Assembly (NCBI RefSeq): GCF_019285735.1
Contig: NZ_CP079107.1
Location: 1,550,001-1,614,000 of the forward strand
Origin: Paeniglutamicibacter sp. Y32M11
GTDB lineage: Bacteria > Actinomycetota > Actinomycetes > Actinomycetales > Micrococcaceae
Direction of reading: 5' to 3'
Length of the DNA: 64,000 bases
Under the pieces are notes generated by a model. That model ran no database searches. It saw only the letters and a program-made list of their open reading frames with translations, and was not told the DNA's origin. The position numbers and the translations under genes were made by a program. Shown in pieces: positions 1 to 64,000 of the stretch (its first letter is position 1; each line of letters begins with the position of its first letter).

Positions 1-741
1 AACCTTGACTCCGTTGTCGTCCTGTTCAACTTTTTCGAAGAAGACGCCGGTGTTGAACTTGATGCCACGCTTCTTGAAAGCGCGCTCCAAGTGCTTGATG
101 ATCGCCGGATCTTCGTTCGGGACCAGTGAGGGCAGGCCCTCAACGATGGTGACGTCTACGCCGAAGGACTTCCACACGGAAGCGAATTCAACGCCGATGA
201 CGCCGCCGCCGAGCACGATGGCGCTCTTGGGAAGGGTGTCCATGTTCAGTGCCTCGGTGCTCGTGAGCACACGACCGCCGATTTCCAGGCCGAAGGTCTT
301 CGACTCGGAACCGGTAGCGAGGATGATGTTCTTGCCCTTGTATGGCACGCCGTCAACGTCGATGGTGTCCTTGGAAACCAGGCGGCCGTTACCTTCGATG
401 ACGGTGACCTTCTTCATCTTCAGCAGACCGGTCAGGCCCTTGTACTTGCCAGCGACAATATTGTCCTTGTAGCTACGCACGGCGCCGAGGTCGATCGACT
501 CAAGGGTGGTGTTGATGCCGTACTTGGCACCTTCACGAGCATTTTCGGCCAATTCGGCCGAGTGCAGGTACGCCTTGGTAGGGATGCAACCCCAATGCAG
601 GCAGGTGCCACCGAGCTTGGCCTTTTCAATCAGACCGACGGTGAAGCCCAGCTGCACGGCGCGCAATGCTGCCGAGTAGCCGGCAGAACCGCCGCCGAGA
701 ATGAGGATGTCGAATTCTTGCGTTGCTGCCGATTCGGCCAC
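1..741 (-). CDS. lpdA: Dihydrolipoyl dehydrogenase (E3), partial: C-terminus beyond window
   Basis: FAD-dependent flavoprotein that reoxidises the dihydrolipoamide of pyruvate and 2-oxoglutarate dehydrogenase complexes in the cytoplasm. The 247 visible residues start with an ADP-binding GGGSAGYSAA fold, followed by the redox disulfide in GGTCLHWGCIPTK, and then a second Rossmann motif (VLGGGVIGVEFAS) for NAD. The gene reads off the left edge, so the dimerisation domain is missing only because of the window. The GTG start at 741 is preceded by a GAGGGAG ribosome site. The disulfide context CLHWGC, with His-Trp, is the variant I associate with actinobacterial Lpd. Family assignment is firm. Confidence 0.95.
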   Translation of the reverse strand, partial: MAESAATQEFDILILGGGSAGYSAALRAVQLGFTVGLIEKAKLGGTCLHWGCIPTKAYLHSAELAENAREGAKYGINTTLESIDLGAVRSYKDNIVAGKYKGLTGLLKMKKVTVIEGNGRLVSKDTIDVDGVPYKGKNIILATGSESKTFGLEIGGRVLTSTEALNMDTLPKSAIVLGGGVIGVEFASVWKSFGVDVTIVEGLPSLVPNEDPAIIKHLERAFKKRGIKFNTGVFFEKVEQDDNGVKV

Positions 742-979
742 GTGAACGCTCCCTCGTAATGAGTTATGGCCGACGTCGTGGTCGACCAGGGGGTCTATTG
801 GGTGTGTCTTTGCTGGCCCAATCCGGGTCGACAAACACGGTAAAGCAGTGATCTTTCACGTTCACCTTATCCCCCCAAATCGTACGGAGCCACATGTCGT
901 GAGCCAGATTGCGGACTCCTGTGACCGGCCCCACAGCGGTGGCGGCCAAAGTGGCCGACACCGCCGCGATTCCGGCCAT

Positions 980-999
980 TTCTACTACGAGAAGTAGAA
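980..999. repeat. 20-bp inverted repeat downstream of pepA
   Basis: TTCTACT and AGTAGAA flank a 6-base loop. There is no T-run on either strand, so it is a poor intrinsic terminator. The half sites TTCTAC/GTAGAA are the same as in the BlaI-type operator pair near 12.37 kb, but the spacer is 8 instead of 5 bases. It lies between the pepA stop and the lpdA start on the strand of both genes. Confidence 0.45.
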
Positions 1000-1032
1000 A
1001 AGGGGGATTGTGTGTGCGCTTGTTGGTCTTCC

Positions 1033-2547
1033 CTACTTGGCCGCGGACATTTCCTCGGCCAGCGCTACCAGGGTGCGCACCGAAGATCCGGTGCCATTCT
1101 TATGGGTGTATCCGAAGGGTGCCGACTCGTTAAATGCGGGACCGGCAATGTCCATATGGGCCCACGGAATCTTGACCCCATCGACCTCACCTACGAACTC
1201 ATTCAAGAACACCGCTGCGGTCATCATGCCGCCCATGCGCTCACCGATGTTGGCCAGATCGGCAACCTGAGAATCGATGGTGGCGCGCAGTTCCTCGGGA
1301 AGCGGCATGGCCCATGCACCCTCGCCGGCACGGGTAGCGGCGGCAACCACGGCATCACGTAGTGTGTCATCGCCCATGATTCCGGCGGTGCGAAGGCCGA
1401 GAGCGACCATCTGGGCGCCGGTCAGGGTGGCGATATCAATCAACGCGTCGGGCTTTTCGAGGCTAGCTGCCGCCAGTCCATCACCCATGACCAAACGGCC
1501 CTCGGCGTCGGTGTTGAGTACCTCGACGGTCTTGCCACCGAACATGGTGATCACATCGCCCGGGCGGGTGGAGGCACCACCTGGCATGTTTTCCGCAAGG
1601 CAGAGCCATCCGGTGACCTTGATCGGCAGGCCAAGAGCGGCAATGGCGGTAACGGTCTGGAAGACTGTTGCTGCGCCGGCCATGTCCGACTTCATGGCGT
1701 GCATGCCGGCGGCCGGCTTGATGGAGATTCCGCCGGTGTCGAAGGTGATGCCCTTGCCGACCAACGCTAGGTGCTTGGTGGCCTTGGCGGGGGAGTACTC
1801 GACCTTGACCATGCGTGGCTTGCGTACCGAGCCTCCGCCGACGCCCATAAGGCCGCCGTAGCCATCCTTCTCAAGCTTCTTCTCGTCGATGATCGTGACC
1901 TTCAGGCCTGCGCCCTTGGTGGTGTCCTTAACTTCTTGGGCGAAGGACTCCGGGTACAAGACGTTGGGAGCGGTGTTGACCAGATCGCGCGTGGCGCGCA
2001 CTGCGCGGCCCAAGATTGCTGCACGCTTCAGGGCGGCAGGCAGGTCCTTATCCGCGGAGGCCGCGGTGGCAATGATGGCCTCGCTCAGCGGCAGCTTGGT
2101 GGCAGGGGTGGAGCGGTGGTTGTTGAAGTGGTAAGCGCCGAAGGTAATGCCCTCTGCCACGGCTGCTGCCTGCGCGAGGGTGGCGGCGGGCAGGGCGAAG
2201 AGGATGGTGTTAACGCCAGTCAACTGGCGAGCGGCGGATCCGGCGGCTCGACGCAGCGCTTCGTCGCTCAACGTCGATTCCTCGAATGAGCCCAGACCAA
2301 CGAGCACCAAGATGTCGGCCTTCATCTCCGCGTTGGCGGCGAAGCGCACCAATTCATCGGCTTTGCCGGTGACGCCCAGAGCCGTGAGCGAGTCCTGAAG
2401 GGTTTCGGTGACCTTAACGCTGAAAGGAGAAGCCACCAGCACCGGACCATCGGTGCCCTTAACAACACCGAGGACCAGCGCGCCGGCGCCAATTCGCTTG
2501 ATGTCAGTGGAGACGGCTGTCAGCTTGAGATCGCTGGAGTTGATCAC
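1033..2547 (-). CDS. pepA: Leucyl aminopeptidase (M17, PepA)
   Basis: Cytosolic M17 aminopeptidase, a hexameric di-metal enzyme removing N-terminal residues from peptides. The 504-residue length fits the family. The metal-binding signature NTDAEGRLVM is present, as are the upstream KGITFDTGGISIKP and MKSDMAGAATV segments holding metal ligands and the catalytic lysine. The start is GTG at 2547, with AGGAC eight bases upstream. A TANNNT box (TAGATT on the minus strand, 2607-2612) could be the promoter -10. It is followed on the same strand by lpdA after about 290 bp. Confidence 0.95.
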   Translation of the reverse strand: MINSSDLKLTAVSTDIKRIGAGALVLGVVKGTDGPVLVASPFSVKVTETLQDSLTALGVTGKADELVRFAANAEMKADILVLVGLGSFEESTLSDEALRRAAGSAARQLTGVNTILFALPAATLAQAAAVAEGITFGAYHFNNHRSTPATKLPLSEAIIATAASADKDLPAALKRAAILGRAVRATRDLVNTAPNVLYPESFAQEVKDTTKGAGLKVTIIDEKKLEKDGYGGLMGVGGGSVRKPRMVKVEYSPAKATKHLALVGKGITFDTGGISIKPAAGMHAMKSDMAGAATVFQTVTAIAALGLPIKVTGWLCLAENMPGGASTRPGDVITMFGGKTVEVLNTDAEGRLVMGDGLAAASLEKPDALIDIATLTGAQMVALGLRTAGIMGDDTLRDAVVAAATRAGEGAWAMPLPEELRATIDSQVADLANIGERMGGMMTAAVFLNEFVGEVDGVKIPWAHMDIAGPAFNESAPFGYTHKNGTGSSVRTLVALAEEMSAAK

Positions 2548-2957
2548 GAAACGAGTCCTGTTCTTTGAATTCTGTGCAAACGGGTCTTTTACCGATGCAT
2601 CGAAATAATCTAAGCAGCGTCCGCGCGCCGGGGTTACCGGGACGCCAATGCTGATTGGCTAATATCAATCGTATCGTTGAGACGGATCCCACAACGCATT
2701 TGACAGGCAACCGGCCTAGAATTGGGTGTGGGCCGCGGGAAGAAAACAGCACACATGCTGGTTGACCCCTTATGTCGGCAACCGAACGACACCACGATTC
2801 GGTTCGCCCGGCCCGCAGCTACCACTGGTTACTCCCTTCACCGCGTCGCGTCTCAAGTCGCCACGCCCCCGGGAAGATCCGGAGATGATGGATCACCATC
2901 CACATCATCGGTGCGGGTGGCGAACTTCAACGACGCAACCTGAAAGGAGCAGCCGCA
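2548..2957. other. Divergent intergenic region pepA / PAC2 gene
   Basis: 410 bp without a convincing gene. It must hold the divergent promoters. On the minus strand TAGATT (2607-2612) is a candidate -10 for pepA. On the plus strand TAGAAT (2717-2722) is a candidate -10 for the PAC2 gene. The TTGACA at 2700-2705 is only 11 bp from TAGAAT and is not a normal -35 partner. A short inverted repeat GATTG (2653-2657) / CAATC (2666-2670) is also present. Short ORFs here have no recognisable features. Confidence 0.5.
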
Positions 2958-3890
2958 ATGCTTGACCCTCAATCTCTGATTAGGTTCGAAGACTTTGACC
3001 TGGATGCTCTAGAACTCCAAGGCCTGAATCTGCTCGTTGGCCTCCGCGGCCATGCTGATGCGGGACATGCACTCGCCCAGGTACGGGCAGAACTGCTTGA
3101 TTCCTTGAATCCGAAGCTCATTGCCTCCTTCGATATTGATCAACTTATTAACTATCGTGAGCGTCGCCCCCAGATTTCCTTCCTGGGTGACCACTACGCC
3201 GCCTACCAGGCGCCCCGCCTTGAGCTCTACCGGCTGACGGATGGGCTAGAACGCGACTTCCTATTCCTTACCGGACCGGAACCGGATCTGGCGTGGGAAC
3301 GTGTCAGCGCAGCTATCATCGCGCTGGTTGAAGCCTTTAACATTCGGTTGACGGTTTCCTTCGACGCCGTGCCGATGCCAGTGCCCCACACCCGCCCGCT
3401 GGGAGTCACCGCTCACGGCAACCGCGAGGAATTGATCACCGGCATCTCCACCTGGACGCCTACCGCAGAACTGCCAGCCAGCCTGACGAGTCTGCTGGAA
3501 ATCCGGCTCAACGAGGCGGGCAAGGACGCCGTGGGCTATTCCATCCACGTGCCGCACTATCTCGCCGAGGCCGAATACCCGCAGGTTGCCGTCGGCATCC
3601 TCGAATATGTGGGTGCGGCCCTGGAACTAGGTCTGCCCACGGATCGGCTTCGCGAGGCTGGCCGCAACCTCGAATCACAGATCGCCGATCAGGTGGCCGC
3701 AACGCCCGAGGTAGCGCGCATGGTGGAAAACTTCGAGCAGCGCTTTGACCAGCATGTCCCGGAGACCGAACGCCGATCATTGTTGGTCACCGCGAATGCA
3801 GAGCTCCCCGATGGAGACGAACTTGCCATGGCCGCGGAGGCATTCCTCTCCGGTTTCCCCGAAGCAGATGGCACTGCCACCAAGGATTAG
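2958..3890 (+). CDS. PAC2 family protein
   Basis: 310-residue protein of the PAC2 (proteasome assembly chaperone 2-like) family, common in actinobacteria and archaea. The segments GLNLLVGLRGHADAGHALAQ, ASFDIDQLINYRERRP and SIHVPHYLAEAEYPQV are typical of the family. Biochemical role is not established; a proteasome-related role has been suggested from the eukaryotic homologue only. AAGGAGC lies 8-9 bases before the ATG. The MFS gene begins 3 bp after its stop, so the two are probably co-transcribed. Confidence 0.85.
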   Translation: MLDPQSLIRFEDFDLDALELQGLNLLVGLRGHADAGHALAQVRAELLDSLNPKLIASFDIDQLINYRERRPQISFLGDHYAAYQAPRLELYRLTDGLERDFLFLTGPEPDLAWERVSAAIIALVEAFNIRLTVSFDAVPMPVPHTRPLGVTAHGNREELITGISTWTPTAELPASLTSLLEIRLNEAGKDAVGYSIHVPHYLAEAEYPQVAVGILEYVGAALELGLPTDRLREAGRNLESQIADQVAATPEVARMVENFEQRFDQHVPETERRSLLVTANAELPDGDELAMAAEAFLSGFPEADGTATKD

Positions 3891-3893
3891 ATA

Positions 3894-5216
3894 GTGATTA
3901 AGGCCAAACACCTCGATTCGACCAGATCATGGATTGTGTGGATAGCGAGCATCATCGCTTACCTCATCGCCGTGACTCAACGCACCAGTTTCGGGGTGGC
4001 TGGCCTAGAGGCCACCGACCGCTTTGCCGCTTCCGCCTCCATCTTGGCGACCTTCTCCGTGGTGCAGCTGATTGTTTACGCCGGGCTGCAGATTCCCGTG
4101 GGCATCCTGGTGGACAAGTGGGGTCCGCGTGCCATGATCACCGGCGGTGCCGCGCTGATGATCATCGGTCAGCTGCTGTTGGCCATGGCTGATTCCGTTG
4201 GCGCTGGTTTGGTGGGCAGGTTCTTCGTGGGCGCCGGCGATGCGATGACCTTCGTCTCGGTAATTCGACTGCTTCCCATCTGGTTCTCCGGCTATCGCAT
4301 CCCGATGCTGACGCAGGCCACCGGCATGGTCGGGCAATTGGGTCAGCTGCTATCGCTCATCCCGTTTGTGGCCCTTTTGCACCTGTGGGGTTGGAGCCCC
4401 GCGTTCCTGTCCCTCGCGGCACTCTCAGTCTTGGCCTTTATGCTGTCCCTGATATTGATCAGCAATGGTCCGCGCGGAGCGGTCGAGACAACTCTTCCGA
4501 ACCCTAAGGCCAGAGTGCTGCTCTCCACGGCGTGGCGTGAACCCGGCACCCGATTGGGCTTCTGGACGCACTTCACCACCCAGTTCACCACCAACGTCTT
4601 CCTGCTCACGTGGGGCTATCCGTTTTTGGTGTCAGGGCAGGGGGTCAGTCCGGCCACCGCGTCGGCATTACTTTCCATCTTCGTGATCGTAGCCATTTGC
4701 GCGGGACCTATCCTGGGCTCGGCCGTGGCCCGTTACCCCGAGCGACGCTCATCCATAGCCTTCATGGTGATTGGCGCGCTGACGCTGTGCTGGCTGATCG
4801 TGATCCTCTGGCCGGGGCGCGCCCCCTTGTGGATGCTGATTCTGCTGATCATTTCTGTAGCACTCGGTGGTCCGGCATCCATGATTGCCTTCGATTTTGC
4901 CCGCACCTTCAATCCACCGCACATCATCGGAACGGCAACGGGCGTGGTGAACGTCGGCGGGTTCCTGGCGGCGCTTGTCACGGTGTACGTGATCGGTTGG
5001 CTCTTGGACCTCCAGCAAAAGGCAGCCGGACCCGGTGCCGAGCTTTACACCCTCGATACCTTCCGTTGGGCCATGTCCTTCCAATTCGTCATGGTTCTCG
5101 GCGGGGTGATCGGCATGGTGGTGACCCGCAACAAGGCCCGCCGGCAAATGGCCTTGCAAGGGCAGTACACGCCGCGAACATCTGGGCGTTTTGGTCGGCG
5201 TAACCGGATCCAGTAG
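3894..5216 (+). CDS. MFS transporter
   Basis: 440-residue major facilitator with about 12 hydrophobic segments and a motif-A-like loop between the second and third helices (VDKWGPRAM, about residues 72-80). Substrate unknown; the N-terminal region (QRTSFGVAGLEATDRF) resembles the nitrate/sugar-phosphate-like MFS proteins often annotated only as MFS. GTG start at 3894 with AAGGAT eight bases upstream inside the end of the PAC2 gene. The basic C-terminal tail is cytoplasmic by the positive-inside rule. Confidence 0.85.
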   Translation: MIKAKHLDSTRSWIVWIASIIAYLIAVTQRTSFGVAGLEATDRFAASASILATFSVVQLIVYAGLQIPVGILVDKWGPRAMITGGAALMIIGQLLLAMADSVGAGLVGRFFVGAGDAMTFVSVIRLLPIWFSGYRIPMLTQATGMVGQLGQLLSLIPFVALLHLWGWSPAFLSLAALSVLAFMLSLILISNGPRGAVETTLPNPKARVLLSTAWREPGTRLGFWTHFTTQFTTNVFLLTWGYPFLVSGQGVSPATASALLSIFVIVAICAGPILGSAVARYPERRSSIAFMVIGALTLCWLIVILWPGRAPLWMLILLIISVALGGPASMIAFDFARTFNPPHIIGTATGVVNVGGFLAALVTVYVIGWLLDLQQKAAGPGAELYTLDTFRWAMSFQFVMVLGGVIGMVVTRNKARRQMALQGQYTPRTSGRFGRRNRIQ

Positions 5217-5347
5217 CCCTCGGCGCGCCGCCGAAGGTGATCTCAGAGCACTTTTCCGCACTGAATCTTCGCCGTAGAGATCCGTATGTGCCGGGGTATC
5301 CACAAGTTTCCGTTCGGCCCCCGCACGCCGGTCCACGATGGAGCACC

Positions 5348-6514
5348 ATGGGTTTCATGACTACGACACCCTCAGCTTCGAATTTTTCTCTGGCCAGTCC
5401 CGAAGAAGTCTTGGCCTACATTCCCCACGCCCTAGGGTTCTATCCACGCAACGCGGTGGTCCTGTTGATCATGCAGGGATCGGGGCTGGCGGCAACGCTT
5501 CGCATAGATCTCCCAAACGCGGAAAACGGAGACGCCCAAGCTGCCCACTGGATCACTCAGCTGGTGAAGTTGGTCCACAAAGTTCCGGACGCTTCAGCGG
5601 TATTCCTGGCCATCTATACGGGTCAAAAGTCTGGGACAAGTCACGAGTCGCTTCCCAAAGCTGACCTCGTTCAGGCACTCGCACCGGCGCTGGTTCGCTC
5701 TAAGATTCAGGTCCGCGACGCTTGGTACGTGGGAGCCCATCATTGGCATAGCTATTTCTGTCTCAGTGAGGATTGCTGCCCGTCCGAAGGATACGACCTC
5801 CCCGATTTGGCCCTGACCGAGACGCATCTGCGCATGGTGGTGGCCGGTTCGGCGCCCACCGAAGAGATCTGGGACGGACGTGGCGCGCCCGAGTGGCCCA
5901 ACAAGTCAGCCATCCGCTCTCTCATCGAGATTCTGGCGGGGGAACTGCCCGGGACAGCTTCACGCGAATCGATGATTCGTGGATGGGCCCAATTACTTGA
6001 TTCCGATCCGCTCGTGGCCGAACGCCGGTTTCGTGGCGATGAAACGCTGTGCGCTTCGCTGCTGGTCTCGCTTAACGACCGGATGGTCCGCGATATCCTT
6101 CCCTACCTGGCTGGCCGTGGGGCAGCCCGTGCCTACGCCGCCTTCAAGGAGGTATCACGAGCCACCGACTTCGGAAAAGCGTCGGAAGATTTCTCCGGTT
6201 TCCTGCTGGGTACGGCCTCCTGCACCCCCGAATGGGATCGCATTGACCGGTTGTGGTTCCTCTGCAGGGACCTCTTGGGTGTTGCCGAGGGGTCGGAGGA
6301 AACCGCGCTGCTGTGCCTGATGGGCTGGATCAATTGGTCAAAGGGCAAGGGCAGCTCCGCCCTACGGCTGTTTGTGACAGCGCTTGAATTGGATCCGGAC
6401 TATCGACTCGCACAGCTCATGGAAAAGTTGTTAGAAACGGGGGAGATGCCGACGTGGGTGGCTGATCCGGCACGTGCTTGGCGGATGCGACTCGAGGGAC
6501 GACTCACCGCCTGA
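5348..6514 (+). CDS. DUF4192 domain protein
   Basis: 388-residue protein with the DUF4192 N-terminal signature (SPEEVLAYIPHALGFYPRNA), found almost only in actinobacteria and without known function. The open frame extends upstream to 5237, but the ATG at 5348 is preceded by GGAG at good spacing and the family homology starts right after it, so the shorter start is chosen. An in-frame ATG at 5357 is an alternative. The C-terminal part is helical with a TPR-like stretch (GWINWSKGKGSSALRLFVTA). Confidence 0.82.
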   Translation: MGFMTTTPSASNFSLASPEEVLAYIPHALGFYPRNAVVLLIMQGSGLAATLRIDLPNAENGDAQAAHWITQLVKLVHKVPDASAVFLAIYTGQKSGTSHESLPKADLVQALAPALVRSKIQVRDAWYVGAHHWHSYFCLSEDCCPSEGYDLPDLALTETHLRMVVAGSAPTEEIWDGRGAPEWPNKSAIRSLIEILAGELPGTASRESMIRGWAQLLDSDPLVAERRFRGDETLCASLLVSLNDRMVRDILPYLAGRGAARAYAAFKEVSRATDFGKASEDFSGFLLGTASCTPEWDRIDRLWFLCRDLLGVAEGSEETALLCLMGWINWSKGKGSSALRLFVTALELDPDYRLAQLMEKLLETGEMPTWVADPARAWRMRLEGRLTA

Positions 6515-6812
6515 GCCGCAGGGCTGCCCCTGTATAGCAGAAGAATCTTTTGGCCCGCACGGCACAATGAATCGCCAACGGGTTGAAACGTGAGAGACTA
6601 TTAACCAACAGACCCGGTTGGGTTCGTGTTCCATGGCTATCATGCCAGCTCCGTCGAGCTACCTCGATGGGAACAAATGGCGGGAAAAAGGCGTTCCACT
6701 TAGTGGACCCGGATTCCCGACTCGCCTCCAGTAGGCGGGACGCGGACTTGACAGGGTCATAGTGGTGTTACCGGTAGGTGGCATCGCGGACGAACCGTGA
6801 GAAAGGTATTTC

Positions 6813-8039
<1,227 letters not shown>

Positions 8040-8059
8040 ATCGAAGTAAAAGCCACACC

Positions 8060-8107
8060 AAGGTGCCGGTGTTGTTCGTGCAGACGCGCGATCAACACCG
8101 GCACCTT
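8060..8107 (+). terminator. Terminator of sigA
   Basis: Perfect 15-bp stem (AAGGTGCCGGTGTTG at 8060-8074 and its complement at 8093-8107) with an 18-base loop, 20 bp after the sigA stop. The U-tract is weak (TGTGCTT), as is common in actinobacteria. Confidence 0.8.
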
Positions 8108-8185
8108 GTGCTTAACACCAGAAAACGAGCCAGTGGAGCATCACTCGGGTCCTTTACAAATCCGTGGCAAGGCACCTTAACTGCA

Positions 8186-8216
8186 GCGGGACCCCGGCAT
8201 GCTGCCAGGGTCCCGC
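8186..8216 (-). terminator. Hairpin downstream of the DUF7455 gene
   Basis: 9-bp perfect stem GCGGGACCC / GGGTCCCGC with a 13-base loop, 37 bp beyond the stop of the minus-strand gene at 8253. Together with the sigA hairpin it separates the convergent genes. Confidence 0.6.
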
Positions 8217-8252
8217 AATAAAATCTATTCGGCTTGGAGCCGAACGATCAGC

Positions 8253-8477
8253 TTAATCCTCGTCGTCGTAAACTGGCTTCTCGTAGAGTCGCGAAGTTTC
8301 GTCTTGCCATTCGGTAGTCAGGGGGCGCAGTTTTTCTTCTACGGAACGAGCGTGGTGGCCGCAGAAGAAGAGCTCGCCGCCGGAGGTCCCCAATACTGCA
8401 CGCACAAATGCTTGTGCACCGCACCGGTCGCAACGATCAAGAGCGTTCAGCTGCCGAGTTACTGTCGTCGTGGTCAT
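8253..8477 (-). CDS. Small DUF7455-type zinc-ribbon-like protein
   Basis: 74-residue protein: CDRCGAQAFVRAV, then FFCGHH, giving a CxxC...CxxH pattern that could hold one zinc. It resembles short actinobacterial proteins annotated as DUF7455. The ATG at 8477 is chosen over the in-frame ATG 15 bp upstream because AAGGAGG sits six bases before it. Such proteins often sit beside sigA in this phylum; the function is unknown. The C-terminus is acidic (YDDED). Confidence 0.8.
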   Translation of the reverse strand: MTTTTVTRQLNALDRCDRCGAQAFVRAVLGTSGGELFFCGHHARSVEEKLRPLTTEWQDETSRLYEKPVYDDED

Positions 8478-8676
8478 GATGACCTCCTTCATTCGATGTG
8501 TAACTAATACAACCAGCTAAACCTCATTTTGTTTCTCGATTAATTGCTCTTTCGCTGACCGCGTAGCTCACAGAGGGGTGAGGTGGCGCTCAATGATCCC
8601 GGGCAAACGCGAAATGACGGGCCCAGAGACTATTGTTGTTAGCGACGTTCCGAAGTTTTTGAGGAGTTTTACAACC

Positions 8677-10782
8677 GTGGCCCAAAGCAATGACTACAAC
8701 GCCCGACACCTGTCTGTTCTCGAGGGTCTCGAGGCAGTTCGCAAACGTCCGGGCATGTACATCGGCTCCACCGATTCACGTGGCCTCATGCACTGCCTCT
8801 GGGAAATCATTGACAACTCCGTTGATGAAGCGTTGGCCGGCCATGGCCAATCCATCAACGTGCTTTTGCACCCGGACGGATCGGTAGAGATCCACGATGA
8901 TGGCCGCGGCATCCCCGTAGACATCGAACCAAAAACCGGGCTATCGGGCGTGGAAGTCGTTTTCACGAAGCTTCACGCGGGTGGCAAATTTGGTGGCGGC
9001 TCCTACACCGCTTCCGGTGGTCTGCATGGCGTCGGTGCTTCGGTGGTCAATGCGCTGTCCGCGCGCCTTGACGTCGAGGTTGACCGCGGAGGCAAGACGT
9101 ATGGAATGCAGTTCCGCCGTGGGGAGCCGGGGCGCTTCACCGACAAGGGAAAGCCCAAGGCTGACGCCACCTTTGAAGCGTTCTCCTTGGAGTCGGTGCT
9201 CGACGTGGTGGGTAAGGCTAAGCGAGGCGTCACCGGAACACGTGTGCGCTACTGGGCTGACCGGCAGATTTTCACTCCCGATGCAAAATTCTCCTACACG
9301 GAACTGCAGGCGCGAGCTCGACAGACCTCCTTCCTTGTTCCAGGGCTAAAAATCACCCTTCGCGACGAGCGGGGATTGGCCGGAACACCTGGCGAAGATG
9401 GACCATACGAGGAAATCTTCCAGCATGATGGTGGTATTTCCGAGTTCGTGGATTACCTCGCCAACGACGGTGCCGTGACAGATATTTGGCGCTTCCAGGG
9501 ATCGGGAACCTTCAAGGAATCGGTTCCGGTCATCGATGGTTCCGGACATAGCCGCATTACCGAGGTTGAACGCACCTGCGAGGTGGACGTTGCCCTGCGT
9601 TGGGGCATCGGATACGAAACAAATCTCCGTTCTTTCGTCAACATCATTTCCACGCCGAAGGGTGGAACTCACCAGACCGGGTTTGATCAGGCACTGCTGA
9701 AGACCTTCCGCAAGGTCATTGAAGCCAACGCCCGCAAGCTCAAGGCTGGCAACGACAAGATTGAGAAGGACGACGTTGCTGCCGGGTTGACCGCGGTACT
9801 TACGGTCCGGTTGGCGGAACCCCAATTCGAGGGTCAGACCAAGGAGATCCTTGGCACATCGGCCGTACGGCTCATCGTTTCCAAGGTGGTCGAGAAGGCA
9901 CTGACCGAGAAGTTGAATTCTTCTGCCAAGGGGGAGAAAACGCAATCGGCCATGTTGCTGGAGAAGGTTGTTAGCGAAATGAAGTCGCGCATTTCCGCGC
10001 GAGTTCACAAGGAAACGCAGCGGCGTAAGAACGCTCTGGAAACCTCATCGCTGCCCACCAAACTGGCCGATTGCCGCAGCACCGATACGTTGAAAACCGA
10101 ACTGTTCATCGTCGAGGGTGACAGCGCACTGGGTACGGCTCGCTTGGCTCGGTCCTCGGACTTCCAGGCGCTGCTGCCGATTCGCGGCAAGATCCTGAAC
10201 GTGCAGAAGGCTTCGGTGGCAGATATGCTCTCCAACGCCGAGTGCGCCGCCCTGATTCAGGTTGTTGGCGCCGGATCCGGACGAAGCTTTGATATTACTC
10301 AGGCGCGCTACGGCAAGGTGGTGCTCATGACGGATGCAGACGTTGATGGAGCACATATTCGTACCTTGCTTCTGACGCTCTTCTTCCGTTACATGCGTCC
10401 CATGGTGGAGTCCGGGCGAGTTTATGCCGCAGTTCCACCGCTTCACCGGGTTGAGGTGATCAATCACGGAACCAAGGAAAACGAGATGGTGTACACCTAC
10501 TCGGAGAACGAACTGCATCAGGTATTGGGCGCCCTGGAAAAGGCGGGTAAACGCTACAAGGAACCGATCCAGCGTTATAAGGGCTTGGGCGAAATGGACG
10601 CCGACCAGTTGGCGGAGACCACCATGGATCCACGGCATCGCACACTGCGCCGCGTAGGACTCGAGCATGCGGAGTCGGCGGAGCGGGTATTCGATCTGCT
10701 GATGGGTTCTGACGTTGCACCGCGCAAGGAATTCATCATTTCCGGTGCGGAACGTCTTGAACGAGACCGCATCGACGCGTAG
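8677..10782 (+). CDS. parE: DNA topoisomerase IV subunit B (ParE, GyrB paralogue)
   Basis: ATPase subunit of a type IIA topoisomerase. The GHKL ATPase has IIDNSVDEALAG and DDGRGIPV; the transducer domain follows; the TOPRIM domain carries EGDSALGTA and MTDADVDGAHIRTLL. EGDSALG instead of GyrB's EGDSAGG, and the total of 701 residues, point to the second actinobacterial enzyme rather than gyrase. The GTG at 8677 is chosen because GAGGAG precedes it and homology begins at NARHLSVLEGLEAVRKRPGM. The partner subunit parC is at 19.2-21.9 kb on the other strand. Confidence 0.92.
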   Translation: MAQSNDYNARHLSVLEGLEAVRKRPGMYIGSTDSRGLMHCLWEIIDNSVDEALAGHGQSINVLLHPDGSVEIHDDGRGIPVDIEPKTGLSGVEVVFTKLHAGGKFGGGSYTASGGLHGVGASVVNALSARLDVEVDRGGKTYGMQFRRGEPGRFTDKGKPKADATFEAFSLESVLDVVGKAKRGVTGTRVRYWADRQIFTPDAKFSYTELQARARQTSFLVPGLKITLRDERGLAGTPGEDGPYEEIFQHDGGISEFVDYLANDGAVTDIWRFQGSGTFKESVPVIDGSGHSRITEVERTCEVDVALRWGIGYETNLRSFVNIISTPKGGTHQTGFDQALLKTFRKVIEANARKLKAGNDKIEKDDVAAGLTAVLTVRLAEPQFEGQTKEILGTSAVRLIVSKVVEKALTEKLNSSAKGEKTQSAMLLEKVVSEMKSRISARVHKETQRRKNALETSSLPTKLADCRSTDTLKTELFIVEGDSALGTARLARSSDFQALLPIRGKILNVQKASVADMLSNAECAALIQVVGAGSGRSFDITQARYGKVVLMTDADVDGAHIRTLLLTLFFRYMRPMVESGRVYAAVPPLHRVEVINHGTKENEMVYTYSENELHQVLGALEKAGKRYKEPIQRYKGLGEMDADQLAETTMDPRHRTLRRVGLEHAESAERVFDLLMGSDVAPRKEFIISGAERLERDRIDA

Positions 10783-10794
10783 TCCGAGAGTATG

Positions 10795-10840
10795 AAGTGA
10801 TCGCTCAGATCCCCACCCCAGGGAATCTGAGCGATCACTT
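10795..10840. terminator. Bidirectional terminator parE / blaR
   Basis: 16-bp perfect stem (AAGTGATCGCTCAGAT at 10795-10810, complement at 10825-10840) between convergent genes; it is followed by TCTAGTT on the plus strand. Confidence 0.8.
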
Positions 10841-10893
10841 TCTAGTTAAAGCGGGGAAAGACCTCGCATATTTGCCGATAGTCCGCGGAGAAT

Positions 10894-11856
10894 TTAGCCG
10901 AAAAGTCCGGGCGCCACGAGCATCGTGGTGGGCAACGCCAAGAGTAAGAGCGCCGCAGCGAGGATCAAATCACGCACCGAGGCAGTCAACGGGGACTTGG
11001 GGGTAAGCAGTCTGCGTAGACGTTGCGAGGTTAACTCCTCGGTGGGAGCTCCGCCGGTGCCAGCGTTGGAGATTGCCGCCGGGGCCTTTGCATCGGGTTC
11101 TCCCAAGGCGCCGGTGGCAACCGTGAGCAATGCCCGAAGTAGTTCGGCCGGTGAGACCTCGCGCAGGGCCGCATCGTCGGCCAGCATCTCCACGAGATCT
11201 TGGACGGCGGTCAGTGCCAGCTTTGACGTGGGGAGCCAGGGGAGTGCGTCGTGCCAGGAAGTAAAGGCCAGCAGCAGTAGATCGTGGCGTTGCTCCAGAT
11301 GAGCCTTTTCATGGGCCAGAACTGCCTGGAGTTCTTCTTCGCTCAGGCGTTGGACAAGTCCTCGAGAAAGCACCGTGACGGAACCGGAAAAGCTCGGCAG
11401 GCAGTAAGCGATGGGAATTTCGTGGTCAAGTACGAGCGTTCCGGGGTTGAGCGTAGATTCCTGGGTGAGGAGGGAGAGAATATGGCGATGCCGAGATCGC
11501 TGCCGCGAGATCCGCCAGGCTGCCCTAATGAGGGTGAGTACCAAATGGAAGCCCAGCAGGGCTGCGGTGCTCAGGGCGAAAATGTGGATGGTTCCTGGGG
11601 AGGCAATGGACGGGTCGCCCAAAATGAGCTTGACCCCGCGCTCGAGGGCCGTCAAAAGTGTGTCGCCCAGAGAGTCCAGTCCCCAGAAAAGCATTGCTCC
11701 GATCATCGATAGTCCACCGGCCAGTGCGATCGATTGCCACATCACCATGGCGGCGAAGGGCGACCTGGCTGTCCATTGGGCACGCGAAAGCACAACAGGG
11801 ATGGGCCATGCCAACAAGATGGCCAGCCCTGCCAAGAGATATGAAGTCAGCAGCAC
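10894..11856 (-). CDS. blaR: BlaR/MecR-type M56 membrane metallopeptidase, short form
   Basis: 320-residue integral membrane protein with the M56 zinc peptidase motif HEKAH (His182, Glu183, His186) in AVLAHEKAHLEQRHD. Hydrophobic segments lie near residues 3-22, 36-58, 92-112 and 296-316. Unlike staphylococcal BlaR1 there is no penicillin-binding sensor domain, the same short layout I recall for M. tuberculosis Rv1845c, so its signal is unknown. Family role: cleaves the partner BlaI repressor when activated. The GTG start is 24 bp after the blaI stop with no clear ribosome site, suggesting translational coupling. Confidence 0.85.
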   Translation of the reverse strand: MLLTSYLLAGLAILLAWPIPVVLSRAQWTARSPFAAMVMWQSIALAGGLSMIGAMLFWGLDSLGDTLLTALERGVKLILGDPSIASPGTIHIFALSTAALLGFHLVLTLIRAAWRISRQRSRHRHILSLLTQESTLNPGTLVLDHEIPIAYCLPSFSGSVTVLSRGLVQRLSEEELQAVLAHEKAHLEQRHDLLLLAFTSWHDALPWLPTSKLALTAVQDLVEMLADDAALREVSPAELLRALLTVATGALGEPDAKAPAAISNAGTGGAPTEELTSQRLRRLLTPKSPLTASVRDLILAAALLLLALPTTMLVAPGLFG

Positions 11857-11880
11857 GTGGGGTGACCGTGCCGATTCTCG

Positions 11881-12255
11881 CTAGGCGCTACGTGGTGTTT
11901 CGAGAAGTACACGCAAAGACTGTGCTTCCTCGGCGGAAATTCCACCGATGAAGCGAGCCAACACGGCTTCGCGATCCAGCACGGTGCCTAGTGCTTCATT
12001 CATGAGGGATACGGTGTGCTCTTCGCGGCTCGTCACCGAGGTGTAACGGTGCGGGCGAATGTCACGTTCGCGGGCGACTAAGCCCTTCTTTTCCAGTCGT
12101 GCCAGCACCGTCAGGACGGTGGTCACGGCAAGTTCTTTGCCTTGTGCATCGCCGGGAGCGGCGAGTTGATCGCGAAGTTCATTGGCCGTGAGCGGGGATT
12201 GTGCATCCCAAAGTAGATCCATTACTGATCGTTCAAGGTCGCCAAGAGTGGCCAA
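11881..12255 (-). CDS. blaI: BlaI/MecI/CopY-type transcriptional repressor
   Basis: 124-residue winged-helix repressor. The N-terminal half matches the family (LERSVMDLLWDAQSPLTANE, then TTVLTVLARLEKKGLV as recognition helix and wing), and the C-terminal half is the dimerisation and cleavage region. The start appears to be TTG at 12255; the nearby ATG is out of frame. It heads a blaI-blaR operon and is divergent from cydA. Two inverted repeats at 12366-12382 and 12387-12405 are the obvious binding sites. Family knowledge: repressors of this group autoregulate and are inactivated by proteolysis through BlaR. Confidence 0.9.
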   Translation of the reverse strand: MATLGDLERSVMDLLWDAQSPLTANELRDQLAAPGDAQGKELAVTTVLTVLARLEKKGLVARERDIRPHRYTSVTSREEHTVSLMNEALGTVLDREAVLARFIGGISAEEAQSLRVLLETPRSA

Positions 12256-12365
12256 TCTTCATTCCTAACAAAGTATTCCAAGGCCCCTGCCTCGTAGGTA
12301 GGAACCGGCGGGCGTCGTGATATACATCGCCCGCTAGGTCCAGTTTACCGTGTTTCGGCGATATG

Positions 12366-12382
12366 TTCTACAGTGGGTAGAA
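12366..12382. promoter_or_regulatory. Candidate BlaI operator 1
   Basis: TTCTACAGTGGGTAGAA: perfect 6-bp half sites with a 5-base spacer. It overlaps the 3' end of TATGTT (12362-12367), a possible cydA -10. A possible minus-strand promoter for blaI (TAAACT, 12341-12346) would have its -35 in this repeat. Confidence 0.7.
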
Positions 12383-12386
12383 ACAA

Positions 12387-12405
12387 GTTCTACGGAACGT
12401 AGAAC
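12387..12405. promoter_or_regulatory. Candidate BlaI operator 2
   Basis: GTTCTACGGAACGTAGAAC: 7-bp half sites with the same 5-base spacer as operator 1. The centres of the two repeats are 22 bp apart, about two helical turns, so two dimers would sit on the same face of the DNA. It lies about 54 bp before the cydA start. Confidence 0.7.
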
Positions 12406-12458
12406 TTCAAGTTGCGGGCCGCACTGTACCCGCGAATTTCTGCATTGAAGGGCTTGGC

Positions 12459-14033
12459 ATGGATGCTCTGGAAATTGCCAGATGGCAATTTGGAATCACC
12501 ACCGTCTATCACTTCCTGATGGTTCCGCTGACGATTGGCCTGGGCCTAGTGGTCGCGGTACTTCAGACCGTCTGGCACCGCACCGGTCAGGAAGAATACC
12601 GCAGGATGACGAAGTTCTGGGGGAAACTCTTCCTCATCAACTTCATCATGGGCGTAGCCACCGGCATCGTTCAGGAATTCCAATTCGGTATGGCCTGGAG
12701 CGAATATAGCCGTTTTGTTGGAGACGTCTTCGGCGCCCCGCTGGCAATGGAAGCGCTACTCGCATTCTTCGTAGAATCAACATTCCTCGGATTGTGGATC
12801 TTCGGCTGGGACCGATTGCCCAAGCGCATCCACCTCGCCAGCATCTGGATCGCCTCGCTGGCCAGTATCTTCTCGGCCTACTTCATTCTTGTGGCCAATT
12901 CCTGGATGCAGCACCCCGTAGGAACAGAAATGGTGAACGGGCGCGCGGTCATGACCGACGCCTGGGCGGTCTTTACCAACAACACCGCACTGGTCACCTT
13001 CCCCCACACCATCTTCGGCGCCTTCGCCGTGGCAGGTGGATTCCTGCTCGGCATTTCCTGGTACCACCTCTACAAGCGGCGCCAAGGCGGAATCGATACC
13101 GTTGATGCGGCAGGCAACGTGGTCATTGGAGAGTCGGCCACCCTGGGTCGAAACCGCGACAAAGTCGACTACCAGGTCTGGATCAAGTCCCTTCGCATCG
13201 GCGCAACGGTCGCCATGGTCGCGTTTATGGGTGTTGCCCTATCCGGGCATGCCCAAGCACAGCTGATGATCGAGCAACAGCCCATGAAAATGGCTGCCGC
13301 GGAGGCCGCCTGCCACGACGGCACCGGCTTTTCCCTGCTCTCCGTCGGTGACCTGCGCAGTGGTGGGGCGACCACCTGCGACGACGTGGTCGGCGTCTTT
13401 GAAATCCCGGGGCTGCTCTCCTTCCTCGCCAACAACAACTTCACCACCGAAGTTAAGGGCGTCAACACACTGGTACCCGAATACCAGGCCAAATACGGGA
13501 CCCACCTTCCGGATGACCCGATGTACGGGGACCGCGCCGGTAGCGAAATCAACTACCTGCCGGTCATGGAAGTCACCTATTGGGGTTTCCGTCTGATGAT
13601 CACACTTGGTGGACTCTCCGCGGTTGCCGCAGCAGTGGCCCTATGGCTCACGCGTAAGGGGACCGTGCCGCACAGTAAATGGATCTCCCGTCTGGCACTG
13701 TTCGGTATGTTGGCACCCTTTGGTGCGAACTCCGCCGGTTGGATTTTCACCGAGATGGGCCGCCAACCCTTTGTGGTGGCACCGAATCCGAGCTTCGAGG
13801 GCATCGACCAGGTCTTCATGTATACGGCCGCGGCGGTTTCCCCGGGGGTGAGCGCGGGGGAGATGCTCTTCTCACTGATCAGCCTCACCTCGATCTATGC
13901 CTTCTTGCTGGTCGTTGAGGTCGTCCTGCTCACCCGCTACATTCGCGGTGGAATCGGCTCGGCCATGCCCGAGCTCCACGATCGCCCCGACGATGATCAG
14001 AAGGACACCGACGTGTTGTCCTTCGCCTACTGA
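12459..14033 (+). CDS. cydA: Cytochrome bd quinol oxidase subunit I
   Basis: Catalytic subunit of the high-affinity bd oxidase in the cytoplasmic membrane; oxidises quinol and reduces oxygen without pumping protons. His18 in TVYHFLMVPLTIGLG is the expected haem ligand of the high-spin site, His in FPHTIFGAFAVAGG the haem b558 ligand, and the Q-loop end reads GRQPF rather than the usual GRQPW. 524 residues, about nine membrane segments. ATG start with GAAGGG upstream. First gene of cydA-cydB-cydDC; the promoter region carries two BlaI-type repeats. Confidence 0.96.
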   Translation: MDALEIARWQFGITTVYHFLMVPLTIGLGLVVAVLQTVWHRTGQEEYRRMTKFWGKLFLINFIMGVATGIVQEFQFGMAWSEYSRFVGDVFGAPLAMEALLAFFVESTFLGLWIFGWDRLPKRIHLASIWIASLASIFSAYFILVANSWMQHPVGTEMVNGRAVMTDAWAVFTNNTALVTFPHTIFGAFAVAGGFLLGISWYHLYKRRQGGIDTVDAAGNVVIGESATLGRNRDKVDYQVWIKSLRIGATVAMVAFMGVALSGHAQAQLMIEQQPMKMAAAEAACHDGTGFSLLSVGDLRSGGATTCDDVVGVFEIPGLLSFLANNNFTTEVKGVNTLVPEYQAKYGTHLPDDPMYGDRAGSEINYLPVMEVTYWGFRLMITLGGLSAVAAAVALWLTRKGTVPHSKWISRLALFGMLAPFGANSAGWIFTEMGRQPFVVAPNPSFEGIDQVFMYTAAAVSPGVSAGEMLFSLISLTSIYAFLLVVEVVLLTRYIRGGIGSAMPELHDRPDDDQKDTDVLSFAY

Positions 14034-14063
14034 TCCTTCGAAATCGAAGAAAGGATACTTTCC

Positions 14064-15086
14064 GTGGAATTTCTACCCACCTTGTGGTTCATCCTCATCG
14101 CCGTACTCTGGGGCGGCTACCTCTTCCTCGAAGGCTTCGACTTGGGTGTAGGCATGCTCATGAAAACCTTCGCCAAAAATGAAAAGCAACGCCGGGTGCT
14201 GCTCAATACCGTCGGCCCCGTCTGGGACGGCAACGAAGTCTGGCTGATCACCGCCGGCGCGGCAACCTTCGCCGCGTTCCCATACTGGTATGCCTCGCTC
14301 TTCTCTGCCCTGTACATCCCGCTGACGCTCGTTCTGATAGCGCTAATCTTCCGTGCCGTGGCATTCGAATATCGGGGCAAGGCACAAACCTCCGCAACAC
14401 GAAACGCCTGGGACTGGGCCATTGCGCTGGGCTCCTTCACCGCAGCCTTCGGCGTCGGGGCGATGCTGGCACTGAGCACCACGGGACTCCCGTTGAACGC
14501 CAACGGCGACCGGGTGGGTGGGCCCTTCGCATGGTTTACCGGGTACGCGGTCCTCGGCGGGCTCGGGGTGGTGGCCTTCTGCCTCCTCCAGGCCCTGGCC
14601 TTCTTGGGTTTGAAGACCGACGGCGAGATTCGACACCGGGCCGGCAAACTGCTGGGTCGCTGGCTCCCGGTAGGCCTCGCCCCGTTGGCTGCCTGGGCGA
14701 TTGCCGTGGCCTTGCTCAACCACAGCGCCGCGGCCCTCGCCCCGTTGGCCGTGGCCGTGGCAGCGCTACTCTTCGCCTGGATCCACGCCCGCAAAAACCA
14801 TGAGGGCCGCGCCTTTATTGCGATGGGCATCTTTCTACTGGCCGGGGTTGGCACGATCTTCCTCGCCGCCTATCCCAACGTCCTACCCTCCACCATCGAT
14901 CCGGCCTACAACCTGACGGTGTTCAATGCCTCCTCATCGCCCTACACGCTGCGGCTTATGAGCGTCGTGGCGGCGATCGGACTGCCGCTGGTCCTGGCCT
15001 ACCAGAGCTGGACCTACTGGGTATTCCGCAAGCGCATCATTGAGGCGCACATCCCCGATGCTCACGCCGTGACCCCCATCGTCTGA
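14064..15086 (+). CDS. cydB: Cytochrome bd quinol oxidase subunit II
   Basis: 340-residue membrane protein, partner of CydA in the bd oxidase dimer. The N-terminus (LWFILIAVLWGGYLFLEGFD) and the GPVWDGNEVWLI segment are diagnostic. About eight to nine hydrophobic segments. GTG start with GAAAGGA upstream, 30 bp after cydA. The following cydDC gene is 24 bp downstream, consistent with one operon. Confidence 0.96.
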   Translation: MEFLPTLWFILIAVLWGGYLFLEGFDLGVGMLMKTFAKNEKQRRVLLNTVGPVWDGNEVWLITAGAATFAAFPYWYASLFSALYIPLTLVLIALIFRAVAFEYRGKAQTSATRNAWDWAIALGSFTAAFGVGAMLALSTTGLPLNANGDRVGGPFAWFTGYAVLGGLGVVAFCLLQALAFLGLKTDGEIRHRAGKLLGRWLPVGLAPLAAWAIAVALLNHSAAALAPLAVAVAALLFAWIHARKNHEGRAFIAMGIFLLAGVGTIFLAAYPNVLPSTIDPAYNLTVFNASSSPYTLRLMSVVAAIGLPLVLAYQSWTYWVFRKRIIEAHIPDAHAVTPIV

Positions 15087-15110
15087 CCCAGGCCAGGAGA
15101 AAACCGCACC

Positions 15111-18100
15111 GTGAAACCCATACTCCCCGCAGGCACAGGTTCCCGCATGGTTCTGGCCCTGCTCGGCGGCCTCGCCGCACTCAAGGCCGTAGGCCTGGTG
15201 CTCATCGCCGATGCCCTTGCCACAGCCATCAGCCAGCTCGCGGCCGGCGGGGAGCTGGATCTCCAGCGCCTGCTGGTGCTGGGCCTGATCGGCACCCTGC
15301 TGCGGGCCGGCGCGGTGTGGGGCACCGAATTGGCTGCGCACCGCGCGGGGCTCGGTGCCAAGGAACAACTGCGCTCCAAACTTCTGGCCACGGGCCTGCG
15401 CGGCAGGGTTTCCGGGACCGACCCGGGCCAGGGGGCACTGGCAGCGCTGGCCAGCCGTGGGTTGGACGGGCTGGATAACTACTACACCAAGTACCTTCCA
15501 GCATTGGTCGCTACCCTCGTGATCCCGATTGTCATCGGGGTACGGATCCTGCTGGCCGACTGGGTATCGGCGCTCATTGTGGTGCTCACGGTGCCGTTGA
15601 TCCCGGTCTTCATGATCCTGATCGGACTGCACACCCAGGACCGCATTAAGGCGGCGGCCGCCGGGATGGATCGGATCTCGAACCACCTGCTGGAATTGGC
15701 GCAGGGATTGCCGGCCCTGATCGGTCTCCGCCGAGCCAAGGGAAAGGGCCGTGCCCTGGCCAAGGTCTCCGAGGACTACCGCGAATCCAGCATGAAAACG
15801 CTACGCACCGCCTTCCTCTCCGGACTGGCCCTGGAACTGATTGCCACGATCTCCGTCGCGGTGGTCGCGGTGTTTATCGGCGTGCGCCTGGTCTACGGGC
15901 ATATGGGTCTGGAAGCAGGGCTGCTCGCGCTGATCCTCGCCCCGGAATGCTACCTGCCGCTGCGTGCCTTGGGTGCAGCATTCCATGCCTCCGAGGATGG
16001 AGTTGAGGCGCTGCAACGCACGGAGGGTTTCATCAATTCGGGCACTGTTGTGGCACCCTCCGCCACCGGTCCGGCACCGGCAGCTTCCCCCGCAGTCTTG
16101 GTTCTGGAAAATGTCTCGGTCCGGCACGCCGGACGTACCGAAGCGGTTCTCAAGGACCTGAACCTAGAACTGTCAGCCGGATCGGTGTTGGTGCTGGATG
16201 CCGCCAGCGGCAGCGGGAAAACCACCCTTTTGCAGGCCGTGCTCGGGCTGCTTGAATCGGGGGCGGAAGTCACCGGAAGCATCCAGCTGGATCCGGCGCG
16301 CACCGTGTTCATCTCCCAGCACCCGAGGTTCACCGAGGCCACCGTCGCAGCGGAAATCCGCCTGCATGCGGGCGCGGCACTGACCGAGGCCACCCTCCAG
16401 AAGGTGCTGAAGGATGCGAATATCACGCATTTGGCGGACCGAAACCTGATGGACTGCAGCCCGGGGGAGCTGCGCCGCATCGCCGTGGCTCGGGCCCTGG
16501 CAGCGGTGGCTGCCAATCCACGGATCAACCTGGTGCTGGCCGATGAACCGACGGCACACCTCGATGCGAACTCCGCCCAGCGTATCCGCGTGGCCATGAC
16601 AGGACTGCGCCCACGGTGCGCGCTGCTGGTGGCCTCCCACGACCGCGACCTGGCCGCCATGCTGCGCCGAGAGGTCGGCGAGTCGCCTGCTGAGATCCTT
16701 TACCTCGCTGCCGCAGATGAGAACGGCACGCACCCTGATGCCGCCCACGCAGAGGCTGCGCCCGCACCACTTTCAGCCGCTCAGTCCCGTGCGGTGACGG
16801 ATAAGCGGCGTGCTGCCCACTGGCGTTTGCTGGGTTCGATGCCCTGGTTCCGCCGCGGCATGTTGCCAGGACTACTGCTGGCCGCGGCCGCAGCGATCTT
16901 CGGCGCCGGGCTCACCGGGGTCTCCGGCTGGCTGATTGTCACCGCCAGCCATCAACCCCCGATGCTGCACCTGATGGTCGCCATTGTGGGGGTGCGCGCC
17001 TTCGGCATCGGACGCGCGGTGCTGCGTTACACGGAGCAATTGCGGGTGCATGACGCGGTGTTGGGCTTCGCTTCGAACCTGCGCCAGCGACTCTGGGACG
17101 CACTGGTCGCCCAACCCCACGGCTGGGGCCGACTCACCCGCTCCGGTGCCGCTCTGGGCCACCTGATCGCCGAGGTTGATGAGGTGCGCGACGCCGTGCC
17201 CCGGGTCGTGGTTCCGCCGGTGGCCGGGATCGCCACCTGGCTGGCCGTCACCATAGGGATCGGTTTCTGGACCCCCGCCGCCCTGCCACTGGCGCTCGGG
17301 CTGGGGCTCACCGCCTTCCTGCTGTTGCCACTGGCGGTACTTGCGGTGGAAAGGCACAGCACCGTGGAAACCAGCAAGCACCGCATGTGGCTGGGAGCCC
17401 GGGTGCCCACGCTGCTGCGTGCGGCCGGGGACCTGCGGGCCAACGCGGCGACCGAACGCGCCTTGGCGGAGTTTTCCGCCGCCGATGCCCGGGCCACGGG
17501 ATCGCTGCGGGCCGCGGCCCGCGGTGCCGCACTGGCCCAGGGTGGGGCGGTGCTGCTCTCCTCGGCGGCGGCCGTGCTGGCCGTGGGGCTGGTGGGCAGC
17601 GGTGGAGAGGCAGCGGCGGTTGCCGGCCTGCTGTTGTTGGCCCTGGGCGAGCCCATCGCGAACACGGCCGCCTCGGTGCAGCAGCTGCCACAACTAAACG
17701 ACGTGCTCCGGCGCGTGTGGGGCAACCTCGCGGGGGAGACGCCCACGTCCCGCGACGATGATGCCCAAGCGCCTGCCGGTGTCCCGAATGCCCCGATGGG
17801 CATCCGCCTGCGCGATGCCAGTGCCGGTTGGGAACCGGGTGCGCCGGTCTTCGAGAATGCAAATGTGGAGGTAGCATCCGGAAGCTGGGTGGGACTGACC
17901 GGTCCCTCGGGTTCGGGGAAATCCACGATGCTGGCCACCTTCCTCGGGGCCCTGGCACCGTTGGCCGGCAGCCTACAAGTCAGGCACGGCCAGGACGATT
18001 GGGTCGATGCCACGGCGGCCGATGTCGCGGCGGTGACCTGGTGCCCGCAGGAGGCCCACCTCTTTGACTCCTCGGTCCGTTCCAACCTCGGCTTGGGTCG

Positions 18101-18473
18101 TGAACTCGATGACCAGCCCACCGACGGTGAGCTGCGAAGGGTGCTGGAACAGATCGGCCTGGCACGGTGGCTCACGACCCTGCCCGGTGGGCTGGATGAA
18201 CGCATCGGCTCGGGCGGTCACCATCTCTCGGGCGGACAGCGCCAACGCCTGGCCGTGGCTCGCGCCCTTCTCGCCCGGTCCAAGGTGCTCCTGCTCGATG
18301 AACCGACCGCCCACCTGGGCGCCGACGAAGCCGTCGAATTGATGGCGGACCTGCGCGGGGCGCTGCGCGACTGCGCGGTAGTGGTCGTTACCCACGATGC
18401 CGCCGTCGCGGCCCTGGCAGATCACGTCGTGAACCTGAGCGAGCTGAAGACCCGGGTGCCGGCGGGAGTCTGA
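15111..18473 (+). CDS. cydDC: CydDC fusion: heterodimeric-type ABC exporter in one polypeptide
   Basis: Cysteine/glutathione-type thiol exporter needed for cytochrome bd assembly, here a single 1120-residue chain. The CydD half has membrane segments (about 1-300) and an ATPase with ASGSGKTTLL (about 363-372), a degenerate signature CSPGELRR and LVLADEPTAHLD. A linker near 545-565 leads to the CydC half: membrane segments 580-860, Walker A GPSGSGKSTML (about 930), canonical LSGGQRQRLAVARALL and LLLDEPTAHL. The degenerate first signature means one of the two ATP sites has a non-canonical signature motif. GTG start with AGGAGA. In mycothiol-containing actinobacteria the exported thiol is not settled. 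Confidence 0.93.
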   Translation: MKPILPAGTGSRMVLALLGGLAALKAVGLVLIADALATAISQLAAGGELDLQRLLVLGLIGTLLRAGAVWGTELAAHRAGLGAKEQLRSKLLATGLRGRVSGTDPGQGALAALASRGLDGLDNYYTKYLPALVATLVIPIVIGVRILLADWVSALIVVLTVPLIPVFMILIGLHTQDRIKAAAAGMDRISNHLLELAQGLPALIGLRRAKGKGRALAKVSEDYRESSMKTLRTAFLSGLALELIATISVAVVAVFIGVRLVYGHMGLEAGLLALILAPECYLPLRALGAAFHASEDGVEALQRTEGFINSGTVVAPSATGPAPAASPAVLVLENVSVRHAGRTEAVLKDLNLELSAGSVLVLDAASGSGKTTLLQAVLGLLESGAEVTGSIQLDPARTVFISQHPRFTEATVAAEIRLHAGAALTEATLQKVLKDANITHLADRNLMDCSPGELRRIAVARALAAVAANPRINLVLADEPTAHLDANSAQRIRVAMTGLRPRCALLVASHDRDLAAMLRREVGESPAEILYLAAADENGTHPDAAHAEAAPAPLSAAQSRAVTDKRRAAHWRLLGSMPWFRRGMLPGLLLAAAAAIFGAGLTGVSGWLIVTASHQPPMLHLMVAIVGVRAFGIGRAVLRYTEQLRVHDAVLGFASNLRQRLWDALVAQPHGWGRLTRSGAALGHLIAEVDEVRDAVPRVVVPPVAGIATWLAVTIGIGFWTPAALPLALGLGLTAFLLLPLAVLAVERHSTVETSKHRMWLGARVPTLLRAAGDLRANAATERALAEFSAADARATGSLRAAARGAALAQGGAVLLSSAAAVLAVGLVGSGGEAAAVAGLLLLALGEPIANTAASVQQLPQLNDVLRRVWGNLAGETPTSRDDDAQAPAGVPNAPMGIRLRDASAGWEPGAPVFENANVEVASGSWVGLTGPSGSGKSTMLATFLGALAPLAGSLQVRHGQDDWVDATAADVAAVTWCPQEAHLFDSSVRSNLGLGRELDDQPTDGELRRVLEQIGLARWLTTLPGGLDERIGSGGHHLSGGQRQRLAVARALLARSKVLLLDEPTAHLGADEAVELMADLRGALRDCAVVVVTHDAAVAALADHVVNLSELKTRVPAGV

Positions 18474-18510
18474 TCCTCGACTCCGGGCGGACGTCGTCGG
18501 TGACCCGGGT

Positions 18511-18567
18511 GAAGCCCGCGGCACCTGCCCGTTCATGCGGCTATTTGCCGGCGGCGTCGCGGGCTTC
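18511..18567. repeat. Inverted repeat after cydDC
   Basis: 10-bp arms GAAGCCCGCG (18511-18520) and CGCGGGCTTC (18558-18567). The right arm is inside the 3' end of the convergent gene. It may act as a terminator for cydDC, but the 37-base loop and lack of a T-run make this weak. Confidence 0.35.
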
Positions 18568-19059
18568 GAGGGCGGTCACGATCGCAGACACATCGAAGGT
18601 CCTGGAGTTCAGTTCGATCACCACACCGTGAATGCTCCAAATCTTGAGGAAGGGCTGGATCCCTCGACGCAGGTAGACATAACGCTCGACGTCGTGATAC
18701 CGGATTGTTCGGACATAGCGGAAGGCGGTACGGAGGACGACTTCATCTTCTCGAATGATGAGATACCAGTTGGCGTAGATGAACACCAGGAACGATCCGG
18801 CAAGGAATAAGACGAATCCGCAGATCTGCATCGGCAGGGCGTCGCCGGATTCCACGCCGCTCCACGAAGAGACGAGGATGAACAACAGCCCGATTAATAG
18901 CACCAACCAACCGATGATCGCAACGATTTTCGGCTGTCGGATCGCCTCCCTGATCTTCTTGTCCCTGTTCGGCCAGCGCTTTGACGACCATCCGATGAAC
19001 GTGATCAGGGAAAAAACGAATACGCCGATCCCGATGTACCACCAGGTCGTTTCCGGCAT
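18541..19059 (-). CDS. Unknown small membrane protein with PH-like C-terminal domain
   Basis: 172 residues. An N-terminal membrane segment (about 6-24), then a charged loop, then two hydrophobic segments (about 45-65 and 76-97), then a soluble beta-rich tail (YLIIREDEVVLRTAFRYVRT, WSIHGVVIELNSRTFDV) that resembles the bacterial PH-like domains after membrane hairpins. I do not recognise a named family. ATG at 19059 is preceded by AAAGAGG; the longer frame to 19140 lacks support. A perfect 19-bp palindrome lies 25 bp upstream. Confidence 0.65.
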   Translation of the reverse strand: MPETTWWYIGIGVFVFSLITFIGWSSKRWPNRDKKIREAIRQPKIVAIIGWLVLLIGLLFILVSSWSGVESGDALPMQICGFVLFLAGSFLVFIYANWYLIIREDEVVLRTAFRYVRTIRYHDVERYVYLRRGIQPFLKIWSIHGVVIELNSRTFDVSAIVTALEARDAAGK

Positions 19060-19083
19060 GCCAAACCTCTTTCGTGGGGGAAA

Positions 19084-19102
19084 CATCGTGCACTGCACGA
19101 TG
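19084..19102. promoter_or_regulatory. Perfect 19-bp palindrome
   Basis: CATCGTGCACTGCACGATG, two 9-bp arms around a single C. It lies 25 bp upstream of the membrane-protein start (19059). This symmetry and tight centre fit a dimeric regulator site better than a terminator. Confidence 0.5.
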
Positions 19103-19129
19103 ATACGCGGACGGTCGGGCGCGCAGAGA

Positions 19130-19177
19130 GCAAGCGCCACCTCCGTCCCCTGCGGCAGGAACGGGTGCGGCGCTTGC
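19130..19177 (-). terminator. Possible parC terminator
   Basis: 9-bp arms GCAAGCGCC (19130-19138) and GGCGCTTGC (19169-19177), 24 bp beyond the parC stop on its strand. The loop is 30 bases and no U-tract follows. Confidence 0.45.
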
Positions 19178-19201
19178 CGTGGCTGGTGCCCGTGTTTGCT
19201 G

Positions 19202-21868
19202 CTACCCGTCCAGTAACGAGTCCTGAATGACTACCCGGCGGGCAGGTTCAACCTCAACCACACCGGAATCGGCAAACGGTAGCGTATCGACCTCGGGACG
19301 AACCAGCGGCGCACGAGTTGTGGTGCTCGGTGCGGGCAGCTGCTCGGCCGCCGCCACCGCGGCCTCGGGGGCGGTGGCGGGTGCTGCCCCGATATCCGGG
19401 GAACCGCCCAAAAGGTCGATGCCCTGAGCCAACGGAACACCCGAACCATCACGCTTGGCATACTCGGTGGGCAGCGCCCGCACCACACCGGCGGCCGACG
19501 AGGCCCGCGCCGGACCGGCACCGGCAAAGGCGAGCTCCAGATGGTCCTCACCCTTGAGGAAGCGGTGCGCACGCACGCCTCCGGTGGCCCTACCCTTGGC
19601 AGGGTATTCCGCGAAATCCGTCACCTTGACCGAGTGTGAGGCGGTGCCCGGCAGGGTATTAGAACCCGTGGCGATCGAAACGAACACCGGTGCCTGAGCG
19701 GCCGCTTGAACCACACCGAAGAAGATGACCGAATCATCGGCACCCAACTTGATGCCCGCCATGCCACCGGCCGTGCGTCCCTGCGGGCGGACGGCCGAGG
19801 CGGCGAAACGCAAGAGTTGCGCCCCGCGCGTGGCGAAGACCAGATCCGCATCATCCCCGGCCACCGCGGCGCCCACCACTTGGTCCTTGTCCTTGAGCGT
19901 GATGGCTTCCCACTCATCGCGGTTCAGCGGGTAGTCCGGGCTCAGCCGCTTCACCACGCCATTGGCCGTTCCCAGGGCCACCACCGCATCCAGCGGGACG
20001 AGGGCAATCATCCTTTCGCCCTTGGCCAGTTGGGCGAATTCGTCTATTTTTACGCCGCCGGCCAGCAGCGGGAAGCCGTTGGACGGCGGTAGCAGTGGCA
20101 GGTCAACTACCTGCAGCCGCAGCATGCGTCCGCTGGAGGTAATCCCGCCAATTTCCGCCCGGGCGGTGGTGCACAGCGTTGAGGCGAGCACGTCGTGCTT
20201 GACCCTAGCGCCGGTGGCTTCCAAAACGTCGGTGGAGGAGGCGCGGGCCACCTGCCCGGAGGCTGAGAGCAGCACGCGGCACGGCTCGTCGGCGATTTCC
20301 AGACTCAGCGGCGCTGCCTTACCGGTGCCCACCGCGGCTGGCATGGAGGTGCCCTTCAGTGGGGCGCCGGATTCGGATTCCAGCAAGATGGTGCGGCGCG
20401 GGGTGGCGAATTGTTCGCTCATCGCCCGCAGCTCGCCGGAGACCACCTCGCGCAGCAGGGTATCGGAATCGAGGATGGCGCGCAGCTCCGCGATCGCCTC
20501 CTGCAGTTCCGCGGCTTCCTTTTCCAATTCCAACCGGGAGAACTTGGTCAGCTGGCGCAGTCGCAGCTCCAGGATGTGGTTGGCCTGCAACTCGGAGAGG
20601 TCGTAGATGGCCATGAGTCGTTCGCGAGCCTGGGCCGTCTCCTCGGAGGAACGGATGATGGCGATGACCTCGTCGATGTCCACGATGGCGATCAGCAGAC
20701 CCTCCACCAGGTGCAATCGGTCAAGCTTCTTCGCTAGCCGGTGTTCGGTCCGTCGTCGCACCACCAGCAGGCGGTGATCCACATAGACGGTGAGCAGTTC
20801 CAGCAGTCCCATGGTGCGTGGCTGGCCCTCGACCAGGGCCACGTTGTTGATGCCGAAGGAATCTTCCATCGGGGTGAACTTAAACAGCTGGGCCAGCACT
20901 GCGTTGGGGTTAAAGCCATTTTTCAGCTCGATCACCAGTCGCAGGCCGTGGTTGCGGTCGGTCAAATCAACCACGTCGGCGATGCCGGTGAGCTTTTTGG
21001 CGTTAACCGCATCCTTGATCTTCTCGATGACCTTTTCCGGGCCGACCATGTAGGGCAGCTCGGTGACCACCAGACCGGCGCGGCGTGCGGTGATCTGTTC
21101 CAGCTCCACCTTGGCGCGGGTCTTGAAGGTGCCGCGTCCGGTGCGGTAGGCATCGCGGATGCCGTCGAGGCCAACAATCTTGCCGCCGGTGGGCATATCG
21201 GGGCCGGGGATGAACTTCATGATGGACGCCAGATCGGCGTCCGGGTCGGCAATCAGGTGCAATGCCGCGGCAATGACCTCGCCGAGGTTGTGTGGTGCCA
21301 TGTTCGTGGCCATACCCACGGCGATGCCGGTGGTGCCGTTGACCAACAGGTTGGGGAACGCCGCCGGGAGCACCGAGGGCTGCATGAACTGATTGTCGTA
21401 GTTCGGAACGAAGTCAACAACGTCTTCGTCAAGGTTCGCGGTCATGGCCACGGCGGATGCACCAAGCCGCGCCTCGGTATAACGCGGGGCGGCCGGTCCA
21501 TCATCCAGCGAGCCGAAGTTTCCGTGTCCATCGATCAGTGGCAGACGCAGCGCGAAGCCCTGACTCATGCGCACCATCGCATCATAAATGGCGGTGTCGC
21601 CGTGCGGGTGCAATTTGCCCATGACCTCGCCGACCACGCGCGCGCTTTTGACGTGGCCCTTCTCCGGGCGCAGACCCATCTCGCTCATCATGTACAAGAT
21701 GCGGCGCTGCACCGGCTTCAGCCCGTCACGGGCATCGGGCAGGGCGCGGGAGTAAATCACCGAGTAGGCATACTCCAGGAAGGAGCCCTCCATTTCGGTG
21801 GTCACATCGATATCAACAATGTGCTCCACGAAATCCGCGGGTAGTGGTTCGGGCTTTTTGCGCGCCAT
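19202..21868 (-). CDS. parC: DNA topoisomerase IV subunit A (ParC, GyrA paralogue)
   Basis: DNA-cleaving subunit of a type IIA topoisomerase, 888 residues. The winged-helix domain has the quinolone-determining stretch [17 protein letters not shown] (88-104) and the catalytic Tyr130 in [10 protein letters not shown]. Residues 380-480 are the coiled-coil arm. The C-terminal wheel (500-830) has no GyrA-box (QRRGGKG type), only a weak [11 protein letters not shown], so it is called ParC rather than GyrA. The C-terminal 70 residues are Ala/Pro-rich. It pairs with parE at 8.7 kb. ATG start, GAGG 13 bases upstream. Confidence 0.9.
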
Positions 21869-21981
21869 ATTGGGTGTAAATCCTCGATTTGATACTGATC
21901 TCGGTCCTTGGGCAAGAACCTTTTTCCGTAGTAGCGGCCGGTCCGGCGCGTCGATTCAAGTGCTCATGCGACGGCGACCGC

Positions 21982-21987
21982 TAGGCT
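21982..21987 (+). promoter_or_regulatory. -10 box TAGGCT, leaderless type
   Basis: TAGGCT ends 6 bases before the ATG at 21994, so transcription would begin at or next to the start codon. No ribosome-binding site is visible. Confidence 0.55.
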
Positions 21988-21993
21988 AAGCCT

Positions 21994-24696
21994 ATGGTGG
22001 ATGGTCGTAAACCCGGTGAATATCCGTCCCATTGGGAAGCAGACGTTGTTCTGCGCAACGGTTCTACGGCACATCTACGTCCGATTCAACCCGGCGACGC
22101 CGACAATTTGCAAAAAATGCATCGAGGACAATCAGAGTCCTCGGTCTACATGCGCTATTTTACGTACAAATCCTCGCTGACGGCGAAAGAGCTCAAACGC
22201 TTCACCGAGGTGAACCATGTGGACCGGGTCGCCTTTGTGGTCACCCGCGGGGATGACATCATCGGGGTGGGTCGTTATGACCGGCTTGATGACCCCACCG
22301 ACGCGGAGGTCGCCTTCAACATTTCCGATGCCTACCAGGGCATGGGTGTTGGCTCAATCCTGCTTGAACATCTGGCGGCAGCGGCCCGTGAAAATGACAT
22401 AGAACGCTTCTCCGCGGAAGTCCTGCCGGAGAACCGAAAGATGCTCACGGTTTTTGCCGAGGCCGGATACGCGGTGAAACGTCACTTCGACGAGGGCGTG
22501 GTGATGCTCGAATTCTCCATCGACCCAACCGAGAAGTCCCGCGCCGTGATGGAATCGCGCGAACACCGCGCCGAAGCCAAATCGTTGGCCGGTATGCTCG
22601 CTCCGGCCTCCATCGCCGTCATTGGCGCCAGCCGCGAATGGGGAGCCATCGGTCACACCCTGCTGCACAACATTATTGAGGGTGGATTTACCGGGCCCGT
22701 CTACGGCGTTAACCCGCAGGCCTTCGAATTGGGCGGGAACCCCAGTTACGCCTCGGTGAGCGAAATCCCCGGACCCATCGATTTAGCGGTGATCGCCGTG
22801 CCACAGGATCAGATCCTGAGGATCATTAGTGAATGCGCGGCGGTGGGGGCCAAGGGACTGCTGATCGTCACCGGTGGTTTTGAGAAGGACGGCGAGGTAG
22901 GGCTAGCGCGTCAGCGCGAACTGGTGCGACTGGCCCGGGCCAATGGTATGCGCGTGGTGGGACCGGCCTCTCTGGGCCTGGTAAATACCGATCCCAGCAT
23001 CGGGCTTAACGCCTCGGTGGCACCGGGGATGCCCAAGCGCGGCACCCTGGGGATCTTCAGCCAATCGGCGGCCATCGGTGTGCTGCTGTACGCGGCATCG
23101 GTTCGCCGCGAGGTGGGTCTGTCCTCGATCGTCTCGGCGGGCAATCGCGCGGATGTCTCGGGCAATGACGCCATGCAGTTCTGGGAGGATGACCCGGCCA
23201 CCAGCGCCGTCGGGCTCTACCTCGAATCCTTCGGTAACCCCCGCAAATTTTCTCGTATCGCCAGAAGACTCTCGCACTCCAAACCCGTCATCGTGGCTAA
23301 ATCCGATGTCATGGGACTGCGGCTGCCGCCGGGGCACGCGGTACGCACCACCCAGGCGCCAACGGCGGCAGTGGATGCGATGCTGCGTCAATCCGGGGTG
23401 ATCCGGGTGCGCACCAATGAGGAACTCATGGAAATCGCCCAACTGGTCACCGCCCAGCCGCTTCCGCAAGGCAACGGACTGGCGATCGTCTCCAATTCGG
23501 CCGCCCTGGCCTCGGTACTGGCAGATGCTGCCGAGCAAAATCAGCTTGAGGTGGTGACCACCGAGACCGAGCTTGAACTCGCGGGCGGCCAGGTTCGGGC
23601 CATGGAACTCTTATCCACCACGCTCTCCGCGGCACTGTCCAGCGCCCTGGTGCACTGCGCCATCGTGTCCCTGATGCCCACGCCCGGACTGAGCACCGGA
23701 GTGCTGGCCACATGTCTTCGTGAGGTGGCCGCCGCAACAGGCAAAACCGTGGTGGCCGTCTTCCCCGGCATCATCGATCCAAGAGACCAAGCAGATGGCG
23801 TACTTGTTGCCGGTATGGATGAGACGGGGAAAGCCTTTGGACTGCCCTGTTACTCCAGCCCCGGGGTGGCGGTAAATGCGCTGGCCGCCGTGGTGCGGTA
23901 TGCCACCTGGCGTTCGCGCGAGCAGGGCGAGGTCATTGAACCGGGCGGCATTAACCCGGCGGCAGCCGCCGATTTCATCGAAGCCGAGCTCAGCACCCTG
24001 CGCGGTGTGGAGCTGTTGCGCCTGTCCAAGGCCAAGGCCGCCGTCTTACTGGGCCACTACGGCATTAAAGTGCTTCAATCGGTGCGCTTTGATACCGCCG
24101 ACGAGGCGGTGGCGGCCGCCACCCGGCTGGGATTCCCGGTTGCCCTCAAGGCCCGCGACGAACACCTGCGTCACCGCCTCGATTTAGGTGGGGTGCGGCT
24201 GAACATCACCGACGAAGCCTCGCTGCGCTCCAACATCACCCATATGCGCGAGGTCCTGGCCCCCTATGCCGCCGGCGATCTTGAGGTGCAGTCCATGGCA
24301 GCAGCCGGACAGGGCTGCGTGATCAGGGCAGTGGAGGATCCGCTGCTGGGTCCCGTGGTGTCCTTCGGGCTGGCCGGGGACGCGGTGAACCTGCTCGATG
24401 ACTGGGCTCACGGGGTGCCGCCGCTGACCAACACCGACGTCGCCGATCTGGTGGCCGCCCCGCGTGCGGCGGCTAGATTGCGTGGTTATCAGGGACTGCC
24501 CGGGGTGGATCTTCAGGCGCTGGAAGACCTGCTCAATCGGGTAGCAACGCTGAAGGATAATCATCCGGAACTGTCGCTACTGGAAATCAACCCGGTCATG
24601 GCCACGGCCTCGGGTACCACGGTGCTCTCGGCCGAACTTTGGCTGGGCAATCCGGAGCAACGTACCGATTCGGCTAGACGGGCAATGCGCCACTGA
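21994..24696 (+). CDS. GNAT acetyltransferase fused to NDP-forming acyl-CoA synthetase-like domains (Pat-type protein lysine acetyltransferase)
   Basis: 900 residues. GNAT domain at the N-terminus (about 15-175) with an acetyl-CoA loop in YQGMGVGSILLEHL; a CoA-binding Rossmann domain (IAVIGASREWGAIGHTLL, about 208); flavodoxin-like ligase domains; and an ATP-grasp domain at the C-terminus (about 670-890). Proteins of this layout acetylate lysines of metabolic enzymes such as acetyl-CoA synthetase. The phosphohistidine motif of active ligases (SHTG type) is not seen at the expected place; the region reads GHAVRTTQAP, suggesting a non-catalytic, sensing ligase part. The GNAT is N-terminal, as in Streptomyces PatA-type proteins, not C-terminal as in enterobacterial Pat. 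Confidence 0.88.
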   Translation: MVDGRKPGEYPSHWEADVVLRNGSTAHLRPIQPGDADNLQKMHRGQSESSVYMRYFTYKSSLTAKELKRFTEVNHVDRVAFVVTRGDDIIGVGRYDRLDDPTDAEVAFNISDAYQGMGVGSILLEHLAAAARENDIERFSAEVLPENRKMLTVFAEAGYAVKRHFDEGVVMLEFSIDPTEKSRAVMESREHRAEAKSLAGMLAPASIAVIGASREWGAIGHTLLHNIIEGGFTGPVYGVNPQAFELGGNPSYASVSEIPGPIDLAVIAVPQDQILRIISECAAVGAKGLLIVTGGFEKDGEVGLARQRELVRLARANGMRVVGPASLGLVNTDPSIGLNASVAPGMPKRGTLGIFSQSAAIGVLLYAASVRREVGLSSIVSAGNRADVSGNDAMQFWEDDPATSAVGLYLESFGNPRKFSRIARRLSHSKPVIVAKSDVMGLRLPPGHAVRTTQAPTAAVDAMLRQSGVIRVRTNEELMEIAQLVTAQPLPQGNGLAIVSNSAALASVLADAAEQNQLEVVTTETELELAGGQVRAMELLSTTLSAALSSALVHCAIVSLMPTPGLSTGVLATCLREVAAATGKTVVAVFPGIIDPRDQADGVLVAGMDETGKAFGLPCYSSPGVAVNALAAVVRYATWRSREQGEVIEPGGINPAAAADFIEAELSTLRGVELLRLSKAKAAVLLGHYGIKVLQSVRFDTADEAVAAATRLGFPVALKARDEHLRHRLDLGGVRLNITDEASLRSNITHMREVLAPYAAGDLEVQSMAAAGQGCVIRAVEDPLLGPVVSFGLAGDAVNLLDDWAHGVPPLTNTDVADLVAAPRAAARLRGYQGLPGVDLQALEDLLNRVATLKDNHPELSLLEINPVMATASGTTVLSAELWLGNPEQRTDSARRAMRH

Positions 24697-24712
24697 GTCA
24701 GGTGCCCTTGGG

Positions 24713-24718
24713 TAGACT
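24713..24718 (+). promoter_or_regulatory. -10 box TAGACT, leaderless type
   Basis: TAGACT, then 7 bases (AGGAGGC), then the ATG at 24726. The purine stretch is too close to the ATG to be an ordinary ribosome site, so a leaderless transcript is the simpler reading. Confidence 0.5.
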
Positions 24719-24725
24719 AGGAGGC

Positions 24726-25403
24726 ATGACCCCCCTATCTTCGGCCCCGGGCCGCGACCTCCAAGCCGACCTTAACCGTGCCGGGTTCTATCCAAAAATG
24801 GTGACAGACATCCTTGTTGAGGCGCTTGATGGCAGGGAGCCGACCGAGCACCTGGTCCACCTGGAAACCCACTTTGACCAGCACGAGGTCCACCGGCACA
24901 TCACGGTGCTGGTCCTGACCGAGGACATCCTGGTGGTGGCCCACGTTGATGATCAGCAGCTGGATGAAAAGGGCAAAGAAGTCATGGCCCAGATCTCCAC
25001 CGAACTGGTCCAGCTCTCCAAGGTCACCACGGTCGCCACCAGCTACGTGTACCACCAGCCGCAGAACTACCGCACCGGCGATGCCGTGAAGGAACTGACG
25101 GTCGGCATCGCGTGGGCTGGGGCACAACGCATCGACCTGGCTCCGGCTGGCTGCGCGGATCCGGGTTGCGACGCCGACCACGGCTACACCGGTACCTCCC
25201 AGCAGGAGGACCTGGTGCTGCGCGTCAGCGCGGAGGCAGATGGGGTTGCAGCGGTCACCGCAGCACGCAACTTTGCCAAGGCCATCCGCCGCGCCTCGGC
25301 ACCGCGCAGCACCGAAACTCGGCCCGCCGCGCTTCCGGCACCCGCAGCGGAGGTCCGCGGACGCGTCGGATCCCGCTTCGGCCGCAACACCCACCAAGGC
25401 TAA
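24726..25403 (+). CDS. DUF5998 family protein
   Basis: 225-residue actinobacterial protein resembling those annotated DUF5998; function unknown. Recognisable segments are DLNRAGFYPKMVTDILVEAL, VEDLETHFDQHEVH-like HLETHFDQHEVHRHITVLVL, and a GCADPGCDADHGYTG segment with two Cys and two Asp. The C-terminal 35 residues are basic and low complexity. ATG at 24726 is preferred over the GTG at 24702 because a -10 box ends 7 bases before it. The next gene begins 22 bp after the stop. Confidence 0.8.
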   Translation: MTPLSSAPGRDLQADLNRAGFYPKMVTDILVEALDGREPTEHLVHLETHFDQHEVHRHITVLVLTEDILVVAHVDDQQLDEKGKEVMAQISTELVQLSKVTTVATSYVYHQPQNYRTGDAVKELTVGIAWAGAQRIDLAPAGCADPGCDADHGYTGTSQQEDLVLRVSAEADGVAAVTAARNFAKAIRRASAPRSTETRPAALPAPAAEVRGRVGSRFGRNTHQG

Positions 25404-25425
25404 GGCCGCAGGAGAGTACAGCTTC

Positions 25426-26616
25426 GTGGCTACAATCACCCGCAAGACCCCCTCGGCTCCACTGCCGGCGGCCCCGGCCTACGGCACCAAGACCATCGCG
25501 GAGCTGTTACCCAGCGCGGCGGCGGCACTGGGAGTGCCGGGATTTGACAACATCCTCGGGCTGCCGGTGGCCAATCGCATCTGCGTAGTCATGGTTGATG
25601 GGCTGGGCAAGGCACTTCTTAAGGCCCGCGGCGGACACGCCCCGTTCCTGCGCAAATTGATGGAAAATGCGGCAACACTACAGTCGCCCTTCCCCTCCAC
25701 CACCGCCGCGTCGCTTGCCTCATTGGGCACCGGGCTGGCTCCCGGGCTACACGGGGTCGTGGGCTATGACGTGGTGGATCCGGAAAAGCGCCGTGTGGTC
25801 AACCAGCTCGGGGGCTGGCCCAAGGACCTCAACGCCCACACCTGGCAACCGAACCAGACGGTATTTGAACGGGTGGCCGCGGCCGGCGTACATACGGCCA
25901 CGGTGTCACTGAATAAGTTCAAGGACTCCGCGCTGACCCAGGCGGCACTGCGCGGAACGCAATTCACCGCGGCAGAATCTCCCCATGCCAGGGTGCGAAC
26001 GACCTGCGAGGTGCTGGCAGCCAATCCACGATCGCTGGTCTACGCGTACTGGAATGAGCTCGATCGGGCCGGGCATCGATTCGGGAAGGACTCCTCGCAG
26101 TGGGGCAATGCGCTCGAAGATCTAGACCTGATGATGCGCACGCTCGCCGCGCGAGTTCCTGCCGGAACGCTGCTGCTGCTCACCGCCGACCACGGGATGG
26201 TTGACGTGGAGGAGAACTGGCGGATCGATTACTCGCAATTCCCGGAACTGGTGGCCGGGGTCGAGCTGACGGCGGGGGAGCCGCGCGGGGTGCAATTGCA
26301 CTTCCATGCGCAGACCTCGGCTCAAAAGCGTGAGGGTGTTGCCGAGGCCTGGCGAGAGCGCTTTGGGTCCAAGGCCTGGGTGCTGAGTCGGGAGGAAGCG
26401 ATTACTCACGGTCTTTTTGGTGAGGTGGCAACCGCGGTGCGCGAACGCATCGGTGATCTGCTCATCCTTGCCGCCGAGGACATCGCGTTCCTCGATGGGC
26501 GCCGGGTTAATCCTGCGGCCTTCACGATGGTGGGGCAACATGGCTCGATGACGCGGGCCGAATGCGAAATTCCCCTCTTGACCCTGGCCCGTCCAATCAC
26601 CAAGAAAAAGTCCTAG
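25426..26616 (+). CDS. Alkaline phosphatase superfamily protein (nucleotide pyrophosphatase/phosphodiesterase type)
   Basis: 396-residue member of the alkaline phosphatase superfamily, similar to type I phosphodiesterase/nucleotide pyrophosphatase domains. Metal ligands: Asp in VVMVDGLG, catalytic Thr in FPSTTAASLASLGTGL, Asp/His in TADHGMVDV and His in GQHGSMT. No signal peptide, so cytoplasmic. GTG at 25426 has AGGAGA upstream; the frame is open to 25240 but that part overlaps the preceding gene and is not homologous. It is probably co-transcribed with the DUF5998 gene. Confidence 0.85.
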   Translation: MATITRKTPSAPLPAAPAYGTKTIAELLPSAAAALGVPGFDNILGLPVANRICVVMVDGLGKALLKARGGHAPFLRKLMENAATLQSPFPSTTAASLASLGTGLAPGLHGVVGYDVVDPEKRRVVNQLGGWPKDLNAHTWQPNQTVFERVAAAGVHTATVSLNKFKDSALTQAALRGTQFTAAESPHARVRTTCEVLAANPRSLVYAYWNELDRAGHRFGKDSSQWGNALEDLDLMMRTLAARVPAGTLLLLTADHGMVDVEENWRIDYSQFPELVAGVELTAGEPRGVQLHFHAQTSAQKREGVAEAWRERFGSKAWVLSREEAITHGLFGEVATAVRERIGDLLILAAEDIAFLDGRRVNPAAFTMVGQHGSMTRAECEIPLLTLARPITKKKS

Positions 26617-26630
26617 CCCGCTGAAGGTTA

Positions 26631-26684
26631 CAACGATGGCCCGGTGAGTGCGGAAAATTTCCGCCGCCCACCGGGCCATCGTTG
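26631..26684. terminator. Bidirectional terminator
   Basis: 16-bp perfect stem CAACGATGGCCCGGTG (26631-26646) with its complement at 26669-26684, between the phosphodiesterase gene and convergent sepH. Confidence 0.8.
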
Positions 26685-26715
26685 TATCGTGCCGCTACAG
26701 CGTCACGATGGATGC

Positions 26716-27798
26716 TTAGTCGTTATTGTTATTGCGTCGGCCAAAGACGATGTCGTCCCAGCTGGGTACCGAGGAACGCTTAACCTTTTTCTTGCCGCCG
26801 GCCTCGTCCTCACCGTTATCCTCGGATTCTTGATCCTCGGCCGTCGGCTTGCTTGGGGTGGGGACCAGGGAGATCGAGGTGGTGCGGGAGCTGACGCCGT
26901 CATAGAGCCGCGGCAGACCATCATCGCTCGGCTCGGGGCCCGCCAACCGGGGATCGTCATCCGGGTGTGGGTTACGTGAGAGCATCGCCGCCAGGGCGTC
27001 GTCACCCTCTTCATCCAAGCCCAAGCGCTGCCCGCGACGGGCGCTGAGGACATCTAAAAGCTGTTCGGATTCCGCGACGGTTGCCTCGGAATCGGCGTCT
27101 TCTCCGGCGGCCTCAACATCAAAGGGGGCATCTGCCACGGCCGTGAGACGGCGGGCACCGACGGGGGCGTCAAGAGGTTCGAGTTCGCTGAGCACCTGGG
27201 CCCAGCGGTTAGCGTTCTGCAGCGACTTGCGGCTGGGGTGGAAGGTCCATTTGGCAATGGTCTCCTCGTTACCCTGATCCAAGCGAATGCTGTCATCAAC
27301 ACTCGGGAGCTCAAAGCGAACCACCACATCCCAGGTGCCGTCGGCGGTACGCCAGGCATCCCAGTTCAGTGACTCGCTAGTGATCCCCAGCGAGTGGACA
27401 CGGTACGCGACCATTTCGCCCAAATTTGCCGGTTCTTCACCGAAGATGCTGCGGTAGCCCTCGTGCGTCTGCGGGGCGGAAACCTCCACATTGCGGGCTT
27501 GGGAGGCGATGTACTCGCGCTCGGCCAACACCGGTCCCTCGTAGCGCATGATGCGATCGAGGTCCATGCCTGATTCCGCGGCAACTTCTTCTGCCGTGGC
27601 GCCGGAACGGATCCGAGATTGAATATCACGGGGGGAGAGCGGGGATGCCGCGGCTACCGAGCGGTCGGCCCGGGCAGCTCGAGACAGGGCACTGCGCAGC
27701 GCTTCGTCGATGGGCAACACAAAACTGTTGCCGTCCTCGCTGCTTACGTGCAGGCTCTCACCGTTCTCGTGGATTCCCACTAGTCGGAGTTGACGCAT
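26716..27798 (-). CDS. sepH: Septation protein SepH
   Basis: Actinobacterial cell-division protein that binds FtsZ and promotes filament formation. The conserved N-terminal domain (MRQLRLVGIHENGESLHV, residues 1-160; old name DUF3071) contains a helix-turn-helix-like stretch (SGATAEEVAAESGMDLDRIM). The C-terminal 200 residues are acidic, low complexity, ending in a basic SSVPSWDDIVFG tail conserved in the family. ATG at 27798 is chosen because GGAGGA lies 5 bases upstream; an in-frame codon 15 bp upstream would place the ribosome site inside the gene. Confidence 0.9.
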   Translation of the reverse strand: MRQLRLVGIHENGESLHVSSEDGNSFVLPIDEALRSALSRAARADRSVAAASPLSPRDIQSRIRSGATAEEVAAESGMDLDRIMRYEGPVLAEREYIASQARNVEVSAPQTHEGYRSIFGEEPANLGEMVAYRVHSLGITSESLNWDAWRTADGTWDVVVRFELPSVDDSIRLDQGNEETIAKWTFHPSRKSLQNANRWAQVLSELEPLDAPVGARRLTAVADAPFDVEAAGEDADSEATVAESEQLLDVLSARRGQRLGLDEEGDDALAAMLSRNPHPDDDPRLAGPEPSDDGLPRLYDGVSSRTTSISLVPTPSKPTAEDQESEDNGEDEAGGKKKVKRSSVPSWDDIVFGRRNNNND

Positions 27799-28134
27799 GA
27801 CTATCCTCCACAAACCGTCGTGTTGTGACTAAAACTCTGCCACCTGCTGGGGCAAATACCTAAGAAGCGCCTTGGTGTGGCGCGGACCGGCTTGATGATT
27901 ATTCCCACCAAGGTGGAAGAATCGGCGAAAAGTCCCTTGGAATTTCCTTGTCTTGGGCCCGGAGATGCGATGATGAACAGTCGGAGATGACCGGGCACAA
28001 AATTCAGTGTTTCTGCGTTGAAGCATAAGCGCAAACAAACGCGCCGGTTTCACGCCCCTAGGATGCGATGGCATCACAGGGGGCCGACCCGAGACGAACT
28101 ACAGCTTGAATCAGCGGAGTGTGAAGCAGCAAAA
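27799..28134. other. Divergent intergenic region sepH / DUF4193 gene
   Basis: 336 bp without a convincing gene. It holds the sepH ribosome site (27804-27809) and must hold divergent promoters. TAGGAT at 28059-28064 is a candidate -10 for the DUF4193 gene, giving a leader of about 65 bases. The open frames here have no recognisable protein features. Confidence 0.45.
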
Positions 28135-28443
28135 ATGGCCACCGATTACGATGCACCTCGCAGGCATGCCAACGAGGACGAGACGCCCGAGGTTCTTCCG
28201 GAGCTCAAGGCGCAACGCAATACCAACACCAATGCGTCAAATCTCATTGATGAGGACGAGGCCGCACTGGCCGACAGCTATGAGCTGCCCGGTGCGGATC
28301 TCTCCGGCGAGGAGATTCAGGTCTTCGCGATGCCTGCCCAGGCCGACGAATTTACCTGTTCCTCATGTTTCCTAGTGCGGCACCGCTCGCAGATTGCCGC
28401 AGAACGCGGCGGTCTGCTCTTCTGCGCCGACTGCGAAGGCTAA
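28135..28443 (+). CDS. DUF4193 zinc-ribbon protein
   Basis: 102-residue acidic actinobacterial protein. The N-terminus MATDYDAPR and the C-terminal zinc ribbon (CSSC ... CADC) mark the DUF4193 family, which I recall as Rv2699c in M. tuberculosis; function unknown. Many Asp/Glu between the ends suggest a disordered middle. The frame is open further upstream, but homology begins at 28135. Ribosome site weak (GAAG). Confidence 0.85.
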   Translation: MATDYDAPRRHANEDETPEVLPELKAQRNTNTNASNLIDEDEAALADSYELPGADLSGEEIQVFAMPAQADEFTCSSCFLVRHRSQIAAERGGLLFCADCEG

Positions 28444-28470
28444 AGGCCCCACGCCTAGGCAGTGAACACA

Positions 28471-28530
28471 AAAGGCGCCCGTCTCCACGCTGCCACTGAC
28501 AAAAAGTGGTGGTGGGAGGCGGGCGCCTTT
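28471..28530. terminator. Bidirectional terminator DUF4193 / DUF3093
   Basis: 16-bp stem with one G-U pair: AAAGGCGCCCGTCTCC at 28471-28486 pairs with 28515-28530, and T-runs are present at both ends. Confidence 0.8.
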
Positions 28531-28555
28531 GTTGAATCGTGGGGGATCGGTGACG

Positions 28556-29119
28556 CTAAGCCGACTCGGTGCCGGTAGCGTCACCATCGCCCGCGGTAGG
28601 AGCCGTATCCGTGGTGTCGTCGCCCGCATCCGTGGCATTGCGGTATTCCACCATCAGGCCACCGAGTGCCGAGGTCAGCTCTTCGGGGCGTCGGGTTGAG
28701 GTGAGCCAATACGGGGTGGAATCGCGCTCGTCGGTGATTTCGATGCGCACCACCGGATCAATCCAGCCGCGGATGCACATGAAGGCGATACCGTTCAGGC
28801 CGGGGCCACGCTGGTGGTAGGCGTCGGCACCGCGATAGCCGGTAACATCGCCGATGAATTTCCGCTCGATGGTGGCGCGGCCAACGCGCACACTCTCGTC
28901 GGTGACCTCAATGGTGGGTGTGCTGTTCAGCAGTGCAAAGGCGATCAGGGCCAGGGCCACCAATCCGGCGATCACTCCCCACTTCAGGCCGATGGGCAGG
29001 AATGCTACGGCGGCGGTGATGCCCAGACCCAGCGATGCCAGCCAGACCCACCACGAAGGCCACAGCTTTTCGCGGAAATGGACGGTTGCGGGAATTGCGG
29101 GGGAAATGTTCTCGGCCAT
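28556..29119 (-). CDS. DUF3093 membrane protein
   Basis: 187 residues: two hydrophobic segments (about 23-42 and 48-66) followed by a beta-rich soluble domain with conserved [10 protein letters not shown] and DPTPYWLVSTR-like segments ([16 protein letters not shown]). Actinobacterial DUF3093 family (Rv2698 in my memory), function unknown. The C-terminal 25 residues are low complexity. The ATG at 29119 has TATGCT 7 bases upstream, so it may be leaderless; an in-frame ATG 12 bp upstream overlaps that box. Confidence 0.8.
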
Positions 29120-29126
29120 ACCTCCC

Positions 29127-29132
29127 AGCATA
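29127..29132 (-). promoter_or_regulatory. -10 box TATGCT, leaderless type
   Basis: On the minus strand TATGCT is followed by 7 bases (GGGAGGT) and the ATG of the DUF3093 gene. This is the same layout as at 24713. Confidence 0.5.
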
Positions 29133-29178
29133 GGCGCTGGGGCGGGCCAACCCTGCCATGGATCAACGACGGAGGGAC

Positions 29179-29184
29179 TAGAGT
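29179..29184 (+). promoter_or_regulatory. Candidate -10 of dut (TAGAGT)
   Basis: TAGAGT lies 68 bp before the dut ATG and in the divergent region between the DUF3093 gene and dut. No clear -35 partner is seen. Confidence 0.35.
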
Positions 29185-29252
29185 TAAGTGCGTACGCGAG
29201 CGGCCATAACCTGGCCCGCACACGCCCCCGAACCCCCTGGAGTGGAAAATAC

Positions 29253-29723
29253 ATGTCCGAGTCGCGAGTCGATATTGCCCTGAAAATGCTCGATCCGGAA
29301 TTACCGGTTCCGAGTTATGCGCACGAGGGTGATGCGGGAGCCGATCTGTGTGCCCGCGAGGATGTGACCCTGGCCCCCGGACAACGCGTCTTGGTTCCCA
29401 CCGGTGTGTCTCTGGCCCTTCCGCTGGGTTATGTGGGTCTTGTCCACCCGCGCTCGGGTCTGGCCACAAAGCACGGATTGACCGTGGTCAATGCGCCCGG
29501 AACCATCGATGCCGGGTACCGTGGTGAGGTGAAGGTCACGTTGTTAAACACGGATACAGACACCCCGATCGTGCTCAAGCGCGGGGACCGCATTGCCCAG
29601 CTGGTCATCCAGAGGGTCGAGCGAGCCCACTTCATCGAAGTCAACGACCTCGATGACTCAGCACGTGGTGCCGGCGGATTCGGTTCCACCGGTGGCTTTG
29701 AAGCAGCAAATACCGGCCGCTAA
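29253..29723 (+). CDS. dut: dUTP diphosphatase
   Basis: 156-residue trimeric dUTPase; hydrolyses dUTP to dUMP, limiting uracil in DNA and feeding thymidylate synthesis. All five motifs are present: [43 protein letters not shown] and the C-terminal [10 protein letters not shown] lid. The frame is open upstream, but the ATG at 29253 begins the family homology. The ribosome site is weak (CTGGAG 11 bases upstream). It heads a same-strand run dut-DUF3710-OB-DUF3159. Confidence 0.96.
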
Positions 29724-29773
29724 CATCAGGCCCCACGAAATCTCACGGTCGAAATAGCAAGAGAGCAACTTCC

Positions 29774-30589
29774 ATGATTTTCAAGCGCAGCAAGAAGGCA
29801 GCCGACGTAGCGCAGCCCGAACAGACCATTGCCGAGCTCAACGCAGCCGCGGCAGATTCCACGGAAACGCCCGCGCCAGCGGTCAGCGAACCGGAGCAAT
29901 CGCCCGAGGGTACTCAAAGCCCGGCACCGGCCAAGACAGCGGTGGTGCGGGATACCAGCGAGGGTCCGTTTGATGGGGACGACTTTGAGGACAGCGAGGG
30001 CTACCTGGATTTGGGTGCCTTGCTCATCAAGCCGGTTCCCGGGCTCCAGCTTCGCCTCGAGGTGGAGGAGTCGACGCAGCGCGTGATCGCCGTGGCCATG
30101 GAAATTGGTGGCTCACGCATGCAGCTGCAGGTCTTCGCTGCCCCCAAATCCGATGAGCTCTGGCCGGGGATCTCCGCGCAGATCGCCAGCGGCATTGCCG
30201 ATCAGGGTGGGGAAACGGAAACTGTCGAGGGACGCTTCGGCAAAGAATTGCTGGCCCGCGTACCGCAGCAGGCTCCGGACGGGACCCACGGCCACGTGGT
30301 ACTGCGCTTCCTGGGCATCGATGGTCCGCGCTGGTTCCTGCGTGCCGTCATCGGTGGCACCGCGCTGACGGACATGGCCGAATCCAAAACCATGGAGGAC
30401 GCGCTGGCGCAGGTCGTGGTGGTGCGTGGCTCCACCCCGATGCCGCCGACCGAGCTGCTTCCCCTTTCGGTACCCGCAGGTGCCTCCGCTTCTCCACATA
30501 CGCATCCGGTCGCCGCGGAGGAACCGGAAATCACGGTTCCCGACACCAAACGACCCGAACGTGGTCCGGAAGCCACTCAAATCGGCTGA
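29774..30589 (+). CDS. DUF3710 family protein
   Basis: 271 residues. The first 60 are Ala/Pro/Glu-rich and probably disordered; the DUF3710 domain follows (about 70-235: DLGALLIKPVPGLQLRLEVE, GPRWFLRAVIGGTAL). It is restricted to actinobacteria and next to dut (Rv2696c in M. tuberculosis as I recall). Function unknown. ATG start with GAGAG upstream; 50 bp after dut and 3 bp before the OB-fold gene. Confidence 0.85.
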   Translation: MIFKRSKKAADVAQPEQTIAELNAAAADSTETPAPAVSEPEQSPEGTQSPAPAKTAVVRDTSEGPFDGDDFEDSEGYLDLGALLIKPVPGLQLRLEVEESTQRVIAVAMEIGGSRMQLQVFAAPKSDELWPGISAQIASGIADQGGETETVEGRFGKELLARVPQQAPDGTHGHVVLRFLGIDGPRWFLRAVIGGTALTDMAESKTMEDALAQVVVVRGSTPMPPTELLPLSVPAGASASPHTHPVAAEEPEITVPDTKRPERGPEATQIG

Positions 30590-30592
30590 TTC

Positions 30593-30994
30593 GTGCCCAA
30601 AGACAAGGTAGCGAAGGCCAAAACGCTCAAGACAAGGCCGCCGGTACCGGCAGCTGTGACCGCGACGCCCACGGCCGTGACACGGCTTGATACGCTGGCC
30701 GAATTGCCCGTTCGTGGACGGGTGATTCACAGCGGCTACGTGGAATCCATGACGATTCAGCCGCAACAACAGGCACCGAGTTTTTCGGTGACCATTGTTG
30801 ACCGCCCGGCGCCCCCCGGCGGCCGCCGCAGCGCGGTGGTGCACCTGCGGTTGATCTTTGTGGGTCAGCGCCGGGTCCCGGGGCTGGTGGCGGGTTCTCG
30901 GCTCAGCTATGAGGGCATGGTTGCTCCGCTGGATTCGGTGCCCACCATCTTTAACCCGCGATATGAGATCTTGCCCGCGCACGAGAAGCACTAG
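30593..30994 (+). CDS. OB-fold-like small protein
   Basis: 133 residues with a basic, Ala-rich first 25 residues, then a compact beta domain (RGRVIHSGYVESMTIQP, RRSAVVHLRLIFVGQRRVPG, GSRLSYEGMVAP) of the OB-fold type found next to the DUF3710 gene in actinobacteria. Nucleic-acid binding is suggested by the fold only. The GTG start lies 3 bp after the previous stop, implying coupling. Confidence 0.7.
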   Translation: MPKDKVAKAKTLKTRPPVPAAVTATPTAVTRLDTLAELPVRGRVIHSGYVESMTIQPQQQAPSFSVTIVDRPAPPGGRRSAVVHLRLIFVGQRRVPGLVAGSRLSYEGMVAPLDSVPTIFNPRYEILPAHEKH

Positions 30995-31041
30995 CCCGCC
31001 TCGTAGCCCCATTTCCCTGACCCCACAAGGAATTCACCTTC

Positions 31042-31743
31042 ATGAGCAGCAATACCGAGAACATCCCGGAACCCGGGGAAAACGGTCCCGACGCCGAAGA
31101 AGTGGCCCGACGCATTGGTGCCAACGCCGGCATTGAACGGCGTGAGGACGGACAGATCGACGTGCTCAAGACCATTGGTGGGGTGCGTGGGCTGGCCGAG
31201 TCACTGCTGCCAGGCATGGTTTTCCTCATCATTTTCACCATTGGGCAACAGCTGAACACCGCACTGATCGCATCGGTGGCCGTGGCGCTGATCTTCACCA
31301 TTATTCGTCTGGTACGCCGCGGAAACTTGACGCAGGCGCTCTCGGGACTCGCCGGCGTGGCCATCTGTGCGATCTTCTCGCGGGCCACCGGTGAAGCCAA
31401 GGACTATTACGTCCCCGGTTTCTACACGAATCTGGCCTATGGCGCGGCACTGATCATTTCGGTCCTGGTGAAGTGGCCGGTGATGGGCGTGATTTTCGGA
31501 TTTATCCGCTCGGAGAACACCTCATGGCGTGCGCAGAAATTGCGCGCACGCCAATACGCCTGGGCAACCTGGATTGTGGTTGCGGTCTTTGCCGCGCGTC
31601 TTGCGGTTCAGGTGCCGCTCTACTTTGCCGATAATGTTCCGGCACTGGGAGCCGCACGGCTGGCCATGGGTGTACCGCTCTACGCCGCCGGTTTATGGGT
31701 GGCCTGGATGATTTCGCGTCCGACCACCCAGCTAGCTGACTAA
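31042..31743 (+). CDS. DUF3159 membrane protein
   Basis: 233 residues. A hydrophilic N-terminus of about 45 residues with GGVRGLAESLLPG, then six hydrophobic segments. The motif GFYTNLAYGAALIISVLVKWP is typical of DUF3159, an actinobacterial membrane family of unknown function. ATG start with AAGGAA upstream. Its stop overlaps the convergent trkB stop by a few bases. Confidence 0.85.
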   Translation: MSSNTENIPEPGENGPDAEEVARRIGANAGIERREDGQIDVLKTIGGVRGLAESLLPGMVFLIIFTIGQQLNTALIASVAVALIFTIIRLVRRGNLTQALSGLAGVAICAIFSRATGEAKDYYVPGFYTNLAYGAALIISVLVKWPVMGVIFGFIRSENTSWRAQKLRARQYAWATWIVVAVFAARLAVQVPLYFADNVPALGAARLAMGVPLYAAGLWVAWMISRPTTQLAD

Positions 31744-32411
31744 GACTCCTCGGGGGAGTTGCGCAGCACCGTGCGCAACTCATCCTCGGCCAGGATCGTG
31801 GTGACGAAGAAGAGTTCGTCTCCGCCTTCGATCACGTCATCCGGACTCGGGGCCAGCGGAATGTCATCGCGCAGGATCGCCACCACCGTGGCATCACTGG
31901 GCCACGGCACCGAACCGATGGTGCGTCCAATCATCGGTGAATCGTGGGGAACGGTGAATTCCACCATCGACACGACCCCTGACTGCAGGGTCATCAGCCG
32001 CACCAGATCCCCGATTTCCACGGCTTCCTCCACCAACGCCGTCATCAGCCGGGGGGTGCTCACGGCAACATCCACGCCCCAGGCGTCGTCAAACATCCAG
32101 TCGTTTTTTGGATTGTTAACGCGTCCCACGGTGCGTCCGACACCAAATTCGCTCTTGGCCAGCAGGGAAACTACCAGGTTGACCTTGTCGTCGCCGGTGG
32201 CGGATACCACCACGTCGACCTCGTCGAGCTTGGCTTCCTTGAGCACCGAAAGCTCGCAGGCATCGCCAAAGAGCCAACGAGCTCCTTGGACCCCTGCGCG
32301 CGAGACGACCTCGGGCTTTTCATCAATCAAAAGCACCTCGTGCCCGTGGGATATTAGTTCCTTGGCAATGGAGGAACCCACTGATCCTGCGCCGGCAATC
32401 ATGACCTTCAT
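31740..32411 (-). CDS. trkB: TrkA-type RCK potassium-regulatory protein (CeoC/TrkB-like)
   Basis: 223-residue cytosolic gating subunit: RCK_N Rossmann domain with GAGSVGSSIA and acidic end of strand 2 (LLIDEKPE), then RCK_C (about 140-220). Family role: NAD(H)/ATP-dependent control of a membrane potassium path. It overlaps trkA in TAATG, so both are translated from one message. No TrkH/TrkG channel gene is in the window; the KimA-like permease is divergent. Confidence 0.88.
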   Translation of the reverse strand: MKVMIAGAGSVGSSIAKELISHGHEVLLIDEKPEVVSRAGVQGARWLFGDACELSVLKEAKLDEVDVVVSATGDDKVNLVVSLLAKSEFGVGRTVGRVNNPKNDWMFDDAWGVDVAVSTPRLMTALVEEAVEIGDLVRLMTLQSGVVSMVEFTVPHDSPMIGRTIGSVPWPSDATVVAILRDDIPLAPSPDDVIEGGDELFFVTTILAEDELRTVLRNSPEES

Positions 32412-33094
32412 TACGAGTTCTGCTCCGTGCTTGTGATGGGTGCCTTGGAGAGGACCTTTTCAATGTCCTTGCCGGCGTTGATGGGCATCATGGCGTGGAC
32501 GATATCGCCTTGTTGCAGCCGCATCCCGGGCACCGGCAAAACACCCTCGCCGAAACGCGAGAGGTAGGCGATGCGGATGGGGGCAACTGCCTCAAGATCC
32601 TCCAGGGCGTATCCTGCCCAGTCGTCGTGGACATTGATCTCACCTAGAATCAGTCGGCCGGAGGCCTCCCGGAAATCGCCGCTGAGCGAATGTTCCGGAA
32701 GGATGCGGCGCAGGACCTGATCCGAACTCCAGCGCACGGCCGCCACGGTGGGGATGCCCAGACGCTGGTAGATTTCCGCACGTCCCGGGTCATAGATTCG
32801 GGCCACCACATGCGGAACGTGGTACGTCTCGCGGGCCACCCGAGTGGCAAGAATATTGGAGTTATCGCCACTGGAAACCGCGGCGAAGGCGTAGGCCTCG
32901 GAGATCTTGGCCCGTTCCAGGGTGTCGCGGTCAAAGCCGACGCCGGAGACCTTGAGCCCGGTAAAGCCGCGGCGCAGTCGTCTAAAGGCCCGATCGTCCT
33001 GATCAATGATCGCTACCGAGTGTCCGGCATCGTCTAATGTGTGGGCGAGGGTCACCCCGACGCGGCCGCAACCCATGATGACGAAGTGCGCCAT
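32411..33094 (-). CDS. trkA: TrkA-type RCK potassium-regulatory protein (CeoB/TrkA-like)
   Basis: 227 residues: RCK_N with GCGRVGVTLA and IIDQDDRAF; SSGDNSNILATRVAR is typical. RCK_C follows (about 140-220). ATG at 33094 is chosen over the extended frame because AAAGGATGG precedes it. First gene of a two-gene unit with trkB. Its start is 160 bp from the divergent KimA-like gene. Confidence 0.9.
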   Translation of the reverse strand: MAHFVIMGCGRVGVTLAHTLDDAGHSVAIIDQDDRAFRRLRRGFTGLKVSGVGFDRDTLERAKISEAYAFAAVSSGDNSNILATRVARETYHVPHVVARIYDPGRAEIYQRLGIPTVAAVRWSSDQVLRRILPEHSLSGDFREASGRLILGEINVHDDWAGYALEDLEAVAPIRIAYLSRFGEGVLPVPGMRLQQGDIVHAMMPINAGKDIEKVLSKAPITSTEQNS

Positions 33095-33241
33095 GATCCA
33101 TCCTTTAATCCCACACAAGGTGTCGCAGCGGTGGTGCGCGGCACTCTTCGGCCACCAGTGTTTCACGTTTTGTGGCCCCGATGCGGGATTGTTCACGTCC
33201 GTGCGAACGGTGTGGTGTATGACAGGGGGAGCAAAGGCGAC

Positions 33242-33247
33242 TAGCTT
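33242..33247 (+). promoter_or_regulatory. -10 box TAGCTT, leaderless type
   Basis: TAGCTT, 6 bases, then the GTG of the KimA-like gene at 33254. No ribosome site is visible. Confidence 0.5.
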
Positions 33248-33253
33248 TGGATC

Positions 33254-35263
33254 GTGCTTTCATTCCTAGACGCGCTGAAACGAATTCTGGTGGGTCGCCC
33301 CTTCAGAACCGAACGGCTGAAACAGGCTCCGCTGCGTAAGCGCCTTGCGCTGCCCATTTTCTCCGCCTCCGCGCTCTCTTCCATCGCCTACGCCCCCGAC
33401 GAGGTGATGCTGACCCTGGCGCTGGCCGGTTCCGCTGCCATGTCCTTCTCACCCTCGGTGGGCCTGGCCATCATGGTCGTCCTGCTGGTGATCATTGCCT
33501 CCTACCGGCAATCGGTGAAGGCCTACCCCTCCGGTGGTGGCGACTATCAGATCGCCTCGGTGAACCTGGGCCCGCGGGCCGGTACCACCGTTGCCGCCGC
33601 GTTGCTGGTGGACTTTGTGTTGACGGTGGCCGTATCAATTTCCTCGGCATCGCACTACGTCATCGCCGCTTTCCCCGCGCTGGCAGGTCACCAGGCGTGG
33701 GTTGCCACCGCCGGAGTGGTGATCCTCACCGTGCTGAACTTACGTGGCAGCGGCCGCTCCAAGCTGGGTGCTGCGGCACCGGTCTATCTGTTCATTGGCG
33801 TGGTGCTGGTGATGCTGGCCCTTGGTGGGCTCTATGCGGCCACCGGTTCGCTGGGCACCTCGCCCAGTGCCGGATTCGCCGTGGTGCCGGATCCGGATTA
33901 CCCACATGGCCTGACCGGGCTGGCCGGGGTATTGCTGGTACTGCGCGCGTTCTCCACCGGATCTGCCGCGCTGACCGGTGTTGAGGTCCCGATTTCAAAC
34001 GTCCACATCCTCGCCGCCCCCAAGGCCCGCAACGCTGCCAAGGTCTTGGCGCTACTGGGCCTCTTTGCCGCCATCCTGACTCTGGGCACCATGTACCTGG
34101 CCCGTGCGGTCAAGGTGAACGTGGTGGAAGACCCCGCGCAGGACCTGTTGCTGAACGGCGGACCGATCCCCGCCGACTACATCCAAAACCCGGTCCTGGG
34201 GCAGCTGGCCGAGGCGATTTTTGGTGGCGCGTCGTTGGGCTTCTACCTGGTGCTGGCGTTGACCGTTGCGGTGCTGCTGATGGCCGCGCACACCTCGTTT
34301 AATTCCTTCCCCAACCTGGCCTCGCATCTGGCCACCGATGGCTACCTGCCGCGCCAATTGCGCACGCGTGGGGACCGCCTCGGATTCTCCAATGGCATCC
34401 TCTCGCTGTCCATCGCCGCGATCGTGCTGATCTGGCTCTTTAACGCAGATGTTCCCACCCTGATTCAGCTGTACGTGGTGGGTGTTTTTGTCTCCTTTAC
34501 GCTGAGCCAATTGGGCATGATCAAGCACTGGGGCAGGGAATTGGCCCAGACCCCGGACAAGCGAGTTCGCGCGCGCATTCACCGCTCCCGGATGTTGAAT
34601 ATCGCCGGTTTCCTCATGACGGCAGCGGTTCTGGTGATTGTGCTGGGAACCCGATTGATCCACGGAGCCTGGCTCGCGGTGTTGGGCATCGCGGTGCTCT
34701 TCATCCTGATGGACGCGCTGCACCGCCACTACGTCGATGTAGATGAGGAACTGGCCATCGACGAACGCGACTCCGCCACTGCCCTCCCGGCCCGGGTCCA
34801 TGCCCTGGTCTTGGTTTCCAGTGTGCGTAAGCCGGTGCTGCGCGCGCTGTCCTTCGCCCGCGCATCGCGTCCCTCAAAGATCGATGCGATAGTGGTGGAT
34901 GCGGACTCCGAACAGACCGAGGCCACACTGGCCAAATGGGCGGAACTGGGAATTCCGGTGCCGATCACTGTGCTCGCTTCCCCGTACCGGGAGATTTCCG
35001 CGCCGCTGATTGAGCACATTCGCTCCATCAAACGTGACTCACCCCGCGACCTGGTGGTTGTCTACATTCCCGAGTATGTGGTGGGCCGCTGGTGGGAACA
35101 GCTGGTCCACAACCAAACCGCCATGCGCATCAAAAACCGCCTGCATTACGAGCCCGGGGTCGTGGTGGCCTCCGTGCCATGGCGACTTGCCTCATCGGAT
35201 TCCTCGATGAGCTTGGGCCCCCTGAACTCCACTCCGATTTCCAATCCGAAAGACAAGCCATGA
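33254..35263 (+). CDS. KimA-like (KUP superfamily / APC-fold) potassium transporter
   Basis: 669 residues: about 12 membrane segments (33-495) and a cytosolic universal-stress-like tail (about 515-650). It matches Bacillus subtilis KimA, as I remember it, along its whole length: ALSSIAY, LLVDFVLTVAVSIS, AFPAL, LRAFSTGSAALTGVE, RGDRLGFSNGI, VGVFVSFTLSQLGM and, at the end, HNQTAM and VASVPWRL. KimA is a high-affinity proton-coupled K+ importer. In a gap-free N-terminal alignment KimA Tyr43 and Asp117 are Tyr46 and Asp120, but Asp36 is Ser39. It is usually annotated only as APC permease. The ATGA overlap with the next gene suggests co-translation. Confidence 0.8.
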   Translation: MLSFLDALKRILVGRPFRTERLKQAPLRKRLALPIFSASALSSIAYAPDEVMLTLALAGSAAMSFSPSVGLAIMVVLLVIIASYRQSVKAYPSGGGDYQIASVNLGPRAGTTVAAALLVDFVLTVAVSISSASHYVIAAFPALAGHQAWVATAGVVILTVLNLRGSGRSKLGAAAPVYLFIGVVLVMLALGGLYAATGSLGTSPSAGFAVVPDPDYPHGLTGLAGVLLVLRAFSTGSAALTGVEVPISNVHILAAPKARNAAKVLALLGLFAAILTLGTMYLARAVKVNVVEDPAQDLLLNGGPIPADYIQNPVLGQLAEAIFGGASLGFYLVLALTVAVLLMAAHTSFNSFPNLASHLATDGYLPRQLRTRGDRLGFSNGILSLSIAAIVLIWLFNADVPTLIQLYVVGVFVSFTLSQLGMIKHWGRELAQTPDKRVRARIHRSRMLNIAGFLMTAAVLVIVLGTRLIHGAWLAVLGIAVLFILMDALHRHYVDVDEELAIDERDSATALPARVHALVLVSSVRKPVLRALSFARASRPSKIDAIVVDADSEQTEATLAKWAELGIPVPITVLASPYREISAPLIEHIRSIKRDSPRDLVVVYIPEYVVGRWWEQLVHNQTAMRIKNRLHYEPGVVVASVPWRLASSDSSMSLGPLNSTPISNPKDKP

Positions 35264-36612
35264 GCACGCAAGAAAATATCCTGAAGGTGCGCCTCGAAGC
35301 GCCAGCCCACGGCGGACACACCGTCGCCCGCCACGAGGGCCGGGTGATCTTCGTCCGTCACGGAATTCCCGGCGAGCTGGTATCCATTGCCGTGCAGGAT
35401 GATGGTGAAAAGGCCCGCTTTTGGCGTGGCGACGTTGTTGAGGTCCATGAGGCATCCGAGCACCGGGTGACACATTTCTGGACGCAGGCAGATTCCCTGC
35501 TGGCAGCCGCCCGCGGTGTACTCCCGGTGGGTGGAGCCGAATTTGGGCACATCAGCCTCGAGGCTCAGCGCGAGATCAAGGGCCAGATCTTCCTGGAACA
35601 GATGGCGCGACTGGGGAAGATTGACGCGACCAAGCACGGCTTCACCGGTGTTGTGGCACCGGAGGGTGAATCCGCCGACGCCCTGGGCTGGCGCACCCGA
35701 ACCGCATTTGTGGTCGACGAGAAGGGCCGCCTGGCCATGAGCGCCTTCCGCTCCAATGACCTGGTGCCGATCAAGGAGATGCCGCTGGCGCACCCGAAGA
35801 TCAACGAGCTGAAGCTGTGGGACCTACCGTTGGCTGGGATCAGCCGCATCGAGGTGGCAGTGGGATCCGGTGACGACGCCGGGGTGCTGGTGCTGTTCAT
35901 CGAGGACGGTACCGTGGCCGGAGCCGCGGGTCGCGCCGCCAAGCGCCTTCCCGAGGGCACCAGTGCCGCGGCGCTGACTCAGGTCGGAGGATCGGCCTCC
36001 GATGGACGTGGTGCGCTGCAGCGATTGCGCGGTCGGACCTGGCTCTCGGAATCCGTGGCCGGGCATGATTACCGCGTCACCGGTGAGGGCTTTTGGCAGA
36101 TCCACCGCCTGGCCCCCGCCACACTCATCGAGCGCGTGATGAGCCAGCTGGCTCCGAGTTATGGCACACGCATCGCCGACCTGTACGCCGGTGCAGGTCT
36201 CTTTAGCGCCCCGTTGGCCAAGGCCGTGGGCGATGACGGCATGCTGCTCTCCATCGAGGGGGCACCGGGCACCAGCAAGGATGCGCTGAAGAACTTGCGC
36301 GAATTCCCGCAGGCCATCATCTCGCAGGGGCGTGTTGAAAAGACGCTGTCCCGTGAATTGAATACGCGCAAGGCCAAGCTGGATTCGATCGTGCTTGATC
36401 CGCCGCGCACCGGCGCCGGTAAGGCAGCGGTCTCGGCGATGGTTCGTTCGGGTGCCAAGAAGATCTCCTACGTTTCCTGCGATCCTGCATCATTTGCCCG
36501 TGACACGGCAGATCTGATGTCCGCTGGATTCCGTCTGGAAGCGGTTGATGTCATCGACCTGTATCCGCACACACACCACATGGAAACCGTGGGACTGTTT
36601 GTTCGCCACTAA
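35260..36612 (+). CDS. Class I SAM-dependent RNA methyltransferase (TrmA/RlmC/RlmD type)
   Basis: 450-residue m5U-type RNA methyltransferase: N-terminal TRAM-like beta domain (about 5-60), then SAM-binding domain with DLYAGAGLFSAPLA, VLDPPRTGAG and the catalytic cysteine in SYVSCDPASFARD. Which RNA it methylates cannot be read from the sequence. The classical cluster of four iron-sulfur cysteines of RlmD is not apparent. ATG overlaps the preceding stop (ATGA). Ortholog of Rv2689c by position. Confidence 0.88.
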   Translation: MSTQENILKVRLEAPAHGGHTVARHEGRVIFVRHGIPGELVSIAVQDDGEKARFWRGDVVEVHEASEHRVTHFWTQADSLLAAARGVLPVGGAEFGHISLEAQREIKGQIFLEQMARLGKIDATKHGFTGVVAPEGESADALGWRTRTAFVVDEKGRLAMSAFRSNDLVPIKEMPLAHPKINELKLWDLPLAGISRIEVAVGSGDDAGVLVLFIEDGTVAGAAGRAAKRLPEGTSAAALTQVGGSASDGRGALQRLRGRTWLSESVAGHDYRVTGEGFWQIHRLAPATLIERVMSQLAPSYGTRIADLYAGAGLFSAPLAKAVGDDGMLLSIEGAPGTSKDALKNLREFPQAIISQGRVEKTLSRELNTRKAKLDSIVLDPPRTGAGKAAVSAMVRSGAKKISYVSCDPASFARDTADLMSAGFRLEAVDVIDLYPHTHHMETVGLFVRH

Positions 36613-36676
36613 GCGATGATGTGACTCCTTTCAGCCAGAAAATGTCGGGTTGGCGGGGTTTTGCGGGCGGCGGGGG

Positions 36677-36689
36677 ATAGACTGTCTAT
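36677..36689. promoter_or_regulatory. Short palindrome and candidate -10 of acnA
   Basis: ATAGACTGTCTAT, two 6-bp arms around one T. It contains TAGACT, a TANNNT -10 box, about 110 bp before the acnA start. A regulator dimer bound here would cover the -10. Confidence 0.4.
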
Positions 36690-36719
36690 AGCTCTGCCGC
36701 AGTAAAACACAGGTGAACT

Positions 36720-36739
36720 CAGTTAGGATCGCCTAACTG
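36720..36739. promoter_or_regulatory. Candidate operator in the acnA leader
   Basis: CAGTTAGGATCGCCTAACTG: perfect 8-bp arms with 4 central bases. In the overlapping register 36723-36741 it matches 14 of 19 positions of the DtxR/IdeR consensus TTAGGTTAGSCTAACCTAA. It lies 52 bp upstream of the acnA start and downstream of the candidate -10. Confidence 0.5.
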
Positions 36740-36791
36740 GATTTCCGTGTGGGCGTGCAACGAAGATGTAATTCCGGCGAGAGGAGTCCCC

Positions 36792-39497
<2,706 letters not shown>

Positions 39498-39520
39498 TGA
39501 GCTAGCGTTTGATCCACGCT

Positions 39521-39576
39521 CGCGAGGGTGGGTTCAATGAGGAATACTCCTCATTGAATCCACCCTCGCGGCTTTT
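39521..39576 (+). terminator. acnA terminator
   Basis: 23-position stem with one mismatch (39521-39543 with 39548-39570), four-base loop, followed by GCTTTT. The strongest hairpin after a plus-strand gene here. Confidence 0.9.
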
Positions 39577-39632
39577 AATGCGACCTGGTTGATAGTCTCG
39601 AGCACAAGACCAGGCGGACGGAGGGAACGAAG

Positions 39633-40538
39633 ATGAATGTGCATAACAACACCCCGGGAACCTTCGCCGCACTGAGCAGCGACGAAGCTGGGCGCTGGCT
39701 CCACGCGCGACTGGCAACCAGCTTTGGTGCCCCAAATACCTTCGTTCCCCGAGGCTTCGAGGCCTACGCACGCATCTTGCACCCCATCCTTCGAGATCGG
39801 CCGAAGGCGCCTGAAACCTGGGAGACGGTGTTGACTTCAGAAACTCCCGCCATGGAAGACGAGCTGGTCTCCTGGGCCACCGTCGCGGCCGTGCAGGGAA
39901 AACGGGTCGAGAGATATTCTCACGGAGCCGAGCTGGTGCCGCCCGTTGGGATTGATCCGTCCAAGCCCTGGGTGGATGCGCAAGGATGGCGCTACGGCGA
40001 AACCGAAGAAGGTTTCCTCGACGCGCATACCCTGGCACGTGTGGCTGTCATTTTGTCCCGCCACACCAGCACCCCGGCAAATGGGGTTGCCGCGTTGTGG
40101 GAGGGCTGGGGATCGGGAAACTCGGTGCGCTACTCTTCGTCCAAAGCCCGGAATGTACTGAACACCATTCGATGGCTCACCGAGGGAGTCCGCGCCAAGG
40201 CGCACCCTGCACAATCGCTGGCACCCCCTGGGCGGCTCGAACTCCCCGGCCGCACCCACCGGCTATATTCGGCGGGAATCACCGAATTCACAGATCCCGA
40301 GTGGCCGAGCCGTGCGCCGTGGGCCGACGCTGAGGGCGATGCACACTCGCCAAATATTCTGTGGCCAGCCGACCGCGCCTGGGTACTGGTGACCGAGGTT
40401 GACTACGACTCAACGATTGTCGGCGGCAGCCGGGCGCTCATGGGCGCATTGCTGGCGTCCCCGGGGGTTGAAGCACTGGAGGTGGGGGAAGACATTGAAG
40501 AGTATTTGCTGATGGCACCCGGGGACAACGGAAACTAG
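39633..40538 (+). CDS. Conserved actinobacterial protein of unknown function
   Basis: 301-residue soluble protein, no signal peptide or membrane segment. Trp-rich; segments such as HARLATSFGAPNTFVPRGFE, WPADRAWVLVTEVDYDSTIV and GGSRALMGALLASPGVEAL resemble hypothetical proteins I recall from actinobacteria; no domain name can be given. ATG with GGAGGG 10 bases upstream. Its TAG stop shares the bases CTAG with the stop of the convergent arsC gene. Confidence 0.75.
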   Translation: MNVHNNTPGTFAALSSDEAGRWLHARLATSFGAPNTFVPRGFEAYARILHPILRDRPKAPETWETVLTSETPAMEDELVSWATVAAVQGKRVERYSHGAELVPPVGIDPSKPWVDAQGWRYGETEEGFLDAHTLARVAVILSRHTSTPANGVAALWEGWGSGNSVRYSSSKARNVLNTIRWLTEGVRAKAHPAQSLAPPGRLELPGRTHRLYSAGITEFTDPEWPSRAPWADAEGDAHSPNILWPADRAWVLVTEVDYDSTIVGGSRALMGALLASPGVEALEVGEDIEEYLLMAPGDNGN

Positions 40539-40963
40539 AGCCCTTCGGACTCCAACACCGTTTTAAGCGTTTGTACCCGTGTGGCAATATCATCACGCAG
40601 GAACTCCATGCGCTCGCGCTCGGTGCTCAGCGCGGCCGGTGCTTCGGCAGGCAGCCAGCGTTCCATCGTGACTCCCTCAAGCTCCGGGACCTCAGCCTGC
40701 CCAACAATGATCACTCGGTCAGCGGCACGCAGCGCTTGATCGGTCAACGCGGTCGGGACCTCTGCGCGCATATCTGCCCCGAGGTCCGCAACAACATCCG
40801 CGGCCAGCTCATTGATGTGGCGGGCGGGAATCAGCCCCGCCGATTGAACCGTGACGCCAGCACCGAGGGAGTTGCGCAGCAGAGCGGCAGCGATTTGCGA
40901 TTTACCACCATTGGTATTGCAAACAAAAAGGACGGTGGGGGAGCTGCTATTCGCCTGAGTCAT
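40535..40963 (-). CDS. arsC: Arsenate-mycothiol transferase / low-molecular-weight phosphatase fold
   Basis: 142 residues. The P-loop reads CNTNGGKSQIA, with Lys in place of the phosphatase Arg; this NGGKSQ signature is that of the mycothiol-dependent arsenate reductases of Corynebacterium (ArsC1/ArsC2). The SAGLIPARHINELA and RDDIATRVQTL segments also fit. It would form an arsenate-mycothiol adduct later reduced by mycoredoxin. No arsR or arsenite pump is nearby, so a housekeeping or other small-oxyanion role is possible. Confidence 0.82.
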   Translation of the reverse strand: MTQANSSSPTVLFVCNTNGGKSQIAAALLRNSLGAGVTVQSAGLIPARHINELAADVVADLGADMRAEVPTALTDQALRAADRVIIVGQAEVPELEGVTMERWLPAEAPAALSTERERMEFLRDDIATRVQTLKTVLESEGL

Positions 40964-41173
40964 GGTGAGAGGAGTTCCTTTGCTGGATTTGATCGGGGCA
41001 TACCGGTGCGGCCATTGCCGGTTCCTTCGATCTTATGCAAGGCTGGCTAAACTGGCCCAACTTAGTGACCATGGTGGGGGTCAACACTGTGCCTTACACC
41101 GCCTTGGTGCCCGAAGGCAAGCGCCGAGCGGTAAGATTAAACGGGTATTTGCCATCTCGAAAGGACTGCATCC

Positions 41174-43141
41174 GTGCCATTGCTAAAGACCATCAAGGAA
41201 CCGCGGGACCTTCGTGGCTTGGACGCGGCCAAAATGCAGCAACTTGCCAAGGAAATTCGTTCATTCCTGATCAGCAACGTGGCCAGGACCGGCGGACACC
41301 TCGGTCCCAACCTCGGCGTGGTTGAACTGACACTCGGCATCCACCGAATCTTTGACTCACCCAATGACTCCATTGTCTTTGACACCGGCCACCAGTCATA
41401 CGTCCATAAGCTGCTGACCGGCCGCCAAGACTTCTCCACGCTGCGTCAGCAGGGCGGGCTGTCGGGTTACCCCGATCGCGGCGAATCCGAGCACGACATT
41501 GTTGAGTCTTCGCATGCCTCCTCGTCGCTGTCGTGGGCGGACGGGATTTCGCGAGCCCGCAAACTCACCGGCGAAACCGACCGGTACGTCGTAGCGCTGG
41601 TGGGCGACGGTGCCCTGACCGGTGGCATGGCCTGGGAAGCCGTGAACAACATCGCTGCCGACAAGGACCGTCGAGTAGTCATCGTGGTCAACGACAACGG
41701 CCGTTCCTACGCACCAACCATTGGTGGGCTGGCTGACCAGCTGGCCGGACTGCGTCAGCGCCTGGATATGTTCCGCACCCATCCGGCCTACGAAAACACC
41801 ATGGACAAGCTCAAAAGCCGCCTGAAGGACTCCGGCGTGGTTGGCCAGTTCACCTACAAGTCGCTGCACGCGACCAAAAAGGGCATCAAGGACTGGTGGG
41901 CACCCCAGGGTCTTTTTGAAGACCTGGGCATGAAATATATCGGCCCCATCGACGGGCACAACCAAGCCGCGGTAGAACAGGCTTTGCAACAGGCACGCAA
42001 CTACGGTGGACCGGTGATCGTGCATGCACTGACCGAAAAGGGCCGCGGCTACGCACCAGCCCGCGCGGATGAAGCCGACCAATTCCATGCCGTTGGTGTC
42101 ATCGATCCGCAGACCGGAGAACCGGTTTCCAAGGCCTCGGCCCGCTCGTGGACCAGTGTCTTTGGCGAGGAGATCGCCAACATCGCCGATGAGCGTAAGG
42201 ACATTGTGGCGATCACCGGCGCGATGCTGCAGCCGGTGGGGCTGAAAACCATGTCCGAACGCCACCCCGAGCGCGTCCTGGACGTGGGCATCGCCGAACA
42301 GCACGCCATGACCTCCGCCGCAGGCTTGGCCTTCGGCGGCCTGCACCCGGTGGTCTGCGTCTACGCGACCTTCCTGAACCGCGCCTTTGACCAGCTGCTC
42401 ATGGACGTGGCCCTGCACAAGGCCGGTGTCACGGTGGTGCTAGACCGTGCCGGAGTCACCGGACCGGACGGGCCCAGCCACCACGGCATGTGGGACATGG
42501 CGCTCATGCAGATCGTGCCCAACCTGCATTTGGCCGCTCCGCGCGACGCGGTCCGGCTACGTGAAGAATTACGCGAGGCAGTGGCCATTTCCAATGCCCC
42601 CTCGGTTGTCCGCTTCTCCAAGGGCAATGTGGGCCCGGAAATCGTGGCCATCCAACGCCTGCACGACGGCGTGGATATCCTGGCCAAATTGGGAGCCGGC
42701 GAAGAACGCGATGTCTTGATCGTGTCGGTCGGCGCCATGAGCGAACTGTGCATGGACGTTGCTGCCCGTCTGCATGCCCAGGGCATCACCGTCACGGTGG
42801 TTGACCCACGCTGGGTGCTTCCGGTGCCACGGTCCATCATCGGTCTTGCTGCCCGTCACCGCATCGTGGTGTGTGTCGAAGACGGGGTGCGCGCCGGTGG
42901 CGTGGGTTCGCGTATCCGCCAGGAAATGCGCGCCGCGGGAGTTGACACCGCGCTGAACGAGGTCGGCCTGCCCACCGAGTTCTTGGCTCACGGTACCCGC
43001 GGCCAGGTCATGGAGCGGGTGGGTCTCACCGCCGATCGCATCGCCAATGACACGCTGGCTCAGGTGCTGGGCACCAAGGTGCCTTTCGCCCGGCCGCTAC
43101 CCGGAGCCGAAATGCCTACCGGACAGATTCCACAGCTGTGA
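41174..43141 (+). CDS. dxs: 1-deoxy-D-xylulose-5-phosphate synthase
   Basis: 655-residue thiamine-diphosphate enzyme; first step of the MEP isoprenoid pathway (pyruvate plus glyceraldehyde 3-phosphate). His in [10 protein letters not shown], the ThDP motif [13 protein letters not shown]...NDN and the transketolase domain [18 protein letters not shown] are all present. GTG start with AAAGGA upstream. TAAGAT at about 41130 could be the -10. The DUF402 gene starts inside its stop (GTGA). Confidence 0.96.
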
Positions 43142-43737
43142 GCGCCGCAGCGCCGGTGCCCGCGAACCTGCCGCGGGAGCTCACCGGAGCTCAGCCGGGG
43201 GACATCGTGGTGGCTCGCGCCTGGAAGTACAACGGGGCGCCGCACTGGGTGGTCCCCGGGTACTACCTCGGCCACGACGCCCATGGTCACTGGATCTATC
43301 AACCGGCGGGGTCTCTAGTTTCGCGTCCCGGACACGGCCACTGGGCCGAAAGCGACGCGGTCTGCCTGATTCCACACCGTGGTTCCTGGCTGGGTACCTT
43401 CTATGACGACAACAACGAAGACTTCCGCACCTACCTTGACCTCTCCACCCAAATTGGCTGGCGAACCTTGGCCCGTGGTGGTTGGGAAGTCAATTCCGTG
43501 GACATGGACCTGGACGTCGTGGATTCTCGATCCCGCGGCATTTACCTCGATGACGAGGACGAGTTCACCGAGCACGCGGTGCAGATGAGCTACCCCCACG
43601 AGCTTGTACTAGTCATTCGCGCCGAGGCCGAAGCACTGCTTCGGTCCGTCAGCGGGCTACATCCGCCCTTCGAGGGCATAGCTAGCACCTGGCTGGCAAA
43701 TGGCCGCACCGAATTTTCAGACGCATCATCCCGCTAA
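43138..43737 (+). CDS. DUF402 domain protein
   Basis: 199-residue DUF402 protein. Family members studied include nucleoside tri/diphosphatases and a fluoroacetate-like hydrolase fold. The characteristic [22 protein letters not shown] and [23 protein letters not shown] acidic segments, likely divalent-metal-binding, are present. Start GTG overlaps the dxs stop, indicating coupled expression with dxs. The substrate is not known. Confidence 0.85.
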
Positions 43738-43750
43738 GGAGCACCACCGC

Positions 43751-44323
43751 ATGTCAATACTCCGCACCTACCGCCGTGACGACGACGGAACCCTGAAGTT
43801 CCGCGAGGCTTGGTTCTCCACCTACGAGGGCGAAGAACTGGGACAGTTTGTGATTAACCACGGCACCGTCGGTCACGTCTCCAGCACCGAAACCGCTAAG
43901 GACGTCACCGACGCCACCGCGGAAAGCCTGCTGGCCGCGTTCGCCGAGCAGTGCCAAGAAGATGGCTTCGTGGCGATCACCGATGAGCAGCAGGGCTGGG
44001 TCTTTGTGCAGTACGCGCTGAAGACCGCCACCGGAACCGATCGTGACAAGTACTTGCAGACCACGGCCAAGGAGGCCCTGACCGGGCACCTGGCATGGCG
44101 TGGACTGGGCACGGTGGAGTCCACCGACTTCGCCACCCGCAAGCTAAACATCCGCATTCTGTCCCCGGAGCCCAAGAAGGCCGTCGCGGCCATCAAGACC
44201 TGCCTGCGTGAAGCCAAGCTTGACTTCACCAAGCTCTCGATTGCCACGGCTCCCTACGAAGCACCGGAATCTGCCAAGCAGGCCTTCCCGTTGCCGGCCA
44301 AGGGCACCTTCAGCCTCGTCTAA
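43751..44323 (+). CDS. Conserved protein of unknown function
   Basis: 190-residue soluble protein, MSILRTYRRDDDGTLKFREA to KGTFSLV. No domain recognised; mixed alpha/beta with a central LLAAFAEQCQEDGFVAITDE. ATG at 43751 with AAGGAG 11 bases upstream; 13 bp after the DUF402 stop, so likely the third gene of a dxs unit. A terminator follows directly. Confidence 0.7.
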   Translation: MSILRTYRRDDDGTLKFREAWFSTYEGEELGQFVINHGTVGHVSSTETAKDVTDATAESLLAAFAEQCQEDGFVAITDEQQGWVFVQYALKTATGTDRDKYLQTTAKEALTGHLAWRGLGTVESTDFATRKLNIRILSPEPKKAVAAIKTCLREAKLDFTKLSIATAPYEAPESAKQAFPLPAKGTFSLV

Positions 44324-44347
44324 TCACCAGGTAGCTTCACCCTTGTT

Positions 44348-44388
44348 GATGGTCCTCCGGATTTTTTCGGAGGACCATCATTTCTTTT
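44348..44388 (+). terminator. Terminator after the dxs cluster
   Basis: 12-bp perfect stem GATGGTCCTCCG (44348-44359) / 44368-44379 with an 8-base loop, followed by ATTTCTTTT. Confidence 0.85.
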
Positions 44389-44499
44389 GGCGCAACTGTT
44401 GGTCCGGCAGGTGATATCTGCGGGCATTGCCCGGAGCCGATGCTTGGGGATACGCTCTGTTGGACGTGCCAGCGACGGGTTGAACCGGGGGGAGAGACA

Positions 44500-45204
44500 T
44501 TGGATCGGGACGCTGTCAGAGCGCCAATGACCACGATGACCGGGAAGAAGCTGGCACCCGTTGGCTTTGCCGCGGCCCTAGCCCTGGTCACTGCGCTCCA
44601 CCTTCTGGCGCAGCTCGTCGCGGCGGAGGGGATCCTCGCAGATGTCACACAGATCCTGTTGATGCCACTGCTCTTTGGGGCCTTGTACTGCGCGACCTCG
44701 GCGAAACGCCCGCGACTGGTCAGACTGGTGCTCATCGCCGTCGTCTTTTCCTGGCTGGGGGACACCGCGCCGCGCTTCATGGACGGTGATAGCGGGTTCC
44801 TGGTGATGGTCGGGTTCTTCCTGATGGCCCAGCTGTTTTACATCGCCGCCCTCTGGCCATATCGCCATAGCTCCGTGGCGGGCAGAGCGCTGCCGGCTCT
44901 GCCATATCTCGCCGTGTTTACCGCATTGGTCCTCGCCTGCGCCCCGGGTGCCGGAGTGCTGCTGGTTCCGGTGCTGATCTATGGGCTGGCACTGATGCTC
45001 ATGGCCATGCTGTCCACCGGACTCGGGAGCCTTGCCGGGGTGGGCGGGGCGATTTTCCTGATCTCCGACGGGCTCATTGCGCTGCGTTCCTTCACCACAT
45101 GGGAGCTGCCCGGAGCGTCGTTTTGGATCATGCTCAGCTATGTGGCTGGCCAGGGCCTGATCGCCGCGGCCGTTGGGCAGCGTACCGGTCGCCAGCAACC
45201 GTAG
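44500..45204 (+). CDS. Lysoplasmalogenase-like membrane protein (YhhN/TMEM86 family)
   Basis: 234-residue protein with about eight hydrophobic segments and the family motifs FSWLGD and LISDGLIAL, whose Asp residues are thought catalytic in vinyl-ether lysophospholipid hydrolysis in the animal relatives; the bacterial substrate is open. Start: TTG at 44500 has GGGGGGAGAG at ideal distance; ATG at 44527 lacks a ribosome site and is the alternative. Confidence 0.75.
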   Translation: MDRDAVRAPMTTMTGKKLAPVGFAAALALVTALHLLAQLVAAEGILADVTQILLMPLLFGALYCATSAKRPRLVRLVLIAVVFSWLGDTAPRFMDGDSGFLVMVGFFLMAQLFYIAALWPYRHSSVAGRALPALPYLAVFTALVLACAPGAGVLLVPVLIYGLALMLMAMLSTGLGSLAGVGGAIFLISDGLIALRSFTTWELPGASFWIMLSYVAGQGLIAAAVGQRTGRQQP

Positions 45205-45245
45205 CACGGCGAAATCAACGGGCGGGCATGGGTGATGGCTGCCGA

Positions 45246-46118
45246 CTAGGCCGCGCGCATGCGCCTGGCCCCACGGATGGCTGCTGCCAGCAGCCGCTGC
45301 GTCATCGAGTGTTGCGGGTTATGCAACACCTGGGAGGTGGGCCCGTGTTCAACGATGGCACCGTCGGCCATCACGATGACCCTGTCGCAACTCTGCGCAG
45401 CGAGTGCGAGATCGTGGGTGATATGCAGGATCGCCGTGCCGTTCTGCCGGGCAAGGTTCCCCATCAGGGCCGAGACCTCCGAGCGCAGCGTGGCATCAAG
45501 CATGCCGGTGGGCTCGTCAGCGAGGATCACCGCTGGCCGGGTCACCACGGCCCGGGCGAACGCGACACGCTGGCGTTCACCACCGGAGAGCTCATGCGGG
45601 AAGCGGCGAGCATAACGCTCGGGGTCAAGACCTACGGAGCACAGGGCCGCCGCCGCGGCTTCCCGTCGCGTCACGGGGGCGCCGATGCGATGTATGGCTA
45701 GCGGTTCGCAAACGACGTCCAGGATCCGAAGGTGCGGGGGCAACGAGGCATAGGGATCTTGCATCAGCAGGTGAACCTCGCGCCGTGCGGTACGCCGCAC
45801 CTCCGCCGGTGCCGCCAAGAGGTCAACCCGGTGTGACCCTGCCCCCGGGGTGCCGGGGGCCTCCAGGATGATGGACCCGGCCGCGGGGTTCACTAGTCCG
45901 GCGATGACCTTGGCGACCGTCGATTTTCCCGCACCCGAGCCGCCAACCAGGGCCACTGTCTCCCCGGGGTACAGTTCTAGATCGACATCTCGTACCGTCA
46001 GGGAATTGCCGTAGCGCACCGATAGCCCCGAGACGCGCAACACCGCCTGGTGCGGAGGGCTTGTGGGGGAGCCGTGGCGCTCGGTCGCGGGGGCAGCAAA
46101 TGTCTGGGTCTCGATCAT
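45246..46118 (-). CDS. Peptide/nickel-type ABC transporter ATP-binding protein (DppF-like)
   Basis: 290-residue ATPase with Walker A GGSGAGKSTVAKV, signature LSGGERQRVAFARA and Walker B VILADEPTGMLD. It lacks the long C-terminal oligopeptide-family tail seen in the partner ATPase. ATGA overlap with the upstream permease-ATPase gene. Last gene of a four-gene importer operon on the minus strand. Confidence 0.88.
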   Translation of the reverse strand: MIETQTFAAPATERHGSPTSPPHQAVLRVSGLSVRYGNSLTVRDVDLELYPGETVALVGGSGAGKSTVAKVIAGLVNPAAGSIILEAPGTPGAGSHRVDLLAAPAEVRRTARREVHLLMQDPYASLPPHLRILDVVCEPLAIHRIGAPVTRREAAAAALCSVGLDPERYARRFPHELSGGERQRVAFARAVVTRPAVILADEPTGMLDATLRSEVSALMGNLARQNGTAILHITHDLALAAQSCDRVIVMADGAIVEHGPTSQVLHNPQHSMTQRLLAAAIRGARRMRAA

Positions 46119-47815
46119 GACAGGGTCCTCTCGAAGTCGCTCATGTCCGGCATGGAGGCCAGCAGGCGTCGGGTGTAGGGATGCTGCGGATCGCTGAGCA
46201 CCTTATGGGCGGAGCCTTGTTCCAGCACGTGGCCCGAGCGCATGACGGCGATGCTGTCAGCCAGGTGCGCCACGACGGGCAAATCGTGGGTGACAATCAG
46301 CATGCTCAGCCCCAGCCTGTCGCGCAGTTCCTGGAGCAGGTCGAGTATTTCCTGCTGCACCAGCACATCCAGGCCGCTGGTGGGTTCGTCGGCGACCAAG
46401 AGCTCGGGATCGTTAGCCAACGCGATGGCGATGACCACGCGTTGGCGTTGGCCTCCGGAGAGCTGGTGTGGGTAGGCCCGGTACTTGGTGCGGTCCAGCC
46501 CCACTAGTTCAAGCAGCTCGCCGGCGTGTTCCCGGGCTTGGAGCCGGGTGCCGTTACTGTGCACGAGGATTGCCTCGGAGATCTGCTCGCCGATGCGGTA
46601 GACAGGGTTCAGTGCCGATTGGGCTTCTTGAGGCACGAAGGCGATGCGTTCGCCGAGCAGCGATCGTCGCTCGGGCGCGGAGAAGGTCAACAGGTCGGTC
46701 CCGTCAAAGAGGATTTTCCCGGCCTGGATCCTGGCAGCGGGGGACATCAGGCCAACGATGGCTGCGGCGACACTGGACTTGCCCGACCCCGATTCACCGA
46801 CCAGCCCCAGCACCTGAGCGCGGTTGATGCTGAGGTTCACCTCGGTGGCCGCGTCGGTGGCCTCCGGCCCGTCGCCGTAGCGCACGGTGAGTCCGACGGT
46901 GCGCAACAGCGAAATATCCGCACTGGTCATGCCGGTTGCCGGTGCCGGCCCGGCGGTGGGTGCGATTTCTTTCGCCTTCTGGGCTGGACGCGCGCCGGTG
47001 GTCGATTCCACGGCGCCTCCGGCTAGGGCGAAGCCCAATACCGTCAGTCCGATCAGGGCACCCGGGGGCAGAACCCACCAGAGCCAGGCGCCGGTGAGGA
47101 AGGCGCCGCGTTCGTTGGCGACGCTGAGCATCATGCCCCAGCTCATGGAGGTGATGTCTCCCAGCCCCAAGAAGGCCAACGAAGCCTCCAGCAGGACCGC
47201 GCCCTTGACCGCGAGCACCAGCTGCGGCACCACGAGGGTGCCCATGGCCGGCACCACGTGGCGGATGAGCACGTAGCTATGGGGTGCGCCCATGGCCCGC
47301 AGGGCTTGGATGTGGTCACGTTCGCGCAGCGAGAGCACCTGGGCGCGCAGCTCTCGTGCCATCGGCGCCCAGAGGGCGATCGAGATGACCATGATCTGGG
47401 TCTTGAGCCCGGGCCCTGCCACCACGCCGATGACCAGGGTCAGCGGCACCACGGGAAGCGCGAGCACCACGTCGACGATGCGCATCAGCACCGTGTCGAC
47501 CGCTCCGCGCAGGTAACCGGCGGTGAGGCCCACGGCCATGCCGATCACCGTTGCGGCGATCGCGGCGATCAGGCCCACCAACAGCGAGGGTCGGGCACCG
47601 AAGATCAGCACGCTGAGCAGGTCATGCCCGACGTCGTCGGCACCGAGCAGATGGTTCAGAGAGGGAGCGGCGAACGGCCGGGTGACGCGTTCGAGGGGAT
47701 CGTAGGGTGCGATCCACGGTGCAAAGATCGCTACGGCGCAGAGGCTCAGCACAATCACGATACCAATGCGGCTGGTGACGGAGAGGACGCGCCATCTCAA
47801 GAAGCGGGAATTCAT
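46115..47815 (-). CDS. Permease-ATPase fusion of a family-5 ABC importer (DppC-DppD)
   Basis: 566 residues combining an inner-membrane permease (about 1-275, six hydrophobic segments; EAA loop DHIQALRAMGAPHSYVLIRH) with an ATPase (about 305-560: GESGSGKSSVAAAI, LSGGQRQRVVIAIALAN, LLVADEPTSGLD, and the family tail DPQHPYTRRLLASMP). The linker is Ala/Pro/Thr-rich. These are normally two proteins; the single frame has no internal stop or obvious frameshift. ATGA overlaps on both sides. Confidence 0.88.
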   Translation of the reverse strand: MNSRFLRWRVLSVTSRIGIVIVLSLCAVAIFAPWIAPYDPLERVTRPFAAPSLNHLLGADDVGHDLLSVLIFGARPSLLVGLIAAIAATVIGMAVGLTAGYLRGAVDTVLMRIVDVVLALPVVPLTLVIGVVAGPGLKTQIMVISIALWAPMARELRAQVLSLRERDHIQALRAMGAPHSYVLIRHVVPAMGTLVVPQLVLAVKGAVLLEASLAFLGLGDITSMSWGMMLSVANERGAFLTGAWLWWVLPPGALIGLTVLGFALAGGAVESTTGARPAQKAKEIAPTAGPAPATGMTSADISLLRTVGLTVRYGDGPEATDAATEVNLSINRAQVLGLVGESGSGKSSVAAAIVGLMSPAARIQAGKILFDGTDLLTFSAPERRSLLGERIAFVPQEAQSALNPVYRIGEQISEAILVHSNGTRLQAREHAGELLELVGLDRTKYRAYPHQLSGGQRQRVVIAIALANDPELLVADEPTSGLDVLVQQEILDLLQELRDRLGLSMLIVTHDLPVVAHLADSIAVMRSGHVLEQGSAHKVLSDPQHPYTRRLLASMPDMSDFERTLS

Positions 47816-48810
47816 GCGGGGATCACCTCTCGTGATTTCCGCACGCGCGGATCCAACAGGGGGTAAAGCGCATCGGCGACGATGTTTGCCACGATGACCC
47901 CGAGAGTCGCGAGGAGGAAGGCGCCCTGAAGCAAGGGGTAGTCACGCGCGGCGACTGCGTCGGCGATGACCTTGCCCAGGCCCGGGTAGGAGAACACGGT
48001 CTCGATGACTACGGCCCCGGAAACCAGTGAGCCGGCGGCCATCGCCGCGTTGGTGGTGATGGGCAGCAGCGCGGTGCGCAGCGCGTGCTTGGCGGCGACG
48101 GTGCGTTCGGGCAGGCCCTTAGCGCGGGCCAAGCGGATGAATGGTTCACCCAACACCGTGCCCATCGAGGCACGTGCCAGCAGGTAGTAGGTGCCCATCG
48201 AGGTGATAATCATCGTGAGGACGGGCATAATGAGCCGGCGAATGGATTCGAGCAGTGCGGCACCGCTGCCCTCGGGCAGCGCCGCGGAGGCATAGGAAGG
48301 AAGCCAGCCCAGCTGGGCGGAGAACAAAGCGATCAGTAACATGCCGATCCAGAACCCTGGCATCGAGTCGACGGCGAGCACCGTGACGAGCAGGCCCTTC
48401 TCGCGTGCGGGTCGGCCGGATTCGCGGCGCCAGGCCGAAAGGGCGCCCAACAGTGTCCCCACCAAGATCGCTCCGATCAGCCCTAGTGCCACCAGGGCGA
48501 AGGACCAGGGAAGCCGCTCGAGAAGCACCTCGGCCACCGGGCGGTTGTGACCGGTGGACAGGCCCAGATCGCCGTGCAGCAGATTGAGCCAGAATCTGCC
48601 GTATTGCGTCATTACCGGTTCGTCCAGGCCGTAGAGCGATCCGAGTTCGGCAAGCTCCTCCGGCGTCGGAACGCCCTCGCCGGTGTACATGACCAGGGCC
48701 GGGTCACCCGGTGCCAGCCGGGGCAGCGCAAAGTTGAGGGTGACTGCCACCCACAACACCGTGGCATGCTGTCCAAAGCGGGAGACCCAGCTCCTGTCTT
48801 GCATCTTCAT
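47812..48810 (-). CDS. Peptide/nickel-type ABC transporter permease (DppB-like)
   Basis: 332-residue permease with the family N-terminus (VTLNFALPRLAPGDPA), six hydrophobic segments and the EAA loop (FIRLARAKGLPERTVAAKHA). ATG with GAGGAAG upstream; 61 bp after the binding-protein gene and overlapping the fusion gene. Confidence 0.9.
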   Translation of the reverse strand: MKMQDRSWVSRFGQHATVLWVAVTLNFALPRLAPGDPALVMYTGEGVPTPEELAELGSLYGLDEPVMTQYGRFWLNLLHGDLGLSTGHNRPVAEVLLERLPWSFALVALGLIGAILVGTLLGALSAWRRESGRPAREKGLLVTVLAVDSMPGFWIGMLLIALFSAQLGWLPSYASAALPEGSGAALLESIRRLIMPVLTMIITSMGTYYLLARASMGTVLGEPFIRLARAKGLPERTVAAKHALRTALLPITTNAAMAAGSLVSGAVVIETVFSYPGLGKVIADAVAARDYPLLQGAFLLATLGVIVANIVADALYPLLDPRVRKSREVIPA

Positions 48811-48871
48811 CTGTGACTTCCTCGTGAACCGGGAACGGCTGGTTGGGGGGAATGACCGGCCGGACCGGGGC

Positions 48872-50593
48872 TTAGTGCTGGTGTTCTTCGGAGGCCGGGG
48901 GCTCGGTGACCTCGGCAGCTGGCGCGGTGTCGGTCAGTTCGACGATGGCCTGGGCATTCCCGGAGTGGGCTGCGGTGACGACGTCCGCCGGCAGGAAGGA
49001 CCACTTCTGCATGATGCCGTAGCCCGGGCTTTCGACCCAGCCTCCGTAGTTCTGCGAGACGGCCCAGTGCTCTTCGGGGTAATACAGCGGGATGGTGGTG
49101 GGGGCCTCGTTTTGGATGGTCTGCAGATCCTGTAGGACCGCCAACCGGCCATTGTGGGTGGTCTGTTTCAGCCACTTGGCGTAGGTTTCATCCCATTGCT
49201 CCCACGCCAGACCCGAGGTCCAGAGGTAACCCGCTCGGTGAGACATGACGAACTGATCCGAGTCCGCTACACCGTGGGCGCCAATGGTGCTCATCAACAG
49301 GTCGTATGACTTCTTAGCAGAGCGCTCGGTGAGAGTGGCTGCATCCATACCCTCGATCTCGATACCAATGCCGACTTTTTCCAGGTCTTCCTTTGCTAAT
49401 TCAGCGGCGCGCACATCCTGTGGAAGACCGGAGTTCACGTAGGTCGTCAAGATGATGGGTTCGCCGTCGATTTCACGGATCCCATCACCGTCGGTGTCCG
49501 TGTAGCCCAACCCATCAAAGGTTGCGATCGATGCATCCGGGTCGGTGGGAGTCGAATTATCGGGGTTGGCGAAGGGTGCATCCGGATGCGGGTAGCCGGA
49601 GGATGCGGTGCGACCTTGGCCCAGTGCGACCACGTCAAGCATTTGTTCCTTGTTAATCGCGTTGGATAACGCCTTGCGGAAGTCGCCGTTGTCCATCGGC
49701 TCGTTCAAGTAGTTGATCTTAATTTCCGGGAAGCTGAGCGCCTGGGTGGCGATGGTATCGACGTTTGGGGAATTGTCGAACTGCGACACTAGTTCCGGAG
49801 TCAGCTTGCGGGTGGTGGCATCGATTTCGCCGGACTGCAGGGCGGTGAAAGTCGCCGACTGGTCGGTGATGACCGGCATCGTGAGGGTCTTGACCGTGGG
49901 CTCACCGGCGAAGTAGTCCTTATTTGCTGTAAATGTGTAGCCCTCGGTGGGGCTGTAAGAGGTTAGCTGGTATGGGCCAGTGCCGATTGGCAGCTCTTGG
50001 ATGGTTTTGGCTTCGGCGGCATCGATGTCCGTCCAGATGTGTTCTGCAACGATGGGCAGGTCGGCGAGGGTAACCCGGGCTAAATCGGGGCAGGCATCGC
50101 GGCACTCGAAGCGGACGGTGTCAGCATCGACCTTCACCGCTCGTTCAACATACGGGGTGTCGTTGACGTGGTGCGTGTAGCGGCCGGTAGGGGCCTGGTG
50201 CATGTACGCGAATGAGAACACCACGTCATCCGGGGTGAATGGCACGCCGTCCTGCCAGCTGACGTCCGTACGAAGGTCAGCTTCCCAGGTGCCCGGGTCG
50301 ATCTGGCGCACTTGGGTGGCGAGCCAAGGCTGCGGTTCATCGACATACGGCGAGGGAGACAACAGTTTGTCGTAAACAAGTTCGATGAGCTGGTCGCTGG
50401 CACCGGAAAAGAGGTTGATCGGCCCGGTGTCTTTGTCCAGCGCAATGGTCAGTTCCTCGGCGGTGGCGGGGCCGGTCAACTCCGTGTTCGCGGCGGCACT
50501 GGACTTCGCGGTGCTGGAACAACCAGTCAAAGTGACGGCCAGCAAGGTGGCGGCACCGAGAACGGATAGGGCGCGCTGGTGGTGAATGATCAT
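48872..50593 (-). CDS. Family-5 substrate-binding lipoprotein of ABC importer
   Basis: 573 residues: lipoprotein signal (VTLTGC lipobox, Cys25) and a family-5 (DppA/OppA/NikA) binding fold (DVSWQDGVPFTPDDVVFSF, GTGPYQLTSYSPTEGYTF, RKALSNAINKEQML). The C-terminus ends EEHQH. Substrates of this family include peptides, nickel and metallophores. ATG at 50593 with AGAGGA upstream. A 19-bp DtxR/IdeR-like box lies 78 bp upstream, so iron control is likely and a metal or metallophore substrate is a reasonable guess. Confidence 0.88.
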   Translation of the reverse strand: MIIHHQRALSVLGAATLLAVTLTGCSSTAKSSAAANTELTGPATAEELTIALDKDTGPINLFSGASDQLIELVYDKLLSPSPYVDEPQPWLATQVRQIDPGTWEADLRTDVSWQDGVPFTPDDVVFSFAYMHQAPTGRYTHHVNDTPYVERAVKVDADTVRFECRDACPDLARVTLADLPIVAEHIWTDIDAAEAKTIQELPIGTGPYQLTSYSPTEGYTFTANKDYFAGEPTVKTLTMPVITDQSATFTALQSGEIDATTRKLTPELVSQFDNSPNVDTIATQALSFPEIKINYLNEPMDNGDFRKALSNAINKEQMLDVVALGQGRTASSGYPHPDAPFANPDNSTPTDPDASIATFDGLGYTDTDGDGIREIDGEPIILTTYVNSGLPQDVRAAELAKEDLEKVGIGIEIEGMDAATLTERSAKKSYDLLMSTIGAHGVADSDQFVMSHRAGYLWTSGLAWEQWDETYAKWLKQTTHNGRLAVLQDLQTIQNEAPTTIPLYYPEEHWAVSQNYGGWVESPGYGIMQKWSFLPADVVTAAHSGNAQAIVELTDTAPAAEVTEPPASEEHQH

Positions 50594-50670
50594 GGATCCT
50601 CTAATCGGGTGATGGCGACGACGGCCGGGTGCGTACGGTGAAAGATCCCCGACCACGATAACGGCCAAGC

Positions 50671-50689
50671 AAAGGTTACCCTTACCTAA
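50671..50689. promoter_or_regulatory. DtxR/IdeR-like iron box
   Basis: AAAGGTTACCCTTACCTAA; on the other strand TTAGGTAAGGGTAACCTTT. It matches 15 of 19 positions of TTAGGTTAGSCTAACCTAA, with AGGT and ACCT cores in both half sites. It lies between the binding-protein gene (minus) and the GATase-like pair (plus), and so could control both directions. Confidence 0.65.
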
Positions 50690-50839
50690 GTTGATCCGGC
50701 AAACTCCGATCACTGTTCAGTATTAAGAATGCCGCAGGGCGTCACGACAAGAGATAATGAGCCGGATTAAGGTATACCTGTATTGACAATGTGCAATTAT
50801 GCGATTGTTTCATCTCTTAATTTTGACTCAGGAGCCCTG

Positions 50840-51484
50840 ATGCCTCAGATCCTTCAACTTGTTCAACGACCGGCCTCGCCGGCGGAAGACACCGCACGCG
50901 TGGCGGTCCGCGACGTCTACGATCTCGACGAGATCGACCTCGAGAAATTTGCGGGCATCACGGTAGGTGGGGCGTGCGACCAGCGCTTCTTGGCCGCGAG
51001 GTCCGACAGGCTTTCGGCATGGGTGCGGGCAGGTGGACGAATGTTAATCAACGGCCATCCACTGCGGGGATTTGTCGAGAAGATGCCCGCGCACCGCAAT
51101 CTCGATTTTCATACCACCCGGGATCTGTGGCTCACCGCGATGGGGCAACACCCCATCTGGGAAGGTGTGGACCGATGCGATCTGCTCTTCAACACGGGCG
51201 TTCCCGGAACCCACACCTTTGCGGATTTGGAACATATCGGGGTGGCGGGCTTCTACGCTCATGCCTATCTGGTGGACCTCCCCGAGGATGCGACGGTTAT
51301 CACGGGGATCGGGCAGGGCTGCCTTCCGGTGGACGTCGCATATCCGCTCGGACTCGGTGAGGTCCTCATGCATCTGGGCAATGACATGAGTGCATTCACC
51401 CGCCCGGGCACCTCCGCCGCCGACTTTGGCGCGCGGACACTTGCCTACTTAGAGGGCGCCGTAGCGCTGCAGGAAGTGGCGTAA
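50840..51484 (+). CDS. GATase1/ThuA-like fold protein A
   Basis: 214 residues, cytosolic. Layout of the class I glutamine-amidotransferase/ThuA-like flavodoxin fold: a leading strand, FAGITVGGACDQRFL, then LSAWVRAGGRMLINGHP, and HPIWEGVDRCDLLF. A cysteine sits in GGACDQ, where GATases carry the nucleophile elbow, but the GxCxG motif is not intact. Paralogous to the next gene. ATG at 50840 has GGAG 6 bases upstream. Divergent from the ABC importer. Function unknown. Confidence 0.72.
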   Translation: MPQILQLVQRPASPAEDTARVAVRDVYDLDEIDLEKFAGITVGGACDQRFLAARSDRLSAWVRAGGRMLINGHPLRGFVEKMPAHRNLDFHTTRDLWLTAMGQHPIWEGVDRCDLLFNTGVPGTHTFADLEHIGVAGFYAHAYLVDLPEDATVITGIGQGCLPVDVAYPLGLGEVLMHLGNDMSAFTRPGTSAADFGARTLAYLEGAVALQEVA

Positions 51485-52212
51485 TGAACCGGGTTGCCTT
51501 CATTCATACCGGCAGTTTCTTTCACCTTGCTGACCTGTTAGATCCGGCCATCCGCGCCACGGACCTGCGGGATGTCTATGCCCCCGAGCTGCAGCCGGGT
51601 GATCTTGACGGGTTCGACGCGGTCTACGTCGGGGCCAGACTGCACCCGGGTGTGCTTGCGCGCATCGCACCGATCCTCGTGGACTTCTTAGAGACGCCCG
51701 GGGCACGGATGTATATCGACGGGGAAAACTCGGTTGGCGACTGGCTGCCGGGTACGACCGAGACGTTGCGTGGCACGAACTTCTGGGCCTGGAGGATCGG
51801 CGAGGACGTTGGGCGCCGCTCCGTGAACTTGGACCATCCATTCTGGGACGGTCTCGCCGAAGATGCGGTGCACTGGCACTACCACGGGGTGCTGACCCAC
51901 CCCGAAACGGCGGTTCCGCTGGTTCGGCTCGAGGCCCTTGCGGAGCATGAACAGACGTCAGACCCGACGGATCCGTGGTCCAACGCATACCGGGCCATCC
52001 CCGGACACACCAATACGCTGATGTACTTTGATGCCGGAACATTTCCCGCCGAGGTCGTGGTGAGCACCATGGATGCTTCATTCCACCACGGGTCGGGTTT
52101 TATGCCCGGCGCGACGCAGTTGATGTACAGGATGATCCACTGGCTGCGCGGTGCGCAGGATCAGCGGCGGGTATGTGACCATAAAGAACTCATCGCAACA
52201 ACGGGTTCTTAG
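51484..52212 (+). CDS. GATase1/ThuA-like fold protein B
   Basis: 242 residues, same fold order as protein A: RDVYAPELQPGDLDGFDAVY, VGARLHPGVLARIAPILVDF, GARMYIDGEN, HPFWDGLAEDAVHWHYHG. No cysteine at the elbow. The His-rich central part (HWHYHG and later FHHGSGF) could bind metal. ATG overlaps the previous stop (TAATG), so A and B are probably made in equal amounts, possibly as a heterodimer. Confidence 0.72.
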   Translation: MNRVAFIHTGSFFHLADLLDPAIRATDLRDVYAPELQPGDLDGFDAVYVGARLHPGVLARIAPILVDFLETPGARMYIDGENSVGDWLPGTTETLRGTNFWAWRIGEDVGRRSVNLDHPFWDGLAEDAVHWHYHGVLTHPETAVPLVRLEALAEHEQTSDPTDPWSNAYRAIPGHTNTLMYFDAGTFPAEVVVSTMDASFHHGSGFMPGATQLMYRMIHWLRGAQDQRRVCDHKELIATTGS

Positions 52213-52318
52213 GCAGCGCTGCCCTAGGGTCGAGTCACCCTCCCCACCGCGTATAAAGATGGTGATGGTGGTTGAGATAGGCGGATCGGCGTAGAAAGGA
52301 GCCGCGAACCCTTAGCCG

Positions 52319-52984
52319 TTATGCCTCATTACGGCGGCCGCTAGGAGACGCGCGAGCAAACAAAATTTTCACGCCATCTCCCGTGAGTTGCTCGCAATAG
52401 GCCCCACGACCAGCCAGGGCCATCACCAGCGCAATCGTGGGGCCGCTGACCAATGGACCTTCACCCACGGCAAATGACCCGTCGGTGGCCTCGAGCCGCA
52501 ACCCGGCACCGGCGCTCTTGCTCGGAACCGTGAAGTCGCCCTTGACCAGAAAATGGGCGACAGCCGTAGCGGCATCGACGTTGCTCCGGTGTTTGATCCC
52601 CAGCGGATGGCGGATATCTTGAGCATGGATGAGTACTTCACCTACCCAGGCTTCGATCGGGCCAAACGTCGAGGTGGTGCTGGTTTGGATCGTACGAAAC
52701 CGTGTCAAGGTATCGGCCGGTGTTGCACCACGGTGTTCGGCCAGCCGTCGATCGTTGTGCAGGTCGAAATCGAACTTGGCACCCACGACGCTGACGACCC
52801 ACCGCGCCGGACCAATGCTTGCCGCTGCGGTCAGGTGCGCCACGACGTCTTCCACACTCCAGCGTCCGCAGAGCGAACCCATTGCCCACTGTTCAACCTC
52901 GAGGTCGGCAAGATCCCGGGCTAGAGCTGAGCGCTCGGCGTGAGCCCAGGACCAGAGCTGGTTCCGTGAGATCTTCTGGGACAT
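52319..52984 (-). CDS. Maleylpyruvate-isomerase/DinB-like (mycothiol-dependent) family protein
   Basis: 221 residues of the TIGR03083-like family: DinB-type helical bundle (about 10-150; RWSVEDVVAHLTAAA holds a metal-ligand His, AEVLIHAQDIRHPLG-like EVLIHAQDIRHPLG another) and a C-terminal SCP2-like part (LRLEATDGSFAVGEG). Relatives are mycothiol-dependent isomerases or of unknown role. ATG at 52984 with GGAG upstream. The third metal-ligand position was not confirmed by eye. Confidence 0.8.
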   Translation of the reverse strand: MSQKISRNQLWSWAHAERSALARDLADLEVEQWAMGSLCGRWSVEDVVAHLTAAASIGPARWVVSVVGAKFDFDLHNDRRLAEHRGATPADTLTRFRTIQTSTTSTFGPIEAWVGEVLIHAQDIRHPLGIKHRSNVDAATAVAHFLVKGDFTVPSKSAGAGLRLEATDGSFAVGEGPLVSGPTIALVMALAGRGAYCEQLTGDGVKILFARASPSGRRNEA

Positions 52985-53010
52985 GGTTTCTCCGAACAGG
53001 GGCAACAGGT

Positions 53011-53325
53011 ATGGTCAAGGAGTCTAGCAAGCCGCTGGGTCTGCCCACCGGCGGCTTCGCGGAGGCAGGTTTCGATACGTCCGTCCTCGCACTGGGAGTT
53101 CCCGAATACCCCGAGGTGCTCAAGGCTAGGGCCGGGCGTGTGGCCATGGTGCGCGAATTTCTGGCCGGCCTCGAACCCGACAAGTTGGGGGAAGCGACGC
53201 GGAACCCGTGGAACCCGGACCGCAGTGAGAGCACGCTGTCCTGCCTGCACGTGATCCTGTCCGAGGAGTGGGAACATCTCCGTTTTGCCGTGCGCGACCT
53301 TGACGCCCTCGAAAAACGCGTTTGA
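53011..53325 (+). pseudogene. 5'-truncated DinB-family gene remnant
   Basis: The 104 codons match only the C-terminal half of DinB-type proteins (KPLGLPTGGFAEAGFD, EVLKARAGRVAMVREF, STLSCLHVILSEEWEHLRFA). The N-terminal helices with the first metal His are missing; upstream the frame is antisense to the neighbouring gene and not homologous. It begins 26 bp from that gene's start. It could still make a short protein from ATG 53011, but no ribosome site precedes it. Confidence 0.65.
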
Positions 53326-53334
53326 CGCGTGATA

Positions 53335-53386
53335 CAAAAAACGGGCGGGGCCCCTGACCGATAACTCGGTAAAAGGCCCCGCCCGT
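53335..53386 (-). terminator. argG terminator
   Basis: 12-bp perfect stem (53341-53352 with 53375-53386) followed on the minus strand by TTTTTT (53340-53335); 35 bp after the argG stop. Confidence 0.85.
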
Positions 53387-53421
53387 CCCGGTAACCCAAT
53401 GGGGCCACCGGCATGATGCTT

Positions 53422-54933
<1,512 letters not shown>

Positions 54934-55031
54934 TCATACTTGGTTTTTTCGGACACGTGGTTGCTGATCCGTGTAAGCGAAGCCTCCGCGGGTAGTAGCG
55001 GATGCATAATTATTTGAAGGGATGAATCCTT

Positions 55032-56015
55032 ATGAGCACTGTGGAGTATCGCCGTTTGGGCAATTCGGGGCTCGTGGTTTCGGCCGTCGGGCTTGGCTGC
55101 AACAACCTGGGCCGTGCCGGCACCGCAACCGAGGACCAAGCCGGAACCGACGCCGTCATCAACGCCGCACTTGAGTCGGGAATCACATTCTTCGACGTGG
55201 CCGACACCTACGGCAAGACACCCGGGCTCTCGGAAACCATGCTCGGCAAGGCGCTGGGAAACCGCCGCGATGAGGTAGTGATCGGCACCAAGTTCGGGAT
55301 GGATATGGGCGGGGTCAACGGCAACGACTTCGGTGCCCGCGGCTCGCGCCGCTACATCGTCCGCGCCGTGGAGGCCTCGCTGCGCCGGCTGGGCACCGAA
55401 TACATCGATCTGTACCAATTCCACACACCGGATCCGCTGACCCCGATCTCCGAGACCCTCGCGGCACTTGATGATCTGGTCAGCGCCGGCAAGGTTCGCT
55501 ACCTGGGGCACTCCAACCGCGCCGGATGGCAGATCGCCGAGGCCGAATTTACCGCCCGCATCTCCGGAGGCGCGCGCTTTGTCTCCACACAGAACCACTA
55601 CAACCTGCTGGACCGCCGTGCCGAGCTCGAGGTAGCGCCGGCCGCCGAAGCCTTTGAGCTGGGCTTGCTACCCTACTTCCCCCTGGCCAATGGCCTGCTG
55701 ACCGGCAAATACTCTTCTGGGCAGGCGCCGGAAGGATCCCGACTGACCCACGCCCGGACCCACCTGATGAACACCGCGGACTTCGAGCAACTGCGCACCT
55801 TCTCCGACTTCGCCCGTGAACGCGGCTTCACCGAACTGGAGGTCGCCTTCTCCTGGCTCGCCGCCCAACCGGCCGTAGCCAGCGTCATCGCCGGGGCCAC
55901 CAAGCCGGAACAAATCCGCCAGAACGCCGCCGCGGCCAGCTGGAAGCCCTCCGTCGAGGACCTGAGCGAACTGGACTCGATCTTCCCGCGCGTCCCGAAG
56001 ATCGCTCTTTTCTAG
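55032..56015 (+). CDS. Aldo/keto reductase
   Basis: 327-residue NADP-dependent TIM-barrel oxidoreductase. Catalytic Asp and Tyr in FFDVADTYG, Lys in VIGTKFG and His in LYQFHTPD are all present. Substrate unknown. ATG with GAAGGGATG upstream. The nucleoside hydrolase starts 3 bp after its stop, so it heads the likely five-gene unit with the ECF importer. Confidence 0.92.
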   Translation: MSTVEYRRLGNSGLVVSAVGLGCNNLGRAGTATEDQAGTDAVINAALESGITFFDVADTYGKTPGLSETMLGKALGNRRDEVVIGTKFGMDMGGVNGNDFGARGSRRYIVRAVEASLRRLGTEYIDLYQFHTPDPLTPISETLAALDDLVSAGKVRYLGHSNRAGWQIAEAEFTARISGGARFVSTQNHYNLLDRRAELEVAPAAEAFELGLLPYFPLANGLLTGKYSSGQAPEGSRLTHARTHLMNTADFEQLRTFSDFARERGFTELEVAFSWLAAQPAVASVIAGATKPEQIRQNAAAASWKPSVEDLSELDSIFPRVPKIALF

Positions 56016-56018
56016 CCC

Positions 56019-57086
56019 ATGCATCTGCCACGCACCAGAATTTTGCTGGATAACGACACCGGAATCGACGACGCGCTGGCCCTGGCCTATCTCAGCGCCT
56101 GCGAGCACGTGGAGATAGTCGCCGTCACCTCCACCGCGGGCAATGTAGATGCGGATCAAGTCGCGGCGAACAACCGGGCGCTGTTGGAGCTGTGCGGGCA
56201 ACCCCAGGTGCCGGTGCTCATCGGTGCGCGCGCTCCACTGCGCATCAAGCTGGTCACCACCGAGGAAACTCATGGACCCCAGGGAGTTGGCTACGCCATG
56301 CTGCCGAACCCCACGCCGGCGCAAGAGTCGGAATCCGGGCAGGACGCCGTCGATTTCTGGATTCGGGAGGCCCGCGCCAACCCGGGGGAGTTGACGGCGC
56401 TGCTCAGCGCCCCGCTGACCAACTTCGCCCTAGCTCTGCGCCGCGAACCGCAACTACCGTGGCTCTTGGGCAGGGTGGTGATCATGGGTGGAGCCTTTTA
56501 TCATCAGGGCAACACCACACCCACGGCGGAGTGGAACACGCACGTGGATCCGCACGCCGCAGCCGAGGTGTATGCCGCCTACAGTGCCGCGGCAGCGGCG
56601 GGGCTGGATGCCAACAAGCTGCCGATCGTTTGTTCACTGGATACCACCGAACGCTTCGAAATGGATCCTTCGCTACTCACCGATCTGGCCGCGGCAGCAG
56701 GCTGCACCGAACCGGAGATCGTCGATGCGAAAGACCCGGAGGGCACCCGCAGCACGGCCTCGAACCCACTGGTGCGCTACCTCTCCGACGCGCTGCGTTT
56801 CTACTTCGAATTTCATCGCGCCTACGATCAGGGCTATATCGCCCACGTGCATGACTATTTTGCCGCGGGAATTGCCGCAGGCACCCTGGAGTACCGTAGC
56901 CGCCCGGCCACCATCGATGTTGAAACCGAGTCTCCGCTGTTGTTCGGCACCACCGTCGCAGACTTCCGCTCTCTGTGGGGCAAGGCCGCAAACGCTTCGG
57001 TTGTTTCCTGGAATGATCCGCAGGCAGGGTTCCTCGAGCTGGTTCAGCGCATCGGGGCGCTCGCTGCACGGCTAGAAACCAACTAG
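56019..57086 (+). CDS. Nucleoside hydrolase (IUNH family)
   Basis: 355 residues; cleaves the N-glycosidic bond of ribonucleosides to base and ribose. The calcium-binding signature is LDNDTGIDDALALAYL, close to the canonical DxDxGxDDAxAL, and the central MGGAFYHQGNTTPTAEWN and C-terminal HVHDYFAAGI segments fit. Base specificity cannot be read. It lies between an aldo/keto reductase and an ECF importer on the same strand. Confidence 0.92.
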   Translation: MHLPRTRILLDNDTGIDDALALAYLSACEHVEIVAVTSTAGNVDADQVAANNRALLELCGQPQVPVLIGARAPLRIKLVTTEETHGPQGVGYAMLPNPTPAQESESGQDAVDFWIREARANPGELTALLSAPLTNFALALRREPQLPWLLGRVVIMGGAFYHQGNTTPTAEWNTHVDPHAAAEVYAAYSAAAAAGLDANKLPIVCSLDTTERFEMDPSLLTDLAAAAGCTEPEIVDAKDPEGTRSTASNPLVRYLSDALRFYFEFHRAYDQGYIAHVHDYFAAGIAAGTLEYRSRPATIDVETESPLLFGTTVADFRSLWGKAANASVVSWNDPQAGFLELVQRIGALAARLETN

Positions 57087-57178
57087 GGGCACCGTCGGCT
57101 AGAATCGATGACCGGACCGAGGTGACATTAGGTCCTGTTCGTATCTTCTGGCTCCACCGGCATCCCCGGCGGTGCCCC
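57086..57178. repeat. Long-range inverted repeat in the ECF leader
   Basis: GGGGCACCG (57086-57094) pairs with CGGTGCCCC (57170-57178). The left arm begins at the last base of the nucleoside hydrolase stop. If transcribed from upstream the helix could close a 75-base leader loop. A TAGAAT box (57100-57105) inside it could be a local -10. Confidence 0.4.
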
Positions 57179-57202
57179 GCTCGCCTGCGAGGAATTTCTC
57201 TC

Positions 57203-58009
57203 ATGTCACCGAATCTGACCCTGCCCGACATCGCACCCGGCCATCTGCTGCGCCGCCGACTCATGGCCGCCGCGGCCGTGGTCTTGTTGGCCGGCACCTA
57301 CATCACCCTGGTGCTCACACAGCCAACCGGCCTCACCGATGGGCTGGGAGCAAGCGTCGCGCTGGCCACGTTCGCCGCCTACCTGATCTCCGCTCTTCTG
57401 CTGCTGGCAGCGGTGTTGCCGGAGCTCCCCGTCTCCACCCTCACCCTGATCCCGGTCGCGTTGGCACTGAACATTGTGCTGGGCCAATTTGTCGGATCGG
57501 TGATGATCCCGCTCTACCTGGACTCACTGGGCACCGTGTTGGTGGGTTTCCTGGCCGGACGCCGAGCGGGAGCCGCCACCGGTGTGCTCGGAACGCTCAT
57601 CTGGTCGCTGTTTAATCCCACGGTGCTGCCCTTTGCTGCCGGAGCCGCGCTGATCGGATTCCTAGCCGGTTCCGCCGCCCGCTTCGGCGCGCTGCGCCGT
57701 CCCTACCTGGCACCCGTGGCGGGTCTCGTCACGGGAGTCTTGGTCGGCGTGCTCTCCGCACCGGTGGCCGCCTTCGTTTTTGGTGGCACCTCGGGTGTGG
57801 GTACCGGTGCGGTGGTCGCGGCCTTTAGATCGATGGGTGACTCGCTGCTGGGGGCCGTGACCAAGCAGGCGCTGATTTCCGATCCGGGAGACAAAGCGAT
57901 CGTCTTCTTACTGGCCGCCCTGCTGGTCTACGCCCTGCCCGGTCGTCTGAGTGCCAGTTTCGCTTTTGTGCGTCGTTACAACGTGCTCGGCCGCCGCACC
58001 TCGCGCTAG
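57203..58009 (+). CDS. ECF transporter S component (substrate-binding membrane protein)
   Basis: 268 residues with about six hydrophobic segments (about 18-40, 44-68, 74-96, 108-136, 142-180, 215-235). LDSLGTVLVGFLAGRRAGAA is typical of S components annotated generically in Micrococcaceae. No known vitamin signature was recognised; the neighbouring nucleoside hydrolase suggests a nucleoside-like ligand. ATG with GAGGAAT upstream, then EcfT 10 bp after its stop. Confidence 0.8.
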   Translation: MSPNLTLPDIAPGHLLRRRLMAAAAVVLLAGTYITLVLTQPTGLTDGLGASVALATFAAYLISALLLLAAVLPELPVSTLTLIPVALALNIVLGQFVGSVMIPLYLDSLGTVLVGFLAGRRAGAATGVLGTLIWSLFNPTVLPFAAGAALIGFLAGSAARFGALRRPYLAPVAGLVTGVLVGVLSAPVAAFVFGGTSGVGTGAVVAAFRSMGDSLLGAVTKQALISDPGDKAIVFLLAALLVYALPGRLSASFAFVRRYNVLGRRTSR

Positions 58010-58019
58010 CGTTCCTCCG

Positions 58020-58778
58020 ATGTCCCGAACCATAGCAGTCCACCCTTTTACCGTGCTTGCCCTTGTCGCAGCCGTCGTGGCGACCACCACGGCGGCTTCC
58101 CGATGGTGGCTGAGCAGCGCGGTGCTACTGCTGTGCCTGGGCATCGCGGTATGGGCTGGGCGCGCCCGGCGCCTGGTGGGACTCGGGGCCGCCATCTTGG
58201 CTCCGGCGTGGGGATCCCAATTATTAATCCACGGGCTCACCGATGCTACGGGTGCCCACGTACTGCTGGCGGCCGGTCCCATCCGCATCACCGGGCAGGG
58301 GTTGGTCACCGCCGCGGAGCTGGGGCTGCGCACCGCCGTTCTGGTGATCGCCGGGCTACTGTGCACGGTACTGATCCAACGGCACGATCTGGTGGCCGCG
58401 GTGGATCTCTCCGGAGCACCACCACAGCTGGGGTATCTGCTGGCCGCCACCTTGTTTTTACTGCCGCGACTGGAGCAGCGTCAGCGAGTCATCGGTGAGG
58501 CTCAGGCCCTGCGTGGGGCACGGGTGGGACGCGGGCCTCGCGGCTGGTTCAAGCGCCTGGCCCTGCGTTCGGTGCCACTGGTGCTCAGTGCCCTGCAGGA
58601 TGCCACCGACCGCTCCGCACATCTAGCCGCACGCGGTTTTCCAGCAACCGGTCAGCACACCCGGCTGCGCACCGTTCCGGATTCGGCCAACCAGCGACGT
58701 CTGCGCATTGCGTGCCTATGTGCCGTGGTGCTGGGCCCACTGGCGGTGCTGGCACCGAGCTGGGGATGGTTTTCATGA
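58020..58778 (+). CDS. ECF transporter transmembrane subunit EcfT
   Basis: 252 residues, four or five hydrophobic segments, and two Arg-containing coupling helices: EAQALRGARVGRG and DRSAHLAARGF, the A-R-G motifs that contact the ATPases. ATG at 58020 is chosen because homology begins there; there is no clear ribosome site, so coupling to the S-component gene is likely. It overlaps the ATPase gene by ATGA. Confidence 0.88.
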   Translation: MSRTIAVHPFTVLALVAAVVATTTAASRWWLSSAVLLLCLGIAVWAGRARRLVGLGAAILAPAWGSQLLIHGLTDATGAHVLLAAGPIRITGQGLVTAAELGLRTAVLVIAGLLCTVLIQRHDLVAAVDLSGAPPQLGYLLAATLFLLPRLEQRQRVIGEAQALRGARVGRGPRGWFKRLALRSVPLVLSALQDATDRSAHLAARGFPATGQHTRLRTVPDSANQRRLRIACLCAVVLGPLAVLAPSWGWFS

Positions 58779-60214
58779 GCGCCAATAAGCCCACCGTACT
58801 CACCCTGCAGCTCGAGCAATTCCGCTACTCGGGATCCACCAGCAATACCCTGAACGCCATGAGCCTCGCGCTGAGCGAAGGATCACTCACGGTAATTGTG
58901 GGGGACTCCGGGTCCGGCAAGTCCACCCTCGGGGCTATCCTGGCCGGGATGTTGCCGCGCCATGAGGGCGACCAGCTTGAGGCGACGCTGCGGCTGGCCG
59001 GACAACAAATTAGTCATGGTGGCGACAGTGCTGTGCGCATTGATCCGGTGGGCTGGGCCCGAGCCGTCGGGATGCTGCCGCAAGACGCGCGCCACTACCT
59101 CTCCGGGGTACGCGAAACCGTGGCAGAGGAACTGGCCCTGGGGATGGAAAATGCCGGGGTACCGCGTCAGCAGATGCACGAGCGGATCACCGAGCTGGCC
59201 GATCGACTGGAGTTGGGCTACCTGCTGGCGCGTGATCCGGGCACACTTTCCGGCGGTCAGGAACGTCTGGTGGCATTGGCAGCGCTGGCGCTCGATGCCC
59301 CACCGGTGTTAGTTCTTGACGAGCCACTGGCCGGACTTGATACCCAGGCAGCTCAGATGGTGATGGAATTGCTGGGGCGCCTACGTGCCGCCGGAACCGC
59401 ACTGGTGCTGTTGGCTCGTGCCCTTGATTCCCTGGCGGCGGATGCACAGCAGATACTTTTCCTGCGTGGGGGCGCTCTGCATAACTCCACCGCGTCAGCC
59501 CCAGCGAGTCTGAAACCTGTCGCACCGGCACAGCGTCCCATAACGCGAAAATCTCCGGAGCTACTTCTGGATTGTGCCGATGTGGCGCTGGCCTACCCGG
59601 GCTGCCCCGACGTCGTGGTCAGTGGGCTTGAACTGCAGCTTCGGGCAGGGGAGTGTGTGGCGCTGACCGGCCCGAACGGATCCGGGAAGACCACGGTACT
59701 CAAGGCGGCCGCCGGCCTGCTGGCACCGAGTTCGGGACGGATCGGTGGGGCTGCGGTGCGTTCAAAGGGCGTGGGACTGCTCCTGCAAAATCCGTCCGAC
59801 CAGCTCTTTGAGCGCACGGTGGGTCGTGAGGTCGGTTTTGGTTTGCGTCGGCGTGGGGCAGAAATTTCCCGGATCCCGAGTGTGCTGGCGACCCTGGGGC
59901 TGAGCGAATACCTCGACACTCACCCCTATGAGCTGTCGGCCTCGGTGCGCCGATTGGTGGCCTTGGCCACGGTATTGGTGCACGAACCGGCGGTACTACT
60001 GCTGGATGAACCGAGTGAAGCCCTTGACGCTCACGGGTTGGCTCGATTGCTCACCGTCATCACCGCGGTGGTGGATCGAGGCGGGGCGGTGCTTCTGACC
60101 ACTCACGACGAGGCCTTTCTGGCGGCGTGTGCCCACCGCGTGCACCGGATGAGACCGGCACTCAGAGCCTCACGGGCTACCATCGCGCACGCGGGTCACC
60201 GGGGCCACCGGTAG
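58775..60214 (+). CDS. ECF transporter ATPase, two domains fused (EcfA-EcfA')
   Basis: 479 residues. Domain 1 (1-235): Walker A GDSGSGKST (43-51), LSGGQERLVALAAL, LVLDEPLAGLD. Domain 2 (about 265-475): GPNGSGKTTVL (about 297), then LSASVRRLVALATV in place of LSGGQ, and LLLDEPSEALD. The lost signature in domain 2 predicts one functional and one degenerate ATP site. ATGA overlap with ecfT. Dedicated (group I-type) layout since S, T and AA are adjacent. Confidence 0.9.
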   Translation: MSANKPTVLTLQLEQFRYSGSTSNTLNAMSLALSEGSLTVIVGDSGSGKSTLGAILAGMLPRHEGDQLEATLRLAGQQISHGGDSAVRIDPVGWARAVGMLPQDARHYLSGVRETVAEELALGMENAGVPRQQMHERITELADRLELGYLLARDPGTLSGGQERLVALAALALDAPPVLVLDEPLAGLDTQAAQMVMELLGRLRAAGTALVLLARALDSLAADAQQILFLRGGALHNSTASAPASLKPVAPAQRPITRKSPELLLDCADVALAYPGCPDVVVSGLELQLRAGECVALTGPNGSGKTTVLKAAAGLLAPSSGRIGGAAVRSKGVGLLLQNPSDQLFERTVGREVGFGLRRRGAEISRIPSVLATLGLSEYLDTHPYELSASVRRLVALATVLVHEPAVLLLDEPSEALDAHGLARLLTVITAVVDRGGAVLLTTHDEAFLAACAHRVHRMRPALRASRATIAHAGHRGHR

Positions 60215-60217
60215 AGT
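60212..60217 (+). promoter_or_regulatory. Candidate -10 (TAGAGT) of gene at 60261
   Basis: TAGAGT overlaps the stop codon of the ECF ATPase gene and lies 44 bp before the next start, giving an ordinary short leader. Confidence 0.35.
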
Positions 60218-60260
60218 GTGATCATTTGGGGGCAGGGTCACCACCACGACGGAGAGTACT

Positions 60261-60917
60261 GTGCACACGGATTTTGAACGCTGGGAAGTACTCGTCAAGG
60301 ACCAACAACGCATCGGCGTGCGATACCAACTGCTGAGTGCCCATGTGCTCTTGACCCGGCTGCTCATCGATGCAGATCCCGAGCCATACCGCGCTGAGTC
60401 GCGCATCCGCATGGATCCGGACACCGATAACTGGGAGGTCAACGCGTTCCGGAATCAGTTGATGGAGCATACCAGCATCTCGCACCGCGAGTCGGGCCGC
60501 TTCCCCACCAAATCAATGCCGAGTTTCGGCGAGATCCTGATGCTGAAGCTGGCCCTGGAAACACCCGATGAGCCCCTGACGTATTGGCACCTGGATGAGC
60601 TGTTGATGAACACGTCCGTTGCGGATTCCACGGCGCATGCCGAACCCAATGCCATGGTGCGCAGGGTGGGTGAAGTCCAGGACCTGAGTATTCCGCAGAG
60701 TGCTGCCCTGCGTGCCCAACGTTTTGAGGCCTGGGTGGATGGAGAACTGAAGGTAACCCACTGGGTGGACGCGGCAAACGATGTGGTGTGTGCCAGCTGG
60801 GGTGAGGACGTCACCGCGTACCGGGTACCTGGCACGCCCACCGAGGCCGGCTGGTTATCACTGGCCGGACTCGATGAGAGCACCGTTGAATTTATGGCCC
60901 GCGGGTTTGACGCCTGA
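60261..60917 (+). CDS. Conserved protein of unknown function
   Basis: 218 residues, soluble, acidic, many Met and His. VTHWVDAANDVVCASWGEDV and SIPQSAALRAQRFEAWVDGE are its most distinctive segments; no family is recognised. GTG start with CGGAGAG 6-7 bases upstream. Its stop lies 2 bp from the stop of the convergent Rieske gene. Confidence 0.65.
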   Translation: MHTDFERWEVLVKDQQRIGVRYQLLSAHVLLTRLLIDADPEPYRAESRIRMDPDTDNWEVNAFRNQLMEHTSISHRESGRFPTKSMPSFGEILMLKLALETPDEPLTYWHLDELLMNTSVADSTAHAEPNAMVRRVGEVQDLSIPQSAALRAQRFEAWVDGELKVTHWVDAANDVVCASWGEDVTAYRVPGTPTEAGWLSLAGLDESTVEFMARGFDA

Positions 60918-60919
60918 AC

Positions 60920-61399
60920 CTAAATGAAGATCAGGACGTTCTGGCCCTGAATCTCAGCGGCGAAGCGTTCGAGGGCCCCCCTGGCCGGACCCGCTGTGGC
61001 CTTGCCATCGGTGGCGTCGAACGCCGAGCCATGGCAGGCACAATAAAAGCCCTCGCCACTGGGGGCCTTGGTCCCCACCGCGCATCCCTGATGCGTGCAA
61101 ATGGCCGTGTACGCCAGCACGGATTTTTCGCTGGGGCGGAAGAGTAAGTAGCCGGATTCTTTTCCGGCGGTATCGCCCTGGGTGGCAATCGCCGAAACAG
61201 CCAAGCGGGTGCCCACGGACAATTCAGCGGTGGTGGCAACAACTACTCCCTCGCCGACCGGGACCGGGGGAGCCGAAGGAGTATTGTTCGGCGCGGCGGA
61301 AGAACCGTCACCGCAGGCCGCTAGGGCCAGGGTGGCGCCTGCCGCCATGGTTCCGCCGACAAAGGCGCGACGGGTGCTGGGGGAAGAAAACGAGCTCAT
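60920..61399 (-). CDS. Exported Rieske [2Fe-2S] lipoprotein A
   Basis: 159 residues: Tat-type TRRAFV, hydrophobic stretch and lipobox LAAC (Cys32 region), an Ala/Pro linker, then a compact Rieske domain with CTHQGC and CACHGSAF as cluster ligands. Not the large qcrA subunit. No partner oxygenase or bc1 genes nearby. ATG at 61399 is preferred to the GTG two codons upstream. It is separated from its paralogue by about 50 bp on the same strand. Confidence 0.85.
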   Translation of the reverse strand: MSSFSSPSTRRAFVGGTMAAGATLALAACGDGSSAAPNNTPSAPPVPVGEGVVVATTAELSVGTRLAVSAIATQGDTAGKESGYLLFRPSEKSVLAYTAICTHQGCAVGTKAPSGEGFYCACHGSAFDATDGKATAGPARGALERFAAEIQGQNVLIFI

Positions 61400-61450
61400 G
61401 ACCACTATCTTCCCACGTTAGGCCGGCGCCACGGTGAAAGCGCGTGGTTC

Positions 61451-61882
61451 CTAGAGGTAGATCTTGACCTGATCGCCCTGGATCACGGCAGCAAAGCGAG
61501 TCAGTGCCTTGGGAGCTGGCCCCTGGGTTACCGAGCCGTCGAGCTTTGAATATTCCGAGCCGTGGCAGGGACATTTGAAGGTGGTGCCGCTGCCTGTGCC
61601 CACCTTGCAGCCCTGATGGGTGCAGACCGAAGTGTAGGCCAGCACCGTGGTCTCATCGGGGCGATACAGTAGGTAGCCGGCACCCCCGATGCTGACCGAA
61701 GCGGTACCCGACACGGGCAACTTCGCCACGGCGATCGCATCGGTAGCATTTCCCGTGGCTTCGGGAGATTTTGCTGCCTCTTCTCCGGAACCGCATGACA
61801 CCAACGTGACGGCCGCGCCGGCCACGAGGGAGGCGCCTAAAATTCCTCTGCGGGTGGGCAGCAGCGTGATGGATTGTTTCAT
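61451..61882 (-). CDS. Exported Rieske [2Fe-2S] lipoprotein B
   Basis: 143 residues with the same plan: TRRGIL Tat motif, lipobox LVSC, linker, and Rieske ligands CTHQGC and CPCHGSEY. Clearly paralogous to protein A. Folded-cofactor export through Tat followed by lipid anchoring fits both. The electron partner is unknown. ATG at 61882 chosen; a GTG lies two codons upstream. Confidence 0.85.
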   Translation of the reverse strand: MKQSITLLPTRRGILGASLVAGAAVTLVSCGSGEEAAKSPEATGNATDAIAVAKLPVSGTASVSIGGAGYLLYRPDETTVLAYTSVCTHQGCKVGTGSGTTFKCPCHGSEYSKLDGSVTQGPAPKALTRFAAVIQGDQVKIYL

Positions 61883-61955
61883 ATCCACAGTGTCACTCAG
61901 AATGAGGGAAGCGTCGGTGGGCTACCAGACTTTTTTGCGTGGTTACGCACGCCGC

Positions 61956-62008
61956 ATACAGCTGGCCGCGGCCCACGGACTGAGCCCGTGGGCCGCGGCC
62001 AGCTGTAT
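61956..62008 (-). terminator. Terminator of the 3-hydroxyacyl-CoA dehydrogenase gene
   Basis: 23-bp perfect stem (61956-61978 with 61986-62008) and a 7-base loop, 19 bp after the stop of the gene at 62027. No U-tract on the minus strand. Confidence 0.75.
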
Positions 62009-62026
62009 GTTTATAGAGCGGAGAAC

Positions 62027-64000
62027 TTAGCCCTGGTGGAACGTTTTTCCGTTGGCCCGAACCGAGGCACCGACCTGATCAAGGTACGGAGTAATGCCGC
62101 CCAGATGCATGGGCCATCCTGCCCCCATGATCATGCACAAATCGATGTCCTCCGGACCAGCAACCACGCCCTCGTTGAGCATCAACCCAATTTCTTGGGC
62201 CAAGGCATCCTGCGTACGAACCAATAGTTCCTCCGCCGTACTCGGCGTGTTGCCGAACTCCAGCAGCTCCAGTGTCGAGGCGGGGATTTCTACCGTCCCG
62301 TCGGCGGCCGGGACCCAGAGTGAGGTGATGGAGTTCTTGATCAGCGTCTGCTGGTTCGACGAGACGTGGAAGCGCTCGCCGAAAGCAGCATGCAGCGACT
62401 CCGAGACGTGGTTGGCCACCGGAATTCCGACCATGGCCAATAACGTGAACGGACTCATCGGCAAACCCATGGGGCGCAGGGCTCCATCGGCCGTCGCGGC
62501 GTCGGTGCCATCATCAAAGGCCTTGGCAATCTCACCCATCAGGCGCAGCAGGATGCGATTGACCACAAATGCCGCATTGTCCTTAACCAAAACACTGGTT
62601 TTACGAAGTGCCGCGCCCAACGCGAAGGCCGTTGCCAGGGCCACATCATTGGTTTTTTCGGCACGGACAATCTCCAACAGTGGCATCTGGGCCACCGGGT
62701 TGAAGAAGTGGAAGCCCACCAACCGCTCGGGGTGGGCCAAATCGCGACCCATCTCGGTGACCGAGAGGGAAGAAGTATTGGTTGCCAGGATGCAGTCGGC
62801 GGAGACAACAGCCTCGACCTCGGCAAATACCTGCTTCTTGACCGACAACTCCTCAAAAACTGCCTCGATGACAAAATCGGCATCGGCAAAGGCTGCCTTG
62901 GATACCGAACCTGTCACCAGGGCCTTGGTGCGGTTGGCGGCGTCCGGGGAAATTCGCCCCTTGGCCAACTGCTTGTTGATCTCGCCATGAATGTAGTCAA
63001 GGCCCTTCTCTACGCGGGCCGCGTCAACGTCGGTGATGACCACCGGCACCTTCAGACTCTTGGCGAAAATCAGCGCCAGCTGCCCGGCCATCAGCCCGGC
63101 ACCAACAACACCCACCTTGCTCACGGGACGAGCCAACTTCTTATCCGGTGCTCCGGCCGGGCGCTTGGAGCGCTTCTGGACCAGGTCCAGGAAGGCGTAG
63201 ACGGTGTTATGGAACGCGTGGGTCTGCATCAATTCGGTCAGGGCGGCGATTTCCAGTGCCGCAGATTCCGTCTGGGTGATGGATGCCCCGGCTTCGAAGA
63301 CATCGAGCACCTTGGCTGGCGCCGGTGCGGCATTGGAAGTCTTGGACTCCACGAAGGCTCGCGCCTTGGCCGCGGCCGCGGCCCAACGCGCGGTGATCTC
63401 CGGGTTGCCGTTGGGTTCCACGGCGTTGGGGCGCTGCACCGTTATCTCGCCGGTGAGTACAGCATCTGCCCAGAGCAGTGATTGCTCCAGGAAATCTGCG
63501 GATTCAAACAATGTGTCGGCGATGCCCAGCTTGGCGGCAGTTACACCGTTAAGCGAGCGGTTATTGTTCAGCGGGTTTTCGATCATGACCGTCATGGCTG
63601 CCTCGGGTCCGATCAGGCGCGGCAGTCGGTAGACTCCGCCCCAGCCCGGGACCAACCCGATGAAGGCCTCGGGCAGGCCGATGCCGTTGGCTCCACTGGA
63701 GACGGTGCGGTAGGTGCAGGCCAGAGCAATTTCCAGGCCACCGCCGAGGGCCACACCATTGATGAGGGCGAAGGTGGGGACCCCGAGGTCGGCCAACAGA
63801 TCGTAGGCACTGTGACCTAGAGAAGCCATGGCGGCACCGTTTTGCGGTGAGGCCAGGGATTTGACGCCATTCAAATCCGCGCCGGCGACCAGGTAGTGGG
63901 GTTTACCGGTGAGCGCCAGTGCCTGGATTTCCCCTGCTGCCGCGCGCTTTTTTTGCTCGGTAAGTTTCGCGTGCAGTTCCAGCAGGGTATTCGGGCCCAG
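62027..64000 (-). CDS. Fatty acid oxidation multifunctional protein (enoyl-CoA hydratase / 3-hydroxyacyl-CoA dehydrogenase), 5' end outside window
   Basis: 658 visible residues; the reading frame is open to the right edge, so the start is missing. Crotonase part: NGVALGGGLEIALACTYRT and GLPEAFIGLVPGWGG. Then the NAD-binding Rossmann motif GVVGAGLMAGQLAL and the dehydrogenase domain with ATNTSSLSVTEM and GFHFFNPVAQMPLLEIV. Beta-oxidation of acyl-CoA. This is the FadJ/FadB-like type; the thiolase partner is not in view. Confidence 0.92.
   Translation of the reverse strand: MGPNTLLELHAKLTEQKKRAAAGEIQALALTGKPHYLVAGADLNGVKSLASPQNGAAMASLGHSAYDLLADLGVPTFALINGVALGGGLEIALACTYRTVSSGANGIGLPEAFIGLVPGWGGVYRLPRLIGPEAAMTVMIENPLNNNRSLNGVTAAKLGIADTLFESADFLEQSLLWADAVLTGEITVQRPNAVEPNGNPEITARWAAAAAKARAFVESKTSNAAPAPAKVLDVFEAGASITQTESAALEIAALTELMQTHAFHNTVYAFLDLVQKRSKRPAGAPDKKLARPVSKVGVVGAGLMAGQLALIFAKSLKVPVVITDVDAARVEKGLDYIHGEINKQLAKGRISPDAANRTKALVTGSVSKAAFADADFVIEAVFEELSVKKQVFAEVEAVVSADCILATNTSSLSVTEMGRDLAHPERLVGFHFFNPVAQMPLLEIVRAEKTNDVALATAFALGAALRKTSVLVKDNAAFVVNRILLRLMGEIAKAFDDGTDAATADGALRPMGLPMSPFTLLAMVGIPVANHVSESLHAAFGERFHVSSNQQTLIKNSITSLWVPAADGTVEIPASTLELLEFGNTPSTAEELLVRTQDALAQEIGLMLNEGVVAGPEDIDLCMIMGAGWPMHLGGITPYLDQVGASVRANGKTFHQG

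What the first reader, a model, noticed from the sequence alone, without database searches (positions are those of the whole stretch)
10894..18473. BlaI/BlaR pair divergent from cydABDC with tandem operator-like repeats
Two inverted repeats, TTCTAC-N5-GTAGAA, 22 bp apart, sit between a BlaI-type repressor and cydA. Identical spacers and half sites make chance unlikely. The metallopeptidase lacks a beta-lactam sensor domain, so the signal is not obviously an antibiotic. In M. tuberculosis BlaI has been linked to ATP synthase genes, so a respiratory role is plausible. Proteolytic release of a repressor controlling cytochrome bd and its CydDC exporter would be an unusual way to sense respiratory or membrane stress.
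Basis: partly seen in the sequence, partly recalled or inferred. Interest (0 to 1): 0.75.

Follow-up and report, generated by a model that had tools for sequence, protein, structure and literature searches.

The report
BlaI–M56 switch for a respiratory regulon
In bacteria related to Arthrobacter, a repressor and membrane protease known elsewhere for penicillin resistance sit beside the genes for a backup respiratory oxidase, and their likely DNA binding motif also marks genes for haem, copper handling, nitric-oxide defence, the main oxidase and ATP synthase, so the pair probably monitors the respiratory chain rather than antibiotics.

Summary
Two exact TTCTAC-N5-GTAGAA palindromes (12366-12382, 12388-12404) lie between blaI and cydA; their spacers differ in sequence, and CydDC is one fused ORF. 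The 4.17-Mb genome has one BlaI gene and six exact palindromes, 0.06 expected. Among 80 named relatives, M56 adjoins blaI in 80 and divergent cydA in 70; all 70 carry operators, 66 at least two. The 10 without adjacent cydA have one. Three displaced cydA copies keep a tandem pair. Of 61 family genomes, 53 with a BlaI orthologue hold 281 exact sites (reversed control 24) and 8 without hold 3. Sites also precede hemQ (25 of 30 loci), atp (21 of 30), ctaE-qcr (20 of 30) and copC (18 of 30), and hmp. Best explanation: BlaI represses a respiratory, haem and copper regulon, relieved by the sensor-less M56 protease when the respiratory chain is impaired. Precedent: M. tuberculosis BlaI is reported to bind cytochrome bd and ATP synthase promoters, and cyd, qcr and atp genes are co-induced there by copper loss. 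Operators and linkage are well supported; polarity, proteolysis and signal are inferred.

The parts
10894..11856 (-). M56/M48-type membrane zinc metallopeptidase, 320 aa, without a C-terminal beta-lactam sensor domain (candidate antirepressor)
   Evidence: invariant H182, E183, H186 of HExxH; Pfam M48 41.9 bits, M56 30.9 bits against a 31.0 cut-off; adjacent to blaI in 80 of 80 named loci; AlphaFold model mean pLDDT 87.8
11881..12255 (-). BlaI-type winged-helix repressor, 124 aa, TTG start, no cysteine
   Evidence: Penicillinase_R 79.3 bits; only match in the genome; nearest solved structure 2g9w (named only 'conserved hypothetical protein' in the table; M. tuberculosis BlaI by recall), E 4.9e-43
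12366..12382 (.). Operator 1, TTCTACAGTGGGTAGAA
   Evidence: half-sites invariant in 5 of 5 aligned sequences of the genus
12388..12404 (.). Operator 2, TTCTACGGAACGTAGAA
   Evidence: half-sites invariant in 5 of 5 aligned sequences of the genus
12459..14033 (+). cydA, cytochrome bd oxidase subunit I
   Evidence: Pfam Cyt_bd_oxida_I E 1.7e-151
14064..15086 (+). cydB, cytochrome bd oxidase subunit II
   Evidence: Pfam Cyt_bd_oxida_II E 3.8e-101
15111..18473 (+). cydDC, fused two-module ABC exporter/assembly factor
   Evidence: two ABC_tran stretches and one ABC_membrane stretch in one 1120-aa ORF

Best explanation
BlaI dimers bind TTCTAC-N5-GTAGAA. The tandem pair in the 203-bp divergent intergenic region represses cydAB-cydDC and blaI-M56 itself; single sites elsewhere in the genome or family control hemQ-hemH (haem), copC-copD/ctaG (copper and oxidase assembly), ctaE-qcrCAB, the atp operon, hmp and truncated haemoglobin (nitric oxide), and small membrane proteins. 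The neighbouring M56 protease, which lacks a beta-lactam sensor, is switched on when electron flow to oxygen through the haem-copper oxidase falls short (low copper or haem, nitric oxide, inhibitors), inactivates BlaI, and derepresses the backup oxidase together with parts and cofactors for the main chain. Shown by sequence: genes, operators, regulon and its co-occurrence with BlaI. Inferred: binding, repression, proteolysis and the signal.
For: Linkage and operators: M56 adjacent 80 of 80, divergent cydA 70 of 80, exact operators in 70 of 70, one site (at most one mismatch) in 10 of 10 without adjacent cydA, 0 further exact sites in 836,609 b of flanks of the 70. The 30-locus sample agrees: M56 30 of 30, cydA 28 of 30, each with at least two sites. 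Displaced cydA with a tandem pair: G004 L169 and G035 L407 (one genus) and L380. Co-occurrence: 281 sites in 53 BlaI+ genomes, 3 in 8 without. Regulon, at most one mismatch: ctaE 20 of 30, atpB 21 of 30; CopC 18 of 30, HemQ 25 of 30. Of 40 sampled exact sites, hemQ 9 and hmp 6. M. tuberculosis: BlaI reported to bind cyd and atp promoters; cydABDC, qcrABC and ATP synthase genes co-induced by copper deprivation in the chalkophore mutant; cyd and rv1303-1305 up in a copper-starved sigC mutant.
Against: No binding, expression or cleavage data for this organism. Loose matches to the motif are fewer than for the reversed control, so each one-mismatch site rests on conservation alone. Outside the family the core was absent upstream of ctaE (0 of 14) and atpB (0 of 10), and present upstream of blaI in 7 of 14. 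No sigma-70-like promoter was found in 12240-12470. Each target lacks a site in some genomes that have BlaI. Under amoxicillin-clavulanate M. tuberculosis raised blaR-blaI and cydAB but lowered ATP synthase and bc1 genes, so co-induction is not uniform there. Statistics have no phylogenetic correction.
Confidence: 0.68

Rival explanations
1. A nitric-oxide or haem-stress regulon: M56-BlaI senses nitric oxide or haem limitation directly and cytochrome bd is one nitric-oxide-resistant or haem-economical output.
For: hmp (6 of 40), group III truncated haemoglobin (2 of 40) and hemQ (9 of 40) recur behind sampled exact sites. An invariant Cys lies about 30 residues before HExxH in the 78 of 80 named M56 that the script could read.
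Against: ctaE-qcr, atp and copC operons are also marked, which a pure nitric-oxide regulon would not need.
Confidence: 0.25
2. A classical beta-lactam response: M56 senses cell-wall damage or beta-lactams and BlaI mainly guards resistance, with respiration secondary.
For: Family membership; in M. tuberculosis blaI-blaR and cydAB both rise with amoxicillin-clavulanate.
Against: No C-terminal sensor domain; I saw no beta-lactamase among the ORFs listed for 8000-21000 (read by eye; no genome-wide search); the conserved targets identified are respiratory, haem, copper or nitric-oxide genes or of unknown role.
Confidence: 0.07
3. The palindromes belong to another regulator and BlaI is an unrelated neighbour.
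For: No binding assay exists; the half-sites were not matched to a protein-DNA structure here.
Against: Site number tracks the presence of blaI; a site precedes blaI in the 10 of 10 named loci where cydA is not adjacent.
Confidence: 0.05

Closest known systems
M. tuberculosis BlaI (Rv1846c) / BlaR (Rv1845c)
   Same: Nearest solved structure 2g9w (M. tuberculosis BlaI by recall; E 4.9e-43); its BlaR also lacks the beta-lactam sensor, and BlaI is reported to bind cytochrome bd and ATP synthase promoters (PMC5473688 passages); BlaI binds the Rv1303 promoter ahead of the atp operon (PMC12565901 passages).
   Different: Here blaI-M56 adjoins cydA with tandem operators; ctaE-qcr, hemQ-hemH, hmp and copC are candidate targets; sigC and atpH are named in the M. 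tuberculosis regulon (PMC8265638 passages), and sigC was not tested here.
Synechocystis PetR/PetP copper switch
   Same: BlaI-family regulator plus BlaR1-family protease that exchanges electron-transport proteins (PMC7896320, a commentary, passages; primary paper not held).
   Different: Targets are plastocyanin and cytochrome c6; PetP is proposed to act on PetR when copper is present, whereas here cytochrome bd would be expected to rise when copper is short (inference).
Staphylococcal BlaI/BlaR1 and MecI/MecR1
   Same: Repressor-membrane metalloprotease pair; MecI (1sd6) and penicillinase repressor (1sd4) chains matched at E 1.3e-07 and 3.5e-05.
   Different: No penicillin-binding sensor domain; respiratory targets.
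C. glutamicum SigC control of cydABDC
   Same: Activates cydABDC; the speculated stimulus is a defective aa3 oxidase, seen under copper deprivation (PMC7337898 passages).
   Different: ECF sigma factor, not a BlaI-type repressor.

Membership tests
BlaI/MecI repressor family (Pfam PF03965) | Penicillinase_R domain over its cut-off | tested here: met
   79.3 bits against 22.6
BlaI/MecI repressor family (Pfam PF03965) | Binds a palindromic operator in its own promoter | not testable with these tools
   Sites conserved upstream of blaI; binding not assayed
BlaR1 (M56) antirepressor | Zinc protease motif HExxH in a multi-helix membrane protein | tested here: met
   HEKAH, invariant H182, E183, H186; long helices 33-63, 89-130, 292-314 and helices within 2-25 in the model; that they span the membrane is my reading
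BlaR1 (M56) antirepressor | Peptidase_M56 profile over its cut-off | tested here: inconclusive
   30.9 bits against 31.0
BlaR1 (M56) antirepressor | C-terminal penicillin-binding sensor domain | tested here: not met
   No such Pfam match; the last long helix ends at 314 of 320 residues
BlaR1 (M56) antirepressor | Signal-dependent cleavage of BlaI | not testable with these tools
   needs experiment
CopY/TcrY copper repressors | NCBIfam CopY_TcrY over cut-off; Cys metal motif (recalled) | tested here: not met
   29 bits against 121.95; no Cys in the protein
Respiratory BlaI regulon as in M. tuberculosis | Operators at cyd and atp operons | tested here: met
   in silico only; the M. tuberculosis operator itself was not compared
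Respiratory BlaI regulon as in M. tuberculosis | blaC and sigC among the targets | not tested
   No search for these genes was run

The most novel reading that the evidence does not exclude
BlaI plus a sensor-less M56 protease is a widespread actinobacterial gauge of haem-copper oxidase function: failure of the main oxidase (copper or haem shortage, nitric oxide, inhibitors) activates the protease, which removes BlaI and co-induces the backup oxidase, the main chain, ATP synthase, haem synthesis, copper handling and nitric-oxide defence. It could be the regulator, not named in the passages read, behind the joint cyd, qcr and atp induction seen in M. tuberculosis under copper loss.
Probability: 0.4. 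Interest if true: 0.82.

Novelty: new variant of a known kind. Interest (0 to 1): 0.62.

Why it matters
It recasts a family named for antibiotic resistance as a regulator of respiration in a large bacterial family, with defined operators and a testable regulon. It offers a candidate answer to how actinobacteria detect failure of the copper-dependent oxidase and switch on cytochrome bd, and harmless relatives in which to test it.

Tried and rejected
Rejected: beta-lactam sensing as the main role; CopY membership; another regulator owning the palindromes (see rivals).

Led nowhere or stayed weak: loose motif scans (no excess over shuffles or reversed control); sigma-70 and terminator scan (none); Rfam on 10000-19500 at gathering scores (no match); phmmer of the M56 protein against PDB (best E 0.2); motif upstream of atpB and ctaE outside the family (none); Pfam and NCBIfam for the small target proteins (nothing over a cut-off). 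One-mismatch sites of the genome at 690599, 1550983, 1991013, 2443587, 3706435 and 4134527 were given no role: 2443587 and 3706435 lie inside ORFs, 4134527 lies just past the end of an ORF, and the genes around 690599, 1550983 and 1991013 were not examined. The list of two-mismatch sites was truncated. The ctaB/tkt (1731405) and sucCD (577447) sites were not tested for conservation. Literature searches on BlaI with cytochrome bd, cydA/cydABCD, Micrococcaceae or Q203 showed no paper on this regulon in Micrococcaceae among the rows listed (7 to 20 rows a search, of up to 1,405 papers); the library holds open-licence PMC papers only. Sala 2009 was not looked up by id; it is known here only through citing papers.

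Full report
Locus. Window 10894-18473 holds, on the minus strand, an M56/M48-type membrane peptidase (10894-11856) behind a BlaI-type repressor (11881-12255), and on the plus strand cydA (12459-14033), cydB (14064-15086) and one fused cydDC gene (15111-18473). Between blaI and cydA lie two perfect TTCTAC-N5-GTAGAA palindromes, 22 bp start to start. The genome is one contig of 4,173,408 bases; the two closest named BlaI loci are Paeniglutamicibacter, family Micrococcaceae. BlaI is the only Penicillinase_R match in the genome.

Beyond chance. The window's base composition predicts 0.06 exact palindromes in the genome; six were found and the reversed pattern gave one. Loose patterns show no excess: the window scan with up to three mismatches (9 against 6.9), the genome scan with up to two (83 against 218 reversed) and the 10-base core with up to one (50 against 154 reversed). 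The 10-base core is exact at 8 places against 1.8 expected. Of 61 family genomes, 55 have a BlaI match. I count 53 as orthologues (G044 by synteny, L261) and set aside G011 and G041, which have only a distant match. The 53 hold 281 exact sites against 24 for the reversed control; the other 8 hold 3 against 2. The Mann-Whitney p is 5.9e-6 without phylogenetic correction.

Linkage. In the 30 best family loci M56 adjoins blaI in 30 and cydA in 28; all 28 have at least two sites with at most one mismatch between the genes, and the two without cydA have one. In the 80 named loci kept (of 583 confirmed), M56 adjoins blaI in 80 and divergent cydA in 70; sites with at most one mismatch number at least two in 66 and one in 4; the 10 without adjacent cydA have exactly one in the 400 bp upstream of blaI; no exact site lies elsewhere in 836,609 bases of flank of the 70. 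The two samples come from overlapping groups and are not independent. Start-to-start spacing is most often 24-25 bp. In 20 further family loci cydA adjoins in 14, all with at least one site; of the six others five have one site and L262 (G011) none. Where cydA lies away from blaI it keeps a tandem pair while blaI keeps one site: G004 (L169, L265) and G035 (L407, L266), one genus, and Arthrobacter sp. AL12 (L380).

Regulon in this genome. Exact sites precede a flavohaemoprotein (65 bp), a Pyridox_ox_2 protein divergent from an APP1 phosphatase, a universal stress protein, and a run of a 216-aa protein, CopC and CopD/Caa3_CtaG. Sites with one mismatch precede sucC, a 116-aa membrane protein, ctaB/tkt, ctaE-qcr and the atp operon. 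The hemQ gene of this genome (2661084-2661734) has no site just upstream of it among the places listed.

Conservation of targets. Within the 30 best loci of each search, sites with at most one mismatch occur upstream of ctaE in 20 (shuffled total 0.05), atpB in 21 (0; 17 of them at 820-986 bp, 4 nearer), CopC in 18, of which 10 exact (0.02 loci expected), and HemQ in 25, of which 20 exact (0). Genomes without a BlaI orthologue that fall in these samples have none: G033 at ctaE; G014 at atpB; G033, G011, G005 and G041 at CopC. Forty exact sites away from blaI, picked from the truncated list in 13 genomes, lie by hemQ (9), hmp (6), a 134-aa membrane protein (6), Pyridox_ox_2 (4), a 116-aa membrane protein (3), YceI (2), an 86-aa protein (2), group III truncated haemoglobin (2), copper genes (2), an ABC transporter gene beside a regulator I read as SufR-like (2), displaced cydA (1) and qcrC (1). 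The assignments were checked by tblastn with one query each, except the copper pair (L173 by Pfam DUF1775; L187 by place 823 bp before CopC) and the ABC pair (L180 read; L185 is 95% identical to it). Queries were identified by Pfam for Hmp and Pyridox_ox_2, HemQ and YceI, CydA, cytochrome c domains of QcrC, and by 2ig3 for the truncated haemoglobin. The ferrochelatase gene after hemQ was confirmed by Pfam on L155 alone.

Outside the family. Of 14 more distant genomes, 7 have a related palindrome (TAC-N5-GTA core, at least 5 of 6 pairs, no control run) upstream of blaI; none has it upstream of ctaE (14) or atpB (10). cydA matches lie next to blaI in L274-L277 and downstream of M56 in L283. Linkage is therefore wider than the family; the wide regulon under this motif was seen only within it.

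The protease. The 320-aa protein has HExxH (182-186), long helices that I read as four membrane passes in a model of mean pLDDT 87.8, and no domain after the last helix. An invariant Cys (C152) in A-Y-C-x-P precedes HExxH by about 30 residues in 78 of 78 named M56 proteins that the script could read (of 80), and in 17 of 23 more distant ones; the other six have Thr, Ser, Ala or another residue. A sensing role for it is a guess.

Literature, passages only. PMC5473688: M. tuberculosis BlaR lacks the sensor; BlaI binds cytochrome bd and ATP synthase promoters (citing Sala 2009); amoxicillin-clavulanate raised blaR-blaI and cydAB but lowered ATP synthase and bc1 genes. PMC12565901: BlaI binds the Rv1303 promoter and negatively regulates it. 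PMC8265638: sigC and atpH named as BlaI regulon members. PMC7924339: the copper-starved sigC mutant raises cyd and rv1303-1305, and blaI is discussed among the regulators affected; copper silences most differences. PMC12140626: copper deprivation of the chalkophore mutant induces cydABDC, qcrABC and ATP synthase genes together; Q203 reproduced the published pattern (cydAB and ATP synthase); the words 'regulator' and 'transcription factor' were not found in its main text. PMC7337898: C. glutamicum SigC and copper. PMC7896320: PetR/PetP.

Judgement. That BlaI controls cydA through these operators is well supported in silico; that the M56 protease releases it, and that the cue is a failing haem-copper oxidase, are inferences from the make-up of the regulon and from M. 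tuberculosis data. Novelty: a new variant of a known kind.

Noticed in passing
window 8578-10782: A gyrB/parE-type topoisomerase gene (named by eye) adjoins the M56 gene; a match to it lies in 68 of 80 named loci, so the neighbourhood is old.
   Followed up: partly
window 19202-21868: A gyrA/parC-type topoisomerase gene (named by eye) lies beyond the cyd operon on the minus strand.
   Followed up: no
L161, L166, L163: Three small proteins (134 and 115-117 aa, which look membrane-bound, and 86 aa) repeatedly sit behind exact operators and match no Pfam family over its cut-off: candidate new respiratory factors.
   Followed up: partly
window 10894-11856, residue C152: Invariant Cys before the HExxH of BlaI-linked M56, replaced in 6 of 23 more distant M56 read.
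   Followed up: partly
L277: A class-level relative has TACTAC-N5-GTAGTA instead of TTCTAC-N5-GTAGAA between blaI and cydA, suggesting operator drift.
   Followed up: no
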